From Skermanella rosea (GTDB lineage: Bacteria > Pseudomonadota > Alphaproteobacteria > Azospirillales > Azospirillaceae), in NCBI RefSeq assembly GCF_016806835.2, contig NZ_CP086111.1, positions 1-64,000 of the forward strand: a stretch of 64,000 nt of DNA. The letters are read 5' to 3'. Numbering within the stretch: the first letter of the stretch is position 1; each line of letters opens with the position of its first letter. A program made the translations under genes and the position numbers. Shown piece by piece: positions 1 to 64,000 of this stretch. The notes under the pieces are model-generated. The model was not told the DNA's origin and ran no database searches. It saw only the letters and a list, made by a program, of their open reading frames with translations.

Positions 1-1428
1 ATGTCGGTAGGCGGTTCGTTGGATCAGCAATGGGCGCGGGTGAGCGGCCGGCTCAAGGACGAGGTCGGTGAGACGGCGTATCGGAGCTGGCTGAAGCCGC
101 TCACCGTCAGCGAGCTGAAGGGCGGCGAGGTGCGCATCACCGTGCCGACCCGGTTCATGCGCGACTGGGTGCTGACCCATTATGCCGACCGGATCCGCGC
201 CCTCTGGTCCGGGGAGAATCCGCGCGTCCAGTCCGTGGACATCGTGGTGGCGCCCAGCCGGCTGGATGTCGGCGCCTCCGCCAACGACGACATGGGCCTG
301 CCCGGCGACATGGCGGGCGACCTGTCCGCCCCGATTCCCTCCGACGAGGTGGAGGAGGAGCGTCCGACCTCCGGCGCCCAGCTCGGGCTGGACGGCCGGG
401 ACGAGCATTTCGCCCACCTGGACCCGCGCTTCACCTTCGAGAACTTCGTCGTCGGCAAGCCGAACGAGCTGGCCCACGCCGCCGCCCGGCGGGTCACCGA
501 CGCCGCGACCGTCACCTTCAACCCGCTGTTCCTCTATGGCGGCGTGGGTCTGGGCAAGACCCACCTGATGCACGCCATCGCCTGGCAGATCCGCAAGAAG
601 GACCCCAACCGCCGGGTGCTGTACCTGTCGGCCGAGAAGTTCATGTACCAGTTCATCCGGGCGCTCCGGTTCAAGGACACCATGGCCTTCAAGGAGCAGT
701 TCCGGTCGGTCGACGTGCTGATGATCGACGACGTACAGTTCATCAGCGGCAAGGACAGCACCCAGGAGGAGTTCTTCCACACCTTCAACGCCCTGGTCGA
801 CCAGAACCGCCAGGTCGTGATCTCGGCCGACAAGTCGCCGTCCGACCTGGAGGGGATGGAGGAGCGGCTGCGCTCCCGCCTGGGCTGGGGGCTGGTCGCG
901 GACATACACCCGACCACCTACGAGCTCCGGCTCGGCATCCTCCAGGCCAAGGCCGAGTCGATGAACGTCCAGATCAACTCCAAGGTCCTGGAGTTCCTGG
1001 CCCACAAGATCACCTCCAACGTCCGCGAGCTGGAAGGCGCCCTGAACCGCATCGTCGCCCATGCCGAGCTGGTCGGCCGGGCGATCACGCTGGAATCGAC
1101 CCAGGAGGTGTTGCACGACCTGCTCCGGGCCAACGACCGCCGCGTGACCATCGACGAGATCCAGAAGAAGGTGGCGGAGCACTACAACATCCGCCTCGCC
1201 GACATGCATTCCGCCCGGCGCGCCCGCGCCGTCGCCCGGCCCCGGCAGGTCGCCATGTACCTGGCCAAGCAGCTCACCGCCCGCTCCCTGCCGGAGATCG
1301 GCCGCAAGTTCGGCGGCCGCGACCACACCACCGTGATGCACGCCGTCCGCAAGGTGGAGGAGCTGAGGACGTCCGACCAGAGCTTCGCCGAGGACGTCGA
1401 GCTGCTGCGCCGCATGCTGGAGGGCTGA
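1..1428 (+). CDS. dnaA: Chromosomal replication initiator protein DnaA
   Basis: DnaA is the ATP-dependent protein that binds DnaA boxes at the origin, melts the DNA and loads the helicase. The 475-residue product has the normal layout: an N-terminal interaction domain (about 1-85), a short acidic linker, an AAA+ domain and a C-terminal DNA-binding domain. Walker A (GGVGLGKT) spans residues 180-187 and Walker B has D243-D244. The DnaA signature region around D441-H442-T443-T444 recognises DnaA boxes. The ATG is the first base of the window, so its promoter and any origin upstream cannot be seen. It is followed after 191 bases by dnaN, and the two are probably transcribed separately or semi-coupled. 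Family assignment is certain. Confidence 0.98.
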
Positions 1429-1619
1429 GCGGCCCCGCCGCCGCTCCGGCCGCCGCCCGGGAACGCCGCTTCCGGCCGGCGGATCGCGTTCGGAATCCGT
1501 TAGCTTTTCGCCCGCGTGTGCTATAGTCGCCGCCCGCTTCGCGGCATCCGACGGGGTGCGCGCGGCAGCGGACACACCTGTCGGAACCGGCTAAAGCCCC
1601 TCGAGACCAGCGGATCAGC
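1429..1619 (+). promoter_or_regulatory. dnaA-dnaN intergenic region with a probable dnaN promoter
   Basis: This 191-base gap is GC-rich up to about 1490 and then more AT-rich. A TATAGT hexamer at 1522-1527 resembles a sigma-70 -10 box and lies about 95 bases before the dnaN ATG. The -35 region about 17 bases upstream is a poor match. I see no TTATCCACA-type DnaA boxes here, so this gap is unlikely to be the main origin. Confidence 0.35.
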
Positions 1620-2750
1620 ATGAAAATCACGATCGAACGCGCCGCCCTCCTCCGCTCCCTCGGGCATGTTCAAAGCGTGGTGGAACGCCGGAACACGATC
1701 CCCATCCTGTCCAACGTCATGCTGAAGGCCGAGAACGGCGAGCTTGCGCTGACCGCGACCGACATGGACCTGGAGATCGTCGAGTCCGTTCCCGCCGACA
1801 TCGCCCAGCCGGGAGCGACCACGGCGCCGGCCCACACCCTGTACGACATCGTCCGCAAGCTGCCCGACGGCAGCCAGGTGGAACTGGACAGCTCCGGCGA
1901 CAACGGGCTGCTGACGCTTCGGTCGGGCCGCTCCAACTTCAAGCTGGGCTGCCTGCCGGTCGAGGACTTCCCCCAGATGTCCGGCGGCGACATGGCGCAC
2001 CGCTTCAGCCTCGCCGCGTCGGACCTGCGGAACCTGGTGGACCGCACCCGCTTCGCGATCTCCACGGAGGAGACCCGCTACTATCTCAACGGCATCTACC
2101 TGCACGCCACCAAGTCGCGCGCCGGCGAGGCGGAGATGCCGGTGCTGCGCGCGGTCGCGACCGACGGCCACCGGCTGGCCCGGGTCGAGATCCCGCTGCC
2201 CGACGGGGCGGCCGGCATTCCCGGCGTGATCGTGCCGCGCAAGACCGTGCTGGAGATCCGCAAGCTGATCGACGAGGCGGCCGACCGGATCGAGGTCAGC
2301 CTGTCCGAGACCAAGGTCCGCTTCGGCTTCGACGCCGTGACCGTCACGTCCAAGCTGATCGACGGCACTTTCCCCGACTACGAGCGGGTGATCCCGACCG
2401 GCAACGACAAGGTGCTGGAGGTGGACAGCCGGGTCTTCGCCAGCGCGGTGGACCGGGTCGCGACCATCTCGACCGAGAAGAGCCGGGCGGTCAAGCTGAG
2501 CATCGACCGGGGCAACCTGACCCTGTCGGCGACCAGCCCCGAGGCCGGCAGCGCCACCGAGGAGCTGGAGGTCAGTTATGACAGCTCCCCCCTCGAAATC
2601 GGTTTCAACTCTCGCTATCTATTGGACATCACTCAGCAGATCGAGGGTGACGGCGCCCGGTTCACCATGGCCGACGCCGCGTCGCCCACGATCGTCCGGG
2701 ATGTGGCCGACAGTTCGGCCCTGTATGTTCTGATGCCGATGCGCGTTTGA
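1620..2750 (+). CDS. dnaN: DNA polymerase III beta subunit (sliding clamp)
   Basis: The beta clamp encircles DNA and tethers polymerase III, and it also recruits Hda, DNA ligase and repair polymerases. The 376-residue product has the usual bacterial length. It begins with the typical N-terminus (MKITIERAALLRSLGHVQ) and ends with the conserved YVLMPMRV-type tail, which forms part of the peptide-binding pocket. The three clamp domains of about 120 residues each can be followed without interruption. The ATG at 1620 has only a weak purine-rich upstream sequence. The stop codon overlaps a possible TTG start of recF, which implies coupling. Identification is secure. Confidence 0.98.
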   Translation: MKITIERAALLRSLGHVQSVVERRNTIPILSNVMLKAENGELALTATDMDLEIVESVPADIAQPGATTAPAHTLYDIVRKLPDGSQVELDSSGDNGLLTLRSGRSNFKLGCLPVEDFPQMSGGDMAHRFSLAASDLRNLVDRTRFAISTEETRYYLNGIYLHATKSRAGEAEMPVLRAVATDGHRLARVEIPLPDGAAGIPGVIVPRKTVLEIRKLIDEAADRIEVSLSETKVRFGFDAVTVTSKLIDGTFPDYERVIPTGNDKVLEVDSRVFASAVDRVATISTEKSRAVKLSIDRGNLTLSATSPEAGSATEELEVSYDSSPLEIGFNSRYLLDITQQIEGDGARFTMADAASPTIVRDVADSSALYVLMPMRV

Positions 2751-4015
2751 CGCGCGGCCGTGCGGGAAGCGCGGCCCTCGCGGCGTGGCCGGGCAGGGGT
2801 CCGGGCGCCGCCGCGGGTATGGCCGGAGTTCCGATGCCGCCAGTTGCGATGCCGCCAGCCCCGATAGCCCTGCGCGATGCGCCAGCCCCCCGGCTGGCGG
2901 TCACCCGCCTGACCCTGACGCAGTTCCGCTGCTACGACGGCGCGCGTCTCGACGCGGACGCGCGTCCCGTCGTGCTGACGGGGCCGAACGGCGCCGGCAA
3001 GACCAACCTTTTGGAAGCCGTCAGCTTCCTGTCGCCCGGCCGCGGCCTGCGCCGCGCCCGCCTGGCCGACGTGGAGCGGATCGGCGCGCCGGAAGGCAGC
3101 GGCTGGGCGGTCGCGGCGCGGGTCGCGACCCCGTTCGGCCCGGTCGACATCGGCACCGGCCGCGACGGCACCGCCGACGGGCAGCCGGAGCGCCGCCTCG
3201 TCCGGATCGACGGCCACCCCGTGCGCGGCCAGGTGGCCCTGGCCGAGCATGTGGCGCTGACCTGGCTGACGCCCCAGATGGACCGGCTGTTCGTCGAGGG
3301 ATCGAGCGGCCGGCGCCGCTTCCTGGACCGGCTGGTGTTCGGCTTCGACCCGGCCCATGCCGGACGGCTCAGCCGCTACGAGCACGCGCTGCGCGAACGG
3401 GGCCGGCTGCTGCGCGACGGGCGCGGCGACGAGTCCTGGCTGTCCGCGCTGGAGGACGAGATGGCGACCTCCGGCGTCGCGGTCGCCGCCGCCCGGCGCG
3501 ACATGGTGGCGCGGCTCCAGCAGGCGTGCGAGCAGGCGACCGGCCCGTTCCCGCGGGCCGACCTCGCGGTTTCCGGCACGGTGGAGGACTGGTTGGCCGA
3601 CCAGCCGGCCCTGGCGGCCGAGGATGCGCTGCGCCGCCGGCTTTCCGAGTCCCGCCGCCACGACGGCTCCGGCGAGGGTACCGCGGGTCCCCACCGCAGC
3701 GACCTCGCGGTCCGCCACCGCGGCAAGGACATGCCGGCCGAGTTCTGCTCGACCGGCGAGCAGAAGGCCCTGCTGATCGCCATCGTCCTGGCCAACGCCC
3801 GGCTGATGGCGGCCGAGCGCGGCCAGCCGCCCCTGATGCTGCTGGACGAGGTGGCGGCCCACCTGGACGCCGACCGGCGCAGCGCCCTGTTCGGCGAGAT
3901 CCTGGATCTCGGCGCCCAGGCCTGGCTGACCGGCACCGACGCCGGCATCTTCGCCGAGCTGGGCGACCGGGCCAGCTTCTTCCGCGTGGAGGACGCCCAT
4001 GTCCATCCGGCCTAG
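2747..4015 (+). CDS. recF: DNA replication and repair protein RecF
   Basis: RecF is an SMC-like ATPase that works with RecO and RecR to load RecA at single-strand gaps. The product has a clear Walker A (GPNGAGKTNLLEAVSFL), the ABC-type signature region near STGEQKALLIA, and Walker B (PLMLLDEVAAHLD). The family usually begins close to the LTLTQFRCY strand, which here is about 50 residues in. The TTG at 2747 gives 422 residues and a 4-base overlap with dnaN. In-frame ATGs at 2819, 2834 and 2849 would give a more usual length, so the start is uncertain. The low-complexity Gly/Ala/Pro N-terminus supports a later start. It sits in the classic dnaN-recF-gyrB order. Confidence 0.95.
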   Translation: MTRGRAGSAALAAWPGRGPGAAAGMAGVPMPPVAMPPAPIALRDAPAPRLAVTRLTLTQFRCYDGARLDADARPVVLTGPNGAGKTNLLEAVSFLSPGRGLRRARLADVERIGAPEGSGWAVAARVATPFGPVDIGTGRDGTADGQPERRLVRIDGHPVRGQVALAEHVALTWLTPQMDRLFVEGSSGRRRFLDRLVFGFDPAHAGRLSRYEHALRERGRLLRDGRGDESWLSALEDEMATSGVAVAAARRDMVARLQQACEQATGPFPRADLAVSGTVEDWLADQPALAAEDALRRRLSESRRHDGSGEGTAGPHRSDLAVRHRGKDMPAEFCSTGEQKALLIAIVLANARLMAAERGQPPLMLLDEVAAHLDADRRSALFGEILDLGAQAWLTGTDAGIFAELGDRASFFRVEDAHVHPA

Positions 4016-4042
4016 CGGGAAACCGCCGCAATTCTCCGCCTT

Positions 4043-4056
4043 GGGGATTAATCCCC
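4043..4056. promoter_or_regulatory. Perfect 14-base palindrome upstream of gyrB
   Basis: GGGGATTAATCCCC is a perfect palindrome 36 bases before the gyrB ATG and 27 bases after the recF stop. It could be an operator for a dimeric regulator, or part of a supercoiling-sensitive gyrB promoter. A possible -10-like sequence (GATAGTAT) follows at about 4077. No known regulator is recognised, so function is inferred from symmetry and position only. Confidence 0.4.
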
Positions 4057-4082
4057 CGGCATGTACCCCGAAACTCTGATAG

Positions 4083-6578
<2,496 letters not shown>

Positions 6579-6686
6579 GGGGCGACAAAAAAAGCGCATC
6601 CAACCAGCGGGAACCAATCCCCGGGAGTCCGGTTCCAAGGTTTCGATCATGGAGTCCATGTCCAACCACAGAGGGGGACCGTGACG

Positions 6687-6863
6687 ATGACCAAGGACAC
6701 CGGAAGCGCCGGCCAGGCACCGGGGACCGCCGGACGGGAGCAGCCGGCGGCGGGGGCCGGGGAGAAGAAGGAGCCCTGGTGGCGGAAGGATCCCGAAGGA
6801 AAGGAATCCTCCCTCGACCACTCCAACATGAATCCCGACAACCTGAAGAGCAACGACCTCTAG
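6687..6863 (+). CDS. Small hydrophilic protein of unknown function
   Basis: This encodes 58 residues, rich in Gly, Ala, Glu and Lys at the start, with a central EKKEPWWRKDPEGKES stretch and a polar end (NMNPDNLKSNDL). There is no signal peptide or membrane segment, and it is probably intrinsically disordered. A strong purine-rich Shine-Dalgarno (GAGGGGGA at 6671-6678) lies 8 bases before the ATG. An in-frame GTG at 6681 is too close to that site. I do not recognise a family. The good ribosome site and normal codon bias support it being real. It stands alone between gyrB and the copper-type cluster. Confidence 0.55.
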   Translation: MTKDTGSAGQAPGTAGREQPAAGAGEKKEPWWRKDPEGKESSLDHSNMNPDNLKSNDL

Positions 6864-6997
6864 CCGGGTTTTCCGAGCCGGATCTTGATGCGGATCAAGG
6901 TCCGCGGCGGAACATCGCGTAAACTCGGGACGAGGCTGCCGGAAGCCCGTATTTCCGGCGATGCCACTTTCCGGAGACACTGGCGAGACCTTCGAGG

Positions 6998-7399
6998 ATG
7001 CGAAGCGGTATCGGCAAGATCACGAGGACCCTGGTGGCGTGCCTGCTTCTGTTGGCGCTGCCCGGGGCCGCGTTCGTGTCGGACGCCGCGTTCGCCCATC
7101 ACCTCCGGCACGGCTGCGACCATGCCGCCGGCCACGCCGCCGGCCCGGAGGGCCATCGCGCTGGAACCGCGGCGACCCTCCCGTCCGATGCGGACGGGGG
7201 TGACTGCGCCGGCAGGGGCGATGCCGGCCTCAAATGCCGCATCGGCCTCCAGTGCATGACGGTGACCGGCGGTCTTCCCGCCTCCTTCGTCCTGCCCCTG
7301 GTCCGCCTGCCCGCCGGTTCGGAGCTGCCGCCGGCCGCCGCATTGCTGGACGGCATAGATCCGGCTCCCGTCCTTCATCCTCCCAGACCGCTCGCCTGA
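6998..7399 (+). CDS. Exported His/Cys-containing protein of a metal-resistance cluster
   Basis: The 133-residue product begins with a signal peptide (basic start, then a VACLLLLALPGAAF hydrophobic core, with cleavage predicted near AFA-HH). A His-rich stretch follows (HHLRHGCDHAAGHAAGPEGH), and then Cys residues near DCAGRGDAGLKC and GLQCM. Proteins of this type sit ahead of copper-efflux genes in many Proteobacteria and resemble DUF2946/CopL-like proteins, but I am not sure of the family. The neighbours (Met-rich Spy-like protein, DUF411 protein, copper ATPase) suggest periplasmic metal binding. That role is inferred from residue content and context. Confidence 0.6.
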   Translation: MRSGIGKITRTLVACLLLLALPGAAFVSDAAFAHHLRHGCDHAAGHAAGPEGHRAGTAATLPSDADGGDCAGRGDAGLKCRIGLQCMTVTGGLPASFVLPLVRLPAGSELPPAAALLDGIDPAPVLHPPRPLA

Positions 7400-7410
7400 T
7401 CGGCCCGGAA

Positions 7411-7427
7411 CGCCGGCTTGTCCGGCG
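7411..7427 (+). terminator. Short GC hairpin after the exported His/Cys protein gene
   Basis: CGCCGG pairs with CCGGCG around a 5-base loop, starting 11 bases after the stop at 7399. There is no T run, so it could be a weak terminator or an RNA-processing hairpin. Confidence 0.35.
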
Positions 7428-7444
7428 GCGGGATTCGAACCCGG
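7428..7444 (-). other. tRNA T-arm-like sequence (possible tRNA 3' remnant)
   Basis: On the minus strand this reads as a T-arm: CCGGG, then the loop TTCGAAT, then CCCGC (four of five pairs). The bases that should form the acceptor, D and anticodon arms do not fold, so it is not a working tRNA. It may be a fossil tRNA end left by an integrated element, or chance. Confidence 0.25.
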
Positions 7445-7460
7445 CTTGCACGTCGCTCCG

Positions 7461-7490
7461 CCGTCTCTTCGCGCCCCGTCGCGGAGACGG
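7461..7490 (+). promoter_or_regulatory. Leader hairpin upstream of the Spy-like gene
   Basis: CCGTCTC at 7461-7467 pairs with GAGACGG at 7484-7490, with a partly self-complementary interior (CGCG and CGCG). It ends 11 bases before the AGGAGG ribosome site of the next gene. It could affect translation initiation or mRNA stability. Confidence 0.35.
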
Positions 7491-7512
7491 CATGGATTTC
7501 CAGGAGGAAATG

Positions 7513-8271
7513 ATGAAGACCTTCACCCGCATGACGCTCCCCGCCTTCGTTCTGCTGGCCTCGGCGGCCCTCGCCCAGGCCCAGCCGCAACCCCGGCCCC
7601 CGGAGGATGACCACCAGGCCCACCATCCCGCCGGCCAGACCGCGCAGGCGCAGCCCGCCCCCGATCCGGCGCCGCAGCCGGGCGCCGGCATGGGAATGCC
7701 CGGCATGGGCGGCCAGCAGATGCCGATGCAGGGCATGTCCATGGGCGGCCACCAGGGCGGCATGATGGGCCAAGGCGGCATGATGACGGGCTGCCCGATG
7801 ATGCGCTCCGGCCAGGGCGGCAGTTCCGCAGGCATGCCCATGATGCAGGGGATGGGCCAGGGCGGCATGGGCCAAGGCAATATGGGTCAAGGCGGCATGG
7901 GCGGCATGGGCCAAGGCAATATGGGCCAAGGCGGCATGGGCATGCCCTTCGAGCATGTCGAGGGCCGCGTCGCCTTCCTGAAGGCCGAGATCGGCATCAC
8001 CGACGCGCAGCAGAAATTCTGGAACGACTTCGCCGACGCGATGCGCCGGAATGCGGAAACCCACCGGACCATGCATCGGCAGATGATGAGCCTGGAAGCC
8101 GCCGCCTCGGACTGGCAGGACCGTCTCGAGCGGCGCGCCCGGATCATGACGGCCCGCGCCGAGGCGATGAGCGCGCTGAACGCCGCCGCCGGACCCCTGT
8201 TCGCCGCCCTGTCGGAGGATCAGCGGGACAAGGCCGAGAGGTTGCTTTCCGGCCCCATGGGCATGATGTGA
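7513..8271 (+). CDS. Met/Gly-rich periplasmic Spy/CpxP-like (LTXXQ-type) protein
   Basis: The 252-residue product has a signal peptide (MKTFTRMTLPAFVLLASAALAQA). A His/Gln/Pro region follows, then a long Met-Gly-Gln-rich segment with many MGQGGM and GGM units. The C-terminal helical domain matches the Spy/CpxP LTXXQ family (GITDAQQKFWNDFADAMRRN, then LFAALSEDQRDKAERLL). Spy-like proteins are periplasmic chaperones and sensors induced by envelope and metal stress. Met clusters are typical Cu(I)/Ag(I) ligands. The start at 7513 is chosen because AGGAGG at 7502-7507 lies 5 bases upstream; the ATG at 7510 is also possible. The metal-buffering role is inferred from composition and the adjacent copper ATPase. 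Confidence 0.75.
   Translation: MKTFTRMTLPAFVLLASAALAQAQPQPRPPEDDHQAHHPAGQTAQAQPAPDPAPQPGAGMGMPGMGGQQMPMQGMSMGGHQGGMMGQGGMMTGCPMMRSGQGGSSAGMPMMQGMGQGGMGQGNMGQGGMGGMGQGNMGQGGMGMPFEHVEGRVAFLKAEIGITDAQQKFWNDFADAMRRNAETHRTMHRQMMSLEAAASDWQDRLERRARIMTARAEAMSALNAAAGPLFAALSEDQRDKAERLLSGPMGMM
7867..7941 (+). repeat. Tandem 36-base repeat inside the Met-rich gene
   Basis: Two 36-base copies (7867-7902 and 7906-7941) differ at one base and are separated by GGC. Each encodes MGQGNMGQGGMG. The near identity at DNA level points to recent duplication, so Met-cluster number may vary between strains. Confidence 0.85.
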
Positions 8272-8317
8272 GTGGGGCGGTTCCCGCCGCCTGGAACCGA
8301 TCCGCCAAAAACCCTCG

Positions 8318-8346
8318 GGGGCGCCCGCATGCGGTGCGGGCGCCCC
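8318..8346 (+). terminator. Perfect 12-bp hairpin between Spy-like and DUF411 genes
   Basis: GGGGCGCCCGCA (8318-8329) pairs perfectly with TGCGGGCGCCCC (8335-8346) around a 5-base loop. It lies 47 bases after one stop and ends 15 bases before the next ATG. No T run follows, so it may be a processing or partial-termination site that sets relative expression within the operon. Confidence 0.5.
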
Positions 8347-8361
8347 GCTCCGGGAGATATC

Positions 8362-8835
8362 ATGAAGACCAGCAAGACCCTGCTCGCCGCCCTGACCGGC
8401 GCCTTCGCGATCGGTGCCGCCGCCTTCGCCCCGGCCATGCCCGCCCACGCCGACCCGGCCGCCGCCGGCCAGGAGGTGGAGGTCTGGAAATCCCCCAGTT
8501 GCGGCTGCTGCGGCGGCTGGGTGAAGCACATGCAGGCCGCCGGCTTCACCGTGAAGGTCCACGACATCGAGGACGTCCAGCCGGTCAAGACGGCCAGCGG
8601 CGTCCCCGACGCGCTCGGCTCCTGCCACACCGCCAAGGTCGGCGGCTACGTGGTCGAGGGACACGTCCCGGCGACGGACGTCCTGCGCCTGCTCGCGGAG
8701 AAGCCCAAGGCGACGGGGCTGGCCGCACCCGGAATGCCGGCGGACGCGCCCGGCATGGATCTGGGCACCGGCCAGCCCTACGACGTGATCCTGTTCGACG
8801 CCGGCGGCGGCGCCCAGGTCTACGCGCGGCACTGA
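8362..8835 (+). CDS. DUF411 metal-binding exported protein
   Basis: The 157-residue product has a signal peptide (KTLLAALTGAFAIGAAAFAPAMPAHA). It then carries the DUF411 core, with SPSCGCCGGWVKHMQAAGF and the second conserved Cys in GSCHTAKVGGYVVEGHVPA. DUF411 proteins occur in copper-resistance loci and the conserved Cys residues are presumed metal ligands. The ATG at 8362 has GGGAG 5 bases upstream; an upstream GTG frame from 8272 would place a long unlikely leader before the signal peptide, so it is rejected. Position between the Met-rich protein and the P-type ATPase supports a periplasmic copper or silver chaperone role, which is inferred. Confidence 0.85.
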   Translation: MKTSKTLLAALTGAFAIGAAAFAPAMPAHADPAAAGQEVEVWKSPSCGCCGGWVKHMQAAGFTVKVHDIEDVQPVKTASGVPDALGSCHTAKVGGYVVEGHVPATDVLRLLAEKPKATGLAAPGMPADAPGMDLGTGQPYDVILFDAGGGAQVYARH

Positions 8836-8884
8836 TCCCGGCCCGGCGGGCCGGTGATAACGCACGAGGAAACGGAGGACCGGC

Positions 8885-11251
<2,367 letters not shown>

Positions 11252-11396
11252 GAGAGGTCCCGCAGGATCGATGGGCCGCCCCCACGCGGTTTACGCTCTG
11301 GGTGCCCGCTGCATGGCAAAGGCGCGCCCCAGGTGGTGCTTGCAAACCCGGGCTCGACTACCCTACTGTGAAACCTGCTAAAATGCGTGATATGCG

Positions 11397-11684
11397 ATGC
11401 GAGACCACCGGAACCGCTTTGCTTTGCCCCTTGCAGACCTCGAAAATGTGCTTCGATCGTACGGCGGTGCGGTTGCGCCTCCCGTTCTGGTCCGCAGGCG
11501 CCATCGTGATGTGGTTGGACAGGTGGTCGAGCGTATCGTTGACGACGCCGGCGTCGTCAGGGCGCGGCGCATCCTTGATGCCGCCGCCAAGGCGGAGGGC
11601 GGCGACGCCAAGGTCACTTTGCTGACAGGCATGTCGAAGGAAGAGCGGCGCGAACGCCTTTTCGGCAAGATGCCGCGTTCCTGA
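11397..11684 (+). CDS. Unrecognised small protein, first of a lower-GC gene pair
   Basis: This 95-residue basic protein has a helix-rich look (LADLENVLRSYGG, then QVVERIVDDAGVVRARRILDAAAKAEGG) and ends in MSKEERRERLFGKMPRS. There is no signal peptide or membrane segment. Codon use is visibly less GC-rich than the neighbouring ATPase gene, suggesting acquisition. I recognise no family. Its size and the closely following second gene resemble a toxin-antitoxin layout, but that is only an analogy. Confidence 0.45.
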   Translation: MRDHRNRFALPLADLENVLRSYGGAVAPPVLVRRRHRDVVGQVVERIVDDAGVVRARRILDAAAKAEGGDAKVTLLTGMSKEERRERLFGKMPRS

Positions 11685-11782
11685 GTTCAGTTGAAATTTC
11701 GCGGCCCACCCGCCTCTCCCTGCGGTACATCGAAGCGAAGCCGAAGATCGTCGGCATCGTCGGTGACCATCTCGATATCACG

Positions 11783-12151
11783 GTGTCCCTTTCCTCGCGC
11801 CAGCAGGCCGATCTGGAACTGCTGATCGACCTGATCGAGTCGGGTGTTGCCGTCCCGGATCGCTTTTACCGCCCCAGCATGGATCGCCGAGGTGACGACA
11901 TGCTCGTCAAGGGTAAGGTGATGCACCTGCATCTGGATGGACCCTCGAACGCACTGGTGTATTTGATCCAGTACGACGATGCCGTGCTCATCATCGAAGT
12001 GAACTCTCACATTCACTTGAACGACAAGCCGGAGGGGAAGAAGTTCCGCGCCGACCTGATCGGCAAGGCCGAGCGTAACCTCCATAAGGATCTTCAGGCC
12101 GGACCCGCTCCACTCCTTGCCGGTCGTCGAATCAGGAAACCTCGGACGTGA
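11783..12151 (+). CDS. Unrecognised small protein, second of the pair; N-terminus uncertain
   Basis: The 122 residues from GTG 11783 include a plausible beta-rich core (LHLDGPSNALVYLIQYDDAVLI and then EVNSHIHLND) and a basic end. The same frame is open for well over 100 bases upstream, and from about 11690 it reads like protein (RPTRLSLRYIEAKPKIVGIVGDHLDIT). Yet it has no ATG, GTG or TTG there. The real start may therefore be a CTG at 11681, which overlaps the stop of the preceding gene. A frameshift from that gene or a lost start are also possible. Base composition is lower in GC than the surroundings. No family is recognised. Confidence 0.5.
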   Translation: MSLSSRQQADLELLIDLIESGVAVPDRFYRPSMDRRGDDMLVKGKVMHLHLDGPSNALVYLIQYDDAVLIIEVNSHIHLNDKPEGKKFRADLIGKAERNLHKDLQAGPAPLLAGRRIRKPRT

Positions 12152-12377
12152 AGGTTCTCCCGGTTCCCCGACCCGCCCCTCTTTTCACGATGCCGGCCGA
12201 TCCCATCCCGCTCTCGAAAGCCCCGGGGCAGGCCGTTTGAACGCCCGGCCATCCCGCCGGTGACCCCGCGCCCATCCGCCGCACCCTGCATGATCACGGC
12301 ACGGAATCCCGCGTCGGCCTGTTCCTCTCCGGTGAACCCGCAGAGCATAGAACCGGGCATCGAACGCGAGGGCTGCC

Positions 12378-13520
12378 ATGAGCTGGTCAATCCCCATCGG
12401 GACCGTCAAGGGCACGGTCATCCGGATCCACGTCACCTTTCTTCTCTTCCTCGTCTGGATCGGCGCGATGCATTACGCCCAGGGCGGCGGGCCGGCGGCG
12501 CTGGAAGGCGTCGTCTTCATCGTGCTGCTGTTCGCCTGCGTGCTGCTGCACGAGTTCGGGCACGTCTTCGCGGCGCGGCGCTACGGGGTGCAGACGCCTG
12601 ACATCACCCTGCTGCCGATCGGCGGCGTGGCGCGGCTCGAGCGCATCCCCGAGAAGCCGTCGCAGGAGCTGGTGATCGCGCTGGCCGGTCCTGCCGTCAA
12701 CGTCGTGATCGCCGCCGCCCTCTACGTGGCGCTCCTGGCCGGCGGGTTCCCGCTGTCGGTCGGCCTGCCCGCCGACGGGTCGGAGGTCCAGAACCCCGGC
12801 GTCAGCATGCTGGCCCGGCTCGCCTGGGTGAACGTGTTCCTGGTGCTGTTCAACCTGATCCCCGCCTTTCCCATGGACGGCGGCCGGGTCCTGCGGGCCT
12901 TCCTGGCCCAGCGCATGGGCTATGGGCGCGGCACGGCGGTGGCCGCCACGATCGGGCAGGGCGTCGCCTTCGTGTTCGGCCTGCTGGGCCTGTTCGGCAA
13001 TCCCCTGCTGCTGTTCATCGCGCTGTTCGTCTATCTCGCCGCCTCGTCGGAAGCCCACGCGGTGCAGATCCGCGAGGTCTCCCGCGGGGTCATGGCCGGC
13101 GACGCCATGATCACCCAGTTCGAAAGCCTGTCCCCCGCCAGCGTCGTCGAGGACGCCGTGCAGTGCCTGATCCACACCACGCAGCACGAATTCCCCATCG
13201 TGGACGGCTCCGGCCGGCTGCGCGGGGTGCTGACCCGCGACGACATGATCCGGGCGCTGCGGGACCGCGGTCCCGACACGCCCGTGCTGGAGGTGATGCG
13301 CACCGACATCCCGGTGATCGGCCAGCGCCAGAACCTGGAGGAGGCCCTGCGCCTGATGCAGGAGAACCGCCTTCCCGCCGTCGGCATCAACGACGCCACC
13401 GGACGCCTGGTCGGGCTGATCACCCCGGAGAATGTCGGCGAGATGATGATGGTCGAGGCCGCCCGCCCCAAGGGCGGCCCCCGCGCTCCCCGGACTTCGG
13501 CGCCGCTTCCCGGCCGGTAA
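12378..13520 (+). CDS. Site-2 protease family (M50) membrane metallopeptidase with two CBS domains
   Basis: This 380-residue protein is an intramembrane zinc protease of the SpoIVFB-like branch. The zinc motif H58-E59-F-G-H62 lies in a membrane helix, and the third ligand is in the PMDGGR motif (D167). About five to six hydrophobic segments fill residues 15-220. Two CBS domains follow (about 235-290 and 300-360; HEFPIVDGSGRLRGVLTRDDM and LPAVGINDATGRLVGLITPEN), which usually bind adenine nucleotides and gate activity. The ATG at 12378 is preceded by GAGGG. The substrate is unknown. It stands alone with no recognised partner gene. Confidence 0.9.
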   Translation: MSWSIPIGTVKGTVIRIHVTFLLFLVWIGAMHYAQGGGPAALEGVVFIVLLFACVLLHEFGHVFAARRYGVQTPDITLLPIGGVARLERIPEKPSQELVIALAGPAVNVVIAAALYVALLAGGFPLSVGLPADGSEVQNPGVSMLARLAWVNVFLVLFNLIPAFPMDGGRVLRAFLAQRMGYGRGTAVAATIGQGVAFVFGLLGLFGNPLLLFIALFVYLAASSEAHAVQIREVSRGVMAGDAMITQFESLSPASVVEDAVQCLIHTTQHEFPIVDGSGRLRGVLTRDDMIRALRDRGPDTPVLEVMRTDIPVIGQRQNLEEALRLMQENRLPAVGINDATGRLVGLITPENVGEMMMVEAARPKGGPRAPRTSAPLPGR

Positions 13521-13554
13521 CCGGCCTGCGCAGCGGCGGCGTCCCGCCGCCCAA

Positions 13555-13573
13555 GGTGCGCGTGACGCGCACC
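13555..13573. repeat. 19-base near-perfect palindrome in the intergenic region
   Basis: GGTGCGCGT and ACGCGCACC flank a single central base. A second short hairpin (GCGGCG...CGCCGC) lies just before it at about 13533-13550. This could be a terminator for the protease gene or a dispersed palindromic repeat. There is no T run. Confidence 0.45.
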
Positions 13574-13668
13574 CTCCCAGGGATCACGCCTGCCGATCTT
13601 AAGATTGAATTCCTGAAAAAGAAAGGATAAAACACCTACAACCAGTCCCCCGTCCGGAGAGCCCCGCC

Positions 13669-14466
13669 ATGCCCGAGAACGTCTCCCAGCTCCCCCGCCG
13701 CCGCGAAGCCTTCGCCCGCCACGTCGCGGCCGGCCGCAGCCTGGCGGAGGCGGCGCGGCTCTCCGGCTATGCCCATGACAGCGCGCGCCAGACCGGTTCG
13801 CGCCTGATGAAGGAAGGGGAGGTCGCCGCCCGGGTGGCCCAGCTCGCCGCCGAGGAGGACCGCCGCCAGCGGGAGGAAACCGACGAGCTGGTCGGCATCC
13901 TCAAGCGCGTGATGCTCGACGCGGTGGAACGCCACCGCCACTCCGCGGCCCTGCGCGCCGTGGATCAGATCGCCCGGTTCCGCGGCCTCGCCGTCGCCAA
14001 GCCGGCGGCGCGCGGGTCCGCCGCCCGTGCCGGGGATGGCGACGGCCACGCTCCCGCCCCCACAAACACGGAGGAATCCGACGGACCTCCCGGCGACGTC
14101 GATAATTTCAGCAACATCCTGTTCGACCCGCCGATGCCGCCGGAATCCATCCCTCCGGTCGAGGCCGCCCCCGTCCCCCCGGACCCGAAGAAGGAGGAGA
14201 GCAAGGCCCGCGAGGCGAAGGCGGAGCGGCGGTCCCTGTGCCGGGACCTGATCGTGAGGCACCACCCCCAATTGATCCCGCGCATCCGGGACGGTGAGGA
14301 GCCCGAAGCGTTCTTCGACGCGGACTATCGGCTGCTGCCCGCCGACCGGTGGCCCGAGGATCGCCTTCGGCTGCGCGAACCGGCCCCGGCCTCCGCGGTT
14401 TCGGCCCCTGCTCCGGCCCAGGCTCCGGCTTCCCGGGCTCCGACCTCCCCTGTCCGGGGTCGATGA
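13669..14466 (+). CDS. Terminase-small-subunit-like protein, stand-alone
   Basis: The N-terminal 120 residues resemble phage terminase small subunits. They carry a helix-turn-helix-like stretch (GRSLAEAARLSGYAHDSARQTGSRLM) followed by an amphipathic helical region. Small terminases recognise phage DNA for packaging. The rest (about 120-265) is Pro/Ala-rich and disordered, with a short conserved-looking block (LCRDLIVRHHPQLIPRIRDGEEPEAF). No large terminase, portal or capsid gene is nearby, so this is either a phage remnant or a domesticated DNA-binding protein. The ATG at 13669 has CGGAGAG upstream. The specific role is unknown. Confidence 0.6.
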   Translation: MPENVSQLPRRREAFARHVAAGRSLAEAARLSGYAHDSARQTGSRLMKEGEVAARVAQLAAEEDRRQREETDELVGILKRVMLDAVERHRHSAALRAVDQIARFRGLAVAKPAARGSAARAGDGDGHAPAPTNTEESDGPPGDVDNFSNILFDPPMPPESIPPVEAAPVPPDPKKEESKAREAKAERRSLCRDLIVRHHPQLIPRIRDGEEPEAFFDADYRLLPADRWPEDRLRLREPAPASAVSAPAPAQAPASRAPTSPVRGR

Positions 14467-14573
14467 TGACGAATCATGACATTCCCTGCCCCGGAACGCC
14501 GCCGCTCTCGAACAACCCTGACCGCGCTCCTGTTGAGCGGCATCCCGTCAACGGGTACCTTGTCACACCGTCC

Positions 14574-14609
14574 GGATCGGCGGCATTCGCCGACATGAGC
14601 CGCCGATCC
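14574..14609 (+). promoter_or_regulatory. 11-bp inverted repeat in the leader of the hydratase operon
   Basis: GGATCGGCGGC (14574-14584) pairs perfectly with GCCGCCGATCC (14599-14609) around a 14-base loop, ending 82 bases before the hydratase start. It may be an operator, a leader structure, or a terminator for the upstream gene; no T run follows. Confidence 0.4.
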
Positions 14610-14691
14610 CGATGGCAAGGATGACAAGCTCCCGGCCGTGGCGGCACGGCACGGGGCATGCCATGGACAGGCCGCCAGGAAGGGACATGCC

Positions 14692-15501
14692 TTGACCACC
14701 GACATCAACGATCGGGTACTGCTCGACATCGCGGGGGGCGTCGCGACGCTGACGCTCAACCGGCCGGGCGCGCTCAACGCCCTCGACACCAAGCTTGCCG
14801 AGGGGCTGTCGGCCGGCCTGTCCCGCTGCGAGGAGGACGACGCGGTCCGCGCGGTGGTGATCCGCGGCGCCGGCGACAATTTCATGGCCGGCGGCGATAT
14901 CAAGATGTTCTCCGCCCTGCTGGCGGAATCCAGCGGCGCCCGGCGCAGCTATTTCGAGCGACTGATCCACCAGGTCCACGAATCCATCGTCATCCTGCGG
15001 CGCATGCCCAAGCCGGTCGTCGCCAGCGTGCGCGGCGCCACCGCCGGTTTCGGCGTCAGCCTCGTGCTGGCCTGCGACCTCGCCATCGCGGCCGACGACG
15101 CCGTCTTCACGCTGGCCTATTGCCATATCGGCGTCAGCCCGGACGGCGGCTCGACCTTCCACCTGGCCCGCGCCGTCGGCATGAAGAAGGCGATGGAGAT
15201 CGCGCTGCTGGGCGATCGCTTCAGCGCCACCGACGCCGAAAGCCTCGGCCTGATCAACCGCGCCGTCACCTCCGCCAACCTGGAGGACGAGACCGCCAAG
15301 CTCGCCAACCGGCTCGCGGCCGGCCCGACCGCGGCCTATGGGCGGACCAAGCAGCTGCTCAACGCGTCGCTCAACACGACCCTGGAAACCCAGCTCCAGG
15401 CGGAAGCCGAGCGGTTCGCCGCCAGCGCCGTGACCTCCGACTTCGCGGAGGGCGTCACCGCCTTCCTGGAGAAGCGCAAGCCCTCCTTCACCGGCAAATA
15501 A
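14692..15501 (+). CDS. Enoyl-CoA hydratase/isomerase (crotonase) family protein
   Basis: Crotonases hydrate or isomerise acyl-CoA thioesters. The 269-residue product has the expected oxyanion-hole regions (MAGGDIKMFS and GATAGFGVSLVLACDLAIAADDA) and the C-terminal helical region (AEGVTAFLEKRKPSF). The acid/base Glu of true hydratases at the position before GVSP is not obvious here, so isomerase or another crotonase activity is possible. The start is a TTG at 14692, with AGGAAGGGA 6 bases upstream; an earlier in-frame start would add a poorly conserved leader. It is followed after 41 bases by a dehydrogenase gene, which suggests a fatty-acid or acyl-CoA breakdown operon. Confidence 0.88.
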   Translation: MTTDINDRVLLDIAGGVATLTLNRPGALNALDTKLAEGLSAGLSRCEEDDAVRAVVIRGAGDNFMAGGDIKMFSALLAESSGARRSYFERLIHQVHESIVILRRMPKPVVASVRGATAGFGVSLVLACDLAIAADDAVFTLAYCHIGVSPDGGSTFHLARAVGMKKAMEIALLGDRFSATDAESLGLINRAVTSANLEDETAKLANRLAAGPTAAYGRTKQLLNASLNTTLETQLQAEAERFAASAVTSDFAEGVTAFLEKRKPSFTGK

Positions 15502-15542
15502 TCACAAGAACCAGTCGCACCGCGATTTCGGAGGAAACGACC

Positions 15543-16376
15543 ATGGCACCCGCCGGCACCGGCACCCTTTCGGGCAAGACCCTGTTCATCACCGGCGCCA
15601 GCCGCGGCATCGGCAAGGCCATAGCCCTGCGCGCGGCGCGCGACGGCGCCAACATCGTCATCGCCGCCAAGACGACCGAGGCCCACCCCAAGCTTCCCGG
15701 CACCATCCACAGCGCGGCGGAGGAGATCGAGGCCGCCGGCGGCAAGGCGCTGGCCGTCCAGGTCGATATCCGCGACGAGGCCCAGATCGCCGCCGGCGTC
15801 GCCCAAGCGGTGGAGACGTTCGGCGGGATCGACATCCTGGTCAACAACGCCAGCGCCATCAGCCTGACCGGCACGCTGGAAACGCCGATGAAGCGCTTCG
15901 ACCTCATGATGGGCGTCAACGCGCGCGGCACCTTTGCCACCTCCCAGGCCTGCATCCCGCATCTCAGCAAGGCCGCCAATCCCCATGTCCTGATGCTGTC
16001 GCCGCCGCTCGCGATGAATCCCAAGTGGTTCAAGGACCACACGGCCTACACCATGGCGAAATACGGCATGAGCATGTGCGTTCTGGGCATGAGCGCCGAG
16101 TTCCGGGACGCCGGCATTGCCGTCAACGCCTTGTGGCCGCGCACCCTGATCGCGACCGCCGCCCTCGCCATGATCCCCGGCGTCGATCCCGGGACCGGCC
16201 GCAAGCCGGAGATCGTCGCCGACGCGGCCCACGCCATCCTGTGCCGCGACAGCCGGAGCTGCACCGGCAATTTCTTCATCGACGACGAGGTGTTGAGGGA
16301 GGAAGGAATCACCGACTTCGCCCCCTATGCCGTCGATCCGTCGAAACCCCTGATGTCCGACCTTTTCCTGGACTGA
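15543..16376 (+). CDS. SDR family oxidoreductase, HSDL2-like
   Basis: This 277-residue short-chain dehydrogenase has the nucleotide motif TGASRGIGKAIA and the NNAS motif (VNNASAISL). A YTMAKYG motif supplies the catalytic Tyr and Lys. The long insert after strand 2 (KTTEAHPKLPGTIHSAAEEIE) and the tail resemble the hydroxysteroid dehydrogenase-like 2 group, proposed to act on lipid-derived substrates. A strong GGAGGAAA site lies 6 bases before the ATG. It shares an operon with the upstream hydratase and the downstream binding protein. The physiological substrate is unknown. Confidence 0.88.
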   Translation: MAPAGTGTLSGKTLFITGASRGIGKAIALRAARDGANIVIAAKTTEAHPKLPGTIHSAAEEIEAAGGKALAVQVDIRDEAQIAAGVAQAVETFGGIDILVNNASAISLTGTLETPMKRFDLMMGVNARGTFATSQACIPHLSKAANPHVLMLSPPLAMNPKWFKDHTAYTMAKYGMSMCVLGMSAEFRDAGIAVNALWPRTLIATAALAMIPGVDPGTGRKPEIVADAAHAILCRDSRSCTGNFFIDDEVLREEGITDFAPYAVDPSKPLMSDLFLD

Positions 16377-16413
16377 TCCGGGAACACATAGGACGACAGG
16401 GAGGAAGAAACGA

Positions 16414-17613
16414 ATGAAACTGTCCAGAACCATCCGGGCCGCCTGCATCGCGGCCGCCGCAGGCGCCGTCGTCGCGGTCGCCGCCGTCCCCGCCCGTGCC
16501 GTCGAGGTGACCATCGGTTATCTCGGCCAACAGGAACCCCCGCGCGAGCCGCTGTCCTTCGTCGAGCCGATCCTGGAGGACGAGGGTATCCAGGGCGCCC
16601 AGCTCGGGCTGAAGGACAACGCGACCACCGGCCGGCTGCTCGGCCAGGACTTCAAGCTGGACGAGGCGATCGTGCCGGAGGACGGCGACCCCGCTGCCGC
16701 CGCGCGCGAGATGCTGGGGCGCGGCGTCAGGCTGATCGTCTCCGACCTGCCGGCCCAGGCCCTGCTCGCCATCGCCGACCTGCCGGAAGCCGGCGACGCC
16801 CTGATCCTGAATGCCCGCGCGCGCGACGACAGCCTGCGCCGCGACCAGTGCCGCGCCAATGTCCTGCACACCATCCCCAGCCGGGCCATGCTGGCCGACG
16901 CCCTCGGCCAATACCTCGTGTTCAAGCGCTGGACCCGCTGGTTCCTGGTCGAGGGGCCGGGCGAGGGCGACAAGAAGCTGGCCGAGGCGATCCGCAGGAC
17001 CGCCAAGCGCTACAACACCCGAATCGTGGTGGACAAACCCTGGACCTTCGAGACCGGCAACCGCCGCACCGACAGCGGCGCCGTCAACGAGCGCGACGCC
17101 ATCCAGGGTTTCACCCAGGTGGACGACTACGACATCCTGATCGTCGCCGACGAGGGGGACCAGTTCGGCGAATATCTGGTTCACCGCACCGCCCGCCCGC
17201 GCCCGGTCGCCGGAACACAGGGGCTGGTGCCCACCGCCTGGTCGCGGGTGACGGAGAACTGGGGCGCCACCCAGCTCCAGCGCCGGTTCGAGCGTCAGGC
17301 CGGCCGCAGCATGACCGAACGCGACCACACCGCCTGGCTGGCGGTCCGCACCATCGGCGAGGCCGCGACCCGGACCAACTCGGCCGATCCCAAGACGATC
17401 GAGGGCTTCATCCGCAGCCCCGACTTCGCGCTGGGCGGCTTCAAGGGCCAGCCGCTCAGCTTCCGCCCGTGGGACGGCCAGATGCGCCAGCCGATCCTGC
17501 TGGTCAACCCGCGCATGCTGGTCTCCGTTTCCCCCCAGGAAGGCTTCCTGCACCAGGTGACGGAACTGGACAGCCTGGGCGACGACCGGCCGGAGACCCG
17601 GTGCCGGTTCTGA
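16414..17613 (+). CDS. Periplasmic binding protein of ABC transporter, PQQ-alcohol-oxidation-associated type
   Basis: The 399-residue product starts with a signal peptide (RTIRAACIAAAAGAVVAVAAVPARA). The type I periplasmic-binding fold of branched-chain amino acid/urea transporters follows (VEVTIGYLGQQEPPREPLSFVEP). The overall sequence recalls the binding-protein family linked to PQQ-dependent alcohol oxidation (TIGR03863), but no PQQ or permease gene is in view, so the assignment is moderate. GGGAGGAAGAAA precedes the ATG. It follows the SDR gene by 37 bases and is probably cotranscribed. Ligand unknown. Confidence 0.65.
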   Translation: MKLSRTIRAACIAAAAGAVVAVAAVPARAVEVTIGYLGQQEPPREPLSFVEPILEDEGIQGAQLGLKDNATTGRLLGQDFKLDEAIVPEDGDPAAAAREMLGRGVRLIVSDLPAQALLAIADLPEAGDALILNARARDDSLRRDQCRANVLHTIPSRAMLADALGQYLVFKRWTRWFLVEGPGEGDKKLAEAIRRTAKRYNTRIVVDKPWTFETGNRRTDSGAVNERDAIQGFTQVDDYDILIVADEGDQFGEYLVHRTARPRPVAGTQGLVPTAWSRVTENWGATQLQRRFERQAGRSMTERDHTAWLAVRTIGEAATRTNSADPKTIEGFIRSPDFALGGFKGQPLSFRPWDGQMRQPILLVNPRMLVSVSPQEGFLHQVTELDSLGDDRPETRCRF

Positions 17614-17644
17614 TTGAACTTGGCACCGACGAGGGGAACCGGGG

Positions 17645-19534
17645 TCAGGGCGCCCGCTCCCCCGTCCCGGCGATCACGCGGCGGTCGTCCTGGCGCCGCG
17701 TGAAGCCGGCGGCGTCCAGGTGTTCCAGCAGCGGGATGCTGAACTTCCGCGAGATGCCGAGCAACCGGCCCAGGTCGGCGACCAGGAAGCCGCCGGCCCG
17801 GTCGGCAAGATGGATCGCCATGATCCGCTTCGCCTTGGCGACCGCGTCGCGGTGGAACAGGATGTCGCGCTTCTGCACCCGGTCGGTGGTCCGGACCAGC
17901 GTCCCGGTGCGGACCAGATAGCGCACCGCCTGGAACCGGGCCTTGTCCGACCCGACCACGGCGGCGAGGTCCGGCGGCGTCAGCCCGCCCTCCCGGAAGG
18001 GCGTCTCGACCGCCGCGATGACGCTCCGGTCCCGTTCCGACATCAGGGCCGCCGGGTTGAAATCCCGGTGGCGCAGCCGCCCCCCGTCATTGACCAGGAT
18101 GCCCCGGCGGACAAGGCCGGCGGCCAGGGCGGCGGCAGTGCGCTCCAGCCTCTCCCGGGGCAGGCCCGGCTCGGTCGGGTGGCGGCGGTGATGCTCCTCG
18201 ACCAGCGCCAGAAGGCGGCATTCCTGGTCGCGCAGCACCTCCGCCAGGAGCACGGTGTCCTCGCCCAGAAACTCGGCCCCCGCATCCGGCAGGATGCCGC
18301 ACAGCATTTCACGTGAAACCGCCAGCAGCCGGCACAGCTCCGCGACCGCGCTCCCCTCGGCGCCGGCGGCTCGAAGCCGGGCCGCGACCACGGCGGCCGG
18401 CGCCCCGGTCGCCAGCACGCTGAGGAACTCCAGCGCGGCGGCGTCATGGCGCCGACGCCTTCGGGACGCCGGGTCGAGGATCCGCCCGCCGCCGACCGTG
18501 GACGGCGGCGATGGCGTGCGGAGGATGAAGGGTTCGCCGGCCGGCACCGCGACCGGCTCGCCGGCCTGGAGCTGGACCGGGGCGCGGTCCCCCGGCTCCA
18601 GCCGGTCCCGGTCCAGCAGCCGCACCCGTGCCGACGTCTCCGTGGTGCCGACCAGCAGGCGGACCACCGACCCGCTCCCAAGATCCCGGCCGGCGGAGGG
18701 CAGCAGCCGCAAATCCGCGTCGAGCCAGACGGAGGGGACCAGCAGGCCGGGCGTCGCCAACGCGTCGCCCCGCGTCAGGTCGGACAGCTCGACCCCGCGC
18801 AGGTTGACGGCGGTGCGCCGCCCGGCCCCGGCGGTCTCGACCGCTCGGCCATGGATCTGGAGGCTGCGGACCCGCGCGCTCCGCCCGCCCGGCTGGATCT
18901 CCACCGCGTCGCCGACCCGCAGCGCGCCGCGCCGGAGCGTGCCCGTCGCGACCGTCCCGAAACCGGCCACCGCGAACACCCGGTCGGCCGGCAGGAAGAA
19001 GACCCCGGCATCCGCCCCGGTCCCGGCCTCGCGGGGCAGGGTTGCCAGCACCTCGCGCAGCCGGTCCAGGCCGGCCCCCGTCACGGCGGAGGTCGGGACC
19101 GCCGTGACCTCCGCGATGCCCGCGGCCCGCGCCAGCTCGCAGGCGGCCCGTCCGGCGGCCTCGGCCCGTCCGGCATCCACCAGGTCGCACTTGGCGACCG
19201 CGACGATGCCCCGCTTCACGCCGATCAGCCCGGCGATCTCCACATGCTCCACGGTCTGCGGCTTGATCCCCTCGTTCGCCGCGACCACCAGCAGGACCGC
19301 GTCGATGCCGGTGGCGCCGGAGATCATGGTGCGGACGAAGCGTTCGTGGCCGGGCATGTCGATCAGGTCGATCTCGCCGTCCGGCACCGCCAGATGGGCG
19401 AAGCCCAGCGCGATGGAGATGCCGCGCCGCTTCTCCTCCTCCAGCCGGTCCGTGTCGATCCCGGTCAGCGCCCTGACCAGGGCCGTCTTGCCGTGGTCCA
19501 CATGGCCGATCACCCCGACCAGTGCGCTCCTCAT
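17645..19534 (-). CDS. selB: Selenocysteine-specific translation elongation factor SelB
   Basis: SelB carries Sec-tRNA to UGA codons followed by a SECIS hairpin. The 629-residue product has a GTPase domain (GHVDHGKT near residues 9-16, DMPGHERFVRTM, and an AKCD form of the guanine-specificity motif). Domains II and III follow, then winged-helix repeats at the C-terminus (GLTPPDLAAVVGSDKARFQAVRYLVRTGTLV, and LADLGRLLGISRKFSIPLLEHLDAAG), which bind SECIS RNA. The ATG at 19534 overlaps the selA stop by 4 bases, so the two genes are translationally coupled. No selenoprotein or tRNA-Sec gene was recognised nearby. Confidence 0.96.
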   Translation of the reverse strand: MRSALVGVIGHVDHGKTALVRALTGIDTDRLEEEKRRGISIALGFAHLAVPDGEIDLIDMPGHERFVRTMISGATGIDAVLLVVAANEGIKPQTVEHVEIAGLIGVKRGIVAVAKCDLVDAGRAEAAGRAACELARAAGIAEVTAVPTSAVTGAGLDRLREVLATLPREAGTGADAGVFFLPADRVFAVAGFGTVATGTLRRGALRVGDAVEIQPGGRSARVRSLQIHGRAVETAGAGRRTAVNLRGVELSDLTRGDALATPGLLVPSVWLDADLRLLPSAGRDLGSGSVVRLLVGTTETSARVRLLDRDRLEPGDRAPVQLQAGEPVAVPAGEPFILRTPSPPSTVGGGRILDPASRRRRRHDAAALEFLSVLATGAPAAVVAARLRAAGAEGSAVAELCRLLAVSREMLCGILPDAGAEFLGEDTVLLAEVLRDQECRLLALVEEHHRRHPTEPGLPRERLERTAAALAAGLVRRGILVNDGGRLRHRDFNPAALMSERDRSVIAAVETPFREGGLTPPDLAAVVGSDKARFQAVRYLVRTGTLVRTTDRVQKRDILFHRDAVAKAKRIMAIHLADRAGGFLVADLGRLLGISRKFSIPLLEHLDAAGFTRRQDDRRVIAGTGERAP

Positions 19535-20973
19535 GGGGCCGGGACTCCCTGGACCGCTGCCCGGACCGCCCCCCGGATTGCTGTCGCGATCACCGGCAGG
19601 TCCGCGTCGGCCAGCGTCCTCATGTCCAGGACGAACCGGTCCGCGGCGATCCTGCCGACCACCGCCGGCCGGTGCAGCCTCAGCCGCCGCGCCAGCTCCG
19701 CCGTGCCCAGTCCCGCCGCCCGAAGCGTCACCAGCCGGGTCGGCAGCGCCGTCTCCGGCAGGGAGCCGCCGCCGGAATAGCTCTTGCCCTCGGCGCCCGC
19801 GACCTCCAGCCCGTCGATGCCGGCCAGCAGTTCCGCCAGCCGGCCGGCCCGCTCCTCCAGCCGGTGCAGGGGAGTTGCCAGCATGGCGAGCACCGGCACG
19901 GCAGCCACCACCCTCGCCGGGTCCAGGTACAGCTTCAGCGTGGCTTCCAGCGCCGCCAGCGACAGCTTGTCGATCCGGACCGCCCGCAGCAGTGGATGCT
20001 TCTTTAACTGGACAACCAGGTCGCGACGGCCTACTATGATGCCAGCCTGCGGACCCCCCAGCAACTTGTCCGCGCTGAACATCACCAGATCGATACCCGA
20101 TGCGACGCTTTCCCTCACGGTCGGTTCGTGGGGCAGGCCGATGTCGCGCAGGTCGAACAGGGTGCCGCTTCCCAGATCCTCCATCACCACCAGCCCGCGC
20201 CGCCGGCCCAGGTCCGCCAGCTCGGCAAGGTCGGGTGCGCTGGTGAAGCCGACGATGCGGTAATTGCTCTGGTGGACCTTCAGGACCACCCGGGTCTCCG
20301 GCGTGATCGCCGCCTCGTAGTCGGACGCCCGGGTCTTGTTGGTGGTCCCGACCTCGACCAGCCGGGCGCCGCCCTGGCGGATCACGTCGGGCACCCGGAA
20401 GGAACCGCCGATCTCCACCAGCTCGGAGCGGGAGACCAGGGCCTCGCCGCCCCCGGCCACGGCGCTCAGCGCCAGCAGCACGGCGGCGGCATTGTTGTTG
20501 ACCACCAGGGCCGCCTCCGCCCCGGTAAGCCGGCACAGCAGGCCGGTGACGGCGGCGTAGCGCGATCCGCGGGTGCCGCTCTCCAGGTCGAATTCCAGGT
20601 TCGTGTAGCCGGCGGCGACGTCGGCGACCGCCGTAACCGCCGGTTCCGCCAGGGGGGCGCGGCCCAGGTTGGTGTGGATCACGATACCGGTGCCGTTGAT
20701 CACCCGGCGCATCCGGTCATGGCGCAGCGGTTCCAGCGCCGACCGGACCGAGTCGAAGAAGCTGTCCGCGGGAAAACTCTCGAAGCACGCGGCCCCGTCC
20801 AGCACGGCGCGGCGCAGCGCATCGAGCGCGCCGCGGACCGCCTCGGTCACCAGCACGCGCGGGAACTCCGCCAGGAGGGCGGCGGCCTCGGTGCTCTCCA
20901 GCAGCTTCTGGACCTGGGGAAGGGCGCGGAGAGCCGCCGGGGCGGCAGGGGAAGAGGACGGAACGACATGCAT
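19531..20973 (-). CDS. selA: L-seryl-tRNA(Sec) selenium transferase SelA
   Basis: SelA is a PLP enzyme that converts Ser-tRNA(Sec) to Sec-tRNA(Sec) using selenophosphate. The product is 480 residues if it begins at the ATG at 20973 (MHVVPSSSP); an upstream in-frame ATG at 21018 would add 15 poorly conserved residues. Typical blocks are NGTGIVIHTNLGRAPL, VNNNAAAVLLAL, KVHQSNYRIVGF and MFSADKLLGGPQAG, where K303 should bind PLP. It is first in the selA-selB operon, with an ATGA overlap to selB. Confidence 0.97.
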   Translation of the reverse strand: MHVVPSSSPAAPAALRALPQVQKLLESTEAAALLAEFPRVLVTEAVRGALDALRRAVLDGAACFESFPADSFFDSVRSALEPLRHDRMRRVINGTGIVIHTNLGRAPLAEPAVTAVADVAAGYTNLEFDLESGTRGSRYAAVTGLLCRLTGAEAALVVNNNAAAVLLALSAVAGGGEALVSRSELVEIGGSFRVPDVIRQGGARLVEVGTTNKTRASDYEAAITPETRVVLKVHQSNYRIVGFTSAPDLAELADLGRRRGLVVMEDLGSGTLFDLRDIGLPHEPTVRESVASGIDLVMFSADKLLGGPQAGIIVGRRDLVVQLKKHPLLRAVRIDKLSLAALEATLKLYLDPARVVAAVPVLAMLATPLHRLEERAGRLAELLAGIDGLEVAGAEGKSYSGGGSLPETALPTRLVTLRAAGLGTAELARRLRLHRPAVVGRIAADRFVLDMRTLADADLPVIATAIRGAVRAAVQGVPAP

Positions 20974-21192
20974 GACTTCGGATGTGGAGTCCGCCGCCCC
21001 GCGACCCACCCCATCCAATCGTCCTACCCCGACCGGACCCCCGCCGGAGTACGGACCGTTGTGTCCTTGGCGGAGAGAACGATGTCAGGATTCCGCATGA
21101 TCGCCGCGAGGGCGATCGCGGTCTTGTCACTCCCCATCTCCGCTGCTCCATCCCATGCCGAAGGAGGTATCCACTTAATCTTCGTAACGGAA

Positions 21193-21212
21193 TACATAAA
21201 ATTACATAAAAT
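21193..21212 (+). repeat. Tandem 10-base AT-rich repeat upstream of small membrane protein gene
   Basis: TACATAAAAT occurs twice head to tail in an unusually AT-rich stretch (about 21170-21235) between selA and a 56-residue ORF. It probably contributes to a promoter; the 10-base spacing equals about one helical turn. Confidence 0.5.
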
Positions 21213-21241
21213 ATGCCGATACTTCAGTCGAGGGCTTTGGG

Positions 21242-21412
21242 ATGGGCTTGGTTACGAAGACGCTGGACAGGACTGCACCCGCGCAGGCGTCCGCCGACGC
21301 TGCCCGCCCCCTGTCCGCACGGCTGAGCCTCGCCCTCTGGATCCTCCTGATGTCCGCCCTGTGGGTGCTGGTCGTGGCCGGCGCCTGCGCCCTGCTCGGC
21401 ATCGAATTCTAG
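21242..21412 (+). CDS. Small single-pass membrane protein
   Basis: This short gene encodes 56 residues: a polar N-terminus (MGLVTKTLDRTAPAQASADA), then one hydrophobic helix (ALWILLMSALWVLVVAGACALLGI). GAGGG lies about 10 bases before the ATG, and the AT-rich region upstream looks like a promoter. No family is recognised. The good hydrophobic segment and ribosome site support expression. It ends 83 bases before the alpha/beta hydrolase. Confidence 0.5.
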   Translation: MGLVTKTLDRTAPAQASADAARPLSARLSLALWILLMSALWVLVVAGACALLGIEF

Positions 21413-21495
21413 CCTCTCGCCCCGCAATTCCTGGACCGCCGCCTGTTCTCGACGGATGTGACAGACCCTCCACATCCGAGTTCCGGGGCCCTGGA

Positions 21496-22422
21496 TTGCA
21501 GCAAGACCAGATCAAGCGGGATACCATCCTTCTGCCCGACGGCCGGCGCCTGGGCTACGCCGAGTACGGCGACCCCGACGGACCGCCCGTCATGTACTGC
21601 CACGGTTTTCCCAGCTGCCGGCTGGAACCGGGCATGGTCGAGATTTCGGGCGTCCGGCTGGTCGCGCTGGACCGTCCGGGCTACGGCCGGTCCGATCCCA
21701 GGCCGGGGCGCCGGCTGGCGGATTGGCCGGCCGACGTGGCGGCAGCCGCCGACGCGCTGGGGATCGACCGTTTCGCGGTGGCCGGCGTCTCGGGCGGGGC
21801 GCCCTATGCCGCTGCCTGCGCGGCGCTGCTCCCGGGCCGCGTCACCGGGCTGGCGCTGATCTGCGGCATAGCGCCGCCGAACATGGGGTGGGAAGCCGGC
21901 GGTGCCGCGGCGCAGCTGATGATGCTGGACCGGCTCCCCGGCTCCGCGACGCTGGCCGTGGGCGTGGGGCGACGCCTCGTCCTCGGCCTGCGGTCGGCCT
22001 CGCTGCTGCGGGCGCTGCTGCGGTTCGGCCGCCTGCCGGAGGCGGACCGCCGCGTCCTGGCCGGGCGGGCCGGCATCCATGTGCTGGACAGCTTCCGGGA
22101 GGCGCTGCGGAACGGTCCGCAGGGTGCCCTCGACGATGTGCGCAACTTCGCCCAGCCCTGGAATTTCCACGTCGGAGACATCGCGGTGCCGACGGTGATC
22201 TGGCATGGCGACATGGACAATCAGGTACCCGTGGCAGCGGCCGAAGTGTACGCAAGGCTGATTTCCCACGCCCAACTGTGTATCAAAGATGGTGAGGGTC
22301 ATTTTTCACTGGTCGTTCAATATAACCGCACCATCATCTCTTCTTTTTTTGCCATTGCGGAAAGGTACGCGCTGACCGATGTTACATCTGCGGCTCGCAC
22401 ATTTCCGCCTGCGGGAGGATGA
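21496..22422 (+). CDS. Alpha/beta hydrolase
   Basis: The 308-residue product has the alpha/beta-hydrolase fold. The oxyanion region is HGFPSCR, then comes DRPGYGRSD, the nucleophile elbow GVSGG (Ser in AGVSGGAPYAAA), and WHGDMDNQVP with the acidic residue. The catalytic His is in GEGHFS near the end. The best start is TTG 21496; there is no ATG until residue 33, so the N-terminus is uncertain. The substrate is unknown, and the sequence resembles general esterase/peptidase-type hydrolases. It lies 42 bases before the methyltransferase gene and may be cotranscribed with it. Confidence 0.85.
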   Translation: MQQDQIKRDTILLPDGRRLGYAEYGDPDGPPVMYCHGFPSCRLEPGMVEISGVRLVALDRPGYGRSDPRPGRRLADWPADVAAAADALGIDRFAVAGVSGGAPYAAACAALLPGRVTGLALICGIAPPNMGWEAGGAAAQLMMLDRLPGSATLAVGVGRRLVLGLRSASLLRALLRFGRLPEADRRVLAGRAGIHVLDSFREALRNGPQGALDDVRNFAQPWNFHVGDIAVPTVIWHGDMDNQVPVAAAEVYARLISHAQLCIKDGEGHFSLVVQYNRTIISSFFAIAERYALTDVTSAARTFPPAGG

Positions 22423-22464
22423 GCCGGAAAAACCCGTCTGGTTTCTCAACGACAGAACAAGAAC

Positions 22465-23124
22465 ATGCACATAGATACCGTACGCGCTGCCTACCGCCGT
22501 TATGCCGGCGTCTACGATCTCGTCTTTGGCAAGAGCTTCGAGGCGGGGCGCCAGCAGACGCTCGACCGGATCAATGCGCGCAAGAAGCTCCGCATCCTGG
22601 AAGTCGGGGTCGGCACCGGCCTGTCCCTGCCGGACTACAATCCCGACCACACGATCGTCGGCATCGACGCGTCGGAGGAGATGCTGAACATCGCGCGCGA
22701 GCGGGTCGCCAAGAAAGGGATCCGGAACGTCGAGAGCCTGGTCGAGATGGACGCCCAGAAGATGACGTTCGAGGACCACAGCTTCGACGTGGTCGTCGCG
22801 ATGTATGTGATGACCGTGGTGGAAGACCCCCAGGCCGTCATGGACGAGCTGAAGCGGGTCTGCAAGCCGGGCGGCGACATCTACATCGTCAACCACTTCT
22901 CGGCGGAGAAGGCCGGCCTGCGGCTGAAGTTCGAGCGGATGATCGCCAACTTCGCCGAGTTGCTGGGCTGGCACGCCGACATGCCCATGTCGCCGCTGCT
23001 GTCGAACGCCGGGATCGAGATCGTGACGATCGCCAAGCTGCCGCCGTTCGGCATGTTCACGATGGTCCACTGCCGGAATTCCGACAGTTCGGGCGGCCGG
23101 ATGCTCCAGGCGGTCGGGACCTGA
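22465..23124 (+). CDS. pmtA: Class I SAM-dependent methyltransferase, PmtA-like
   Basis: The 219-residue product has the SAM motif LEVGVGTGLSLPDY, then GIDASEEML, a DVVVAMYVMTVVEDP segment and a C-terminal lipid-type tail. The YRRYAGVYDLVFGKSFEAGRQ start and overall look match the Rhodobacter-type phosphatidylethanolamine N-methyltransferases, which make phosphatidylcholine at the membrane surface. Assignment to PmtA is probable, but UbiE-like enzymes are similar. The ATG at 22465 has only a weak ribosome site, which suggests coupling to the upstream hydrolase. Confidence 0.7.
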   Translation: MHIDTVRAAYRRYAGVYDLVFGKSFEAGRQQTLDRINARKKLRILEVGVGTGLSLPDYNPDHTIVGIDASEEMLNIARERVAKKGIRNVESLVEMDAQKMTFEDHSFDVVVAMYVMTVVEDPQAVMDELKRVCKPGGDIYIVNHFSAEKAGLRLKFERMIANFAELLGWHADMPMSPLLSNAGIEIVTIAKLPPFGMFTMVHCRNSDSSGGRMLQAVGT

Positions 23125-23135
23125 AAGGTCGCGCC

Positions 23136-23204
23136 GCGGCGGTTCAGGCCCTCCCGCCCCTCCGGCCGCCGGGGCCGGGCCGGCAGGTGGACCCGAACCG
23201 CCGC
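23136..23204. terminator. Inverted repeat between convergent genes
   Basis: GCGGCGGTTC (23136-23145) and GAACCGCCGC (23195-23204) are perfect complements flanking a GC-rich 49-base interior that can itself fold. It lies just after the methyltransferase stop and before the end of a minus-strand gene, as expected of a shared terminator structure. Confidence 0.45.
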
Positions 23205-23239
23205 GCGATGCCGCCGGCGGACGGGAAGGAAACGTACCG

Positions 23240-23398
23240 TTACTGCGCCGCGATCAGCAGGATCACCATGTTCGCCGCGGCGGCGGCCACCATGGTCGGC
23301 ACCAGCCAGGTCGGGTGGGTGACGAACAGGGCGACGATGACCAGCAGGCCGACCAGGGCGAGAACGCCGGCGGCAAGGGGCTTCAGATAGACGTCCAT
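23240..23398 (-). CDS. Small two-helix membrane protein
   Basis: This short gene encodes 52 residues with two hydrophobic segments (LAAGVLALVGLLVIVALFV and TWLVPTMVAAAAANMVILLIA) joined by a short THP turn. GGAGATCC lies just before the ATG at 23398. Function is unknown; the shape resembles small inner-membrane helpers. It is divergent from the following stress-type gene, with 217 bases between them. Confidence 0.6.
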   Translation of the reverse strand: MDVYLKPLAAGVLALVGLLVIVALFVTHPTWLVPTMVAAAAANMVILLIAAQ

Positions 23399-23615
23399 TC
23401 CAGGATCTCCATGACTTGACAGGGCGCGCATGTGGGCTTGTGCGAAAGCTACACGATGCGGTCCCGCGGGGCTGTCCAAACCATGCGCCGGGCCGTGCGG
23501 CCTGTTGTCACAAGATCGACGGAAATCCGCCCCGGCACCGCGCGCCGGAACCGTCTTCGCCGGGGGCGGTTGATCCAGGATCGACCAACTGCCCTGACTG
23601 GAAGGAGCCGAGACC

Positions 23616-24272
23616 ATGGAAGAGGCGCACCTGGTCGCTCTCTACACCCGATTCGATACCGCCCTGCGCGTGATGGACGAACTGGGCGCCGAAGGCTTCG
23701 GCGACGGCGCGGTCAACGTCCTGTCGCCCCACGCGGCCGGGCGGCACGGGACGGCGACCGCCGGGGATCTCCCGACGGACCGTCCGGGAAAGCACGACGT
23801 CAATGTCTCGGGTCTCGGCCCCATCGTAGTGATCGGTCCGCTCGCCGAGCGGATCCGCGACCGGGAACTGATCCAGGTCCTGCATGACCGCGGGATAACC
23901 CTGGAGGTCGCCCAGCGCGCGGTGGAGGGACTCCGCCGGGGCGGCTCCATCGTCGTGGTCGAGACCGCCGCCTCGGGCCATGACCGCGCGCTCGCGGTGA
24001 TCGACCGGCACCGGCCCGGTGGGCTGGAGAGCCTGGGAACCGCCTATCTCGAGCCCGGTTGGAGCCGCGCCGACGAGGTCGCGGGGGCCGAAGGCGTGCT
24101 GGAGATCGCGGACGACCGGCTGAACGTCAAGAAGCCGGGCGAGGATGCCTCAAGCTTCCGGTCCCTGGCGCCCGGGCCGGAGGAACTGCGGGTGGAGAAA
24201 TCGGGCGGCCGCAGTTCCGAAGCCGGGAGCGGCGAACTGCACGGCAGCCAGCCGGCAGGCCCGGATCGCTGA
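23616..24272 (+). CDS. Stress-type protein with YflT-like N-terminus, function unknown
   Basis: The 218-residue soluble protein begins with a segment (LVALYTRFDTALRVMDELGAEGFGDGAVNVLS) like the heat-induced YflT/general-stress-protein 17M domain. A Gly/Asp-rich linker follows, then a second alpha/beta-like segment (GGSIVVVETAASGHDRALAVIDRHRPGGLESLG). The last 60 residues are polar and probably disordered. GGAAGGAG lies 5 bases before the ATG. The family match is by eye and only moderate. A hairpin follows the stop. Role in stress is inferred. Confidence 0.6.
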   Translation: MEEAHLVALYTRFDTALRVMDELGAEGFGDGAVNVLSPHAAGRHGTATAGDLPTDRPGKHDVNVSGLGPIVVIGPLAERIRDRELIQVLHDRGITLEVAQRAVEGLRRGGSIVVVETAASGHDRALAVIDRHRPGGLESLGTAYLEPGWSRADEVAGAEGVLEIADDRLNVKKPGEDASSFRSLAPGPEELRVEKSGGRSSEAGSGELHGSQPAGPDR

Positions 24273-24689
24273 ACGGGGGCGGTAAATCCGGCCTGGAAAA
24301 GCAGGAACCCCCGCATGCTCTCGGGCAGCGGGGGTTCGGAAGCGGTTAAGACATTACCGCAAACCGGTGCAATACCGGATCAAATCTGGTAGCATGTGAG
24401 GTGCCGATTCAACGGCAAACTCATGTAATCGCCGGCGGACTCATGGATTTTACTCACCCTCCAATCAATCGGCCATTGGCCTATCTTCTGGATTCTGGCC
24501 GGAGAACCGGCCGCGGAGAAGTTTATCCTGATCTGACGACCTCCTCGTTCTTGCTACATCTTTATGATGTGCCTTTGTCATCGACCTGTCAAGCGGTCGT
24601 CCCTGATGAAAAATGCACGCTCGGCGAAAAAAATGGAAATCGGCTCTGGACAACGCCTCCGCAGGGTCGTAGATACGCGTCCCCACGAC
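24273..24689. other. 417-base region without a supported gene, ahead of tRNA-Asp
   Basis: This stretch is more AT-rich than the average of the window. It holds the hairpin at 24305-24337, a GGCCGG/CCGGCC tetraloop hairpin at 24497-24512, and presumably the tRNA promoter in its last 100 bases. A 103-codon frame exists but runs into the tRNA and has no ribosome site, so it is not called. Confidence 0.5.
24305..24337 (+). terminator. 10-bp hairpin downstream of the stress-type gene
   Basis: GAACCCCCGC (24305-24314) pairs with GCGGGGGTTC (24328-24337) around a 13-base loop, 33 bases after the stop. The T run is missing, but GC-rich genomes often lack it. Confidence 0.55.
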
Positions 24690-24766
<77 letters not shown>

Positions 24767-24982
24767 TTTTCCTCCCAGTGAGGTTTTCCGATCAGGAACA
24801 CCACTGGTCGAGGCATATTTCAGGATTACTGAAATCTAAAGTGGTATACCGGTGGTCCATGGACTGCTGCGCGGACCACAACCGCCTTCTCCTCTGCTAG
24901 CCTCGGGAGACGTGCTCTCCACGGTGGAGAGCCGCGACGGGAACAGTTTCCGTCCAAGGCCCTTTCGAAGGGGCAGCGCAAG

Positions 24983-26842
24983 ATGGCTTCGTGTTCCGGC
25001 TCAATGAACGATACTAGTATTCTCGATGTCGACCGGCCTTTCTGGCCAGGCGGGGGCAGGGACGAGACCCTGGAGCAGATCCGCGCCGCCCTGATGCGCC
25101 CCCATCCTCTGGTGCTGTTCACCGGTGCTCCGGAGGTCGGCAAGTCCCGGCTGGTCCGCGAACTGGCGGAACGCCAGAAGGCCCAGGGTACCGTGTGCGC
25201 CTTCATGCCCCCTGCCATGCCCCCCGCCGACATCCGGCCGGCAACCGACTCCGAACGGCTGCTCGCCGCCCTGGGAACGGTGGCCATTGCAGGCGCGGCC
25301 GCGGAGGAACTGACCCGGCTGGCGAACGAATTCGCCCGCAGGACATCGCCGCCGAAGGGCATCCGCGCTCCGGTGCCCCAGGCGCTGCTGATCGTCGACG
25401 GTGCCGATACCCTCGACGGGGCGACGCTCGACCGGCTCGCCGTGCTGACCCGCGAGGGCCCGGTCGCCCTGCTTCTGGCCGGGCGCACCGCTCTGGTGGA
25501 GGCCCTGGTCCGTTCCGCTGCCAAGCCGGTGCGCGGCGCGGTCACGGCCCGCATCCACCTGGACCCGCTCTCCGACGGCGCGGCCGGGGATTTCATCGCC
25601 GCCCTGGTCGCGGCCCGCGGCGAGGCCGCCGACATCGCGCCCGGCACGGTACGGCGGATCGTCGCCCGGAGCGGCGGCATACCGGGAGAGATCGAGCGCC
25701 TGACCGCCGACGCGATCATGCTGGCCCGCGCCAGCCGGGCCGTGCGCGTGGCCGCGATGGCCGAGCCGGCTTCGGACTTCCCCATGTTCCAACCGCTCGA
25801 CCTGGCGCCGGTCGCGCCGCGGCCGGACCCGGCGCATTGCATCCCGGCCTCCCGGCGCTCGATGCAGGAAGTCTTCGAGGACCTGCGGACGCAGGCGACG
25901 ACCGAGCGCCGCGCCAAGCTTCCGGTGGACTACGACGCTCCTCCGGACCCGACGGCATGGACGCTGCCGTGCGGCGGGAACCGCGTCCAGCCGGAACCGC
26001 CCCGAGGCCGGACGCTGCCATGGGCCACCGGCATCGCCCTGGCGGTCATCGCGACCGCCTTCATTGCGCCCGAGCCACAATATGACGTGCCGACCGTGCA
26101 TGTCTCCGAAAACCCCCACGCCGTCATCGTCAGCTCGGTCGTGCCGGAAGGGAGTTCCGGCATGGGAGTGTCGAAGCCGGCGGCCATGCTGGCCGAACTG
26201 GAGGACGAGCAGCCGGCGCAGGAGCCGCAGCCCCAGGCGGATCACTCCGCATCCGACACGGTCCCGGAACCGGTGCCCCCCGAGGAGATGCCCCCCGAGG
26301 AGATACCGGCCGATCGGCCCACGCTTGAGGAGCCGGCGCTCGCCGAGCCGGCATTGGAAGACCCCTTGATCGAGCTGCCGTCGTTCGACGACCCGGTGAT
26401 CGAGCCACCGTCGTTCGAGGACCTGGTGGAGCCCTTCGACTCGCAGCCGGCGCTCACGGAGCCGCCGCCGGTGCCGGTCCCGGAGGAGCCTGCGCCCGCT
26501 CCGGTCATCGTCGTGGAACCGCCTCCGGCCCCGCCGCCGGAAACGCCGTCCCAACCGCGGATTCCGGCGATCGCCGAGAAGTCGCTGCTGGAGCGGGGCC
26601 ATCGGCTGATGGCGCTGGGCGACATCGCCTCGGCCCGGCTGCTCTTCGAGATGGCGGCATCCCAGGGCAGCGCGCGGGGAGCGCTGGAGGTCGGCCGGAC
26701 CCTGGACCCGGCCCATCTCCACTCCCTCGGCGCCCGCGGCGTTGCCGGCGATCCGGTGGCCGCCGCCGCCTGGTACCGCCGCGCGGCCGACCTGGGCGAG
26801 CCGGCGGCCACCGCCCTGCTGGACTCGCTGGGCCGGCGCTGA
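24983..26842 (+). CDS. AAA-type ATPase with membrane segment, acidic/Pro linker and Sel1-like repeats
   Basis: The 619-residue product has an ExeA/GspA-like AAA N-terminus with Walker A GAPEVGKS (residues 48-55) and a Walker B-like ALLIVDGADTLD. A single membrane helix follows (about 346-365, ATGIALAVIATAFIA). Next is a Pro/Glu-rich linker with repeated PPEE, PALxEP and PSFDDPVIEPP units (about 390-525). The C-terminus has Sel1/TPR-like helices (LMALGDIASARLLFEMAA, AAAWYRRAADLGEPAA). This suggests a cytoplasmic ATPase joined to a periplasmic Sel1 domain, perhaps acting on the cell wall or secretion. The Walker B acidic pair is altered (DG). An ATG at 25004 is an alternative start. Function is unknown. 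Confidence 0.75.
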   Translation: MASCSGSMNDTSILDVDRPFWPGGGRDETLEQIRAALMRPHPLVLFTGAPEVGKSRLVRELAERQKAQGTVCAFMPPAMPPADIRPATDSERLLAALGTVAIAGAAAEELTRLANEFARRTSPPKGIRAPVPQALLIVDGADTLDGATLDRLAVLTREGPVALLLAGRTALVEALVRSAAKPVRGAVTARIHLDPLSDGAAGDFIAALVAARGEAADIAPGTVRRIVARSGGIPGEIERLTADAIMLARASRAVRVAAMAEPASDFPMFQPLDLAPVAPRPDPAHCIPASRRSMQEVFEDLRTQATTERRAKLPVDYDAPPDPTAWTLPCGGNRVQPEPPRGRTLPWATGIALAVIATAFIAPEPQYDVPTVHVSENPHAVIVSSVVPEGSSGMGVSKPAAMLAELEDEQPAQEPQPQADHSASDTVPEPVPPEEMPPEEIPADRPTLEEPALAEPALEDPLIELPSFDDPVIEPPSFEDLVEPFDSQPALTEPPPVPVPEEPAPAPVIVVEPPPAPPPETPSQPRIPAIAEKSLLERGHRLMALGDIASARLLFEMAASQGSARGALEVGRTLDPAHLHSLGARGVAGDPVAAAAWYRRAADLGEPAATALLDSLGRR

Positions 26843-26848
26843 CCGGCG

Positions 26849-28105
26849 TCACTCGATCAGCCGGGTCGCCAGGAACAGGGTGGAGCCGACCAGGGCCGCG
26901 ACGATGGTCCCGGAGATGCGGACATATTGCAGGTCGCTGCCCACCGCCGTCTCGATCCGGTCGGACACCGTCCGGGCATCCCAGCCGTGGACGACCTCGG
27001 CGATGAAGCGGCCGATGCCGCGCCGCCACGGGGCGATCAGGTCCAGCGCCAGCCGCTCGACCGAGGCGTTGAGGCGGGCCCGCATCGCCGGGTCCGCCTC
27101 CAGCGCCGACCCGAGCGACCCCAGGCCGGTGACCAGCGCCTCGCGCGTCCGGCCGTCGGGCCGTTCCAGGTCGTGCAGGGTGATCCGGCGCACCTCGTCC
27201 CACAAGCCGCCCAGCCAGGCCTGGATCTCCGGCTGGTCGAGCAGTCGGGCCTTGGCCGCCTCGACCTGGGCGCGGGTGTCGGGGTCGTCCTGGAGGTCGC
27301 GGGCCAGGTCCTCGATCGCCAGCTCCATGCGGATGCGCATCGGCGAGGCCGGGTCGAGCAGCTCCTTCAGGTAGTCGTGCGCCCCGCTGCTCAGGGAACG
27401 GGCGACCCGGCGGTCGATCGCCTTGGGAATCCACCAGCCGCTGCGCTGACCGACCATCGCCTCCAGCCGGCCCTGGTTGCGGTCCACCAGGTCGAGCGCC
27501 CAGGCCACCGCGCGTTCCAGCAGGGGCTGGTGCTGGCCGCTGGCGACCAGCACGCCCAGGACCTTGCCGATGACCGGCGCCACCTCGGTCCCGCGCAGCT
27601 GCTCGCCCAGCGCCCGGCCGAAGAAGTCGCGCAGCTCGCGGTCCTCGATCGACCGGATCACGCCGGGCAGCGTCGCGACCAGCCGGGCGGCCAGGGCCTC
27701 CGCCGTGCCCGGCGCGTTCAGCCAGCGCACCAGCCGCGCCGCCGGATCGACCGAGCGGAGCTTCGCCACCACCAGCGACGGCTCCAGGAAATTGCGTTCG
27801 ACGAAGCTGCCGAGCCCGTCGCCGATGCGGTCCTTGCTGGACGGGATGATCGCGGTGTGCGGGATCGGCAAGCCCAGGGGCCGGCGGAACAGCGCGGTCA
27901 CCGCGAACCAGTCCGCCAGCGCCCCGACGATCGCCGCCTCCGACGCGGCGCGCAGCAGCAGGGTCCAGAATCCCGGCTCCGGCACGAAGCGCAGGGCCAC
28001 GAACAGGCTGGCCGCGAACAGCAGGAGCCCGGTGGCCAGCCTCCTGTTGCGCCGGAGCAGGCGACGCTGCGCCGCCTCGTGGTCCGTATCCGTTTGGTCG
28101 GTCAA
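26849..28105 (-). CDS. DUF445 family membrane protein
   Basis: This protein of about 418 residues matches the DUF445 (YjiN-like) family. It has a hydrophobic segment near the start (ATGLLLFAASLFVALRFV), the conserved EAAIVGALADWFAVTALFRRPLGLPIPHTAIIP block, long helical repeats and a final membrane helix (TIVAALVGSTLFLATRL). Function is unknown. TTG 28105 has GGAGGT just upstream; another TTG at 28129 lacks a ribosome site. It lies 63 bases after the acetyltransferase gene on the same strand and is probably cotranscribed. Confidence 0.88.
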   Translation of the reverse strand: MTDQTDTDHEAAQRRLLRRNRRLATGLLLFAASLFVALRFVPEPGFWTLLLRAASEAAIVGALADWFAVTALFRRPLGLPIPHTAIIPSSKDRIGDGLGSFVERNFLEPSLVVAKLRSVDPAARLVRWLNAPGTAEALAARLVATLPGVIRSIEDRELRDFFGRALGEQLRGTEVAPVIGKVLGVLVASGQHQPLLERAVAWALDLVDRNQGRLEAMVGQRSGWWIPKAIDRRVARSLSSGAHDYLKELLDPASPMRIRMELAIEDLARDLQDDPDTRAQVEAAKARLLDQPEIQAWLGGLWDEVRRITLHDLERPDGRTREALVTGLGSLGSALEADPAMRARLNASVERLALDLIAPWRRGIGRFIAEVVHGWDARTVSDRIETAVGSDLQYVRISGTIVAALVGSTLFLATRLIE

Positions 28106-28168
28106 GTTACCTCCGCGTCGGCTCTCCAACGCGGGGGGCGGAGGGAGGTTCCCCGGGAGAGCGAGCGG

Positions 28169-30868
28169 TCAGGCGTTGCCCGAAGGCTCGGTCAGGGAAA
28201 TGCGGACCTCCACCACTCCCGGCTCGTCGCGGTTCTCCCGCCGGGTGAAGCCCAGCTCGTGGCACATCGCCAGCATGGTGGTGTTCTCGCGCAGGACCTC
28301 GCCGAACACCTCGCCGATGCCGCGGGAACGGGCATACTCGATGATCTGGGTCATCAAGACATAGCCCAGGCCCTTGCCCTTCATGTCGCTGCGGACCATC
28401 ACGGCGTATTCGGCCTTCTGGTTGTCGGGATCGGCGGCGATGCGGACGATGCCGTAGAGCTCGTCCTGGCCGTCGGCCGTCTGGGCCACGGCGACCAGGG
28501 CCATCTCCCGGTCGTAGTCGATCTGGGTCAGCTTGGCGGCCATCTGGTGCGACAGGCGCTTCATCGGCGCGAAGAACCGCAGGCGGATGTCCTCCGGGGT
28601 CATGCGTTCGAACATCCGGTGGATGATCGGCTCGTCCTCGGGCCGGATCGGGCGCAGCAGGAACTCCCGCCCGTCGTTGAGCTTGACGCGCTTCTCCAGC
28701 TTCTTCGGGTAGGGCCGGATCGCGAGCCGCCGCGATCCCGGGATGAGGGCCGGCACCGCCACCTTGATGCGGGCGTCGAGCGCCAGCACGCCGGTGTCGT
28801 CGGCCAGCAGCGGGTTGATGTCCAGCTCGACGATCTCGGCGATGTCGGTGATCAGTTGGCTGATCTTGATCAGGGTCAGCGCCACCTGGTCGTTCGCGGC
28901 GGGCGGCCGGTCGCGGTAGCCCTGGAGCAGCTTCCAGACCCGGGTGCGCGACATCATCTCGCGCGCCAGATTGGTGTTGAGCGGCGGCAGTCCCAGCGCC
29001 TTGTCCTGGACCACCTCGACCGAGGTGCCGCCCTGGCCGAACAGCAGCACCGGCCCGAACAGCGGGTCGTCGGCGACGCCCACGATCAGCTCGTGGGCGC
29101 CGGGCTTGCTCGCCATGGCCTGGACGGTGAAGCCCTCGATGTCGGCGTCGGGCCGCAGCGCCCGGACCCGCTCCAGCATGGCGACGGCCTTGGCGCGGAC
29201 CTCCTCCGGCGTCTTGATGTGGAGCTGGACGCCGCCGATGTCGGACTTGTGGATGATATCGACCGACAGGATCTTGAGCGCCACCGGCTTGGCGATCCGG
29301 CGCGCGGCCTCCGCCGCCTCGTCGGGGGTGCGGGCCTTCAGCGTCTCGACCACCGGGATGCCGTAGGCCTCCAGCACGTGCTTGGCCTCGAACTCGCTGA
29401 GCCAGCCCCTGCCGTCGGCGATCGCCGCGTCGATCACGGCGCGGGCCGCCTTCTCGTCGACCTGGAACTGCTCGGGCGTGCTGGCCGGCGTCTCCATCAG
29501 CAGTTCCTGGTTCTTGCGGTAGCGAACCAGGTGCATGAAGGCGCGGACCGCCTTGCTCGGCGTCTCGTAGGTCGGGATCCGGCTGGCAGCGAACAGGTGC
29601 CTGGCCTCCTGCGCGGAGGAGTCGCCGAGCCAGCTCGTCAGGACCGGATGCTTGCGGCCTTTCAGGGCCTCCACCACGGCGCGCGCCGACTCGGCCCCGT
29701 CGGCGACCGCGACCGGGCAGTTGATCACCAGGACCGCGTCGTGGTTGCGGTCGCCGACCAGGGCCGAGAGCGTGTTGGCATAGCGCTTGCCGGAGGCGTC
29801 GCCGATGATGTCGATGGGGTTGCCGCGACTCCAGGTCGGCGGCAGGACGGCGTCCAGCTTCGCCATCACCGCCTCGTCGATCCCGGCGAGGCAGCCGCCC
29901 TCCTCGATCAGGGTGTCGGTCGCCATCACGCCGATGCCGCCGCCGTTGGTCACGATCGCCAGCCTGTCGCCGGTGATCTGCACGCCCATGGCCAGCGTCT
30001 CGACGGCGTCGAACAGCTCGTCCAGCTCCACCACCCGCAGCATGCCGGCGCGCCGGAAGGCCGCGTCGTAGACGTCGTCATGGCCGGCCAGCGCGCCGGT
30101 GTGGGAGCTGGCGGCCTTCGCCGCCTCGTCGGTGCGGCCCGAGCGGATCACGATGACCGGCTTCTGGCGCGCCGCGGCGCGGGCCGCCGACATGAACTTG
30201 CGGGCGTGGGTGATCGCCTCGACATAGAGGCAGATGGCGCGGGTGTTGTGGTCGGCCGCCATGTAGTCGAGCAGGTCGCCGAAATCCACGTCGGCCATCC
30301 CGCCCAGCGAGATCAGGTGGCTGAAACCGACGCTGCGGCTGGTCGCCCAGTCCGCGATCGAGGTCACGACGGCGCCGGACTGGGCGATCAGCGCGATGTC
30401 GCCCTTGATGGGATTGACGTGGGCGAAGCTGGCGTTGATGCCGCGTCCGGGCACCATGACGCCCAGGCAGTTCGGTCCGGCGATCCGCATCAGGTGGGGA
30501 CGCGCCGCGTCCAGGACGCGCTGCTGGAGGGCCTTGCCCTCCGGCCCCAGCTCGCCGAAGCCGGCGGTGATGATGATCGCCGCCTTGGTGCCGCGCTCGC
30601 CCAGCCGGCGGACCAGGTCGGGGACCGTGTCGGGGGGCGTGCAGATCACCGCGAGGTCCGGGGTGATCGGCAGCGACTCGACCGTGGGATAGCACAGCAC
30701 GCCCTCGATCGACCGCTCGTGCGGGTTCACCGGCATCACCGGCCCGTCGAAACCGGCGTTGAACAGGTTCCGGGCCACGACGGCGCCGATGGATTTCGGC
30801 TGGCGGCTGGCACCGATCAGGGCGATCGACGTGGGCTTCAGCAGGGAATCGAGATTGCGAACGGTCAT
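28169..30868 (-). CDS. Pat-type protein lysine acetyltransferase (acyl-CoA ligase-like domains plus GNAT)
   Basis: The 899-residue product joins two parts. The first is an ADP-forming acetyl-CoA synthetase-like part: a CoA-binding Rossmann domain (SIALIGASRQPKSIGAVVARNL), a ligase domain (IAGPNCLGVMVPG, SHTGALAGHD) and an ATP-grasp domain. The second is a C-terminal GNAT domain (about 745-890; KGKGLGYVLMTQIIEYARSRG). This is the layout of Pat/YfiQ enzymes, which acetylate and inactivate acetyl-CoA synthetase and other proteins. ATG 30868 fits the domain start; the open frame upstream is not conserved. The nearby macro-domain and pyrophosphatase genes fit acyl-CoA metabolism. Targets are unknown. 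Confidence 0.9.
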   Translation of the reverse strand: MTVRNLDSLLKPTSIALIGASRQPKSIGAVVARNLFNAGFDGPVMPVNPHERSIEGVLCYPTVESLPITPDLAVICTPPDTVPDLVRRLGERGTKAAIIITAGFGELGPEGKALQQRVLDAARPHLMRIAGPNCLGVMVPGRGINASFAHVNPIKGDIALIAQSGAVVTSIADWATSRSVGFSHLISLGGMADVDFGDLLDYMAADHNTRAICLYVEAITHARKFMSAARAAARQKPVIVIRSGRTDEAAKAASSHTGALAGHDDVYDAAFRRAGMLRVVELDELFDAVETLAMGVQITGDRLAIVTNGGGIGVMATDTLIEEGGCLAGIDEAVMAKLDAVLPPTWSRGNPIDIIGDASGKRYANTLSALVGDRNHDAVLVINCPVAVADGAESARAVVEALKGRKHPVLTSWLGDSSAQEARHLFAASRIPTYETPSKAVRAFMHLVRYRKNQELLMETPASTPEQFQVDEKAARAVIDAAIADGRGWLSEFEAKHVLEAYGIPVVETLKARTPDEAAEAARRIAKPVALKILSVDIIHKSDIGGVQLHIKTPEEVRAKAVAMLERVRALRPDADIEGFTVQAMASKPGAHELIVGVADDPLFGPVLLFGQGGTSVEVVQDKALGLPPLNTNLAREMMSRTRVWKLLQGYRDRPPAANDQVALTLIKISQLITDIAEIVELDINPLLADDTGVLALDARIKVAVPALIPGSRRLAIRPYPKKLEKRVKLNDGREFLLRPIRPEDEPIIHRMFERMTPEDIRLRFFAPMKRLSHQMAAKLTQIDYDREMALVAVAQTADGQDELYGIVRIAADPDNQKAEYAVMVRSDMKGKGLGYVLMTQIIEYARSRGIGEVFGEVLRENTTMLAMCHELGFTRRENRDEPGVVEVRISLTEPSGNA

Positions 30869-31008
30869 GGCCGGTCCCGGATCGTGATCAAGCCATCCGG
30901 CCCCCGTGCCGACTACCGGCCGGCGGGACGGAGGTCTCTTTGATGGGCGGCACCATACCCGCGCGGGATCATCCCGACAATTCAAGCTTCCCGCATGCGG
31001 GTGCGGTA

Positions 31009-31533
31009 TTACGCCCCAAGCAGCCCCCGGTAGAGGACGGCGGTGGCTTCATCGAAGCAGACGAACCGGACTTCGGCGATGCCGGGCAGGCCGGCCAGCG
31101 TTTCCAGCACCGTATCGACCGCGATGCGCGCCGCGCGGTCGGGGGGAAACCCGTAGATGCCGGTGCTGATGGCCGGAAAGGCGATGGTCGCGAGGCCGTG
31201 GCGGTCCGCCAGCAGCAGGGCCGAGCGGTAGCAGCCGGCCAGCGCCTCGTCCTCTCCTGCGGAGCCGCCGCGCCAGACCGGCCCGACGCAGTGGATCAGC
31301 CTGGACGCGGGAAGGCCGTAGGCGCCGCTGATCCGGCACTCGCCGGTGGGGCAGCCGCCGATGCCGTCCAACTCGCGCTGGAGGTCGGGACCGGCCGCGC
31401 GGTGGATCGCGCCGTCGACGCCGCCGCCGCGCTTGAGCGCGCCGTTGGCGGCATTGACGATCGCGTCCACCCGGCAGAGGGTGATGTCGCCCCGCAGGAC
31501 GGTCACCCGGTCGATCGCCCGGGATCCGGTCAC
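31009..31533 (-). CDS. Macro domain protein, probable O-acetyl-ADP-ribose deacetylase
   Basis: The 174-residue product is one macro domain. It has the ADP-ribose site IVNAANGALKRGGGVDGAIHRAAG, then GLPASRLIHCVGPVW, and the phosphate loop AFPAISTGIYGFP. Such proteins (YmdB/MacroD type) hydrolyse O-acetyl-ADP-ribose or remove ADP-ribose from proteins. The GTG start at 31533 overlaps the ppa stop (GTGA), so it is translationally coupled to ppa. That coupling and the downstream acetyltransferase suggest a role tied to acetyl-metabolite turnover; this is an inference. Confidence 0.9.
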   Translation of the reverse strand: MTGSRAIDRVTVLRGDITLCRVDAIVNAANGALKRGGGVDGAIHRAAGPDLQRELDGIGGCPTGECRISGAYGLPASRLIHCVGPVWRGGSAGEDEALAGCYRSALLLADRHGLATIAFPAISTGIYGFPPDRAARIAVDTVLETLAGLPGIAEVRFVCFDEATAVLYRGLLGA

Positions 31534-32063
31534 CCTTCGGCGTTGTACTTGTCGATCGAGTGCTGGATGATCTTGGCGGCCTCCTCGGCGTCGCCCCAGC
31601 GCTTGATCTTGACCCACTTGCCCTTCTCCAGGTCCTTGTAGTGCTGGAAGAAGTGCGCGATCTGGTCGAGCAGGATCTCGGGGAGATCCTTGTAGGACTT
31701 CACGTCGCTGTAGAACGGGTGCAGCTTGTTGACCGGAACCGCGAGGACCTTCTCGTCCTGGCCGGCCTCGTCCTCCATGATCAGCACGCCGATCGGCCGC
31801 GACCGCAGGACGGCGCCCGGCTGGATCGGCCGGCGGCCGACCACCAGCATGTCGCACGGATCGCCGTCGTCGGACAGGGTGTGCGGGATGAAACCGTAGT
31901 TGCACGGATAATACATCGCGGTGTGCAGGAAACGGTCGACGAACAGCGCGCCGCTTTCCTTGTCGACCTCATACTTGATCGGCTCGCCGCCCATCGGGAT
32001 TTCGATGATGACGTTGACGTCCCACGGTGCGTCGTTGCCCACTGGGATCTTCGAGATATCCAT
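31530..32063 (-). CDS. ppa: Inorganic pyrophosphatase
   Basis: This 177-residue family I soluble pyrophosphatase cleaves PPi to drive biosynthesis. It shows the conserved EIPMGGEPIKYEVDK, FIPHTLSDDGDPCDMLVV and PVNKLHPFYSDVKSYKDLP segments, with Asp residues that bind metal and pyrophosphate. The ATG at 32063 has a GAGGGAAAA ribosome site upstream; a longer in-frame extension is not conserved. It leads a minus-strand run with the macro-domain gene and is divergent from the YejA-like gene. Confidence 0.97.
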   Translation of the reverse strand: MDISKIPVGNDAPWDVNVIIEIPMGGEPIKYEVDKESGALFVDRFLHTAMYYPCNYGFIPHTLSDDGDPCDMLVVGRRPIQPGAVLRSRPIGVLIMEDEAGQDEKVLAVPVNKLHPFYSDVKSYKDLPEILLDQIAHFFQHYKDLEKGKWVKIKRWGDAEEAAKIIQHSIDKYNAEG

Positions 32064-32335
32064 GAACTTTTCCCTCGGTTCCGATCGGTTGCGCCGGTCT
32101 GGCGCGGCCCCGACCGCGCCGGCTCTTCCGCCAGGTTTCTGGCACCGGGCTTCTGGCGCGTGCCGGAGTTTAGCGTAGAGACCATAAACCGGCCATACTT
32201 GCAAATAGGCGCATCGTCACGGCTCCTATTGGTCGCACCCCTTGAGTGCTGCTTCGTTGGAGGCCGCCCTTCGGGGGAGTCCGGCCGTTCGATCCGGCTT
32301 GCGCGCAGGCGGCCGGATGCCGACACTCGCCATCC

Positions 32336-34171
32336 ATGTATGGAATTCCGATCCGCCGCCCGCTGGCGGCCCTCCTCGTCCTGGCTGTCGCCCTGGCCGT
32401 CCTACCCGCCGGGCCCGCCGCCGCGGACGAGCCGCGCCCGGCCCATGCCGTCGCCATGCACGGCGAGCCGCGCTACCCCGCCGGTTTCGACCATTTCGAC
32501 TATGCCGATCCCGCGGCGCCCCGGGGAGGCGTCTTCCGCAACGCCGCCGGGGGCACCTTCGACACGCTCAACCCCTTCATCGTGCGCGGCCGTGCGGCGC
32601 TGGGGCTTGGCTACGTCACGGAGAGCCTGATGCAGCGGAGCTGGGACGAGCCGTTCTCGCTCTATGGGCTGATCGCCGAGTCCATCACGGTGCCGGACGA
32701 CCGTTCGTGGGTCGAATTCACCCTGAACCCGTCGGCGCGCTGGCACGACGGCGTGCCGATCACGCCGGCCGACGTGCTGTTCTCGTGGCGCACGCTGCGC
32801 GACCACGGCCGTCCGAACCACCGCAGCTACTACGGGCGGGTGTCCCACGCCGCCCGGACCGGCGAGCGGAGCGTGAGGTTCACCTTCGCCCGCAATCCCG
32901 GGGATGCCGGCGGCATGGACCGGGAGATGGCGCTGATCATGGGCCTGATGCCGATCCTGCCGGAGCATTATTGGAAGGACCGCGAGTTCGACCGGACCAC
33001 GCTGGAGCCGCCGCTGGGCAGCGGACCGTACCGGGTCGCCCGGTTCGAGCCGGGCCGCACGATCGCTTACGAGCGGGTGCCGGATTACTGGGGCCGCGAC
33101 CTCGGCGTGAACCGGGGGCAGTATAATTTCGACGAGATCCGCTACGACTATTACCGCGACGACGGCGTGGCGCTGGAGGCTTTCAAGGCCGGAGCCTACG
33201 ATTTCCGGCGCGAGACCGATCCGGCCAAATGGGCCACCGGCTATGATTTTCCGGCCGCGCGCGACGGCCGGGTCACGCTGGAGCGGTTGCCCCACGGCAG
33301 GCCGGAGCCGATGCGCGGCCTGATCTTCAATACCCGACGCCCCTGGTTCGCGGTCCCGAAGGTGCGGGAGGCACTGGGCTTCGCGCTGGACTTCGAGTGG
33401 ATCAACCGGACGCTGTTCCACGGCGCCTACCGGCGCACGGCCAGCTACTATCCGAATTCCGAACTGGCGGCGGCCGGTCCGCCCGGCCCGGCGGAGCTGG
33501 CGGTGATGGAACCGTTGCGCGGCCATCTGCCTGCCGAGGCGTTCGGGCCGGCCCATGTCCCGCCCGCGACCGACGGAAGCGGGCCGACGGGATTGCGCGC
33601 CAATTTGCGCCGGGGCCAGGAACTGCTGGCGGAGGCCGGCTGGACCGTCCGGGACGGCCGCCTGGTCGACGCCGGAGGCGTCGCGATGGAGTTCGAGATC
33701 CTGCTGGTGTCGCCCGGGGACGAAAAGGTGGCGCTGGAATTCGCCAGGGCGCTGCGGCGGATCGGGGTCTCGGCGCGCGTCCGCACGGTCGACAGCGCCC
33801 AGTACCAGGCGCGGCTGGAGTCCTTCGATTTCGACATGACGCTGAACCGCTGGACCTCCACCCTGTCGCCGGGCAACGAGCAGCTCTACTATTGGGGCAG
33901 CGACGCGGCCGACCAGGAGGGCAGCCGGAACTATGCCGGGATCCGCAGCCCGGCGATCGACGCGCTGGCGCGCGGGCTGGGCATGGCCCGGGACCGGGCG
34001 GACCTGGTCGCCCGGGTCCGCGCGCTGGACCGGGCATTGACTTGGGGACATTATGCCGTTCCGCTCTACCACCTGCCGGACGACCGGGTCGCCTACTGGT
34101 CCCGGCTCCGCCGGCCGGCGGTCACTCCGGTCTACGGCATGGTGATCGATGCCTGGTGGATGGGGGAGTAG
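32336..34171 (+). CDS. ABC transporter extracellular solute-binding protein family 5, YejA-like
   Basis: The 611-residue product has a signal peptide (RRPLAALLVLAVALAVLPAGPAAA) and the family 5 binding-protein fold. HAVAMHGEPRYPAGFDHFDYADPAAPRGG and GTFDTLNPFIVRG are typical of YejA, the binding protein for peptide and microcin C-type transport. The core includes ARWHDGVPITPADVLFSW. ATG 32336 precedes the signal peptide directly. No yejBEF permease or ATPase gene follows, so its partners lie elsewhere. Peptide-type substrates are likely but not shown. Confidence 0.9.
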   Translation: MYGIPIRRPLAALLVLAVALAVLPAGPAAADEPRPAHAVAMHGEPRYPAGFDHFDYADPAAPRGGVFRNAAGGTFDTLNPFIVRGRAALGLGYVTESLMQRSWDEPFSLYGLIAESITVPDDRSWVEFTLNPSARWHDGVPITPADVLFSWRTLRDHGRPNHRSYYGRVSHAARTGERSVRFTFARNPGDAGGMDREMALIMGLMPILPEHYWKDREFDRTTLEPPLGSGPYRVARFEPGRTIAYERVPDYWGRDLGVNRGQYNFDEIRYDYYRDDGVALEAFKAGAYDFRRETDPAKWATGYDFPAARDGRVTLERLPHGRPEPMRGLIFNTRRPWFAVPKVREALGFALDFEWINRTLFHGAYRRTASYYPNSELAAAGPPGPAELAVMEPLRGHLPAEAFGPAHVPPATDGSGPTGLRANLRRGQELLAEAGWTVRDGRLVDAGGVAMEFEILLVSPGDEKVALEFARALRRIGVSARVRTVDSAQYQARLESFDFDMTLNRWTSTLSPGNEQLYYWGSDAADQEGSRNYAGIRSPAIDALARGLGMARDRADLVARVRALDRALTWGHYAVPLYHLPDDRVAYWSRLRRPAVTPVYGMVIDAWWMGE

Positions 34172-34261
34172 GGCCATCCCGGGCGTGTCGTGGCCCCGGG
34201 TTCCGAGGTCTGACGAACTACCGACTGTCGCCGTTAACCCAAACCGGATAAGAGTTGCCTT

Positions 34262-36358
34262 TTGGCCCCGCAGACGTCGTCCGCAGCCGCTCCCGCCCCG
34301 GCGGACCCGGGCAGATTCGAGTTCAAGCCCGCCATGAAGCAGCGTCTCCAAGTCGTCGTCCTCACCACGGCCGTCCTGCTGCCGATCCTGGCGTTTTCCA
34401 GCGCCATGGTCGTGCTGTTCGACCGTCAGCAGAAGGAGACGGTCGAGAACATGCTCAACCATGCCGCCGCGGCACTCGAGGATGCGCTGGAACGGGAACT
34501 CGTGTCCAACATCGCGGGGCTGGAGTCGCTGGCGACCTCGATCCATCTCGACGACAACGACATCGTCAATTTCGCGGTGGTGGCACGACGGTTGCTGGAA
34601 AGCCGGGCGAACTGGCTGTCCCTGCGGCTGCTGCGCGCCGGTGACGGGACTCCGCTGCTCACCCTGCCCGCCGACGGCGGGAACGCGGATGCGACCACCG
34701 CTCCCCCGCCGGCCGACATGGTTCTCGATGTCGTGACGGCAAGATTGCCGATGGTGAGCGAGGTCAGGCACGACTCGCGGGGCGAGCCCTTCGTTTCGAT
34801 CGTGGTCCCGGTGCTGCGGGACGGCACGGCCGTCTATGCCCTGTCGGCCGCGTTGCGCAGCCGGGCGCTCAGCGCGGCGCTGGGCGGTCCGAAAATGCCG
34901 GCGGACTGGTTCGGTGCTGCCCTCGACACCGACCGGGTGATCCTCGCCCGGACACGCCGGCAGGAGGAGTTCGTCGGGAAGCCGGTGACCGAGTCGCTGC
35001 GCCAGCGGATCGACCAGGGCGACAAAAGCTTCTTCTTCGCCCGCAACCAGGAGGGCCAGGAGGTCTATACCGCTTTCGTCACGTCGCCGCTGACCGGCTG
35101 GACCGTGGTGGTGGGGGCTCCCGGAGAGACGGTGGCCGGTCCCATGCGCCGGTCCCTGATGGCCGTGACCGGCGGCGGTCTGCTCGCGCTGGCCGCCACC
35201 GTCTGGTTGGGCGCCCTGCTGGTCGGCAACGCCAACCGCCGGCATGCCATGGAGCGCAGGCTGCTGGCGCTGGAAGGCGAGCGGATGGCCGAGCGGCGGC
35301 TCGCCGACGTGGCCGCCAACCTGCCCGGCGTGATTTTCCGGCGTGTCAGGGATCCCGACGGCACGGTACGTTATCCCTATCTGAGCGCCGGGCTGAACAA
35401 CCTCGCCGGCGGAATGCCGGAAGCGCCGCCGGGTGCCGACGAGCTGGAGCTGCTGATCCATCCCGAGGACCGCGACGGCTGGCGGGAGATCTTCCGGCCG
35501 GCCGGCGGCGGCCAAGCCCCGGCTCCCGAGAAGACGCCGCTGGAGCCCCGGCACCTGGAGGCCAGGATCGGGCCGACCGCCGGCCCGGTCCGGTGGGTCC
35601 GCGTCATGGCGCGCCCCGCGCTGACCGGCGAGAACGAGACGGCGTGGGACGGCGTCGCCCTGGACGTGACCGACCTGAAGGAAACCCAGCACCGGCTGGC
35701 CACCTCGCTGGCCGAGAGCCAGGAACTGCTCCAGGAGGTGCATCATCGAGTCAAGAACAACCTCCAGGTAGTTTGGAGCCTGATCCAGCTCGAAGCGATG
35801 CAGATCGAGGATCAGGAGGCCCGCGACCGGATGGAGATCATCGGGCAGCGGATCGGCGTCATGGGCAGAATCCATGAGCAGGTCTATGCCTCGAAGGAGT
35901 TCTCGCGGATCGACTTCGGACGCCAGCTGCGCGGGCTGTGCGACGCGCTGGCCCGCACCTTCGGCAATCCTCCCGGGGTCAACCTGGAAGTCGCAGGGGA
36001 CGCCTTGTTCTGCCACCTCGACACCGCCATTCCCCTGGGGCTGATCGCCAACGAACTGGTGGCGAACGCGTTCAAGCACGCTTTCCCGGAGGGGGCCGGG
36101 ACGATCCGGGTCAGCCTGCGCGCCCGGGGCGACGAGGCGGTGCTCGAGGTTTCGGACGACGGCGTCGGCATGTCCGGCGCCAACACCGATCGCGGCCTCG
36201 GTCTTCGGCTCATCAAGGGGCTGCTCAGGCAGATCGGGGCGACCATGCAAACCGGACCCGCGAAGGGCGGAACGGGAGCCGGGACCGCCGATGCCGGTGG
36301 CGGAAACGGGGGAACCCATGTCACAATCTCGATCCCGGGACCCTGGTATGCCCGATGA
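34262..36358 (+). CDS. Membrane sensor histidine kinase with Cache-like sensor, PAS and HisKA_2
   Basis: This 698-residue sensor has two membrane helices (about 30-52 and 298-322) around a Cache-type periplasmic domain. A cytoplasmic PAS domain follows (about 345-480), then a HisKA_2 phosphoacceptor (QEVHHRVKNNLQVV, with H495 the likely site) and a HATPase domain (NELVANAFKHAFPEG, DDGVGM, RGLGLRLIKGL). Kinases of this group often act in general stress or light/redox signalling in alphaproteobacteria. The TTG at 34262 is the outer start; ATG 34334 (MKQRLQVV) is a strong alternative. No response regulator is adjacent, so its partner is unknown. Confidence 0.88.
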   Translation: MAPQTSSAAAPAPADPGRFEFKPAMKQRLQVVVLTTAVLLPILAFSSAMVVLFDRQQKETVENMLNHAAAALEDALERELVSNIAGLESLATSIHLDDNDIVNFAVVARRLLESRANWLSLRLLRAGDGTPLLTLPADGGNADATTAPPPADMVLDVVTARLPMVSEVRHDSRGEPFVSIVVPVLRDGTAVYALSAALRSRALSAALGGPKMPADWFGAALDTDRVILARTRRQEEFVGKPVTESLRQRIDQGDKSFFFARNQEGQEVYTAFVTSPLTGWTVVVGAPGETVAGPMRRSLMAVTGGGLLALAATVWLGALLVGNANRRHAMERRLLALEGERMAERRLADVAANLPGVIFRRVRDPDGTVRYPYLSAGLNNLAGGMPEAPPGADELELLIHPEDRDGWREIFRPAGGGQAPAPEKTPLEPRHLEARIGPTAGPVRWVRVMARPALTGENETAWDGVALDVTDLKETQHRLATSLAESQELLQEVHHRVKNNLQVVWSLIQLEAMQIEDQEARDRMEIIGQRIGVMGRIHEQVYASKEFSRIDFGRQLRGLCDALARTFGNPPGVNLEVAGDALFCHLDTAIPLGLIANELVANAFKHAFPEGAGTIRVSLRARGDEAVLEVSDDGVGMSGANTDRGLGLRLIKGLLRQIGATMQTGPAKGGTGAGTADAGGGNGGTHVTISIPGPWYAR

Positions 36359-36445
36359 CGGAAAAAATTTTGTCGAACGGACAGGCGAACCCACTTTAGA
36401 AACAGTTTAGTCTAGAGCGCTAGTCCGCAGAAAATCGAGGAACCC

Positions 36446-36880
36446 ATGCCCACGCGCCTGGAAGAACTGTGCGTCCAGAAAGGTCTGAAGATGACGGAGC
36501 AGCGCCGGGTGATCTCCCGCGTGCTTTCCGAATCGACCGACCATCCCGATGTCGAGCAGGTTTACCGCCGTGCCGTCGAGATCGATCCCAAGATCAGCAT
36601 CGCCACCGTTTACCGGACCGTGCGCCTGTTCGAAGAGGCGAACGTCATCGAGCGGCTGGATTTCGGCGACGGCCGGTCGCGGTTCGAGGAGAATCGGGAG
36701 GAACACCACCACCACCTGATCGATCTCCAGTCCGGCGAGGTGATCGAGTTCGTCAACGAGGAGATCGAGCGGCTGAAGGAGCGGATCGCCCGCGATCTCG
36801 GCTACGAGCTGATCGGCCACCGGCTGGAGCTCTACGGTGTCCCGGCGAACCGGACATCCAAGCCAGGCGGCGACAAGTAA
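36446..36880 (+). CDS. fur: Fur family transcriptional regulator (Fur/Mur)
   Basis: The 144-residue protein has the winged-helix DNA-binding domain (KMTEQRRVISRVL, PKISIATVYRTVRLFEEANVI). The metal-sensing domain follows (HHHHLIDLQSGEVIEFVNEEIERL). The CxxC pairs of some Fur proteins are absent, as is common in alphaproteobacterial Fur/Mur, which may respond to manganese or iron. GAGGAAC precedes the ATG. The preceding 90 bases are more AT-rich and likely hold its promoter. Whether it senses iron or manganese cannot be decided from sequence. Confidence 0.93.
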   Translation: MPTRLEELCVQKGLKMTEQRRVISRVLSESTDHPDVEQVYRRAVEIDPKISIATVYRTVRLFEEANVIERLDFGDGRSRFEENREEHHHHLIDLQSGEVIEFVNEEIERLKERIARDLGYELIGHRLELYGVPANRTSKPGGDK

Positions 36881-36922
36881 CGCCGGCTTCAGCGATTTTC
36901 AGGCAGTGATTCCCAGGCGCAC

Positions 36923-37135
36923 ATGACAAGTATTCCGCCCGCAGGATCCAGCGGAGAGGCGGCCTGCATGCCGGCGGTCGTCCGGGCCTATCGGGAGCTT
37001 CGTGGGAAAGGGCAGCCCGACCGCTTCGCGTTCGAAGCCGCCCTGACCATCTACCTCTGGCATTGTCCGCTGGTTCCGCCTCTGGAAGCGAGCCAGATCG
37101 TCGCCGGCTGGGTTCGGGAAAGCGTCACGCACTAG
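36923..37135 (+). CDS. Small conserved-looking protein of unknown function
   Basis: This encodes 70 residues with a compact helical core (ACMPAVVRAYRELRGKGQPDRFAFEAALTIYLWHCP and ASQIVAGWVRE). It starts 43 bases after fur, on the same strand, so it may be cotranscribed. There is no signal peptide or membrane helix. I do not recognise a family, but the regular aromatic/hydrophobic pattern suggests a folded protein. Confidence 0.6.
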   Translation: MTSIPPAGSSGEAACMPAVVRAYRELRGKGQPDRFAFEAALTIYLWHCPLVPPLEASQIVAGWVRESVTH

Positions 37136-37193
37136 GGGCGCCGGGCTTCAGGCGCACCCCGTCCCGGACATGGCGGGAGCCGCGCCGCCCCGG

Positions 37194-37430
37194 TCAGTCC
37201 TCTTCCTCGGCATCCTGCTCGATCTGGCTGGCCAGGTCGCGCAGCATGTCGACCACATCGGCGTGGCTGGTCTCCTCCACGGCCTGGTTGACCGCGGCCT
37301 CGATCATGGCGACGGCGACATAGGAGGACAGCGGCCCGCCTTCCTTCATCGCCGCCTCCAGGTGCTTCTCGGCGATGTCGAGCGCCTTGTCGAACATGGC
37401 TTCGGCAGGGCTGTTGTTCTGGTCGGTCAT
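37194..37430 (-). CDS. Small acidic helical protein of unknown function
   Basis: This encodes 78 residues, strongly acidic and helix-prone (AMFDKALDIAEKHLEAAMKEGG, AAVNQAVEETSHADVVDMLRDLASQIEQDAEEED). AAGGGGA lies about 7 bases before the ATG at 37430. There are no membrane segments. The pattern suggests a small helical-bundle protein. No family is recognised. It converges with the 70-residue gene. Confidence 0.7.
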   Translation of the reverse strand: MTDQNNSPAEAMFDKALDIAEKHLEAAMKEGGPLSSYVAVAMIEAAVNQAVEETSHADVVDMLRDLASQIEQDAEEED

Positions 37431-37626
37431 TTCGGGTCCCCTTGGGGCATGATGGTCGCGTCTGGTGATGGGTCGATATGCGAGCTATAGCATTCCGGAT
37501 CGAAAGGTGCGTGGCAAATATGCCCCGCGCCGCAGCACCGGCCTTCCCCTTGCGATAACGAACGAGAACCCGCTTTGCTGCATCCGGGAGCATGGCCGGA
37601 GCGGAAGCGGTCCCGGCATGTGAAGG

Positions 37627-37677
37627 CCCGGACTTTGGGCAGACCCGGACTTTGGACAGACCCGGACTTTGGACAGA
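37627..37677 (+). repeat. Three tandem 17-base repeats upstream of the thioesterase gene
   Basis: CCCGGACTTTGG(G/A)CAGA is repeated three times without gaps (37627-37643, 37644-37660, 37661-37677). Copies 2 and 3 are identical and copy 1 differs at one base. The array ends 5 bases before the thioesterase ATG. It could be a regulator-binding array, or a slippage product. Confidence 0.9.
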
Positions 37678-37682
37678 CAGGG

Positions 37683-38126
37683 ATGAACGACATGGCAGAT
37701 ACGGAAACTCCGGAAGCGACCAGCCCGGATTTCTACCGGTACTGGATCGACGAGACAGTCCGCTTCGCGGACCTGGATCCCGTCGGGCACGTCAACAACG
37801 CCGCCATCAGTACCTATTTCGAGAGCGCCCGGGTGGCGTTGTTCCATGACTCCGGCAATTCGCCTGTCTCGGGCCCGCGCTCGGTCGTGATCGCGCGTCT
37901 CACCATCGATTTCCGGGCCGAGCTGCACTATCCCGGCCGGATCCGGATCGGCCTGCGGGTGACCCGGTTCGGCCGTTCGTCGCTGACCCTGGCAGGCGCC
38001 GTGTTCCGTGACGACACCTGCGTCGCGACCAGCGAGGCGATCTGCGTCATCATCGACGTGGCGCAGCGCCGCTCGGTCGAGATCTCGGCCGACGTCCGGG
38101 CGCGCCTGGCCGAGCTGGCCGGCTGA
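37683..38126 (+). CDS. Acyl-CoA thioesterase, hotdog fold (YbgC/4HBT type)
   Basis: This 147-residue hotdog protein has the 4HBT-type active region (VRFADLDPVGHVNNAAISTYFESARVALF), with the Asp usually catalytic in this family. Central strands follow (VVIARLTIDFRAELHYPGRIRIGLRVTRFG). It cleaves acyl- or aryl-CoA thioesters; the substrate is unknown. ATG 37683 directly follows a repeat array. ATG 37692 has AGGGA at a better distance and may be the true start. It ends 3 bases before the RNA methyltransferase gene, so the two form an operon. Confidence 0.88.
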   Translation: MNDMADTETPEATSPDFYRYWIDETVRFADLDPVGHVNNAAISTYFESARVALFHDSGNSPVSGPRSVVIARLTIDFRAELHYPGRIRIGLRVTRFGRSSLTLAGAVFRDDTCVATSEAICVIIDVAQRRSVEISADVRARLAELAG

Positions 38127-38129
38127 GCC

Positions 38130-39452
38130 ATGGCACGCCGACCCCAGCAGGGGCACCGCCGCGGGAGGGCCGCATCCGCCTCCGGCGCTCCCGTCACGCT
38201 CGAGATCCAGGAAATCGGCGCGCGGGGCGACGGCCTCGCCGAGCATGACGGACGCCGGGTCTATGTGCCGCTGACGGTGGCCGGCGACCGCGTCCGCGCC
38301 GCGCTCGGCGAGCCGCGCGGGGACGGCGTCGCCGCCACCCTGCTGGAGGTGACGGAACCCGGCCCGGACCGCGCGGCGCCGCCCTGCCGGCATTTCGGCA
38401 CCTGCGGCGGCTGCGCGCTCCAACATGTCGGCGATGCGGCCTACGGCGCCTGGAAGCGCGCCCAGGTATCGGCCGCGCTGGCCCGCGCCGGGCTGGCCGG
38501 TGCCGAGGTCGCGCCGACCGTCCGGACCCCCGCGGCGAGCCGCCGGCGCGCCACGTTCGCGGCGGCCAGGCGGGGGAGCCGATGCGTCCTGGGCTTCAAC
38601 GAGCGGTCGAGCCACCGGATCTCGGCGGTGACCGGCTGCCTGGTGGTCGAGCCGGCGATACTGGAGCTGCTGGCTCCGCTGGAGGCCCTTGCCGGCGCCA
38701 TCCTGCCGGACGGCGAAACGGCCGATATTTCCGTGGCGGTGCTGGACGGCGGCATCGACCTGGTTCTGACCGGCGGTCCGGAGCCCGGGCTGGACGCGCG
38801 GGAACGCATGGCCGCCTTCGCGGAGGCCCATGACATCGGCCGGCTGTCGTGGCGCCGTTCCGCCGCGGCCCCGGCGGAACCGGTCGCCGCTCGCCGCGCG
38901 CTCCATGCCCGGTTCGGCGGGGTCGCCGTCCCGGTGGAGCCCGGAGCCTTCCTGCAGGCGAGTGCCGCCGGCGAAGCCGCGCTGGTCGAGGCGGTCCTGG
39001 CAGGGGTCGGGGCCGCCGCCCGGGTCGCCGACCTGTTCGCGGGGCTTGGCACCTTCAGCTTCCCCCTTGCCTCGCGACCGGTCCCGGGGACCGCCGTCCA
39101 CGCGGTCGAGGGCGATGCCTCGGCGCACGCGGCGCTGGCCGCCGCCGGCCGGGGGCGGGCGGGCGTGACGGCGGAGCGCCGCGACCTCTTCGCCGACCCG
39201 CTGAGCGCCGACGAACTTTCCCGCTTCGATGCGGTGGTCTTCGACCCGCCCCGCGCCGGCGCCCGCGCCCAATCGGTCCAACTCGCCGCGTCGGCCGTCC
39301 CCACGGTGGTCGGCGTGTCCTGCAACCCCGCGACATTCGCGCGCGACGCCCGCACGCTCGTCGATGGCGGCTATCGCCTGGAGCGGGTCACGCCGATCGA
39401 CCAGTTCATTTGGTCGTCCCATGTCGAGCTGGTCGGGGTGTTCCGGCGGTAG
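38130..39452 (+). CDS. TrmA/RlmD-family RNA (uracil-5) methyltransferase
   Basis: This 440-residue SAM enzyme should make 5-methyluridine in rRNA or tRNA. It has an N-terminal TRAM domain (about 22-75). A cysteine set for a 4Fe-4S cluster follows (PPCRHFGTCGGCALQH, and the later GCLVVEP Cys). Next are the SAM motif (VADLFAGLGTFSFPLA), DPPRAGA and the catalytic SCNPATFARD. Specific position in RNA (RlmC/RlmD/TrmA) cannot be settled. A three-base gap from the thioesterase suggests one operon. Confidence 0.9.
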   Translation: MARRPQQGHRRGRAASASGAPVTLEIQEIGARGDGLAEHDGRRVYVPLTVAGDRVRAALGEPRGDGVAATLLEVTEPGPDRAAPPCRHFGTCGGCALQHVGDAAYGAWKRAQVSAALARAGLAGAEVAPTVRTPAASRRRATFAAARRGSRCVLGFNERSSHRISAVTGCLVVEPAILELLAPLEALAGAILPDGETADISVAVLDGGIDLVLTGGPEPGLDARERMAAFAEAHDIGRLSWRRSAAAPAEPVAARRALHARFGGVAVPVEPGAFLQASAAGEAALVEAVLAGVGAAARVADLFAGLGTFSFPLASRPVPGTAVHAVEGDASAHAALAAAGRGRAGVTAERRDLFADPLSADELSRFDAVVFDPPRAGARAQSVQLAASAVPTVVGVSCNPATFARDARTLVDGGYRLERVTPIDQFIWSSHVELVGVFRR

Positions 39453-39472
39453 GACAACCGCTTCACGGCGGA

Positions 39473-39856
39473 TCAGTCGCGCCGGATGAAGATCCAGCAG
39501 CCGCCGTCCGAGGCGGGCTGGATGCGCACCTGGAGCTCCCGCGAGCGGTCGGCGAAATCGCCGATCCAGCCGAATTCCAGGTCGAACTTCCCGGCTGCCC
39601 TGGCACTCTCGATCCGGCCGCGGAAAGCCTCGTTGTCCATGCAGGGCGCCATGTCGGAGAAGAACGGCCGGCCGAGCGCCGGACGGGCCCCGTAGCCGGA
39701 AAGCCGGGCCTCCGCGGCACTGTAGAAGGCAACCTCGCCGTTGGCGTCGAGGCGGATCGCCCCGAACGGCAGCGCATCGACCTCGGACGGCGGCAACCGT
39801 TCGACGACGCCGGCGAGATCGGGCATGTCGAAGTCGACTCCGGATGCGTCGTTCAT
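39473..39856 (-). CDS. pyp: Photoactive yellow protein (PYP)-like PAS photoreceptor
   Basis: The 127-residue product aligns almost end to end, with a constant offset of 3, to photoactive yellow protein of Halorhodospira halophila (125 residues). The chromophore Cys69 is kept (C72, in MAPCMD), and so are Tyr42 (Y45) and Glu46 (E49), which hold the phenolate. Thr50 is Ser (S53) and Arg52 is Tyr (Y55). The LPFGAIRLDANGEV and WIFIRRD ends also match. PYP binds p-coumaric acid and responds to blue light. The ATG overlaps the stop of the hybrid kinase gene, so the two are co-translated. Chromophore-making enzymes (TAL, coumaroyl-CoA ligase) are not in this window, so photochemistry is inferred. Confidence 0.88.
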   Translation of the reverse strand: MNDASGVDFDMPDLAGVVERLPPSEVDALPFGAIRLDANGEVAFYSAAEARLSGYGARPALGRPFFSDMAPCMDNEAFRGRIESARAAGKFDLEFGWIGDFADRSRELQVRIQPASDGGCWIFIRRD

Positions 39857-42800
39857 GGCCTTCTCCGCTGTTGGAGGTCGGAACTCGCGAGATCGGTGAA
39901 ACAGGCGACGCCCAGGATGTGGGTCACCGCGGAACCCTCCTCCGAAAGCGGCAGCAACAGCCGCTCGAACAGCAGCGGCGCGTCGTCGGCGATCGCGTAG
40001 CGGGCGTATTCGTAGGAGGGCGACTCCGACTCGACGCAGCGCCGGTACGAGGCTCCGGCGGAACCCAGCTCGTCGCCGCCGTCGTCGACCAGTTCCCCCA
40101 CCAGCGGCCGGCCCAGCCGTCGGGCAAGGGTGTCGCCGATCCTCAGGTAACGGAACTCCCTGGTACGGCCGCTGCCGATCGCCTCGACCAGGAAACCGTC
40201 GTCGGCCACGAGCGGGTCGCCGGACGGGAAGAGGTCGGGACTCGGCAGGTGGCCGTCCGCGCCGCGCGCCGTCTTCCAGCGTTCGTAGGCATCGCGCAGG
40301 CGGGAGTTCCTCAATCGGTTGCGAAGCTTGTCCGGCGCCGCCACGGACCCGGCCGGCAATGCCGACGGCAGGAGGTCCAGCCGTTCCCGGACGGCCTCGG
40401 CCAGTTCCGTCTTGCTGAACGGCTTGCGGAGCAGCCGTTCGCCGTCCGGCACGGTGTCGTGGCGGTCGCCGCTGATGAAGAGGACCGGAAGGTTCGGCCG
40501 GTCGAGCCGCAGCCGGTTTCCCAGCACCGGGCCGGAGTCGCCCGGCATCATGATGTCGGTCACGACGATGTCCAGCGTGTCCGTGAGATGCGCCAGGGCG
40601 ATCGCGGTCTCGGCGCTCTGTGCCTCGATCACCGCGTAGCCGAGATCGCGCAGCAGGTGCGCGGTCAGCGCGCGGAGGCTGTCGTCGTCGTCGACCAGCA
40701 GGATCGTGGCACCGCCCTCCGGCGGGGCCGATCCGGCATCCGGCAGCGTTTCGTCCCCGTGCGCCAAGATCTGGGCGCGGGGCAGGTACAGCTCGATCGT
40801 GGTGCCGGCCCCGACGGCGCTGAGGATGCGCAGCTTGCCGCCGGACTGCACGGTCAGGGCATGGGCGGAGGCGAGGCCGAGGCCGGTGCCCCGGCCGCGC
40901 GGCTTGGTGGTGAAGAAGGGTTCCGACGCCCGGGCGACCACGTCGGGCGTCATGCCCACGCCGCTGTCCTTCACGGAGATGAGGATCCCTTCGCGCGAGC
41001 CCGTGCGCTCGTCGGCGGGTTGGTTGCGGACGGTTATCTCCAGCTCGCCGCCGTCCGGCATGGCGTCGCGGGCGTTGGCGGCGAGGTTCAGCAGGACCGC
41101 GTTCAGACGGGAGGGATCGACGATCACCGGCCAGAGATCGCCCTGGAGATCGAAGGCGCAGCGCACCCCGCTGCCCGCGGTGTGGCAGATCATGTCTTCG
41201 CTTTCGCGCAGGATGGCGGTCAGGTCCACCAGGGTCGGCTGCGTTTCCTCGCGCCGGGCGAAGGCCAGCAGGTGATGGATCAGGCCGGTCGCCCGGACCA
41301 CCGCCTGCTCTCCCAGGTCGAGGATCCTGACCTGCTCCGGAACGTCGATCCGCCGCCTGAGCAGACTGTAGCTGCTCTGGATGACGGCCAGGATGTTGTT
41401 GAAGTCGTGCGAGACGCCGCTGACCAGCTGGCCCAGCGCTTCCAGCTTCTGGGACTGCAGCAGCGCCGCCTGGGTTTCCTCCCGTCGGCGGATCTCCGCC
41501 GTCAGTTCCCGGGCGGCGTCGGTCAGGGCGCGGGTGCGTTCGGCGACCCGCGCCTCCAGGGCCGCGTTGCTGTCGCGCAGGATGGCCTCGGCGGTCTTGC
41601 GCTCGGTGATGTCCCAGTTGACGCCGATGATGCGCTCGGGCCTGCCGGCCGCATTCCGCTGCACGCCGCACCGGATCGCCAGCCAGCGGATCTCCTCGGC
41701 GCCCCGGGTCGGGTCCGCCGGGCGCCGGATGCGGAAATCCAGTTCGAACCCTTCCCCCGTCCGGATCGCCTGATCGATTCGGTCCAGCAGGGCGGCGCGG
41801 TCCTCCGGCTCCATCAGGGCTCCGAACGCGTTCAGGCTTGGTGTCGGCGTGGCCGGATCGATCCCGAAGAGGCGGTACTGGATATCGCTCCAGGCCATCC
41901 GGCCGTCGGCCACGTCCATCTGCCAGGTGCCGATCACGGCGGCGTCGAGCGAGAAGCGCAGGCGTTCCTCGCTCTCGCGCAACGCGGCCTCGGCCTGCTT
42001 GCGGGCGGTGACGTCGGCGGTGATCCCGGTCAGGCGGACCTTGCGGCCGTCCCGATCGAAGACGGCCGCCGCGGACTCCTCGAGCCAGGCCACCGCGCCG
42101 TCCGGGCGCCGGTAGCGGTAGGAGACGGTGTAGTTCGGGGAAGCCGGCTCCAGCCGCGCCACGGTGGCGGCGAACCCGTCGCGGTCCTCCGCGTGGACGG
42201 ACGCGAAGAAATTCTGTCCGGTGTCCGCCGTCGCATCTCCGCCCAGGCCGAGGATCTCCGCGCAGCTCTCGCTCCGGCGCACGCTGTCGGTCCCGATGTC
42301 CCAGTCGAAGGCGAACATGCGGCCGGCGGTCATCGCGCGGGCCAGCTGCTCCTCGGCGTCGATCAGCCGGCGTTGCAGCAGCTTGATCGCGGTTATGTCC
42401 GTGGTGGTGCCGACGAAGCCGGTGATCTCCCCCGCATCGTCCCGTTCGACCAGGGCTTCGCCCAGAACCCAGGTGGTTTCGCCCGACGGCGTGCGGAAAC
42501 GGTATTCGAGACGGAAGGGCCGGTTCTCGAAGGCGCTGCGCCGCCATTCCGAGAAGACCCGGTCATGGTCCCCGGGATGCAGGAAGTCGGTCCAGCCGTT
42601 GCCGAGCGCCTGCTCCGGCCGGGCGCCGGATATCTCGCACCAGCGCTCGTTGACGCCGGTGCAGCGCCCCTCGGGATCGGTGCGGAAGATCCCCACCGGG
42701 GAGCTGAGTTTCAGGAGCCTGGAGTGGTTCTCGGCGGCGCGCAGCGCCGTCGACCCCTCGTCCAGCTTCTGGAAGGCCGTGGTGAGGGCCAGGCCGATCT

Positions 42801-43782
42801 CGTTGGCTTCCCGCCAGCCGGTGCGGATCCGGGGGACGGCTTCGCCGCCGCGCAAGGCGCTGCCGGCCAGGGTCAGCAGTTTGGCGGCCCGCGACATGCG
42901 CAGGCCCAGGCCATAGGCCAGGAGGGCGGAGAGGGCGAGAAGCGCGCCGCCCAGCAGGACGGGAGATCGGAGCCCGGCCATGGCCTCGGCATCGACGGCA
43001 TGGCCGGGCAGGGTGACGGTCGCGGTCCATCCCGTCAGGTCGGACCGGCTGTAGCCCGAAACGAGACCGGCCTCTCCGGGGCCGTCCTCTCCGGGGCCGG
43101 CGGAGGCCATGCCCCGGCCCGGGTGCTCCGGGGCCGGCACGCGGGTCAGGAGCTTGCCTCTGCGGTCGGCGACCGTGGCGGTCCGGCCGTCGCCGATGCG
43201 CGCCTGGATCAGGATTTCCTCGATGCGCTTCGGCGGCAGGCTCGCGATCAGGAAATAGGCGACCTTGTCGGCGTGCAGGACCGGCACGACGATGCCGACG
43301 GCCTCGGTTCCGGAGAGCGGTCCGATCAGCAGGTCGGATACGTGGGGCATCCTGGTTTCGAAAACGGACCGCGCGACATCGTCGTCCAGGAAGGACGGAA
43401 GCGGCGTGTTCCAGGGGACCCGCGTGTTGAGTCGCTGCTTTCCGGACCGGTCGGTCAGGATGATGACCATTCCGTAGCGCTCGGTGATCCGGCTCGCCTG
43501 CTGGTGGACGGTCGCGAAATCATCCTGCTGGAGGGCCGGCATCAGGGCCAGCGTCTCCAGCATCGCCATGACGCCCCGCATGTCCCGATCGACCATGGCC
43601 GTGATCGATCGGGCCTCCTGGTGCAGATCCTGCTCGATGTGCGACCGCTGAAGATCGACCTGCTGAATCAGCAGATAGGATGCGAAAACGGATGCCGGTA
43701 TAAGCAGGCCAAGGGAGAGTAAAATCAAATGTGCCCGGGTGGATATGACATGGCATCTGAGACATGGCAGAATTTTAGACAT
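39853..43782 (-). CDS. Membrane hybrid histidine kinase with three PAS domains, receiver and C-terminal PAS-like domain
   Basis: This 1309-residue sensor kinase has two membrane helices (about 17-38 and 271-295) flanking a Cache-like periplasmic domain. Three PAS domains follow (about 330-450, 470-590 and 595-730) and a coiled coil. Next come HisKA (H792 in SHDFNN) and HATPase (NLAANARDAM, SGVGM, GRGTGLGLA). A receiver domain has phosphoacceptor D1076 (VTDIMMPGD), and a PAS_5-like C-terminal domain starts near 1150. ATG 43782 is chosen, with ATG 43899 and 43965 as alternatives; the more distal N-terminus looks unlike a protein. Its stop overlaps the PYP-like ATG, suggesting a shared pathway. 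Output partner unknown. Confidence 0.88.
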   Translation of the reverse strand: MSKILPCLRCHVISTRAHLILLSLGLLIPASVFASYLLIQQVDLQRSHIEQDLHQEARSITAMVDRDMRGVMAMLETLALMPALQQDDFATVHQQASRITERYGMVIILTDRSGKQRLNTRVPWNTPLPSFLDDDVARSVFETRMPHVSDLLIGPLSGTEAVGIVVPVLHADKVAYFLIASLPPKRIEEILIQARIGDGRTATVADRRGKLLTRVPAPEHPGRGMASAGPGEDGPGEAGLVSGYSRSDLTGWTATVTLPGHAVDAEAMAGLRSPVLLGGALLALSALLAYGLGLRMSRAAKLLTLAGSALRGGEAVPRIRTGWREANEIGLALTTAFQKLDEGSTALRAAENHSRLLKLSSPVGIFRTDPEGRCTGVNERWCEISGARPEQALGNGWTDFLHPGDHDRVFSEWRRSAFENRPFRLEYRFRTPSGETTWVLGEALVERDDAGEITGFVGTTTDITAIKLLQRRLIDAEEQLARAMTAGRMFAFDWDIGTDSVRRSESCAEILGLGGDATADTGQNFFASVHAEDRDGFAATVARLEPASPNYTVSYRYRRPDGAVAWLEESAAAVFDRDGRKVRLTGITADVTARKQAEAALRESEERLRFSLDAAVIGTWQMDVADGRMAWSDIQYRLFGIDPATPTPSLNAFGALMEPEDRAALLDRIDQAIRTGEGFELDFRIRRPADPTRGAEEIRWLAIRCGVQRNAAGRPERIIGVNWDITERKTAEAILRDSNAALEARVAERTRALTDAARELTAEIRRREETQAALLQSQKLEALGQLVSGVSHDFNNILAVIQSSYSLLRRRIDVPEQVRILDLGEQAVVRATGLIHHLLAFARREETQPTLVDLTAILRESEDMICHTAGSGVRCAFDLQGDLWPVIVDPSRLNAVLLNLAANARDAMPDGGELEITVRNQPADERTGSREGILISVKDSGVGMTPDVVARASEPFFTTKPRGRGTGLGLASAHALTVQSGGKLRILSAVGAGTTIELYLPRAQILAHGDETLPDAGSAPPEGGATILLVDDDDSLRALTAHLLRDLGYAVIEAQSAETAIALAHLTDTLDIVVTDIMMPGDSGPVLGNRLRLDRPNLPVLFISGDRHDTVPDGERLLRKPFSKTELAEAVRERLDLLPSALPAGSVAAPDKLRNRLRNSRLRDAYERWKTARGADGHLPSPDLFPSGDPLVADDGFLVEAIGSGRTREFRYLRIGDTLARRLGRPLVGELVDDGGDELGSAGASYRRCVESESPSYEYARYAIADDAPLLFERLLLPLSEEGSAVTHILGVACFTDLASSDLQQRRRP

Positions 43783-44061
43783 GACCAGAAAATCCCCGGG
43801 TTTTCCCTGATTGCTTATTGAAGTTGGCAGGCCATGTGATTTAGGTGTCTTCTTGTTCGAAATAAAACTATTTATCAAGTCTGGCGGGCGTCCGAACATG
43901 GCGTCTGTTCGCCATGGGAAACCTGTACCTTGTATCATGCATTTCCCTTGGGGAGCCAGTGACATGAACCGGCATTCCCTATCCTGGTCTTCCGGTCCGG
44001 GTTCGTGATGGCCGGGCTGTCCTGCCCCTGTCTTGGCCGCCCCTTGCCGCCCTCTTCCGGA
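43783..44061. promoter_or_regulatory. AT-rich upstream region of the hybrid kinase gene
   Basis: This region between the RND pump end and the kinase start is markedly more AT-rich than its neighbours, especially 43800-43900. It contains TTGATA-like and TATTT stretches on the minus strand. It probably holds the kinase/PYP promoter; a single clear -35/-10 pair cannot be fixed. Confidence 0.45.
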
Positions 44062-47000
44062 TCACTCGGCGGCCGCCATCGCCGCGGCCGCCGCCTCGCG
44101 GTCTTCCCGGGCGAGCGCGGTCAGGCCGAAATCGTGCAGGATCGCGTAGAGCGACGGGACCACCAGCAGCACCAGGACGGTGGACGCCAGCAGGCCGAAC
44201 ACCAGGCTGACCACCAGCGGCTGGAGCACCTGGGCCTGGAGGCTTCGCTCGGCCAGCAGCGGCAGCAGCCCGGCGATGGTGGTCAGCGAGGTCAGCAGCA
44301 CCGCGCGGAAGCGCTGGCGGCTGGCGATCCGGGCGGCCGACACGACGTCGCGTCCCTCGCGCGCGCGGAGCTTGACGAACTCGACCAGCAGGATCGAGTC
44401 GTTGACCACGATGCCGGCCAGCGAGACGAAGCCGATCATGCTCGGCATGGACACGTCGAAGCCGGCCAGCCAGTGCCCCCAGACCACGCCGATCAGCGCC
44501 ATCGGGATCGCGACCATGACGATGACCGGCTCGACATAGCTGCGGAACTGCAGGCTCAGCAGCACGAAGATGCCGAACAGGCCGATCATGAATCCGTGCT
44601 TGAGGCTTTCGCCGGTCTTGCCCTGCTCGCGTTCCTGGCCCTCCAGCGTGATGTCGATCTCCGGGTAGCGGGCGCTCAGCTCGGGCAGGAAGCGCGCCCG
44701 CGTGTCGGCGATCACCTCGTTGGCGTTGGCGATGCGGGTATCGATCTCGCCCCGGACGATCACGGTGCGCCGGCCGTCGATCCGGCCGATCCGGGCATAC
44801 CCGCGGTCCGGCTCCAGCACCGCGATCGAGCGCAGCGGCGCCTGGCTTCCGTCGGGCAGGGTGACCGGGAAATCCTCCAGGTCGGCCAGCGTGGTCCGGT
44901 CGGCGGCTGCCAGCCGGACGTCGACCTCGATCGATTCGCTGCCGACCTGAAGCTCCGCCGCGGTCTGGCCGAAATATGCTGCCCGGAGCTGGGTCGCGAG
45001 TGCCGCCGAGTCGAGCCCCTGGCCGAAGATGCCTTCGCGCAGGCGGAGCCCCATCTCGGGCTTGCCGGGGCGCAGGTCGTCGGACAGGTCCTCGACGCCC
45101 CGGTAGCGGCCCAGCCAATCCTGGAGTTCCAGGGAGGCCGCCTTCAGCCGGTCCAGGTCGCCGCCGGCCAGCCTGATGTCGATCGGCAGGCCGCCGGGGC
45201 CGACCTGCGCCTCCTTGAAGGTCAGGGCCAGCACGTCGGGCAGGGGGCCGATCTCGGCCCGCCACAGGGCGGTGATCTCGTCGATCGTGCCGTCCCGCCG
45301 CTCGGCGGTGAGCAGGTCGGCGGAGACCGAGGCGAGGTGCGGCCCGGTCTCGTAGGCGTCCTGGTTCTCGTTGAAGCGCACGGTCACCGCCCGCACCAGG
45401 GCGGCGCCGTCGGGCTGGCGCGGGGCGAGATGCGCCGCGACGCGGTCGAGCGCCCCGGTCACCCGGTCCACCACCTCCTCGGTCCGGGCCAGCGGCGTGC
45501 CCTGGGGAAGCAGGATGCGCGCCTCCAGCACGTTGCCGTCGATCTGAGGGAAGGCCCGGAACTTGACGGTGCCGCCGGCCAGCATGGCGGCGGACACCAG
45601 CACCGCGCAGATCACCAGCCCCAGGGTCAGGTAGCGCCACTCCACCGCCCGGTCCACCAAGCCGCCGAGCAGCCGGTCGCGCACGAAGTCGAACCCGCGG
45701 TCGAGCCGGACCCGCACCGCGTTCCGCCGCTCGCCGCCGGGCGGGATGCTCTTCGCCAGATGGTGCGGCAGGATCAGGAAGGCCTCGACGATGCTGACCG
45801 TCAGCGCGATGATCAGCACCACCGGCAGGACCGCCATCACCTTGCCGATGTCGCCCTGCATCAGGATCAGCGGCCCGAACACGCAGACCGTGGTCACGTA
45901 GGAAGCGAAAACCCCCGACGCGACCTCGCGCGTGCCGTCGATCACCGCCTCCATCGGCGGCAGCCCCGCGGCCAGCTTGGTCGCCACGTTCTCGGCGATC
46001 ACGATGGCGTCGTCCATCAGCAGGCCCAGCGCGATCAGCAGGCCCACCATGGTGATCATGTTGATCGACAGGCCCATGAACTGCATGGCGAAGACGGTGC
46101 CGGCCAGCGCCACCGGCAGGCCCATGGCGACCCAGAAGGAATAGCGCAGGCTGAAGAACAGCCACATGGACAGGAAGACCAGCGCGATCCCCTGGAACGC
46201 GTTGCCGGTCAGCATGTCCAGCCGGTCCTGCACGATGGAGGAGACGTCCTGGGTCAGCGCGTAGCCGACGCCGGGAGGGGCGGTGCGCAGCTCCTGCTCG
46301 ACGAAGCCGCGGACCGCGGCCATGACCCGGAGCGTGTCCTGCTGCTTGGTCTTGGTCACGCGGAGCATGGCGGCGCGCTCGCCGTCGAACAGTGTCTTGG
46401 CCTCGTCCAGCTCGAACCGTTCGGTGATCGCCGCGATGGCGCCCAGCCGCACCTCGCCGCCGCCGGTCCCGCCGATCACGACGAGGTCGGTCAACTGGCG
46501 CACGGTCCGCCGCTCGTCGGCGAAACGGACGGTCAGGCTGCGCTCCTCCGTCTCCAGGGTGCCGGCCGGCTGGTCCAGGCTCTGGCGGCCGATGATGCCG
46601 GCGACGTCGGCGACGCTCAGCCCGTGGGCGCGCAGCGCGCCCTGGTCCAGCTCGACCCGGATCTGGCGCTGGGAGAAGCCGGTCAGCGTCGCTTCCGACA
46701 CCTCCGGCAGGCGCAGCAGGCGCTCGCGCACGCCCTCGGCGTAGATCTTCAGGTCGGGCACCGACATCGGGCCGGTGATGGCGATCGACACCACCCGGTC
46801 GGTCAGGTTGAGCCGCTTGATCACCGGCCGCTCGACCAGGTCGGGGAAGGTGGTGATCGCCTCGACCTCGGCCTTGACGTCCTCCAGGAAGCGGTCGGGG
46901 TTGCCGCCCTCGACCATGTCGATGATCGCGGCGGCCAGCCCCTCGCGCGACTCGCAGCGGACCTCGTCCACGCCGCTGACGCCGGCGACCGCGTCCTCGA

Positions 47001-47193
47001 TGCGCTGGCAGACCGCCTCCTCGACCTCCTCCGCGCTGGCGCCGGGGTAGGGGACCTGGATCTGCACCTGGCTGAGGGTGAAGTCGGGGAAGGTCTCCCG
47101 CCGCAGCGACGGCGCCGTGACCAGCCCGATCACCAGCAGGAACAGCATCAGCAGGTTGGCGGCGGTCGGGTGGCGGGCGAACCAGGCGATCAT
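44062..47193 (-). CDS. RND efflux transporter permease (AcrB/HAE1 type)
   Basis: This 1043-residue inner-membrane pump is the proton-driven transporter of a tripartite efflux system. It has the usual 12 helices, with an early periplasmic loop ([27 protein letters not shown]). The helix-4 acidic pair is in [18 protein letters not shown], and a second half mirrors the first ([20 protein letters not shown]). ATG 47193 starts the conserved [14 protein letters not shown]. The adaptor gene ends 13 bases upstream on the same strand, so they form an operon. No outer-membrane channel is adjacent. Substrate unknown. Confidence 0.93.
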
Positions 47194-47206
47194 GGCGGGT
47201 GCCCTG

Positions 47207-48622
47207 TCAATGCATCGGGGGTGCGGCGGCGGCATCCCGCGCGAGGCCGGACTCGGCGGCCTCGTCGCGGAGCGGCGCCAGCAGCATGCCCTCCACCGCC
47301 GGGATCAGGTCGGAGATCACGACGCGCTCGCCGGGCCTCAGTCCTTCCGCCACCGTCACGAAGCCGGCATGGGCGTCGGCGATCCTGACGCGGCGGATCT
47401 CCAGCCGGTCGTCGCGGGTAGCGACATGGACATGGTCTCCGGGCTGAAGGGCCGCCCGGGGGATCACCGGCACCGGCGGGCCGGGGGGAGCCTTCAATTC
47501 GACCTCGACGAACATGCCCTTGGTCAGCGGCGGCCGGATCCCCGGGATAGCCCGGGCATAGGGCTGGTCCACCACGACCATCACGTCGATCGTGCGCGTC
47601 TTGGGATCGACGCCGTCGCCCATGCGGGCGAACCGGGCCGGCCACTCGGCCGACAGGGTGCCGGTTCGCAGCCGGACCACCGCCTCCAGCCCCAGCCTGT
47701 CCAGCGGCGGCAGGCCGCGGTCGGGCTCGACCGAGCCGCCGCCGAGCAGGCCGGCGACCAGGGGGCGCAGCCGGTCGAGCGGCACCTGGGCCGCCACCTC
47801 GGCCAGCTCGATCCCGTCGGCGCCGGCGAGCTGCGTGCCGGGGGCGGCGTACTGGCCGCGCTCCACCGAGACCTCGTTGATCCGGCCGGCGAAGGGCATG
47901 CGGATCTCCGTCCGCTCCAGGGCCAGCCGGGCCTCGGCCAGCTGGGAGTCCTGGAGCGCCGCCGTGGCCCGCAGCTGGTCGCGCTGGCTGGGAATCAGTT
48001 CCAGCGAGGTCTGCTGGCCCTGGAGCCGCTGGCGCTGGGCCAGCATCGAGTTGAGCGCCTGGTCGAGCGCCGACTGGCTGCCGGCGCCGGAGGCCTGCAG
48101 GTTGCGCTTGCGTTCCACGTCCTGGGTGGTGACCGCCAGCGCCTCCCGCTCGATCGCGACCGCTTGGCGGAGGTTTTCCTCCCGGACGTCCAGTTCCCGG
48201 ATCTGCGCCTCGACGGAACGCTGCTGCGCCTCCATCCGGGCGATCGCCAGCTCGTAGTCGGCGGGATCGATCCGCACCAGCAAGGCGCCGGCCGGCAGCA
48301 GGGCGCCGCGCTTCAGGTCGGGATGGGTCTCGACGACGGTGCCGCCGACCTGGGCGATCGCGGTCCAGACCCGGTCGGGGCGCACCGTGCCGAAGCCGGT
48401 GGCGCGCGGGGCCACCGGCAGGGCCGCGACCTCGATCACCCGCGCCGGCCGGGCGGTCTCGGCCCGCTCGACCTGGACGGGTGCCGCCTTGTCGCGGGCG
48501 AAGCTGACGAGGACGAAGGCGCCCAGCAGGACGGGCGGGACGATCAGGAGGCGGCGCCACCATGACCTGCCCGTCGCCCCGGTTGCGGGGACCCGGCTTT
48601 CCCCGGGCCGGCTGGCGGACAT
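47207..48622 (-). CDS. RND efflux periplasmic adaptor (HlyD/MFP family)
   Basis: This 471-residue membrane-fusion protein couples the RND pump to the outer membrane. It has an N-terminal signal-anchor helix (LLIVPPVLLGAFVLVSFA). The lipoyl/barrel and long alpha-hairpin regions follow (AQIRELDVREENLRQ, and LNSMLAQRQRLQGQQTSLEL), then the C-terminal beta-barrel (VFVEV-like GMFVEVELKA) and membrane-proximal domain. GAGGAAAT lies before the ATG. It is directly upstream of the pump gene. Confidence 0.92.
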   Translation of the reverse strand: MSASRPGESRVPATGATGRSWWRRLLIVPPVLLGAFVLVSFARDKAAPVQVERAETARPARVIEVAALPVAPRATGFGTVRPDRVWTAIAQVGGTVVETHPDLKRGALLPAGALLVRIDPADYELAIARMEAQQRSVEAQIRELDVREENLRQAVAIEREALAVTTQDVERKRNLQASGAGSQSALDQALNSMLAQRQRLQGQQTSLELIPSQRDQLRATAALQDSQLAEARLALERTEIRMPFAGRINEVSVERGQYAAPGTQLAGADGIELAEVAAQVPLDRLRPLVAGLLGGGSVEPDRGLPPLDRLGLEAVVRLRTGTLSAEWPARFARMGDGVDPKTRTIDVMVVVDQPYARAIPGIRPPLTKGMFVEVELKAPPGPPVPVIPRAALQPGDHVHVATRDDRLEIRRVRIADAHAGFVTVAEGLRPGERVVISDLIPAVEGMLLAPLRDEAAESGLARDAAAAPPMH

Positions 48623-48704
48623 GGCGGATTTCCTCGGAACAATTGTTTCAGGTTGCGCTAATATACCCGAACGGGATCATCGGCGCTCACCTGAAAATGT
48701 CGCA

Positions 48705-48731
48705 GGGCCGCCCCTTTGCCAAGGGCGGCCC
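48705..48731 (-). terminator. Hairpin downstream of the terC-like gene
   Basis: GGGCCGCCC (48705-48713) and GGGCGGCCC (48723-48731) pair around a 9-base loop. It begins 22 bases beyond the terC-like stop on the minus strand, as expected for its terminator; the T run is weak. Confidence 0.6.
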
Positions 48732-48752
48732 CGGACATGCGTCACAGAGACG

Positions 48753-49778
48753 TCAGCGGGTGGTGGCGGGCACCTCCTCCGCCTTGGGATCGCTTCCGCC
48801 GCCGTTGCCGCCGCGGGTCATGACCAGGGACACGATCACGCCGGCGGCGAGCAGGCCGAAGGTGACAGACAGCGAGATGACCGGGTCGAGCTTGCCGTAG
48901 AACTGGTTGTAGAAGATCTTGCCGCCGATGAAGATCAGCACCATCGACAGCGCGTATTTGAGGTAATGGAACCGGTGGACCATCGCCGCCAGCGCGAAGT
49001 AGAGCGCCCGCAGGCCCAGGATCGCGAAGATGTTGCTGGTATAGACGATGAACGGGTCGGTCGTGATCGCGAAGATGGCGGGCACGCTGTCCACCGCGAA
49101 GACCAGGTCGGCGAACTCGATCAGCACCAGCGCCAGGAACAGCGGGGTCACGAACCGCACCATCCTGCCCGATCCTTTCGGGTCCGGAAGCTTCACGAAG
49201 AACTTCTCGCCGTGGAGGCGGTCGGTCACGTTGAGCCGCTTGCGCAGGAACTTCAGGATCGGGTTCTTCTCGATGTCCGGCATGTTGTCGGACACCAGCA
49301 GCATCTTGATGCCGGTGACCAGCAGGAAGGCGCCGAAGATGAAAAGGATCCAGTCGAACTCGGTGACCAGGGCGGCACCCAGGCCGATCATGATGCCGCG
49401 CAGGACGATCACGCCCAGGATGCCCCAGACCAGCACCCGGTGCTGGTAGAGCCGGGGAACGGCGAAATAGCTGAAGATCAGCGATATGACGAACACGTTG
49501 TCCATCGCCAGGCTCTTCTCGACGAAGAAGCCGGTGAAGTACTGCATGCCCGGTTCGGGACCGAAATACCACCAGACCCAGGTGCCGAACAGGCAGCCCA
49601 TGGCGATGTAGCCGGCGCTGAGCCAGAGGCTCTCGCCGATGCCGATTTCATGCGTCTTGCGGTGGAGAACGCCGAGGTCGAAGGCCAGGAGGGCGATGAC
49701 GATGGCGATGAAGGTGAACCAGATCCAGGCGGGCTTGCCGAGGAAGTCCGCCGAAAGGACGGCGAGAAGGGCGTCCAT
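48753..49778 (-). CDS. TerC family integral membrane protein
   Basis: This 341-residue protein has about eight to nine membrane helices and the TerC/Alx signature (FFVEKSLAMDNVFVISLIFSYFAVP, and LVLIEFADLVFAVDSVPAIFAIT), with conserved Asp residues inside helices. TerC/Alx proteins are linked to Mn(II) efflux and to metalation of exported proteins. The ATG at 49778 starts the normal N-terminus. A structured leader may lie upstream. It is separated from the kinase gene by 190 bases on the same strand. Confidence 0.92.
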   Translation of the reverse strand: MDALLAVLSADFLGKPAWIWFTFIAIVIALLAFDLGVLHRKTHEIGIGESLWLSAGYIAMGCLFGTWVWWYFGPEPGMQYFTGFFVEKSLAMDNVFVISLIFSYFAVPRLYQHRVLVWGILGVIVLRGIMIGLGAALVTEFDWILFIFGAFLLVTGIKMLLVSDNMPDIEKNPILKFLRKRLNVTDRLHGEKFFVKLPDPKGSGRMVRFVTPLFLALVLIEFADLVFAVDSVPAIFAITTDPFIVYTSNIFAILGLRALYFALAAMVHRFHYLKYALSMVLIFIGGKIFYNQFYGKLDPVISLSVTFGLLAAGVIVSLVMTRGGNGGGSDPKAEEVPATTR

Positions 49779-49887
49779 GTGCCGAATGACCCGTTACGCT
49801 GCTGCGTCGGCTGTTGCTGACGAAGGTCCGACATCACGGCCGACGCCTCGGCCGCCAGCGGGGCCCGGACCCATACGCTTTGGCTTA

Positions 49888-49915
49888 GCCGAGATGGCCC
49901 CGGGAGCCCATCGGC
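49888..49915 (-). promoter_or_regulatory. Possible structured leader upstream of terC-like gene
   Basis: GCCGA-GA-TGG and CCATCGGC form a hairpin with a two-base bulge, 110 bases before the TerC start. TerC/Alx genes are often controlled by a manganese riboswitch (yybP-ykoY), but its consensus is not recognised here. The site is noted as a candidate only. Confidence 0.25.
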
Positions 49916-49968
49916 ACAAGCCCCCGGGAATCGAAAAACGGCAAAATGAAGGACAATAGCGACGGGAA

Positions 49969-51840
49969 TCAGGCGGGCGGCGGACCCGGGTCGGGCGGCG
50001 GCGCGGGCCGCAATGCCACGGTGAAGACGGCGCCCCCCTGTTCGTGGTTGGCGGCTGTGATCCGGCCGCCGAAGTCCTGGACGATGCCGTAGCTGATCGA
50101 CAGGCCGAGCCCCAGCCCCACCCCGACCTCCTTCGTGGTGAAGAACGGGTCGAACAGCCGGGGCAGGTCGTCCTCCGGGATGCCGGGGCCGGTGTCGCGC
50201 ACCTTCAGCAGCACGTGGCCGTCCTCCCGCTCCAGGCTGACGGCGACGAGCCGGCGGTTGCGGGCGGACACCGCGTCCAGCGCGTTGCGCAGCAGGTTGA
50301 CGACCACCTGCTCCAGCCGGGCCTCGTCGGCCAGCACCATCGGGAGCGGCCCCCGCGAGGCCTCGTCCGGCAGTTCGAGCACCATGTCGGCGCCCAGCGC
50401 GGCGGCCTGGGCGCCCAGCAGCGCCATGGACCGCTCGACCGCGAGGCGTGGCGGGACGGGACCGAGCATGCCGGACGACTTGCGGGCGAAGGTCTTGAGC
50501 TGCCGGGTGATGGTGGCCACCCGCTCGGTCAGGCCGGTGATCTCCAGCAGGTTGCCGCGCACCAGGTCCAGGCGCCCGCGGTCGAGCAGCAGCGCGGCAT
50601 TCTCGGCGTAGGACCGGATCGCGGAGATCGGCTGGTTCACCTCGTGGACGATCCCCGCGGCCATCTGGCCGAGCGCCGCCAGCTTCGCCGCCTGGATCAG
50701 GTCCTCCTGGGCTCGGCGCGCCGCCTGCTCCGCCCGTTCGCGCTCCGCGATCTCCGCCGTCAGGCGCAGGTTGGTGGAACTCAGCTCGGCGGTCCGCTCG
50801 GTGACCCGGTGCTCCAGCATCAGCTGGGCGCGCCGCTGATATTCCAGCCGCTCCGCCAGGGCCAGGCGGCGCTGGAGAACCACCAGCCCGGCCGCCAGCA
50901 GCAGGAGCGTCGCGATGCCGGCGCTGAGACCGGCCGACCAGGCGCGGGCGTCGGCCGGCCTGCTGTCGAGCGCCACATGGACCTTCCAGTCCGTGTCCGG
51001 GACCGGTCCATGGTGGACCAGCGCGCTGTCCAGCGGGGGCAGGGGCTCCAGGCCGGTGCCCTCGTACTGCTGGCTGGCCTCGAACTCCCGCCTTGCGTCC
51101 GGGGTCAGCGGCGCCAGGGTGCGGAAGCGCCAGTCCGGGACGTTGGTGATGAAGACGACGCCGTGCCGGTCGGTGACGAAGACCCGTTCGCCGGCCATGT
51201 CGTGCCAGGTCGCCTCCAGCGGTTCCATGGCGACCTTGGCGACCACCACGCCGACCGTGTGGTGCTCCGCCCAGACGGGGGCCCAGACCGGGTAGGCGAT
51301 ATAGTAGCCGGGCTTCTGCGAGGTCGTTCCCATCGCGAAATAACGCCCGACGCGCCCCGCCAGCGCCTCCCGGAAATAGGGCCGGAAGGCGAAGTTGCGG
51401 CCGATGAAGCTGGTCTCCTCGGTCCAGTTGCTCGACGCCAGGGTGGTGCCGTCGCGCGCCATGACGTAGAGCGCCGACAGCGACGCCCCGGCGTTCAGCG
51501 CCGCCAGCTTGCGGTCGACCCGGTCGACCAGGGCGACGTCGCGCGGCGAGGCGAGCAGGGCCGCGACGTCGGGGTCCCAGGCCAGCGTCAGCGGCAGGAC
51601 CCGGTACTTCTCGATCTCGGCGGTCAGGGTGGCGGTGTAGAGCGACAGCCGCGCCTGCGCGGTCTCGGCCAGTTCCTCCAGCGCCTCCCCCCGCGCCCAC
51701 TCCGCCGCGAACCAGGAAGCGGGCGGCACCAGCGCGCAGGCCGCCAGGGCCAAGGCCGCCGCGAGCCCCCGGAAGCCGCGCGGGAGGGCTCCCGGCCATG
51801 CCGGGCGCCACGCGGCCCATTGCTTGATCGACCTGGTCAA
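49969..51840 (-). CDS. DctB-like C4-dicarboxylate-type sensor histidine kinase
   Basis: This 623-residue kinase has two membrane helices (about 26-48 and 300-325) around a double-Cache periplasmic sensor (FIGRNFAFRPYFREALAGRVGRYFAMGTTSQKPGYY matches the DctB sensor). A coiled coil, HisKA (VHEVNQP with H399) and HATPase (NLLRNALDAV, LGLGLSISYGIVQDFGG) follow. DctB detects C4-dicarboxylates and phosphorylates DctD. No dctD or dctA gene is next to it, so it is an orphan kinase here. The start is TTG 51840, with a GAAAGG-like site upstream. Confidence 0.88.
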   Translation of the reverse strand: MTRSIKQWAAWRPAWPGALPRGFRGLAAALALAACALVPPASWFAAEWARGEALEELAETAQARLSLYTATLTAEIEKYRVLPLTLAWDPDVAALLASPRDVALVDRVDRKLAALNAGASLSALYVMARDGTTLASSNWTEETSFIGRNFAFRPYFREALAGRVGRYFAMGTTSQKPGYYIAYPVWAPVWAEHHTVGVVVAKVAMEPLEATWHDMAGERVFVTDRHGVVFITNVPDWRFRTLAPLTPDARREFEASQQYEGTGLEPLPPLDSALVHHGPVPDTDWKVHVALDSRPADARAWSAGLSAGIATLLLLAAGLVVLQRRLALAERLEYQRRAQLMLEHRVTERTAELSSTNLRLTAEIAERERAEQAARRAQEDLIQAAKLAALGQMAAGIVHEVNQPISAIRSYAENAALLLDRGRLDLVRGNLLEITGLTERVATITRQLKTFARKSSGMLGPVPPRLAVERSMALLGAQAAALGADMVLELPDEASRGPLPMVLADEARLEQVVVNLLRNALDAVSARNRRLVAVSLEREDGHVLLKVRDTGPGIPEDDLPRLFDPFFTTKEVGVGLGLGLSISYGIVQDFGGRITAANHEQGGAVFTVALRPAPPPDPGPPPA

Positions 51841-51901
51841 GGCGTTCAGCCTTTCTTGTTCCGCGGGCGGAAGGACCGCCGGCGCCGGCCCGGTCCCGGC
51901 A

Positions 51902-53098
51902 TCAGTCCAGTTGCAGCACCTGCGCCTTCAGGTAGGCGGTCTCCGGCAGGTGCGGATGCACCGGGTGGTCGGGCGCGGCGCCGCCGGTCCGCAGGATCCG
52001 TCCCGAGCGCCGGGCGTCGCCCAGGCCCCGGGAGACCTGCTCGGCGAACAGCGGCACGTCCACATTGTGGCTGCACGAGGCGACCAGCAGGAAGCCGCCC
52101 GGCGCGGTGATCGAGGCGGCCAGCCGGGTCATCTTGCGATAGGCCCGGGTCCCGGCCTGCAGGTCCTTCTTCGATTTCACGAAGGCCGGCGGGTCGGCGA
52201 TCACCACGCCGAACCGCTCGCCGGCGGCCGCCAGCCGCTCCAGCTCCTCGAAGGCGTCGGCCCGGCGGAACTCGCACAGGCCGGCGACCCCGTTGGCCTC
52301 CGCGGCGCGGGCGCCGTTGGCGAGCGCTGCTTCCGACCGGTCCACCGCGACGACCGAGGCGGCCCCGGCCTTGGCGCACTGGACCGCGAAGCCGCCGTTG
52401 TAGCTGTAGAAGTCGATCACCCGTGCGCCGCGCGCCAGCGCCGCGATCGCCGCCCGGTTGTCGCGCTGGTCGTAGAACCAGCCGGTCTTCTGCCCGGCGC
52501 TCGGATCGGCGAAGAAGGTGCTGCCGTTCTCCTCCAGCCGGATCGGGCCGTCCAGCGCCCCCTTGGCGACCCTGACCTCGCCGCCCAGGCCTTCCAGCCC
52601 GCGCGCCGGGCTGTCGTTGCGCAGGACCACCGCGGCGGGGGACAGCACCTCGTCCAGCGCCTCCAGCAGGGCGGGCGTCAACCGGTCCATCCCGGCGGAA
52701 TTCGCCTGGACGACCACGGTGTCGCCGAAGCGGTCGACCACCAGGGCCGGCAGCCCGTCGGCCTCGGCATGGACCAGCCGGTAGAACGGCCGGCCGTAGA
52801 GCCGTTCGCGCAGGTCGAGCGCCCGGCGCAGCCGCTCCGCAAGGAAACCGCGGTCGACCTGCGCCTCCGGGTCGCGCGACAGCATCCGCGTGCAGATCAG
52901 CGTGTGCGGGTTGAAGGTGGCGGCGCCCAGCGGCGCGCCGTCGTGGGTGACCACCCGGACGACGCTGCCCGGCGGGATCGCCTTGGCCGTGTTGTCCATG
53001 TGGATCTCGTTGGAATAGACCCAGGGATGGCCGTGCTGGACCCGCTTGTGCCGGCTCGGCTGCAGGCGGATGGTCGGTCGGGGGGCAATGTCGCTCAT
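51902..53098 (-). CDS. rlmI: Class I SAM-dependent 23S rRNA methyltransferase, RlmI family
   Basis: This 398-residue protein has an N-terminal PUA-like RNA-binding domain (IRLQPSRHKRVQHGHPWVYSNEI). A Rossmann methyltransferase follows (VIDFYSYNGGFAVQCAKAGA, and the DPPAFVKSKKDL catalytic region). RlmI makes 5-methylcytidine in 23S rRNA. ATG 53098 fits the family start; the upstream 36 residues of open frame are low-complexity. The exact target is inferred from family. Confidence 0.88.
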   Translation of the reverse strand: MSDIAPRPTIRLQPSRHKRVQHGHPWVYSNEIHMDNTAKAIPPGSVVRVVTHDGAPLGAATFNPHTLICTRMLSRDPEAQVDRGFLAERLRRALDLRERLYGRPFYRLVHAEADGLPALVVDRFGDTVVVQANSAGMDRLTPALLEALDEVLSPAAVVLRNDSPARGLEGLGGEVRVAKGALDGPIRLEENGSTFFADPSAGQKTGWFYDQRDNRAAIAALARGARVIDFYSYNGGFAVQCAKAGAASVVAVDRSEAALANGARAAEANGVAGLCEFRRADAFEELERLAAAGERFGVVIADPPAFVKSKKDLQAGTRAYRKMTRLAASITAPGGFLLVASCSHNVDVPLFAEQVSRGLGDARRSGRILRTGGAAPDHPVHPHLPETAYLKAQVLQLD

Positions 53099-53148
53099 GG
53101 CCCGCAGTCTAGCGGCTGCCGGCGCCCTGGCAACAGCGAGAGGCACCC

Positions 53149-53694
53149 CTACTGGTCGTTGGCCACGTCCAGCGCCACGGGCGCCATGTCGATCATCAGC
53201 TTGCACAGCCTCAGGGTCTCGACGGCGTGGCCGGCTTCCCGGAAGCTGTTCAGCAGCCAGTTGCAGTATTCCGGCAGGCTCGAATAGTCGTCCGGCAGGT
53301 TGGTGTGGATCGCGGTGCAGCCGAGGTCGTCGGCGACCCTGTCCATCGCGCCGAGCAGCGCGTCGGCGGCGCCCGCCAGGTCGAACAGGTCGAGCACGAT
53401 GAAGTTCTCGACCGCCAGCACCCGGCCGTGCCGCAGGTGGTTCTCCACCGCGTAGCTGAACAGGCCGTGGATGTAGCCGCGGGCGTTCTGCACGGTCATG
53501 ATTCCCCGGGAGCGTGTCCGGTTCTTCCCCGAGGGGGGATGGCCGCCGGTTTCAAGCTCCGGAACCGCCAGGACGGCTGCGGCAAAATCGCGCCATCGCT
53601 CGACGTCGAGATCGGGTGCGATCGTCTGCACCACCGGGAAAGCCTGGTCGATCTGACGGCGGGCTAAGGGTTTCGCAACATAAGTGTCGTGCAT
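53149..53694 (-). CDS. GNAT-like protein of unknown substrate
   Basis: The 181-residue protein has an N-terminal helix pattern (KPLARRQIDQAFPVVQTIAPDLDVERWRDFA) and later beta-alpha units (RVLAVENFIVLDLFDLAGAADALLGAMDRVADDLGCTAIHTNL) that resemble a GNAT fold. The acetyl-CoA loop is degenerate, so it may not be an active acetyltransferase. ATG 53694 follows the FNR box at 53752 by about 60 bases, so oxygen control is possible. It is divergent from ccoN. The substrate is unknown. Confidence 0.6.
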   Translation of the reverse strand: MHDTYVAKPLARRQIDQAFPVVQTIAPDLDVERWRDFAAAVLAVPELETGGHPPSGKNRTRSRGIMTVQNARGYIHGLFSYAVENHLRHGRVLAVENFIVLDLFDLAGAADALLGAMDRVADDLGCTAIHTNLPDDYSSLPEYCNWLLNSFREAGHAVETLRLCKLMIDMAPVALDVANDQ

Positions 53695-53751
53695 GGGCGT
53701 CTCGACCACGGGTGCTGGCGTGACGATGGCAGCCCCCGAGCCCGCGGGTCC

Positions 53752-53765
53752 TTGACGTAGATCAA
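53752..53765. promoter_or_regulatory. FNR/FixK-type box between divergent genes
   Basis: TTGAC-GTAG-ATCAA differs by one base from the FNR/FixK consensus TTGAT-N4-ATCAA. It lies 173 bases upstream of ccoN, a classic FixK/FNR target, and 57 bases upstream of the divergent GNAT-like gene, so it may activate both under low oxygen. Confidence 0.75.
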
Positions 53766-53938
53766 TGTTGCCGGCCAGCGGCATCCCCATAGTCCCCACC
53801 CGTCAAAGGGATTTGCGTACGTGCCGCGTGCCGTCGCGGCGGTGCGGACCCGGCACGATGGAATCAAGAGCAACCTTACGGTGGCGAGGAACGACCGGCC
53901 CCGGCCGGCCCGGCTTCGCCAGACGGGAGATATAGGTA

Positions 53939-55441
53939 ATGACAGCAGCGACCCTGTCCCACGGTTCGTCCGTGGGAGGCGAGCGGGCAGGTGAGGAGAC
54001 CGTCTCGTACAACGAGGCTGTCATCCGCCTGTTCGTCATCGCCACTGTTTTCTGGGGCGTGATCGGCTTTATCGCCGGCATCTTCATCGCCCTGCAACTG
54101 GCGTTCCCGGCCTTCAACCTGGGCCTGGAATGGACCAGCTTCGGCCGCCTGCGGCCGCTGCACACCTCGGCGGTGATCTTCGCCTTCGGCGGCAACGCCC
54201 TGTTCGCCACCTCGCTGTACGTCGTCCAGCGCACCTGCCGGGCTCCGCTCTGGGGCGGGCCGGCGATCGCCAATTTCCTGTTCGTGGGCTACCAGCTCTT
54301 CATCGTGCTGGCGGCGTCGGGCTACGTGCTGGGCATCACCCAGGGCAAGGAATACGCCGAGCCGGAATGGTACGTGGACCTGTGGCTGACGGTCGTCTGG
54401 GTGGTCTACCTGCTGACCTTCGTCGGCACGATCATGCAGCGGCGCGAACCCCACATCTACGTGGCCAACTGGTTCTACCTGGCGTTCATCGTGACCATCG
54501 CGATGCTCCACTTGGTCAACAACCTGAACGTCCCGGTCTCGTTCTTCGGCACCGCCAGCTACCCGCTGTTCGCGGGCGTGCAGGGCGCGCTGGTCCAGTG
54601 GTGGTACGGCCACAACGCGGTGGGCTTCTTCCTGACCGCCGGCTTCCTGGGCATGATGTACTACTTCATCCCCAAGCAGGCCGGCCGGCCGGTCTATTCC
54701 TACCGGCTGTCGATCATCCATTTCTGGTCGCTGATCTTCCTCTACATCTGGGCCGGCCCGCACCACCTGCACTACACGGCCCTGCCGGAATGGGCGCAGA
54801 CGCTGGGCATGACCTTCTCCGTCATGCTGTGGATGCCGTCCTGGGGCGGCATGATCAACGGCATCATGACCCTGTCCGGCGCCTGGGACAAGCTGCGCAC
54901 CGACCCGGTGCTGCGCTTCCTGGTCACCTCCGTCGCGTTCTACGGCATGAGCACCTTCGAAGGCCCGGTCATGTCGATCAAGGCGGTCAACGCCCTGTCG
55001 CACTACACCGACTGGACCGTCGGCCACGTCCACTCCGGTGCGCTCGGCTGGGTCGCCTTCGTCAGCTTCGGCGCGGTGTACTACCTGGTTCCCCAGCTCT
55101 GGAAGGCCCAGCGGCTCTACTCGCTGCGGCTGGTCAGCTATCACTTCTGGACCGCCACCATCGGCATCGTCCTCTACATCACCGCGATGTGGATCTCGGG
55201 CATCATGCAGGGCCTGATGTGGCGCGCCTACGACAACCTCGGCTTCCTGCAGTACTCGTTCGTCGAGACCGTGGCGGCCATGCATCCCTTCTACGTGATC
55301 CGCGCCATGGGCGGCGTGCTGTTCCTGATCGGCGCCCTGATCATGGTCTACAACCTGTGGCGGACGACCAAGGGCGACATCCGGGTCGAGAAGCCCTACG
55401 TCACCGCTCCGACGCGCAAGTTCGCGCCGGCCGCCGAGTAA
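53939..55441 (+). CDS. ccoN: Cytochrome c oxidase cbb3-type subunit I
   Basis: CcoN is the catalytic subunit of the high-affinity oxidase used at low oxygen. The 500-residue product has 12 membrane helices and the haem/CuB histidines, including the regions [48 protein letters not shown] and [25 protein letters not shown] precedes the ATG. It heads the ccoNOQP operon. Regulation by FNR/FixK is likely from the upstream box. Confidence 0.98.
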
Positions 55442-55453
55442 GGACCCAGCACG

Positions 55454-56203
55454 ATGGCTAGCACCGACAAGAAGTCCGGCTTTTTCAATCACGGGCTGAT
55501 CGAAAAGAACGTCACCCTGATGATGGTCCTGATCCTGCTCACCGTCTCCATCGGCGGCCTGGTCGAGATCGTCCCCCTGTTCACCATCGAGACCACGATC
55601 GAGAAGGTGGAGGGGGTCCGCCCCTACACCCCGCTCGAGCAGATGGGCCGCAACATCTATATCCGCGAAGGCTGCTACAACTGCCATAGCCAGCAGGTCC
55701 GTCCGTTCCGCGACGAGGCCGAGCGCTATGGCCACTACAGCCTGGCGGCCGAGAGCATGTACGACCATCCGTTCCAGTGGAGCTCGAAGCGCACCGGCCC
55801 GGACCTCGCCCGGGTCGGCGGCAAATACTCCAACCAGTGGCAGGTCGCCCATCTGGTAGATCCGCGCGCCGTCGTGCCGGAATCGATCATGCCGGGCTAC
55901 GCCTTCCTCCTGGACCGCCCGCTGAAGTACGGCGACGTCAAGGAGCACCTGAAGACCCTGAGCATCGTCGGGGTGCCCTACACCGCCGAGCAGATCGACG
56001 TCGCCGCCAAGGACCTGGAGGTCCAGCAGCGTCCCGACGGCGAGACCGACGGCCTCCTGGCCCGCTATCCCAAGGCTGTCGTCGCCGATTTCGACGGCAA
56101 CCCGAAGGTCGTGACCGAGATGGATGCGCTGGTCGCCTACCTCCAGATGCTCGGTACGCTGGTCGACTTCACGAAGTATCAGCCGGCCGATCTCAAGCAA
56201 TAG
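55454..56203 (+). CDS. ccoO: Cytochrome c oxidase cbb3-type, monohaem subunit II
   Basis: CcoO passes electrons from CcoP to CcoN. The 249-residue product has one N-terminal membrane anchor ([24 protein letters not shown]) and one c-type haem site ([14 protein letters not shown]), with the axial Met in the SIMPGYAFL region. It starts 12 bases after ccoN. Confidence 0.97.
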
Positions 56204-56215
56204 TTGGTGGAACCA

Positions 56216-56377
56216 GTGGATCTGAACGCAATCGCGTCATTTTTGCGCTCCTTCTGGACGGTTTGGTTGATGCTGCTGTTCGTCGGCGTCCTGTTCTGGG
56301 CCTTGCGGCCCAAGAACAAGTCGAAGTTCGACGAGGCCAGCCGCATCCCGTTCAAGGATGAAGGCCAGGAGAAATAG
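56216..56377 (+). CDS. ccoQ: Cytochrome c oxidase cbb3-type, small subunit IV
   Basis: This encodes 53 residues: a single helix (TVWLMLLFVGVLFWAL) followed by a polar tail with RPKNKSKFDEASRIPF, the typical CcoQ pattern. The GTG at 56216 has GGTGGA four bases upstream; GTG 56207 is an alternative. It stabilises the oxidase complex and lies between ccoO and ccoP. Confidence 0.9.
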   Translation: MDLNAIASFLRSFWTVWLMLLFVGVLFWALRPKNKSKFDEASRIPFKDEGQEK

Positions 56378-56380
56378 GTC

Positions 56381-57256
56381 ATGCCGACCAAGGTTGAAAA
56401 GGACTCCCTGTCGGGGGTCGACACCACCGGCCACGAGTGGGACGGTATCCAGGAACTGAACAACCCGCTGCCGAAGTGGTGGCTCTACGTCTTCTATGTC
56501 TGCGTCGCCTTCTCGGTGGTGTACTGGATCCTGTACCCGGCGATCCCGCTGGGCAAGACCTACACCGCCGGAATCCTGGGCTACAGCCAGCGCGAGACGG
56601 TCGTCGCCGACCTGGCGAGGGCCCGCGAAGCCCAGGGCGCCTTCCGCTCGAAGATCGAGACGTCCTCGTTCGACGAGATCCTGGGCAACCAGGACCTGCT
56701 GGCCTTCGCCACGGCCGGCGGGCGCACGGCCTTCGCCGACAACTGCGCGGCCTGCCACGCGGCCGGCGGCGCCGGTGCCAAGGGCTACCCGACGCTGGCC
56801 GACGACGACTGGCTGTGGGGCGGCAAGGCGGACGACATCCACACCACCCTGCTGCACGGCATCCGGTCGACCAACGACGAGGACACCCGCATCTCGGAGA
56901 TGCCGAAGTTCGGCGTCGACCAGCTGCTGACCCGCCCGCAGATCGACGACACGGCCGAGTACGTCCTGTCGCTGACCGGACGGGAGACGGACAAGGCCGC
57001 AGCCGGCCGCGGCGCCGCGGTGTACGCGGAGAACTGCGCCTCCTGCCACGGCGAGAAGGGCGAGGGGATGCGGGAAGTCGGGGCTCCCCGGCTGAACGAC
57101 AACATCTGGCTCTATGGCGGCGACAAGAAGACCGTCGTCGAGACGATCACCTATGCCCGCGCCGGCGTCATGCCGGCCTGGAGCAGCCGTCTGGACCCGG
57201 TCACGATCAAGCAACTCGCGGTCTACGTCCACAGCCTGGGCGGCGGCGAGAAGTAA
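56381..57256 (+). CDS. ccoP: Cytochrome c oxidase cbb3-type, dihaem subunit III
   Basis: CcoP receives electrons from soluble cytochromes. The 291-residue product has an N-terminal membrane helix (WWLYVFYVCVAFSVVYWILYPAIPL) and two haem c sites, CAACH and CASCH. The typical Gly-rich spacing (GGAGAKGYPTLADDDWLWGGK) is present. It ends the operon and is followed by a strong terminator. The fixGHIS-type assembly genes are not present here. Confidence 0.97.
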   Translation: MPTKVEKDSLSGVDTTGHEWDGIQELNNPLPKWWLYVFYVCVAFSVVYWILYPAIPLGKTYTAGILGYSQRETVVADLARAREAQGAFRSKIETSSFDEILGNQDLLAFATAGGRTAFADNCAACHAAGGAGAKGYPTLADDDWLWGGKADDIHTTLLHGIRSTNDEDTRISEMPKFGVDQLLTRPQIDDTAEYVLSLTGRETDKAAAGRGAAVYAENCASCHGEKGEGMREVGAPRLNDNIWLYGGDKKTVVETITYARAGVMPAWSSRLDPVTIKQLAVYVHSLGGGEK

Positions 57257-57288
57257 GAGGCTCCTCCCGCAAGGGTCGGCACCTGGGC

Positions 57289-57325
57289 AACGCCGGGGAA
57301 GTCCGCTTCCCCGGCGTTCGCTTTT
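57289..57325 (+). terminator. Intrinsic terminator of ccoNOQP
   Basis: AACGCCGGGGAAG (57289-57301) pairs perfectly with CTTCCCCGGCGTT (57306-57318) around a four-base loop, followed by CGCTTTT. It starts 33 bases after the ccoP stop. Confidence 0.9.
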
Positions 57326-57370
57326 CCGCAGCCGCGATCGCGGCTGCCCACCGCGAACCATTTCTTCATT

Positions 57371-57410
57371 CCATCCGTGTTAATCCGTGGATATCCGTGT
57401 CCATCCCTGA
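57371..57410 (+). repeat. Four tandem 10-base repeats with an ATCCGTG core
   Basis: Four consecutive decamers (57371-57380, 81-90, 91-400, 401-410) read xxATCCGTGx, with the last copy changed to ATCCCTG. The exact 10-base period places each copy on the same DNA face. It lies between the ccoP terminator and the next gene. Function is unknown. Confidence 0.75.
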
Positions 57411-57455
57411 TCCTGCCGCATCCGTCCGGCAGGAGCCGCACCGGGTATCCCGACG

Positions 57456-57935
57456 ATGCGCCGCCTGTATTTCCTGATACCCGCATTCCTGTTTGCGCTG
57501 TTGCCTGGGCCGTCCCGGGCTGAGCAGCAGAGCCTCGACCGCACCGCGCCGCCGCACTTCGAGGCGTTCCCGGTCTCCCCCTGGCCGCCGGACTGGCTGT
57601 ACCCGTTTCGCGCCACCCCGATCCGGCCGGAGCGGATCGTCTACCGCCTCAAGGGCAGCGTCCGCCAGGTGGCCAAGGTCGATCCCGTCCTGTCCAAGGC
57701 CTGCCGCCGGGGCGCCTTCGTCCAGCGGCTCAACTGGATCTTCCGGGTGCAGTCGGCCGACGACCGGCCCTACGGCATCGGCTGGGGATCCGGCGTCAAC
57801 CTGCACGATCCGGAAAAGCGCAGCACGCTCGACAAGGTCTACCTGTTCGACCGCCAGGATACCGGGCTGTGCGCCGTCTGGGTCGCGCCGCTGGAGACCC
57901 TGCGCCGCTATCTCGATCCCAGCCCCGCCCGCTGA
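57456..57935 (+). CDS. Small exported protein of unknown function
   Basis: The 159-residue product has a signal peptide (RRLYFLIPAFLFALLPGPSRA, cleaved near SRA-EQQ) and a compact secreted domain with two Cys (KACRRGAF and TGLCAVWVA) that may form a disulfide. No family is recognised. A GGAG occurs 24 bases before the ATG, so the ribosome site is not ideal. It is followed by a repeat array and carB. Confidence 0.6.
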   Translation: MRRLYFLIPAFLFALLPGPSRAEQQSLDRTAPPHFEAFPVSPWPPDWLYPFRATPIRPERIVYRLKGSVRQVAKVDPVLSKACRRGAFVQRLNWIFRVQSADDRPYGIGWGSGVNLHDPEKRSTLDKVYLFDRQDTGLCAVWVAPLETLRRYLDPSPAR

Positions 57936-57942
57936 GCCGCCG

Positions 57943-58008
57943 CGCCGAGCGCGATGCTCACACGCGCAAAGCTCGATGCCCAGACTCGCAAAGCTCGATG
58001 CCCCGACG
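57943..58008 (+). repeat. Three 22-base direct repeats upstream of carB
   Basis: CGCAAAGCTCGATGCCC starts two adjacent 22-base units (57965-57986 and 57987-58008). A degenerate third copy precedes them at 57943-57964 (16 of 22 bases match the second copy). It begins 8 bases after the stop of the exported protein and about 195 bases before carB. Confidence 0.8.
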
Positions 58009-58203
58009 CGTGCGCCTGGGGCAATCCTGCAATCACCGGGCAACGTCGCGCTTCCCGCAGGGGGCTTGAGCCTCTATATAGGGGCGGGCCGTCACTCCGG
58101 GATCTTCAGCGGTCGGATCGGCGTGCCAGTCATTCGAACCTTCTCCCTGTTCTTCCGGGGAGGGGATTTTTGTTGCGCCTGAAGTTACCAGAGCCCGAGC
58201 GCC

Positions 58204-61449
<3,246 letters not shown>

Positions 61450-61520
61450 GGGGATCGAGGCTCCCGGCGCGGCTGATCTGGCCGCGCCGCAGTCTTCTTC
61501 AGCGTCGAGTGGACCGGGAA

Positions 61521-61994
61521 ATGGAAAAAGTTCCAATGACGGCGGCGGGCTACAACCGCCTCCAAGAGGAGTTAAGGCACCTGAAAACGATCGAGCGGCC
61601 GGCGGTCATCAAGGCCATCGCGGAAGCGCGGGAACACGGCGATCTTTCCGAGAACGCCGAGTACCATGCGGCGCGCGAGCGGCAGAGCTTCATCGAAGGA
61701 CGGGTGCTCGAACTGGAGGACAAGATCAGCCGAGCGGAGGTGATCGACGTCTCGAAGCTTTCGGGTGACGCGGTCAAGTTCGGCGCGACGATCACGGTCG
61801 CCGACGAGGATACCGACGAGGAGACCACGTACCAGATCGTGGGTCAGGACGAGAGCGACATCAAGCAGGGCCTGCTGTCGGTCAGCTCCCCGCTGGCGCG
61901 GGCGCTGATCAACAAGACCGTGGGCGACATGGTCGAGGTCCCGACCCCCGGCGGTTCGAAAAGCTACGAGGTCGTGAAGGTCGAGTTCCGCTGA
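61521..61994 (+). CDS. greA: Transcription elongation factor GreA
   Basis: GreA rescues stalled RNA polymerase by promoting transcript cleavage. The 157-residue product has the coiled-coil with acidic tip ([22 protein letters not shown]) and the C-terminal globular domain (VVKVEFR). The typical family start [11 protein letters not shown] lies at ATG 61521; GTG 61509 would extend it by four residues. It follows carB closely. Confidence 0.96.
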
Positions 61995-62041
61995 GGCGCC
62001 TCGACGCTTGACGCTCGACTGCCACTATAAGGACTGCCATG

Positions 62042-62073
62042 AAAAATGCGGGCGAAAGCCCGCATTTTCTTTT
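62042..62073. terminator. Strong bidirectional terminator between greA and the Lrp gene
   Basis: AAAATGCGGGC (62043-62053) pairs with GCCCGCATTTT (62058-62068) around a GAAA tetraloop, followed by CTTTT. Flanking A and T runs allow use on both strands between the converging genes. Confidence 0.92.
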
Positions 62074-62117
62074 CCGGCATCTTCTTTTCCGGGGTCCCGG
62101 AAGGCGGGGCTTCAGCC

Positions 62118-62636
62118 CTATTCCTCCTCTTCCAGCTCCTCCTCGTCCGGCAGGTCGCCGATCTCGGTGTCGATGGGAACGCCGGGCAGGGCCTTGGAGG
62201 TGCGGATCGCCAGCGCCGACTTGACGTGGCTGACGTTGGGAGCGCTGGTCAGCTTGGTGGTGAGGAAGCGCTGGTACGAGTCCCAGTCCTCCGCCACGAT
62301 CTTCAGCAGGAAATCCGTCTCGCCCGCGAGCATGTTGCACTCGCGCACCAGCGGCCAGCTATTGACCAGCTCCTCGAATTTCTTTAGGTCCGCTTCGGCT
62401 TGGCTGGTCAGCCCCACATGGGCGAAGACGGTCACGCCGTAACCGAGGGCTTCGGGGTTGATGTCGGCATGGTAGCCACGAATGAATCCGGCCTCTTCCA
62501 GGGCGCGGACGCGCCGAAGGCAGGGCGGCGCCGAGATGCCCGCGCGCCGCGCGAGCTCGACGTTGGTCATGCGACCGTCGGCTTGAAGGTCGCGCAGGAT
62601 GCGCCGGTCAATCCGGTCGAGTTTGACTCGCCGCAT
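62118..62636 (-). CDS. Lrp/AsnC family transcriptional regulator
   Basis: The 172-residue protein has an N-terminal winged helix-turn-helix (LDRIDRRILRDLQADGRMTNVELARRAGISAPPCLRRVRALEEAGFI). The C-terminal RAM ligand domain follows (VFAHVGLTSQAEADLKKFEELV, CNMLAGETDFLLKIVAED). It probably responds to an amino acid. An unusual acidic tail (LPDEEELEEEE) ends it. ATG 62636 (MRRVKLDR) suits the family; upstream frame is not conserved. Targets are unknown. Confidence 0.92.
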   Translation of the reverse strand: MRRVKLDRIDRRILRDLQADGRMTNVELARRAGISAPPCLRRVRALEEAGFIRGYHADINPEALGYGVTVFAHVGLTSQAEADLKKFEELVNSWPLVRECNMLAGETDFLLKIVAEDWDSYQRFLTTKLTSAPNVSHVKSALAIRTSKALPGVPIDTEIGDLPDEEELEEEE

Positions 62637-62664
62637 GGTCTTCTCTTGTAGCCCCTCGGGATGA

Positions 62665-64000
<1,336 letters not shown>

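Follow-up and report, generated by a model that had tools for sequence, protein, structure and literature searches.

A single-domain photoactive yellow protein of Skermanella rosea encoded next to a histidine kinase with a PAS_5-type tail

The first 64,000 nucleotides of contig NZ_CP086111.1 of Skermanella rosea, referred to here as the window, contain a gene for a small single-domain photoactive yellow protein (PYP) directly downstream of a gene for a hybrid histidine kinase, the two overlapping by 4 bp in the sequence ATGA (Table 1). The preliminary description of this DNA gave the correct position for pyp and the correct length of 127 residues for its product; to this we add the strand, which is minus, with the ATG start at 39856-39854 and the TGA stop at 39475-39473. 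A plus-strand reading of 39473-39856 was rejected as a shadow frame, as was the long plus-strand open reading frame at 39844-43722, which is opposite the kinase gene. Comparison with three congeners gave dN/dS values of 0.24–0.33 for pyp, indicating purifying selection. Genes for an RlmD-like methyltransferase and a thioesterase adjoin pyp (window 37575-39452). Both are also present in a genome of another genus of the same family (G012; L064:2568-4465), within about 8 kb of the pyp gene of that genome and its PAS_5 neighbour. The sharing of these neighbours suggests vertical inheritance of the pyp region.

The true start of the kinase is likely to be the ATG at 43782, as aligned with congener G001. 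The protein is of the membrane type and is composed of a dCache-like domain, three PAS domains, HisKA, HATPase, a receiver and a PAS_5-type domain, the dCache match being below the Pfam cut-off. The H-box, the N-box and the receiver Asp are all present. The PAS_5-type domain after the receiver is approximately 150 residues in length and has a PAS fold. The kinase gene is preceded, at a distance of about 280 bp from the likely start codon and in the same orientation, by the genes of an RND-type efflux pump (AcrB family, window 44062-48622, minus strand); the open reading frame upstream of the AcrB-family gene looks like its membrane-fusion partner.

Table 1. Coordinates of the features described, in the window unless another sequence is named.
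Feature	Position	Strand	Basis or remark
pyp, single-domain photoactive yellow protein, 127 aa	39473..39856	-	TIGR02373, PDB matches, AlphaFold/Foldseek, tree
Cys72 codon (= Cys69, chromophore thioester in the PYP family)	39641..39643	-	alignment
Glu49 codon (= Glu46)	39710..39712	-	alignment
Tyr45 codon (= Tyr42)	39722..39724	-	alignment
ATGA overlap: kinase TGA 39855-39853, pyp ATG 39856-39854	39853..39856	-	sequence
Hybrid histidine kinase open reading frame, 1370 aa as called	39853..43965	-	Pfam, key motifs, start codons
C-terminal PAS_5-type (PF07310-like) kinase domain, proposed docking domain	39892..40341	-	HMM, profile search, PAS fold
Receiver domain of kinase	40390..40704	-	Pfam
HATPase_c domain	40774..41118	-	Pfam
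HisKA, phospho-acceptor motif HDFNN (His853)	41245..41436	-	Pfam and motifs
Second PYP domain, C-terminal in a histidine kinase	G000 C1:1150390-1150737 (L024:8382-10373)	-	
PYP-type coumarate:CoA ligase-like gene, 411 aa, just upstream of the kinase-PYP fusion	L024:10336-11571	-	
Histidine-type ammonia lyase	L023:14780-16336 (G000 C1:1136920-1138302)	-	L103 in G001

The 127-residue protein is a genuine member of the PYP family. Its alignment with the PYP of H. halophila has 38 identities in 124 positions (31%) and a score of 183, against -45 ± 12 (maximum -5) for 500 shuffles; the reference sequence agrees with the letters of the PDB chain. The alignment had been described as gapless with an offset of 3. 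The offset holds over most of the length, but global alignment introduces a three-residue gap at the N-terminus and a one-residue gap near the C-terminus. The TIGR02373 (photo_yellow) model matches the protein at 92.5 bits (E = 2e-26), which is below its curated equivalog cut-off of 143.05. On the same model the PYPs of H. halophila and R. centenum score 225 and 204, and a clade-C-like PYP of Cupriavidus scores 71. TIGR02373 was built from four seeds and catches about 20% of PYPs (PMC9664959; this paper and PMC12826048 are cited for their main text throughout). Since the model matches so small a share of the family and the Cupriavidus protein scores only 71, the cut-off reflects a narrow model and not a defining property.

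All 33 PDB chains matched by phmmer are PYP entries (E from 2e-20 to 1.5e-13). The AlphaFold model (pLDDT 86) has the PYP version of the PAS fold, and Foldseek ranks PYP structures first (TM 0.86, E about 1e-10), with the first non-PYP PAS structure at E 8e-5, a gap of at least four orders of magnitude when the engineered FAST derivatives of PYP are excepted. In a tree of 38 PYPs and eight ordinary PAS domains from the same genome, the two sets are split with support of 97/99 and the window protein is among the PYPs. This bears out the family assignment of the preliminary description; a grouping with non-PYP PAS proteins, which had been named as the outcome that would count against it, was not seen. 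With several long branches among the outgroup and the PYPs, the tree is not used here to order the deep splits within PYP.

Is the chromophore site also that of a PYP? On a multiple alignment, Cys72, Tyr45 and Glu49 correspond to Cys69, Tyr42 and Glu46, and Ser53 and Tyr55 stand at the positions of Thr50 and Arg52, all as originally described. The protein has the residues by which PYPs are recognised: Cys69, Tyr or Phe at position 42, and Glu or Gln at position 46. Of these, Cys69 is the defining residue as used in PMC9664959, and it is invariant both in the closest relatives of the window protein and in the other PYPs placed in the residue alignments. Ile31, Phe62, Ala67 and Pro68 of the pocket are retained as well. 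The pocket replacements are Asn43 to Ser46, Val66 to Met, Phe79 to Ile, Phe96 to Gly99 and Met100 to Asp103. Those at Phe96, Met100, Asn43 and Phe79 are the less usual ones, and the first three of these are more distinctive than Ser53; Phe96 itself is only 56% conserved across the family (PMC12826048).

Ser53 and Tyr55 had been singled out as likely to shift colour or kinetics. This is reasonable, but these residues are not special, as the family consensus is Ala50 and Leu52 and not Thr50 and Arg52 (PMC12826048). Two PYPs with Ser50 that have been measured, those of R. centenum and S. ruber, absorb near 432–434 nm (PMC12826048). By analogy, Ser53 may place the absorption maximum of the window protein blue of 446 nm, at about 430–440 nm. 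The replacements Phe96 to Gly99, Met100 to Asp103 and Asn43 to Ser46 are more likely than Ser53 and Tyr55 to alter the kinetics. Met100 has been proposed to aid the return of the chromophore, and mutations of Phe96 slow the photocycle (PMC9664959); with no equivalent of Met100 and with Gly in place of Phe96, dark recovery is expected to be slow. From its family, p-coumarate would be bound on Cys72 and the protein is predicted to function in blue light.

Within the PYP tree the window protein belongs to a subclade of eight, with support of 100/100 and a long stem of 1.77 changes per site. Five of the members come from genomes of one genus, one of them matching the Skermanella aerolata locus L016 exactly. 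The others are from G012, from Rhodopila globiformis (L018) and from a metagenome-assembled genome labelled Rubellimicrobium (L017). The family shared by G012 and the window genome is that of Rhodospirillum centenum, whose Ppr PYP (G006) is identical to PDB 1mzu over the stretch compared. Cys69, Glu46, Ser50 and Gly96-Asp97-Phe98 are invariant in all eight members, and Tyr42 is kept in seven, with Phe in L035. A phylum-wide search with TIGR02373 returned few PYPs and no additional members of the subclade.

At every one of the eight loci, the gene directly upstream of pyp ends in a PAS_5-type domain. In seven this domain is the tail of a larger protein, which is a histidine kinase wherever it is complete; the contig of G004 ends inside the kinase gene, so that only its last 420 residues, from the receiver end, are seen. 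The eighth locus, that of G012, has a free-standing PAS_5 protein of 217 residues that aligns with the kinase tail and ends about 6 bp before pyp, and no kinase adjoins this pair. The stop of the upstream gene and the start of pyp are within 4 bp of each other in six loci and tens of bp apart in Rhodopila. The front end of the kinase differs between lineages of the subclade, being either dCache and PAS or PAS and GAF, and the tail and pyp stay together. In the Rhodopila kinase (L018:4060-7944, plus strand) the acidic pocket of the receiver looks altered (VEQEDQ versus VDDDD), and phosphotransfer may differ there as a result.

The tail of the window kinase is too diverged for Pfam PF07310, which gives no match at E 10, but an HMM of free-standing PAS_5 proteins does detect it. 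The Pfam model scores 16.1 bits on L017 and 46.8 bits on the free copy of G012, the cut-off being 22. The HMM, built from Azospirillaceae PAS_5 proteins encoded away from pyp, scores 53.8–117.6 bits on the eight upstream genes. These values are for whole proteins, and in some kinases short matches to other PAS domains contribute to them; the tail is the longest matched piece in every case. The window kinase scores 63.3 bits in this way, with its best piece at residues 1217-1358. At the other PYP loci examined, the same HMM gave weak matches at the level of generic PAS domains (up to 30.6 bits) and revealed no PAS_5 domain beside pyp. An HMM made from the tails themselves matches these eight loci alone among the PYP loci examined, and a profile search in the reverse direction, starting from the tails, reaches free PAS_5-like proteins throughout the class, with E down to 1.2e-17. 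A tree of PAS_5 domains unites the kinase tails in a clade (100/99) and puts the G012 protein closest to them (88/81, not starred, with long branches around it). Because the PAS_5 link is drawn from one clade, a single ancestral gene order may account for it without repeated selection. Its presence beside every close relative of the window PYP that was found makes the PAS_5-type domain a candidate signalling partner.

A second PYP encoded in the genome forms the C-terminal domain of a 663-residue PAS-PAS-HisKA-HATPase-PYP protein. Just upstream of it is a gene that matches the PYP-type 4-coumarate:CoA ligase model TIGR02372 at 296.9 bits (E 1.7e-88); this is below the curated cut-off of 334.7, so the ligase is identified by homology only. 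The arrangement is the same in congeners G001 and G002. The preliminary description had pointed to two genes for p-coumarate supply, and of these the genome has the coumarate:CoA ligase, but no tyrosine ammonia lyase was found in it, only a lyase of the histidine type. Histidine ammonia lyases carry a Ser-His motif, and tyrosine-type enzymes carry His-Leu. The single PF00221 gene found in the genome has Ser-His and passes the hutH cut-off. The second PYP lies about 12–13 kb away. The lyase is retained in congener G001, in whose genome (99% complete) no urocanase was found; despite the histidine-type motif, this leaves some room for tyrosine as its substrate. The absence of a tyrosine lyase does not exclude PYP function, as only 5% of pyp operons have one and uptake of p-coumarate has been suggested (PMC12826048).

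Further PYPs were seen in related and more distant genomes. S. aerolata has a third, canonical PYP that resembles that of H. halophila (L066:7005-7394, minus strand; L106, G003 C209), and about 2 kb from it lies an ammonia lyase gene whose product carries the His-Leu motif of tyrosine enzymes. A third PYP is present in G004 too (L045), close to the kinase-PYP fusion of that genome. In two genomes of about 1.3–1.6 Mb (G053 and G184; L043 and L055), a PYP-like domain ends a long frame and has Gln at position 46 and Ile for Pro68 (AICA versus APCT).

The window protein is like the H. halophila PYP (P16113; PDB 1nwz, 2phy) in length, PAS fold and the residues Cys69, Tyr42 and Glu46, and agrees with it at 14 of the 17 positions that are more than 70% conserved according to PMC12826048. 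It differs in overall identity (31%) and in the replacements Thr50 to Ser, Arg52 to Tyr, Phe96 to Gly, Met100 to Asp and Asn43 to Ser. Likewise, the H. halophila pyp operon contains coumarate:CoA ligase and tyrosine ammonia lyase genes, whereas the window pyp is accompanied by a kinase gene. Among characterised PYPs, the closest in bacterial family is that of R. centenum Ppr (PDB 1mzu), which also works with a histidine kinase and also has Ser50. In Ppr, however, the PYP retains Phe96 and Met100 and is the N-terminal part of a PYP-phytochrome-kinase fusion; in the window it is a separate protein encoded downstream of the kinase.

Published pyp operons include 17 with an upstream HisKA/HATPase gene, the order seen in the window, and PAS-PAS-HisKA-HATPase-PYP fusions, which is exactly the architecture of the second PYP of this genome; more than one PYP is present in 16% of genomes (PMC12826048). 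In its main text that paper gives no special mention to this subclade, nor to any PAS_5-type domain lying between a kinase and a PYP. Neither Skermanella nor Azospirillum is named in the main text of PMC9664959 or PMC12826048, the two papers behind the 984- and 789-member PYP sets, and a literature search on PYP and PAS_5 turned up no publication linking them. The window protein is thus a known kind of photoreceptor in a distinct subclade, with a consistent candidate partner domain that has apparently gone unreported.

How might this PYP signal? On balance we favour, without great confidence, a functional single-domain PYP that carries p-coumarate on Cys72 and passes a blue-light signal in trans to the co-translated kinase by way of its PAS_5-type tail. 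The features behind this proposal can be read from the sequence: the PYP family, the Cys-Tyr-Glu triad, the 4-bp overlap, the intact motifs of the kinase and its receiver, and a PAS_5-type neighbour at every locus of the subclade. The second, kinase-fused PYP and the PYP-type ligase of the same genome are in line with it. PYPs respond to light by isomerisation of the chromophore and partial unfolding. Here, blue light would isomerise the p-coumarate chromophore on Cys72 and the lit PYP would partly unfold. The changed protein would then alter its contact with the PAS_5-type tail of the kinase, in trans, and this in turn would change phosphorylation of the kinase or the receiver. We infer the chromophore, the spectrum and the kinetics, as well as docking on the PAS_5 domain and everything downstream. 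Several observations weigh against this reading: the altered pocket residues, a TIGR02373 score under the curated cut-off, the search for a tyrosine-type lyase that found none in the genome, the confinement of the PAS_5 link to one clade and the changed receiver pocket of the Rhodopila kinase. More tentatively, the subclade as a whole may be a distinct group of PYPs with a dedicated PAS_5-type partner that reads the light state of the PYP in trans and is joined to histidine kinases in most lineages.

Alternatively, the PYP may be functional and signal elsewhere, to a response regulator, a chemoreceptor or a c-di-GMP enzyme, the operon with the kinase meaning co-expression only. Other single-domain PYPs do adjoin chemoreceptors, GGDEF/EAL proteins or regulators (PMC9664959, PMC12826048), and the G012 pair has no adjoining kinase. 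We nevertheless think this unlikely, given the 4-bp overlap in Skermanella, an upstream PAS_5 tail conserved across two families and the existence in this genome of a kinase-PYP fusion as a parallel. A similarly doubtful explanation is that the protein is a divergent PYP in which the chromophore has been lost or changed, leaving an apo-protein, a carrier of another thioester-linked cinnamate or a redox or ligand sensor with the Cys kept by descent. The long stem branch, the altered pocket residues and the failure to find a tyrosine ammonia lyase in the genome are in keeping with this, and methylobacterial Ppr proteins have lost the chromophore Cys and likely gained a new function (PMC9664959), a loss also seen here in L058 and L059. 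Yet Cys69 and Glu46 are invariant in the subclade, and Tyr42 nearly so, despite divergence elsewhere; in addition, pyp is under purifying selection and the genome has a PYP-type ligase. That an ordinary non-PYP PAS domain has come to resemble a PYP at Cys, Tyr and Glu by chance is highly improbable and was rejected, for although generic Pfam PAS and PAS_4 models match the protein above their cut-offs, as they do true PYPs (PMC9664959), the tree split, the E-values and the fold search with PYPs ranked first all speak against it.

The signal output of single-domain PYPs has been described as an important gap (PMC12826048), and no direct partner protein is known for the classic single-domain PYP (PMC9664959). 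Overlapping genes, and a small domain that is conserved next to pyp throughout this subclade, point to a specific candidate partner that can be tested. The natural replacements of Phe96 by Gly and Met100 by Asp would test ideas on the speed of PYP recovery. If signalling to the kinase through its PAS_5-type tail is true, the two proteins would form a heteromeric PAS-PAS photoreceptor module, and a single-domain PYP would have a molecularly defined output partner.
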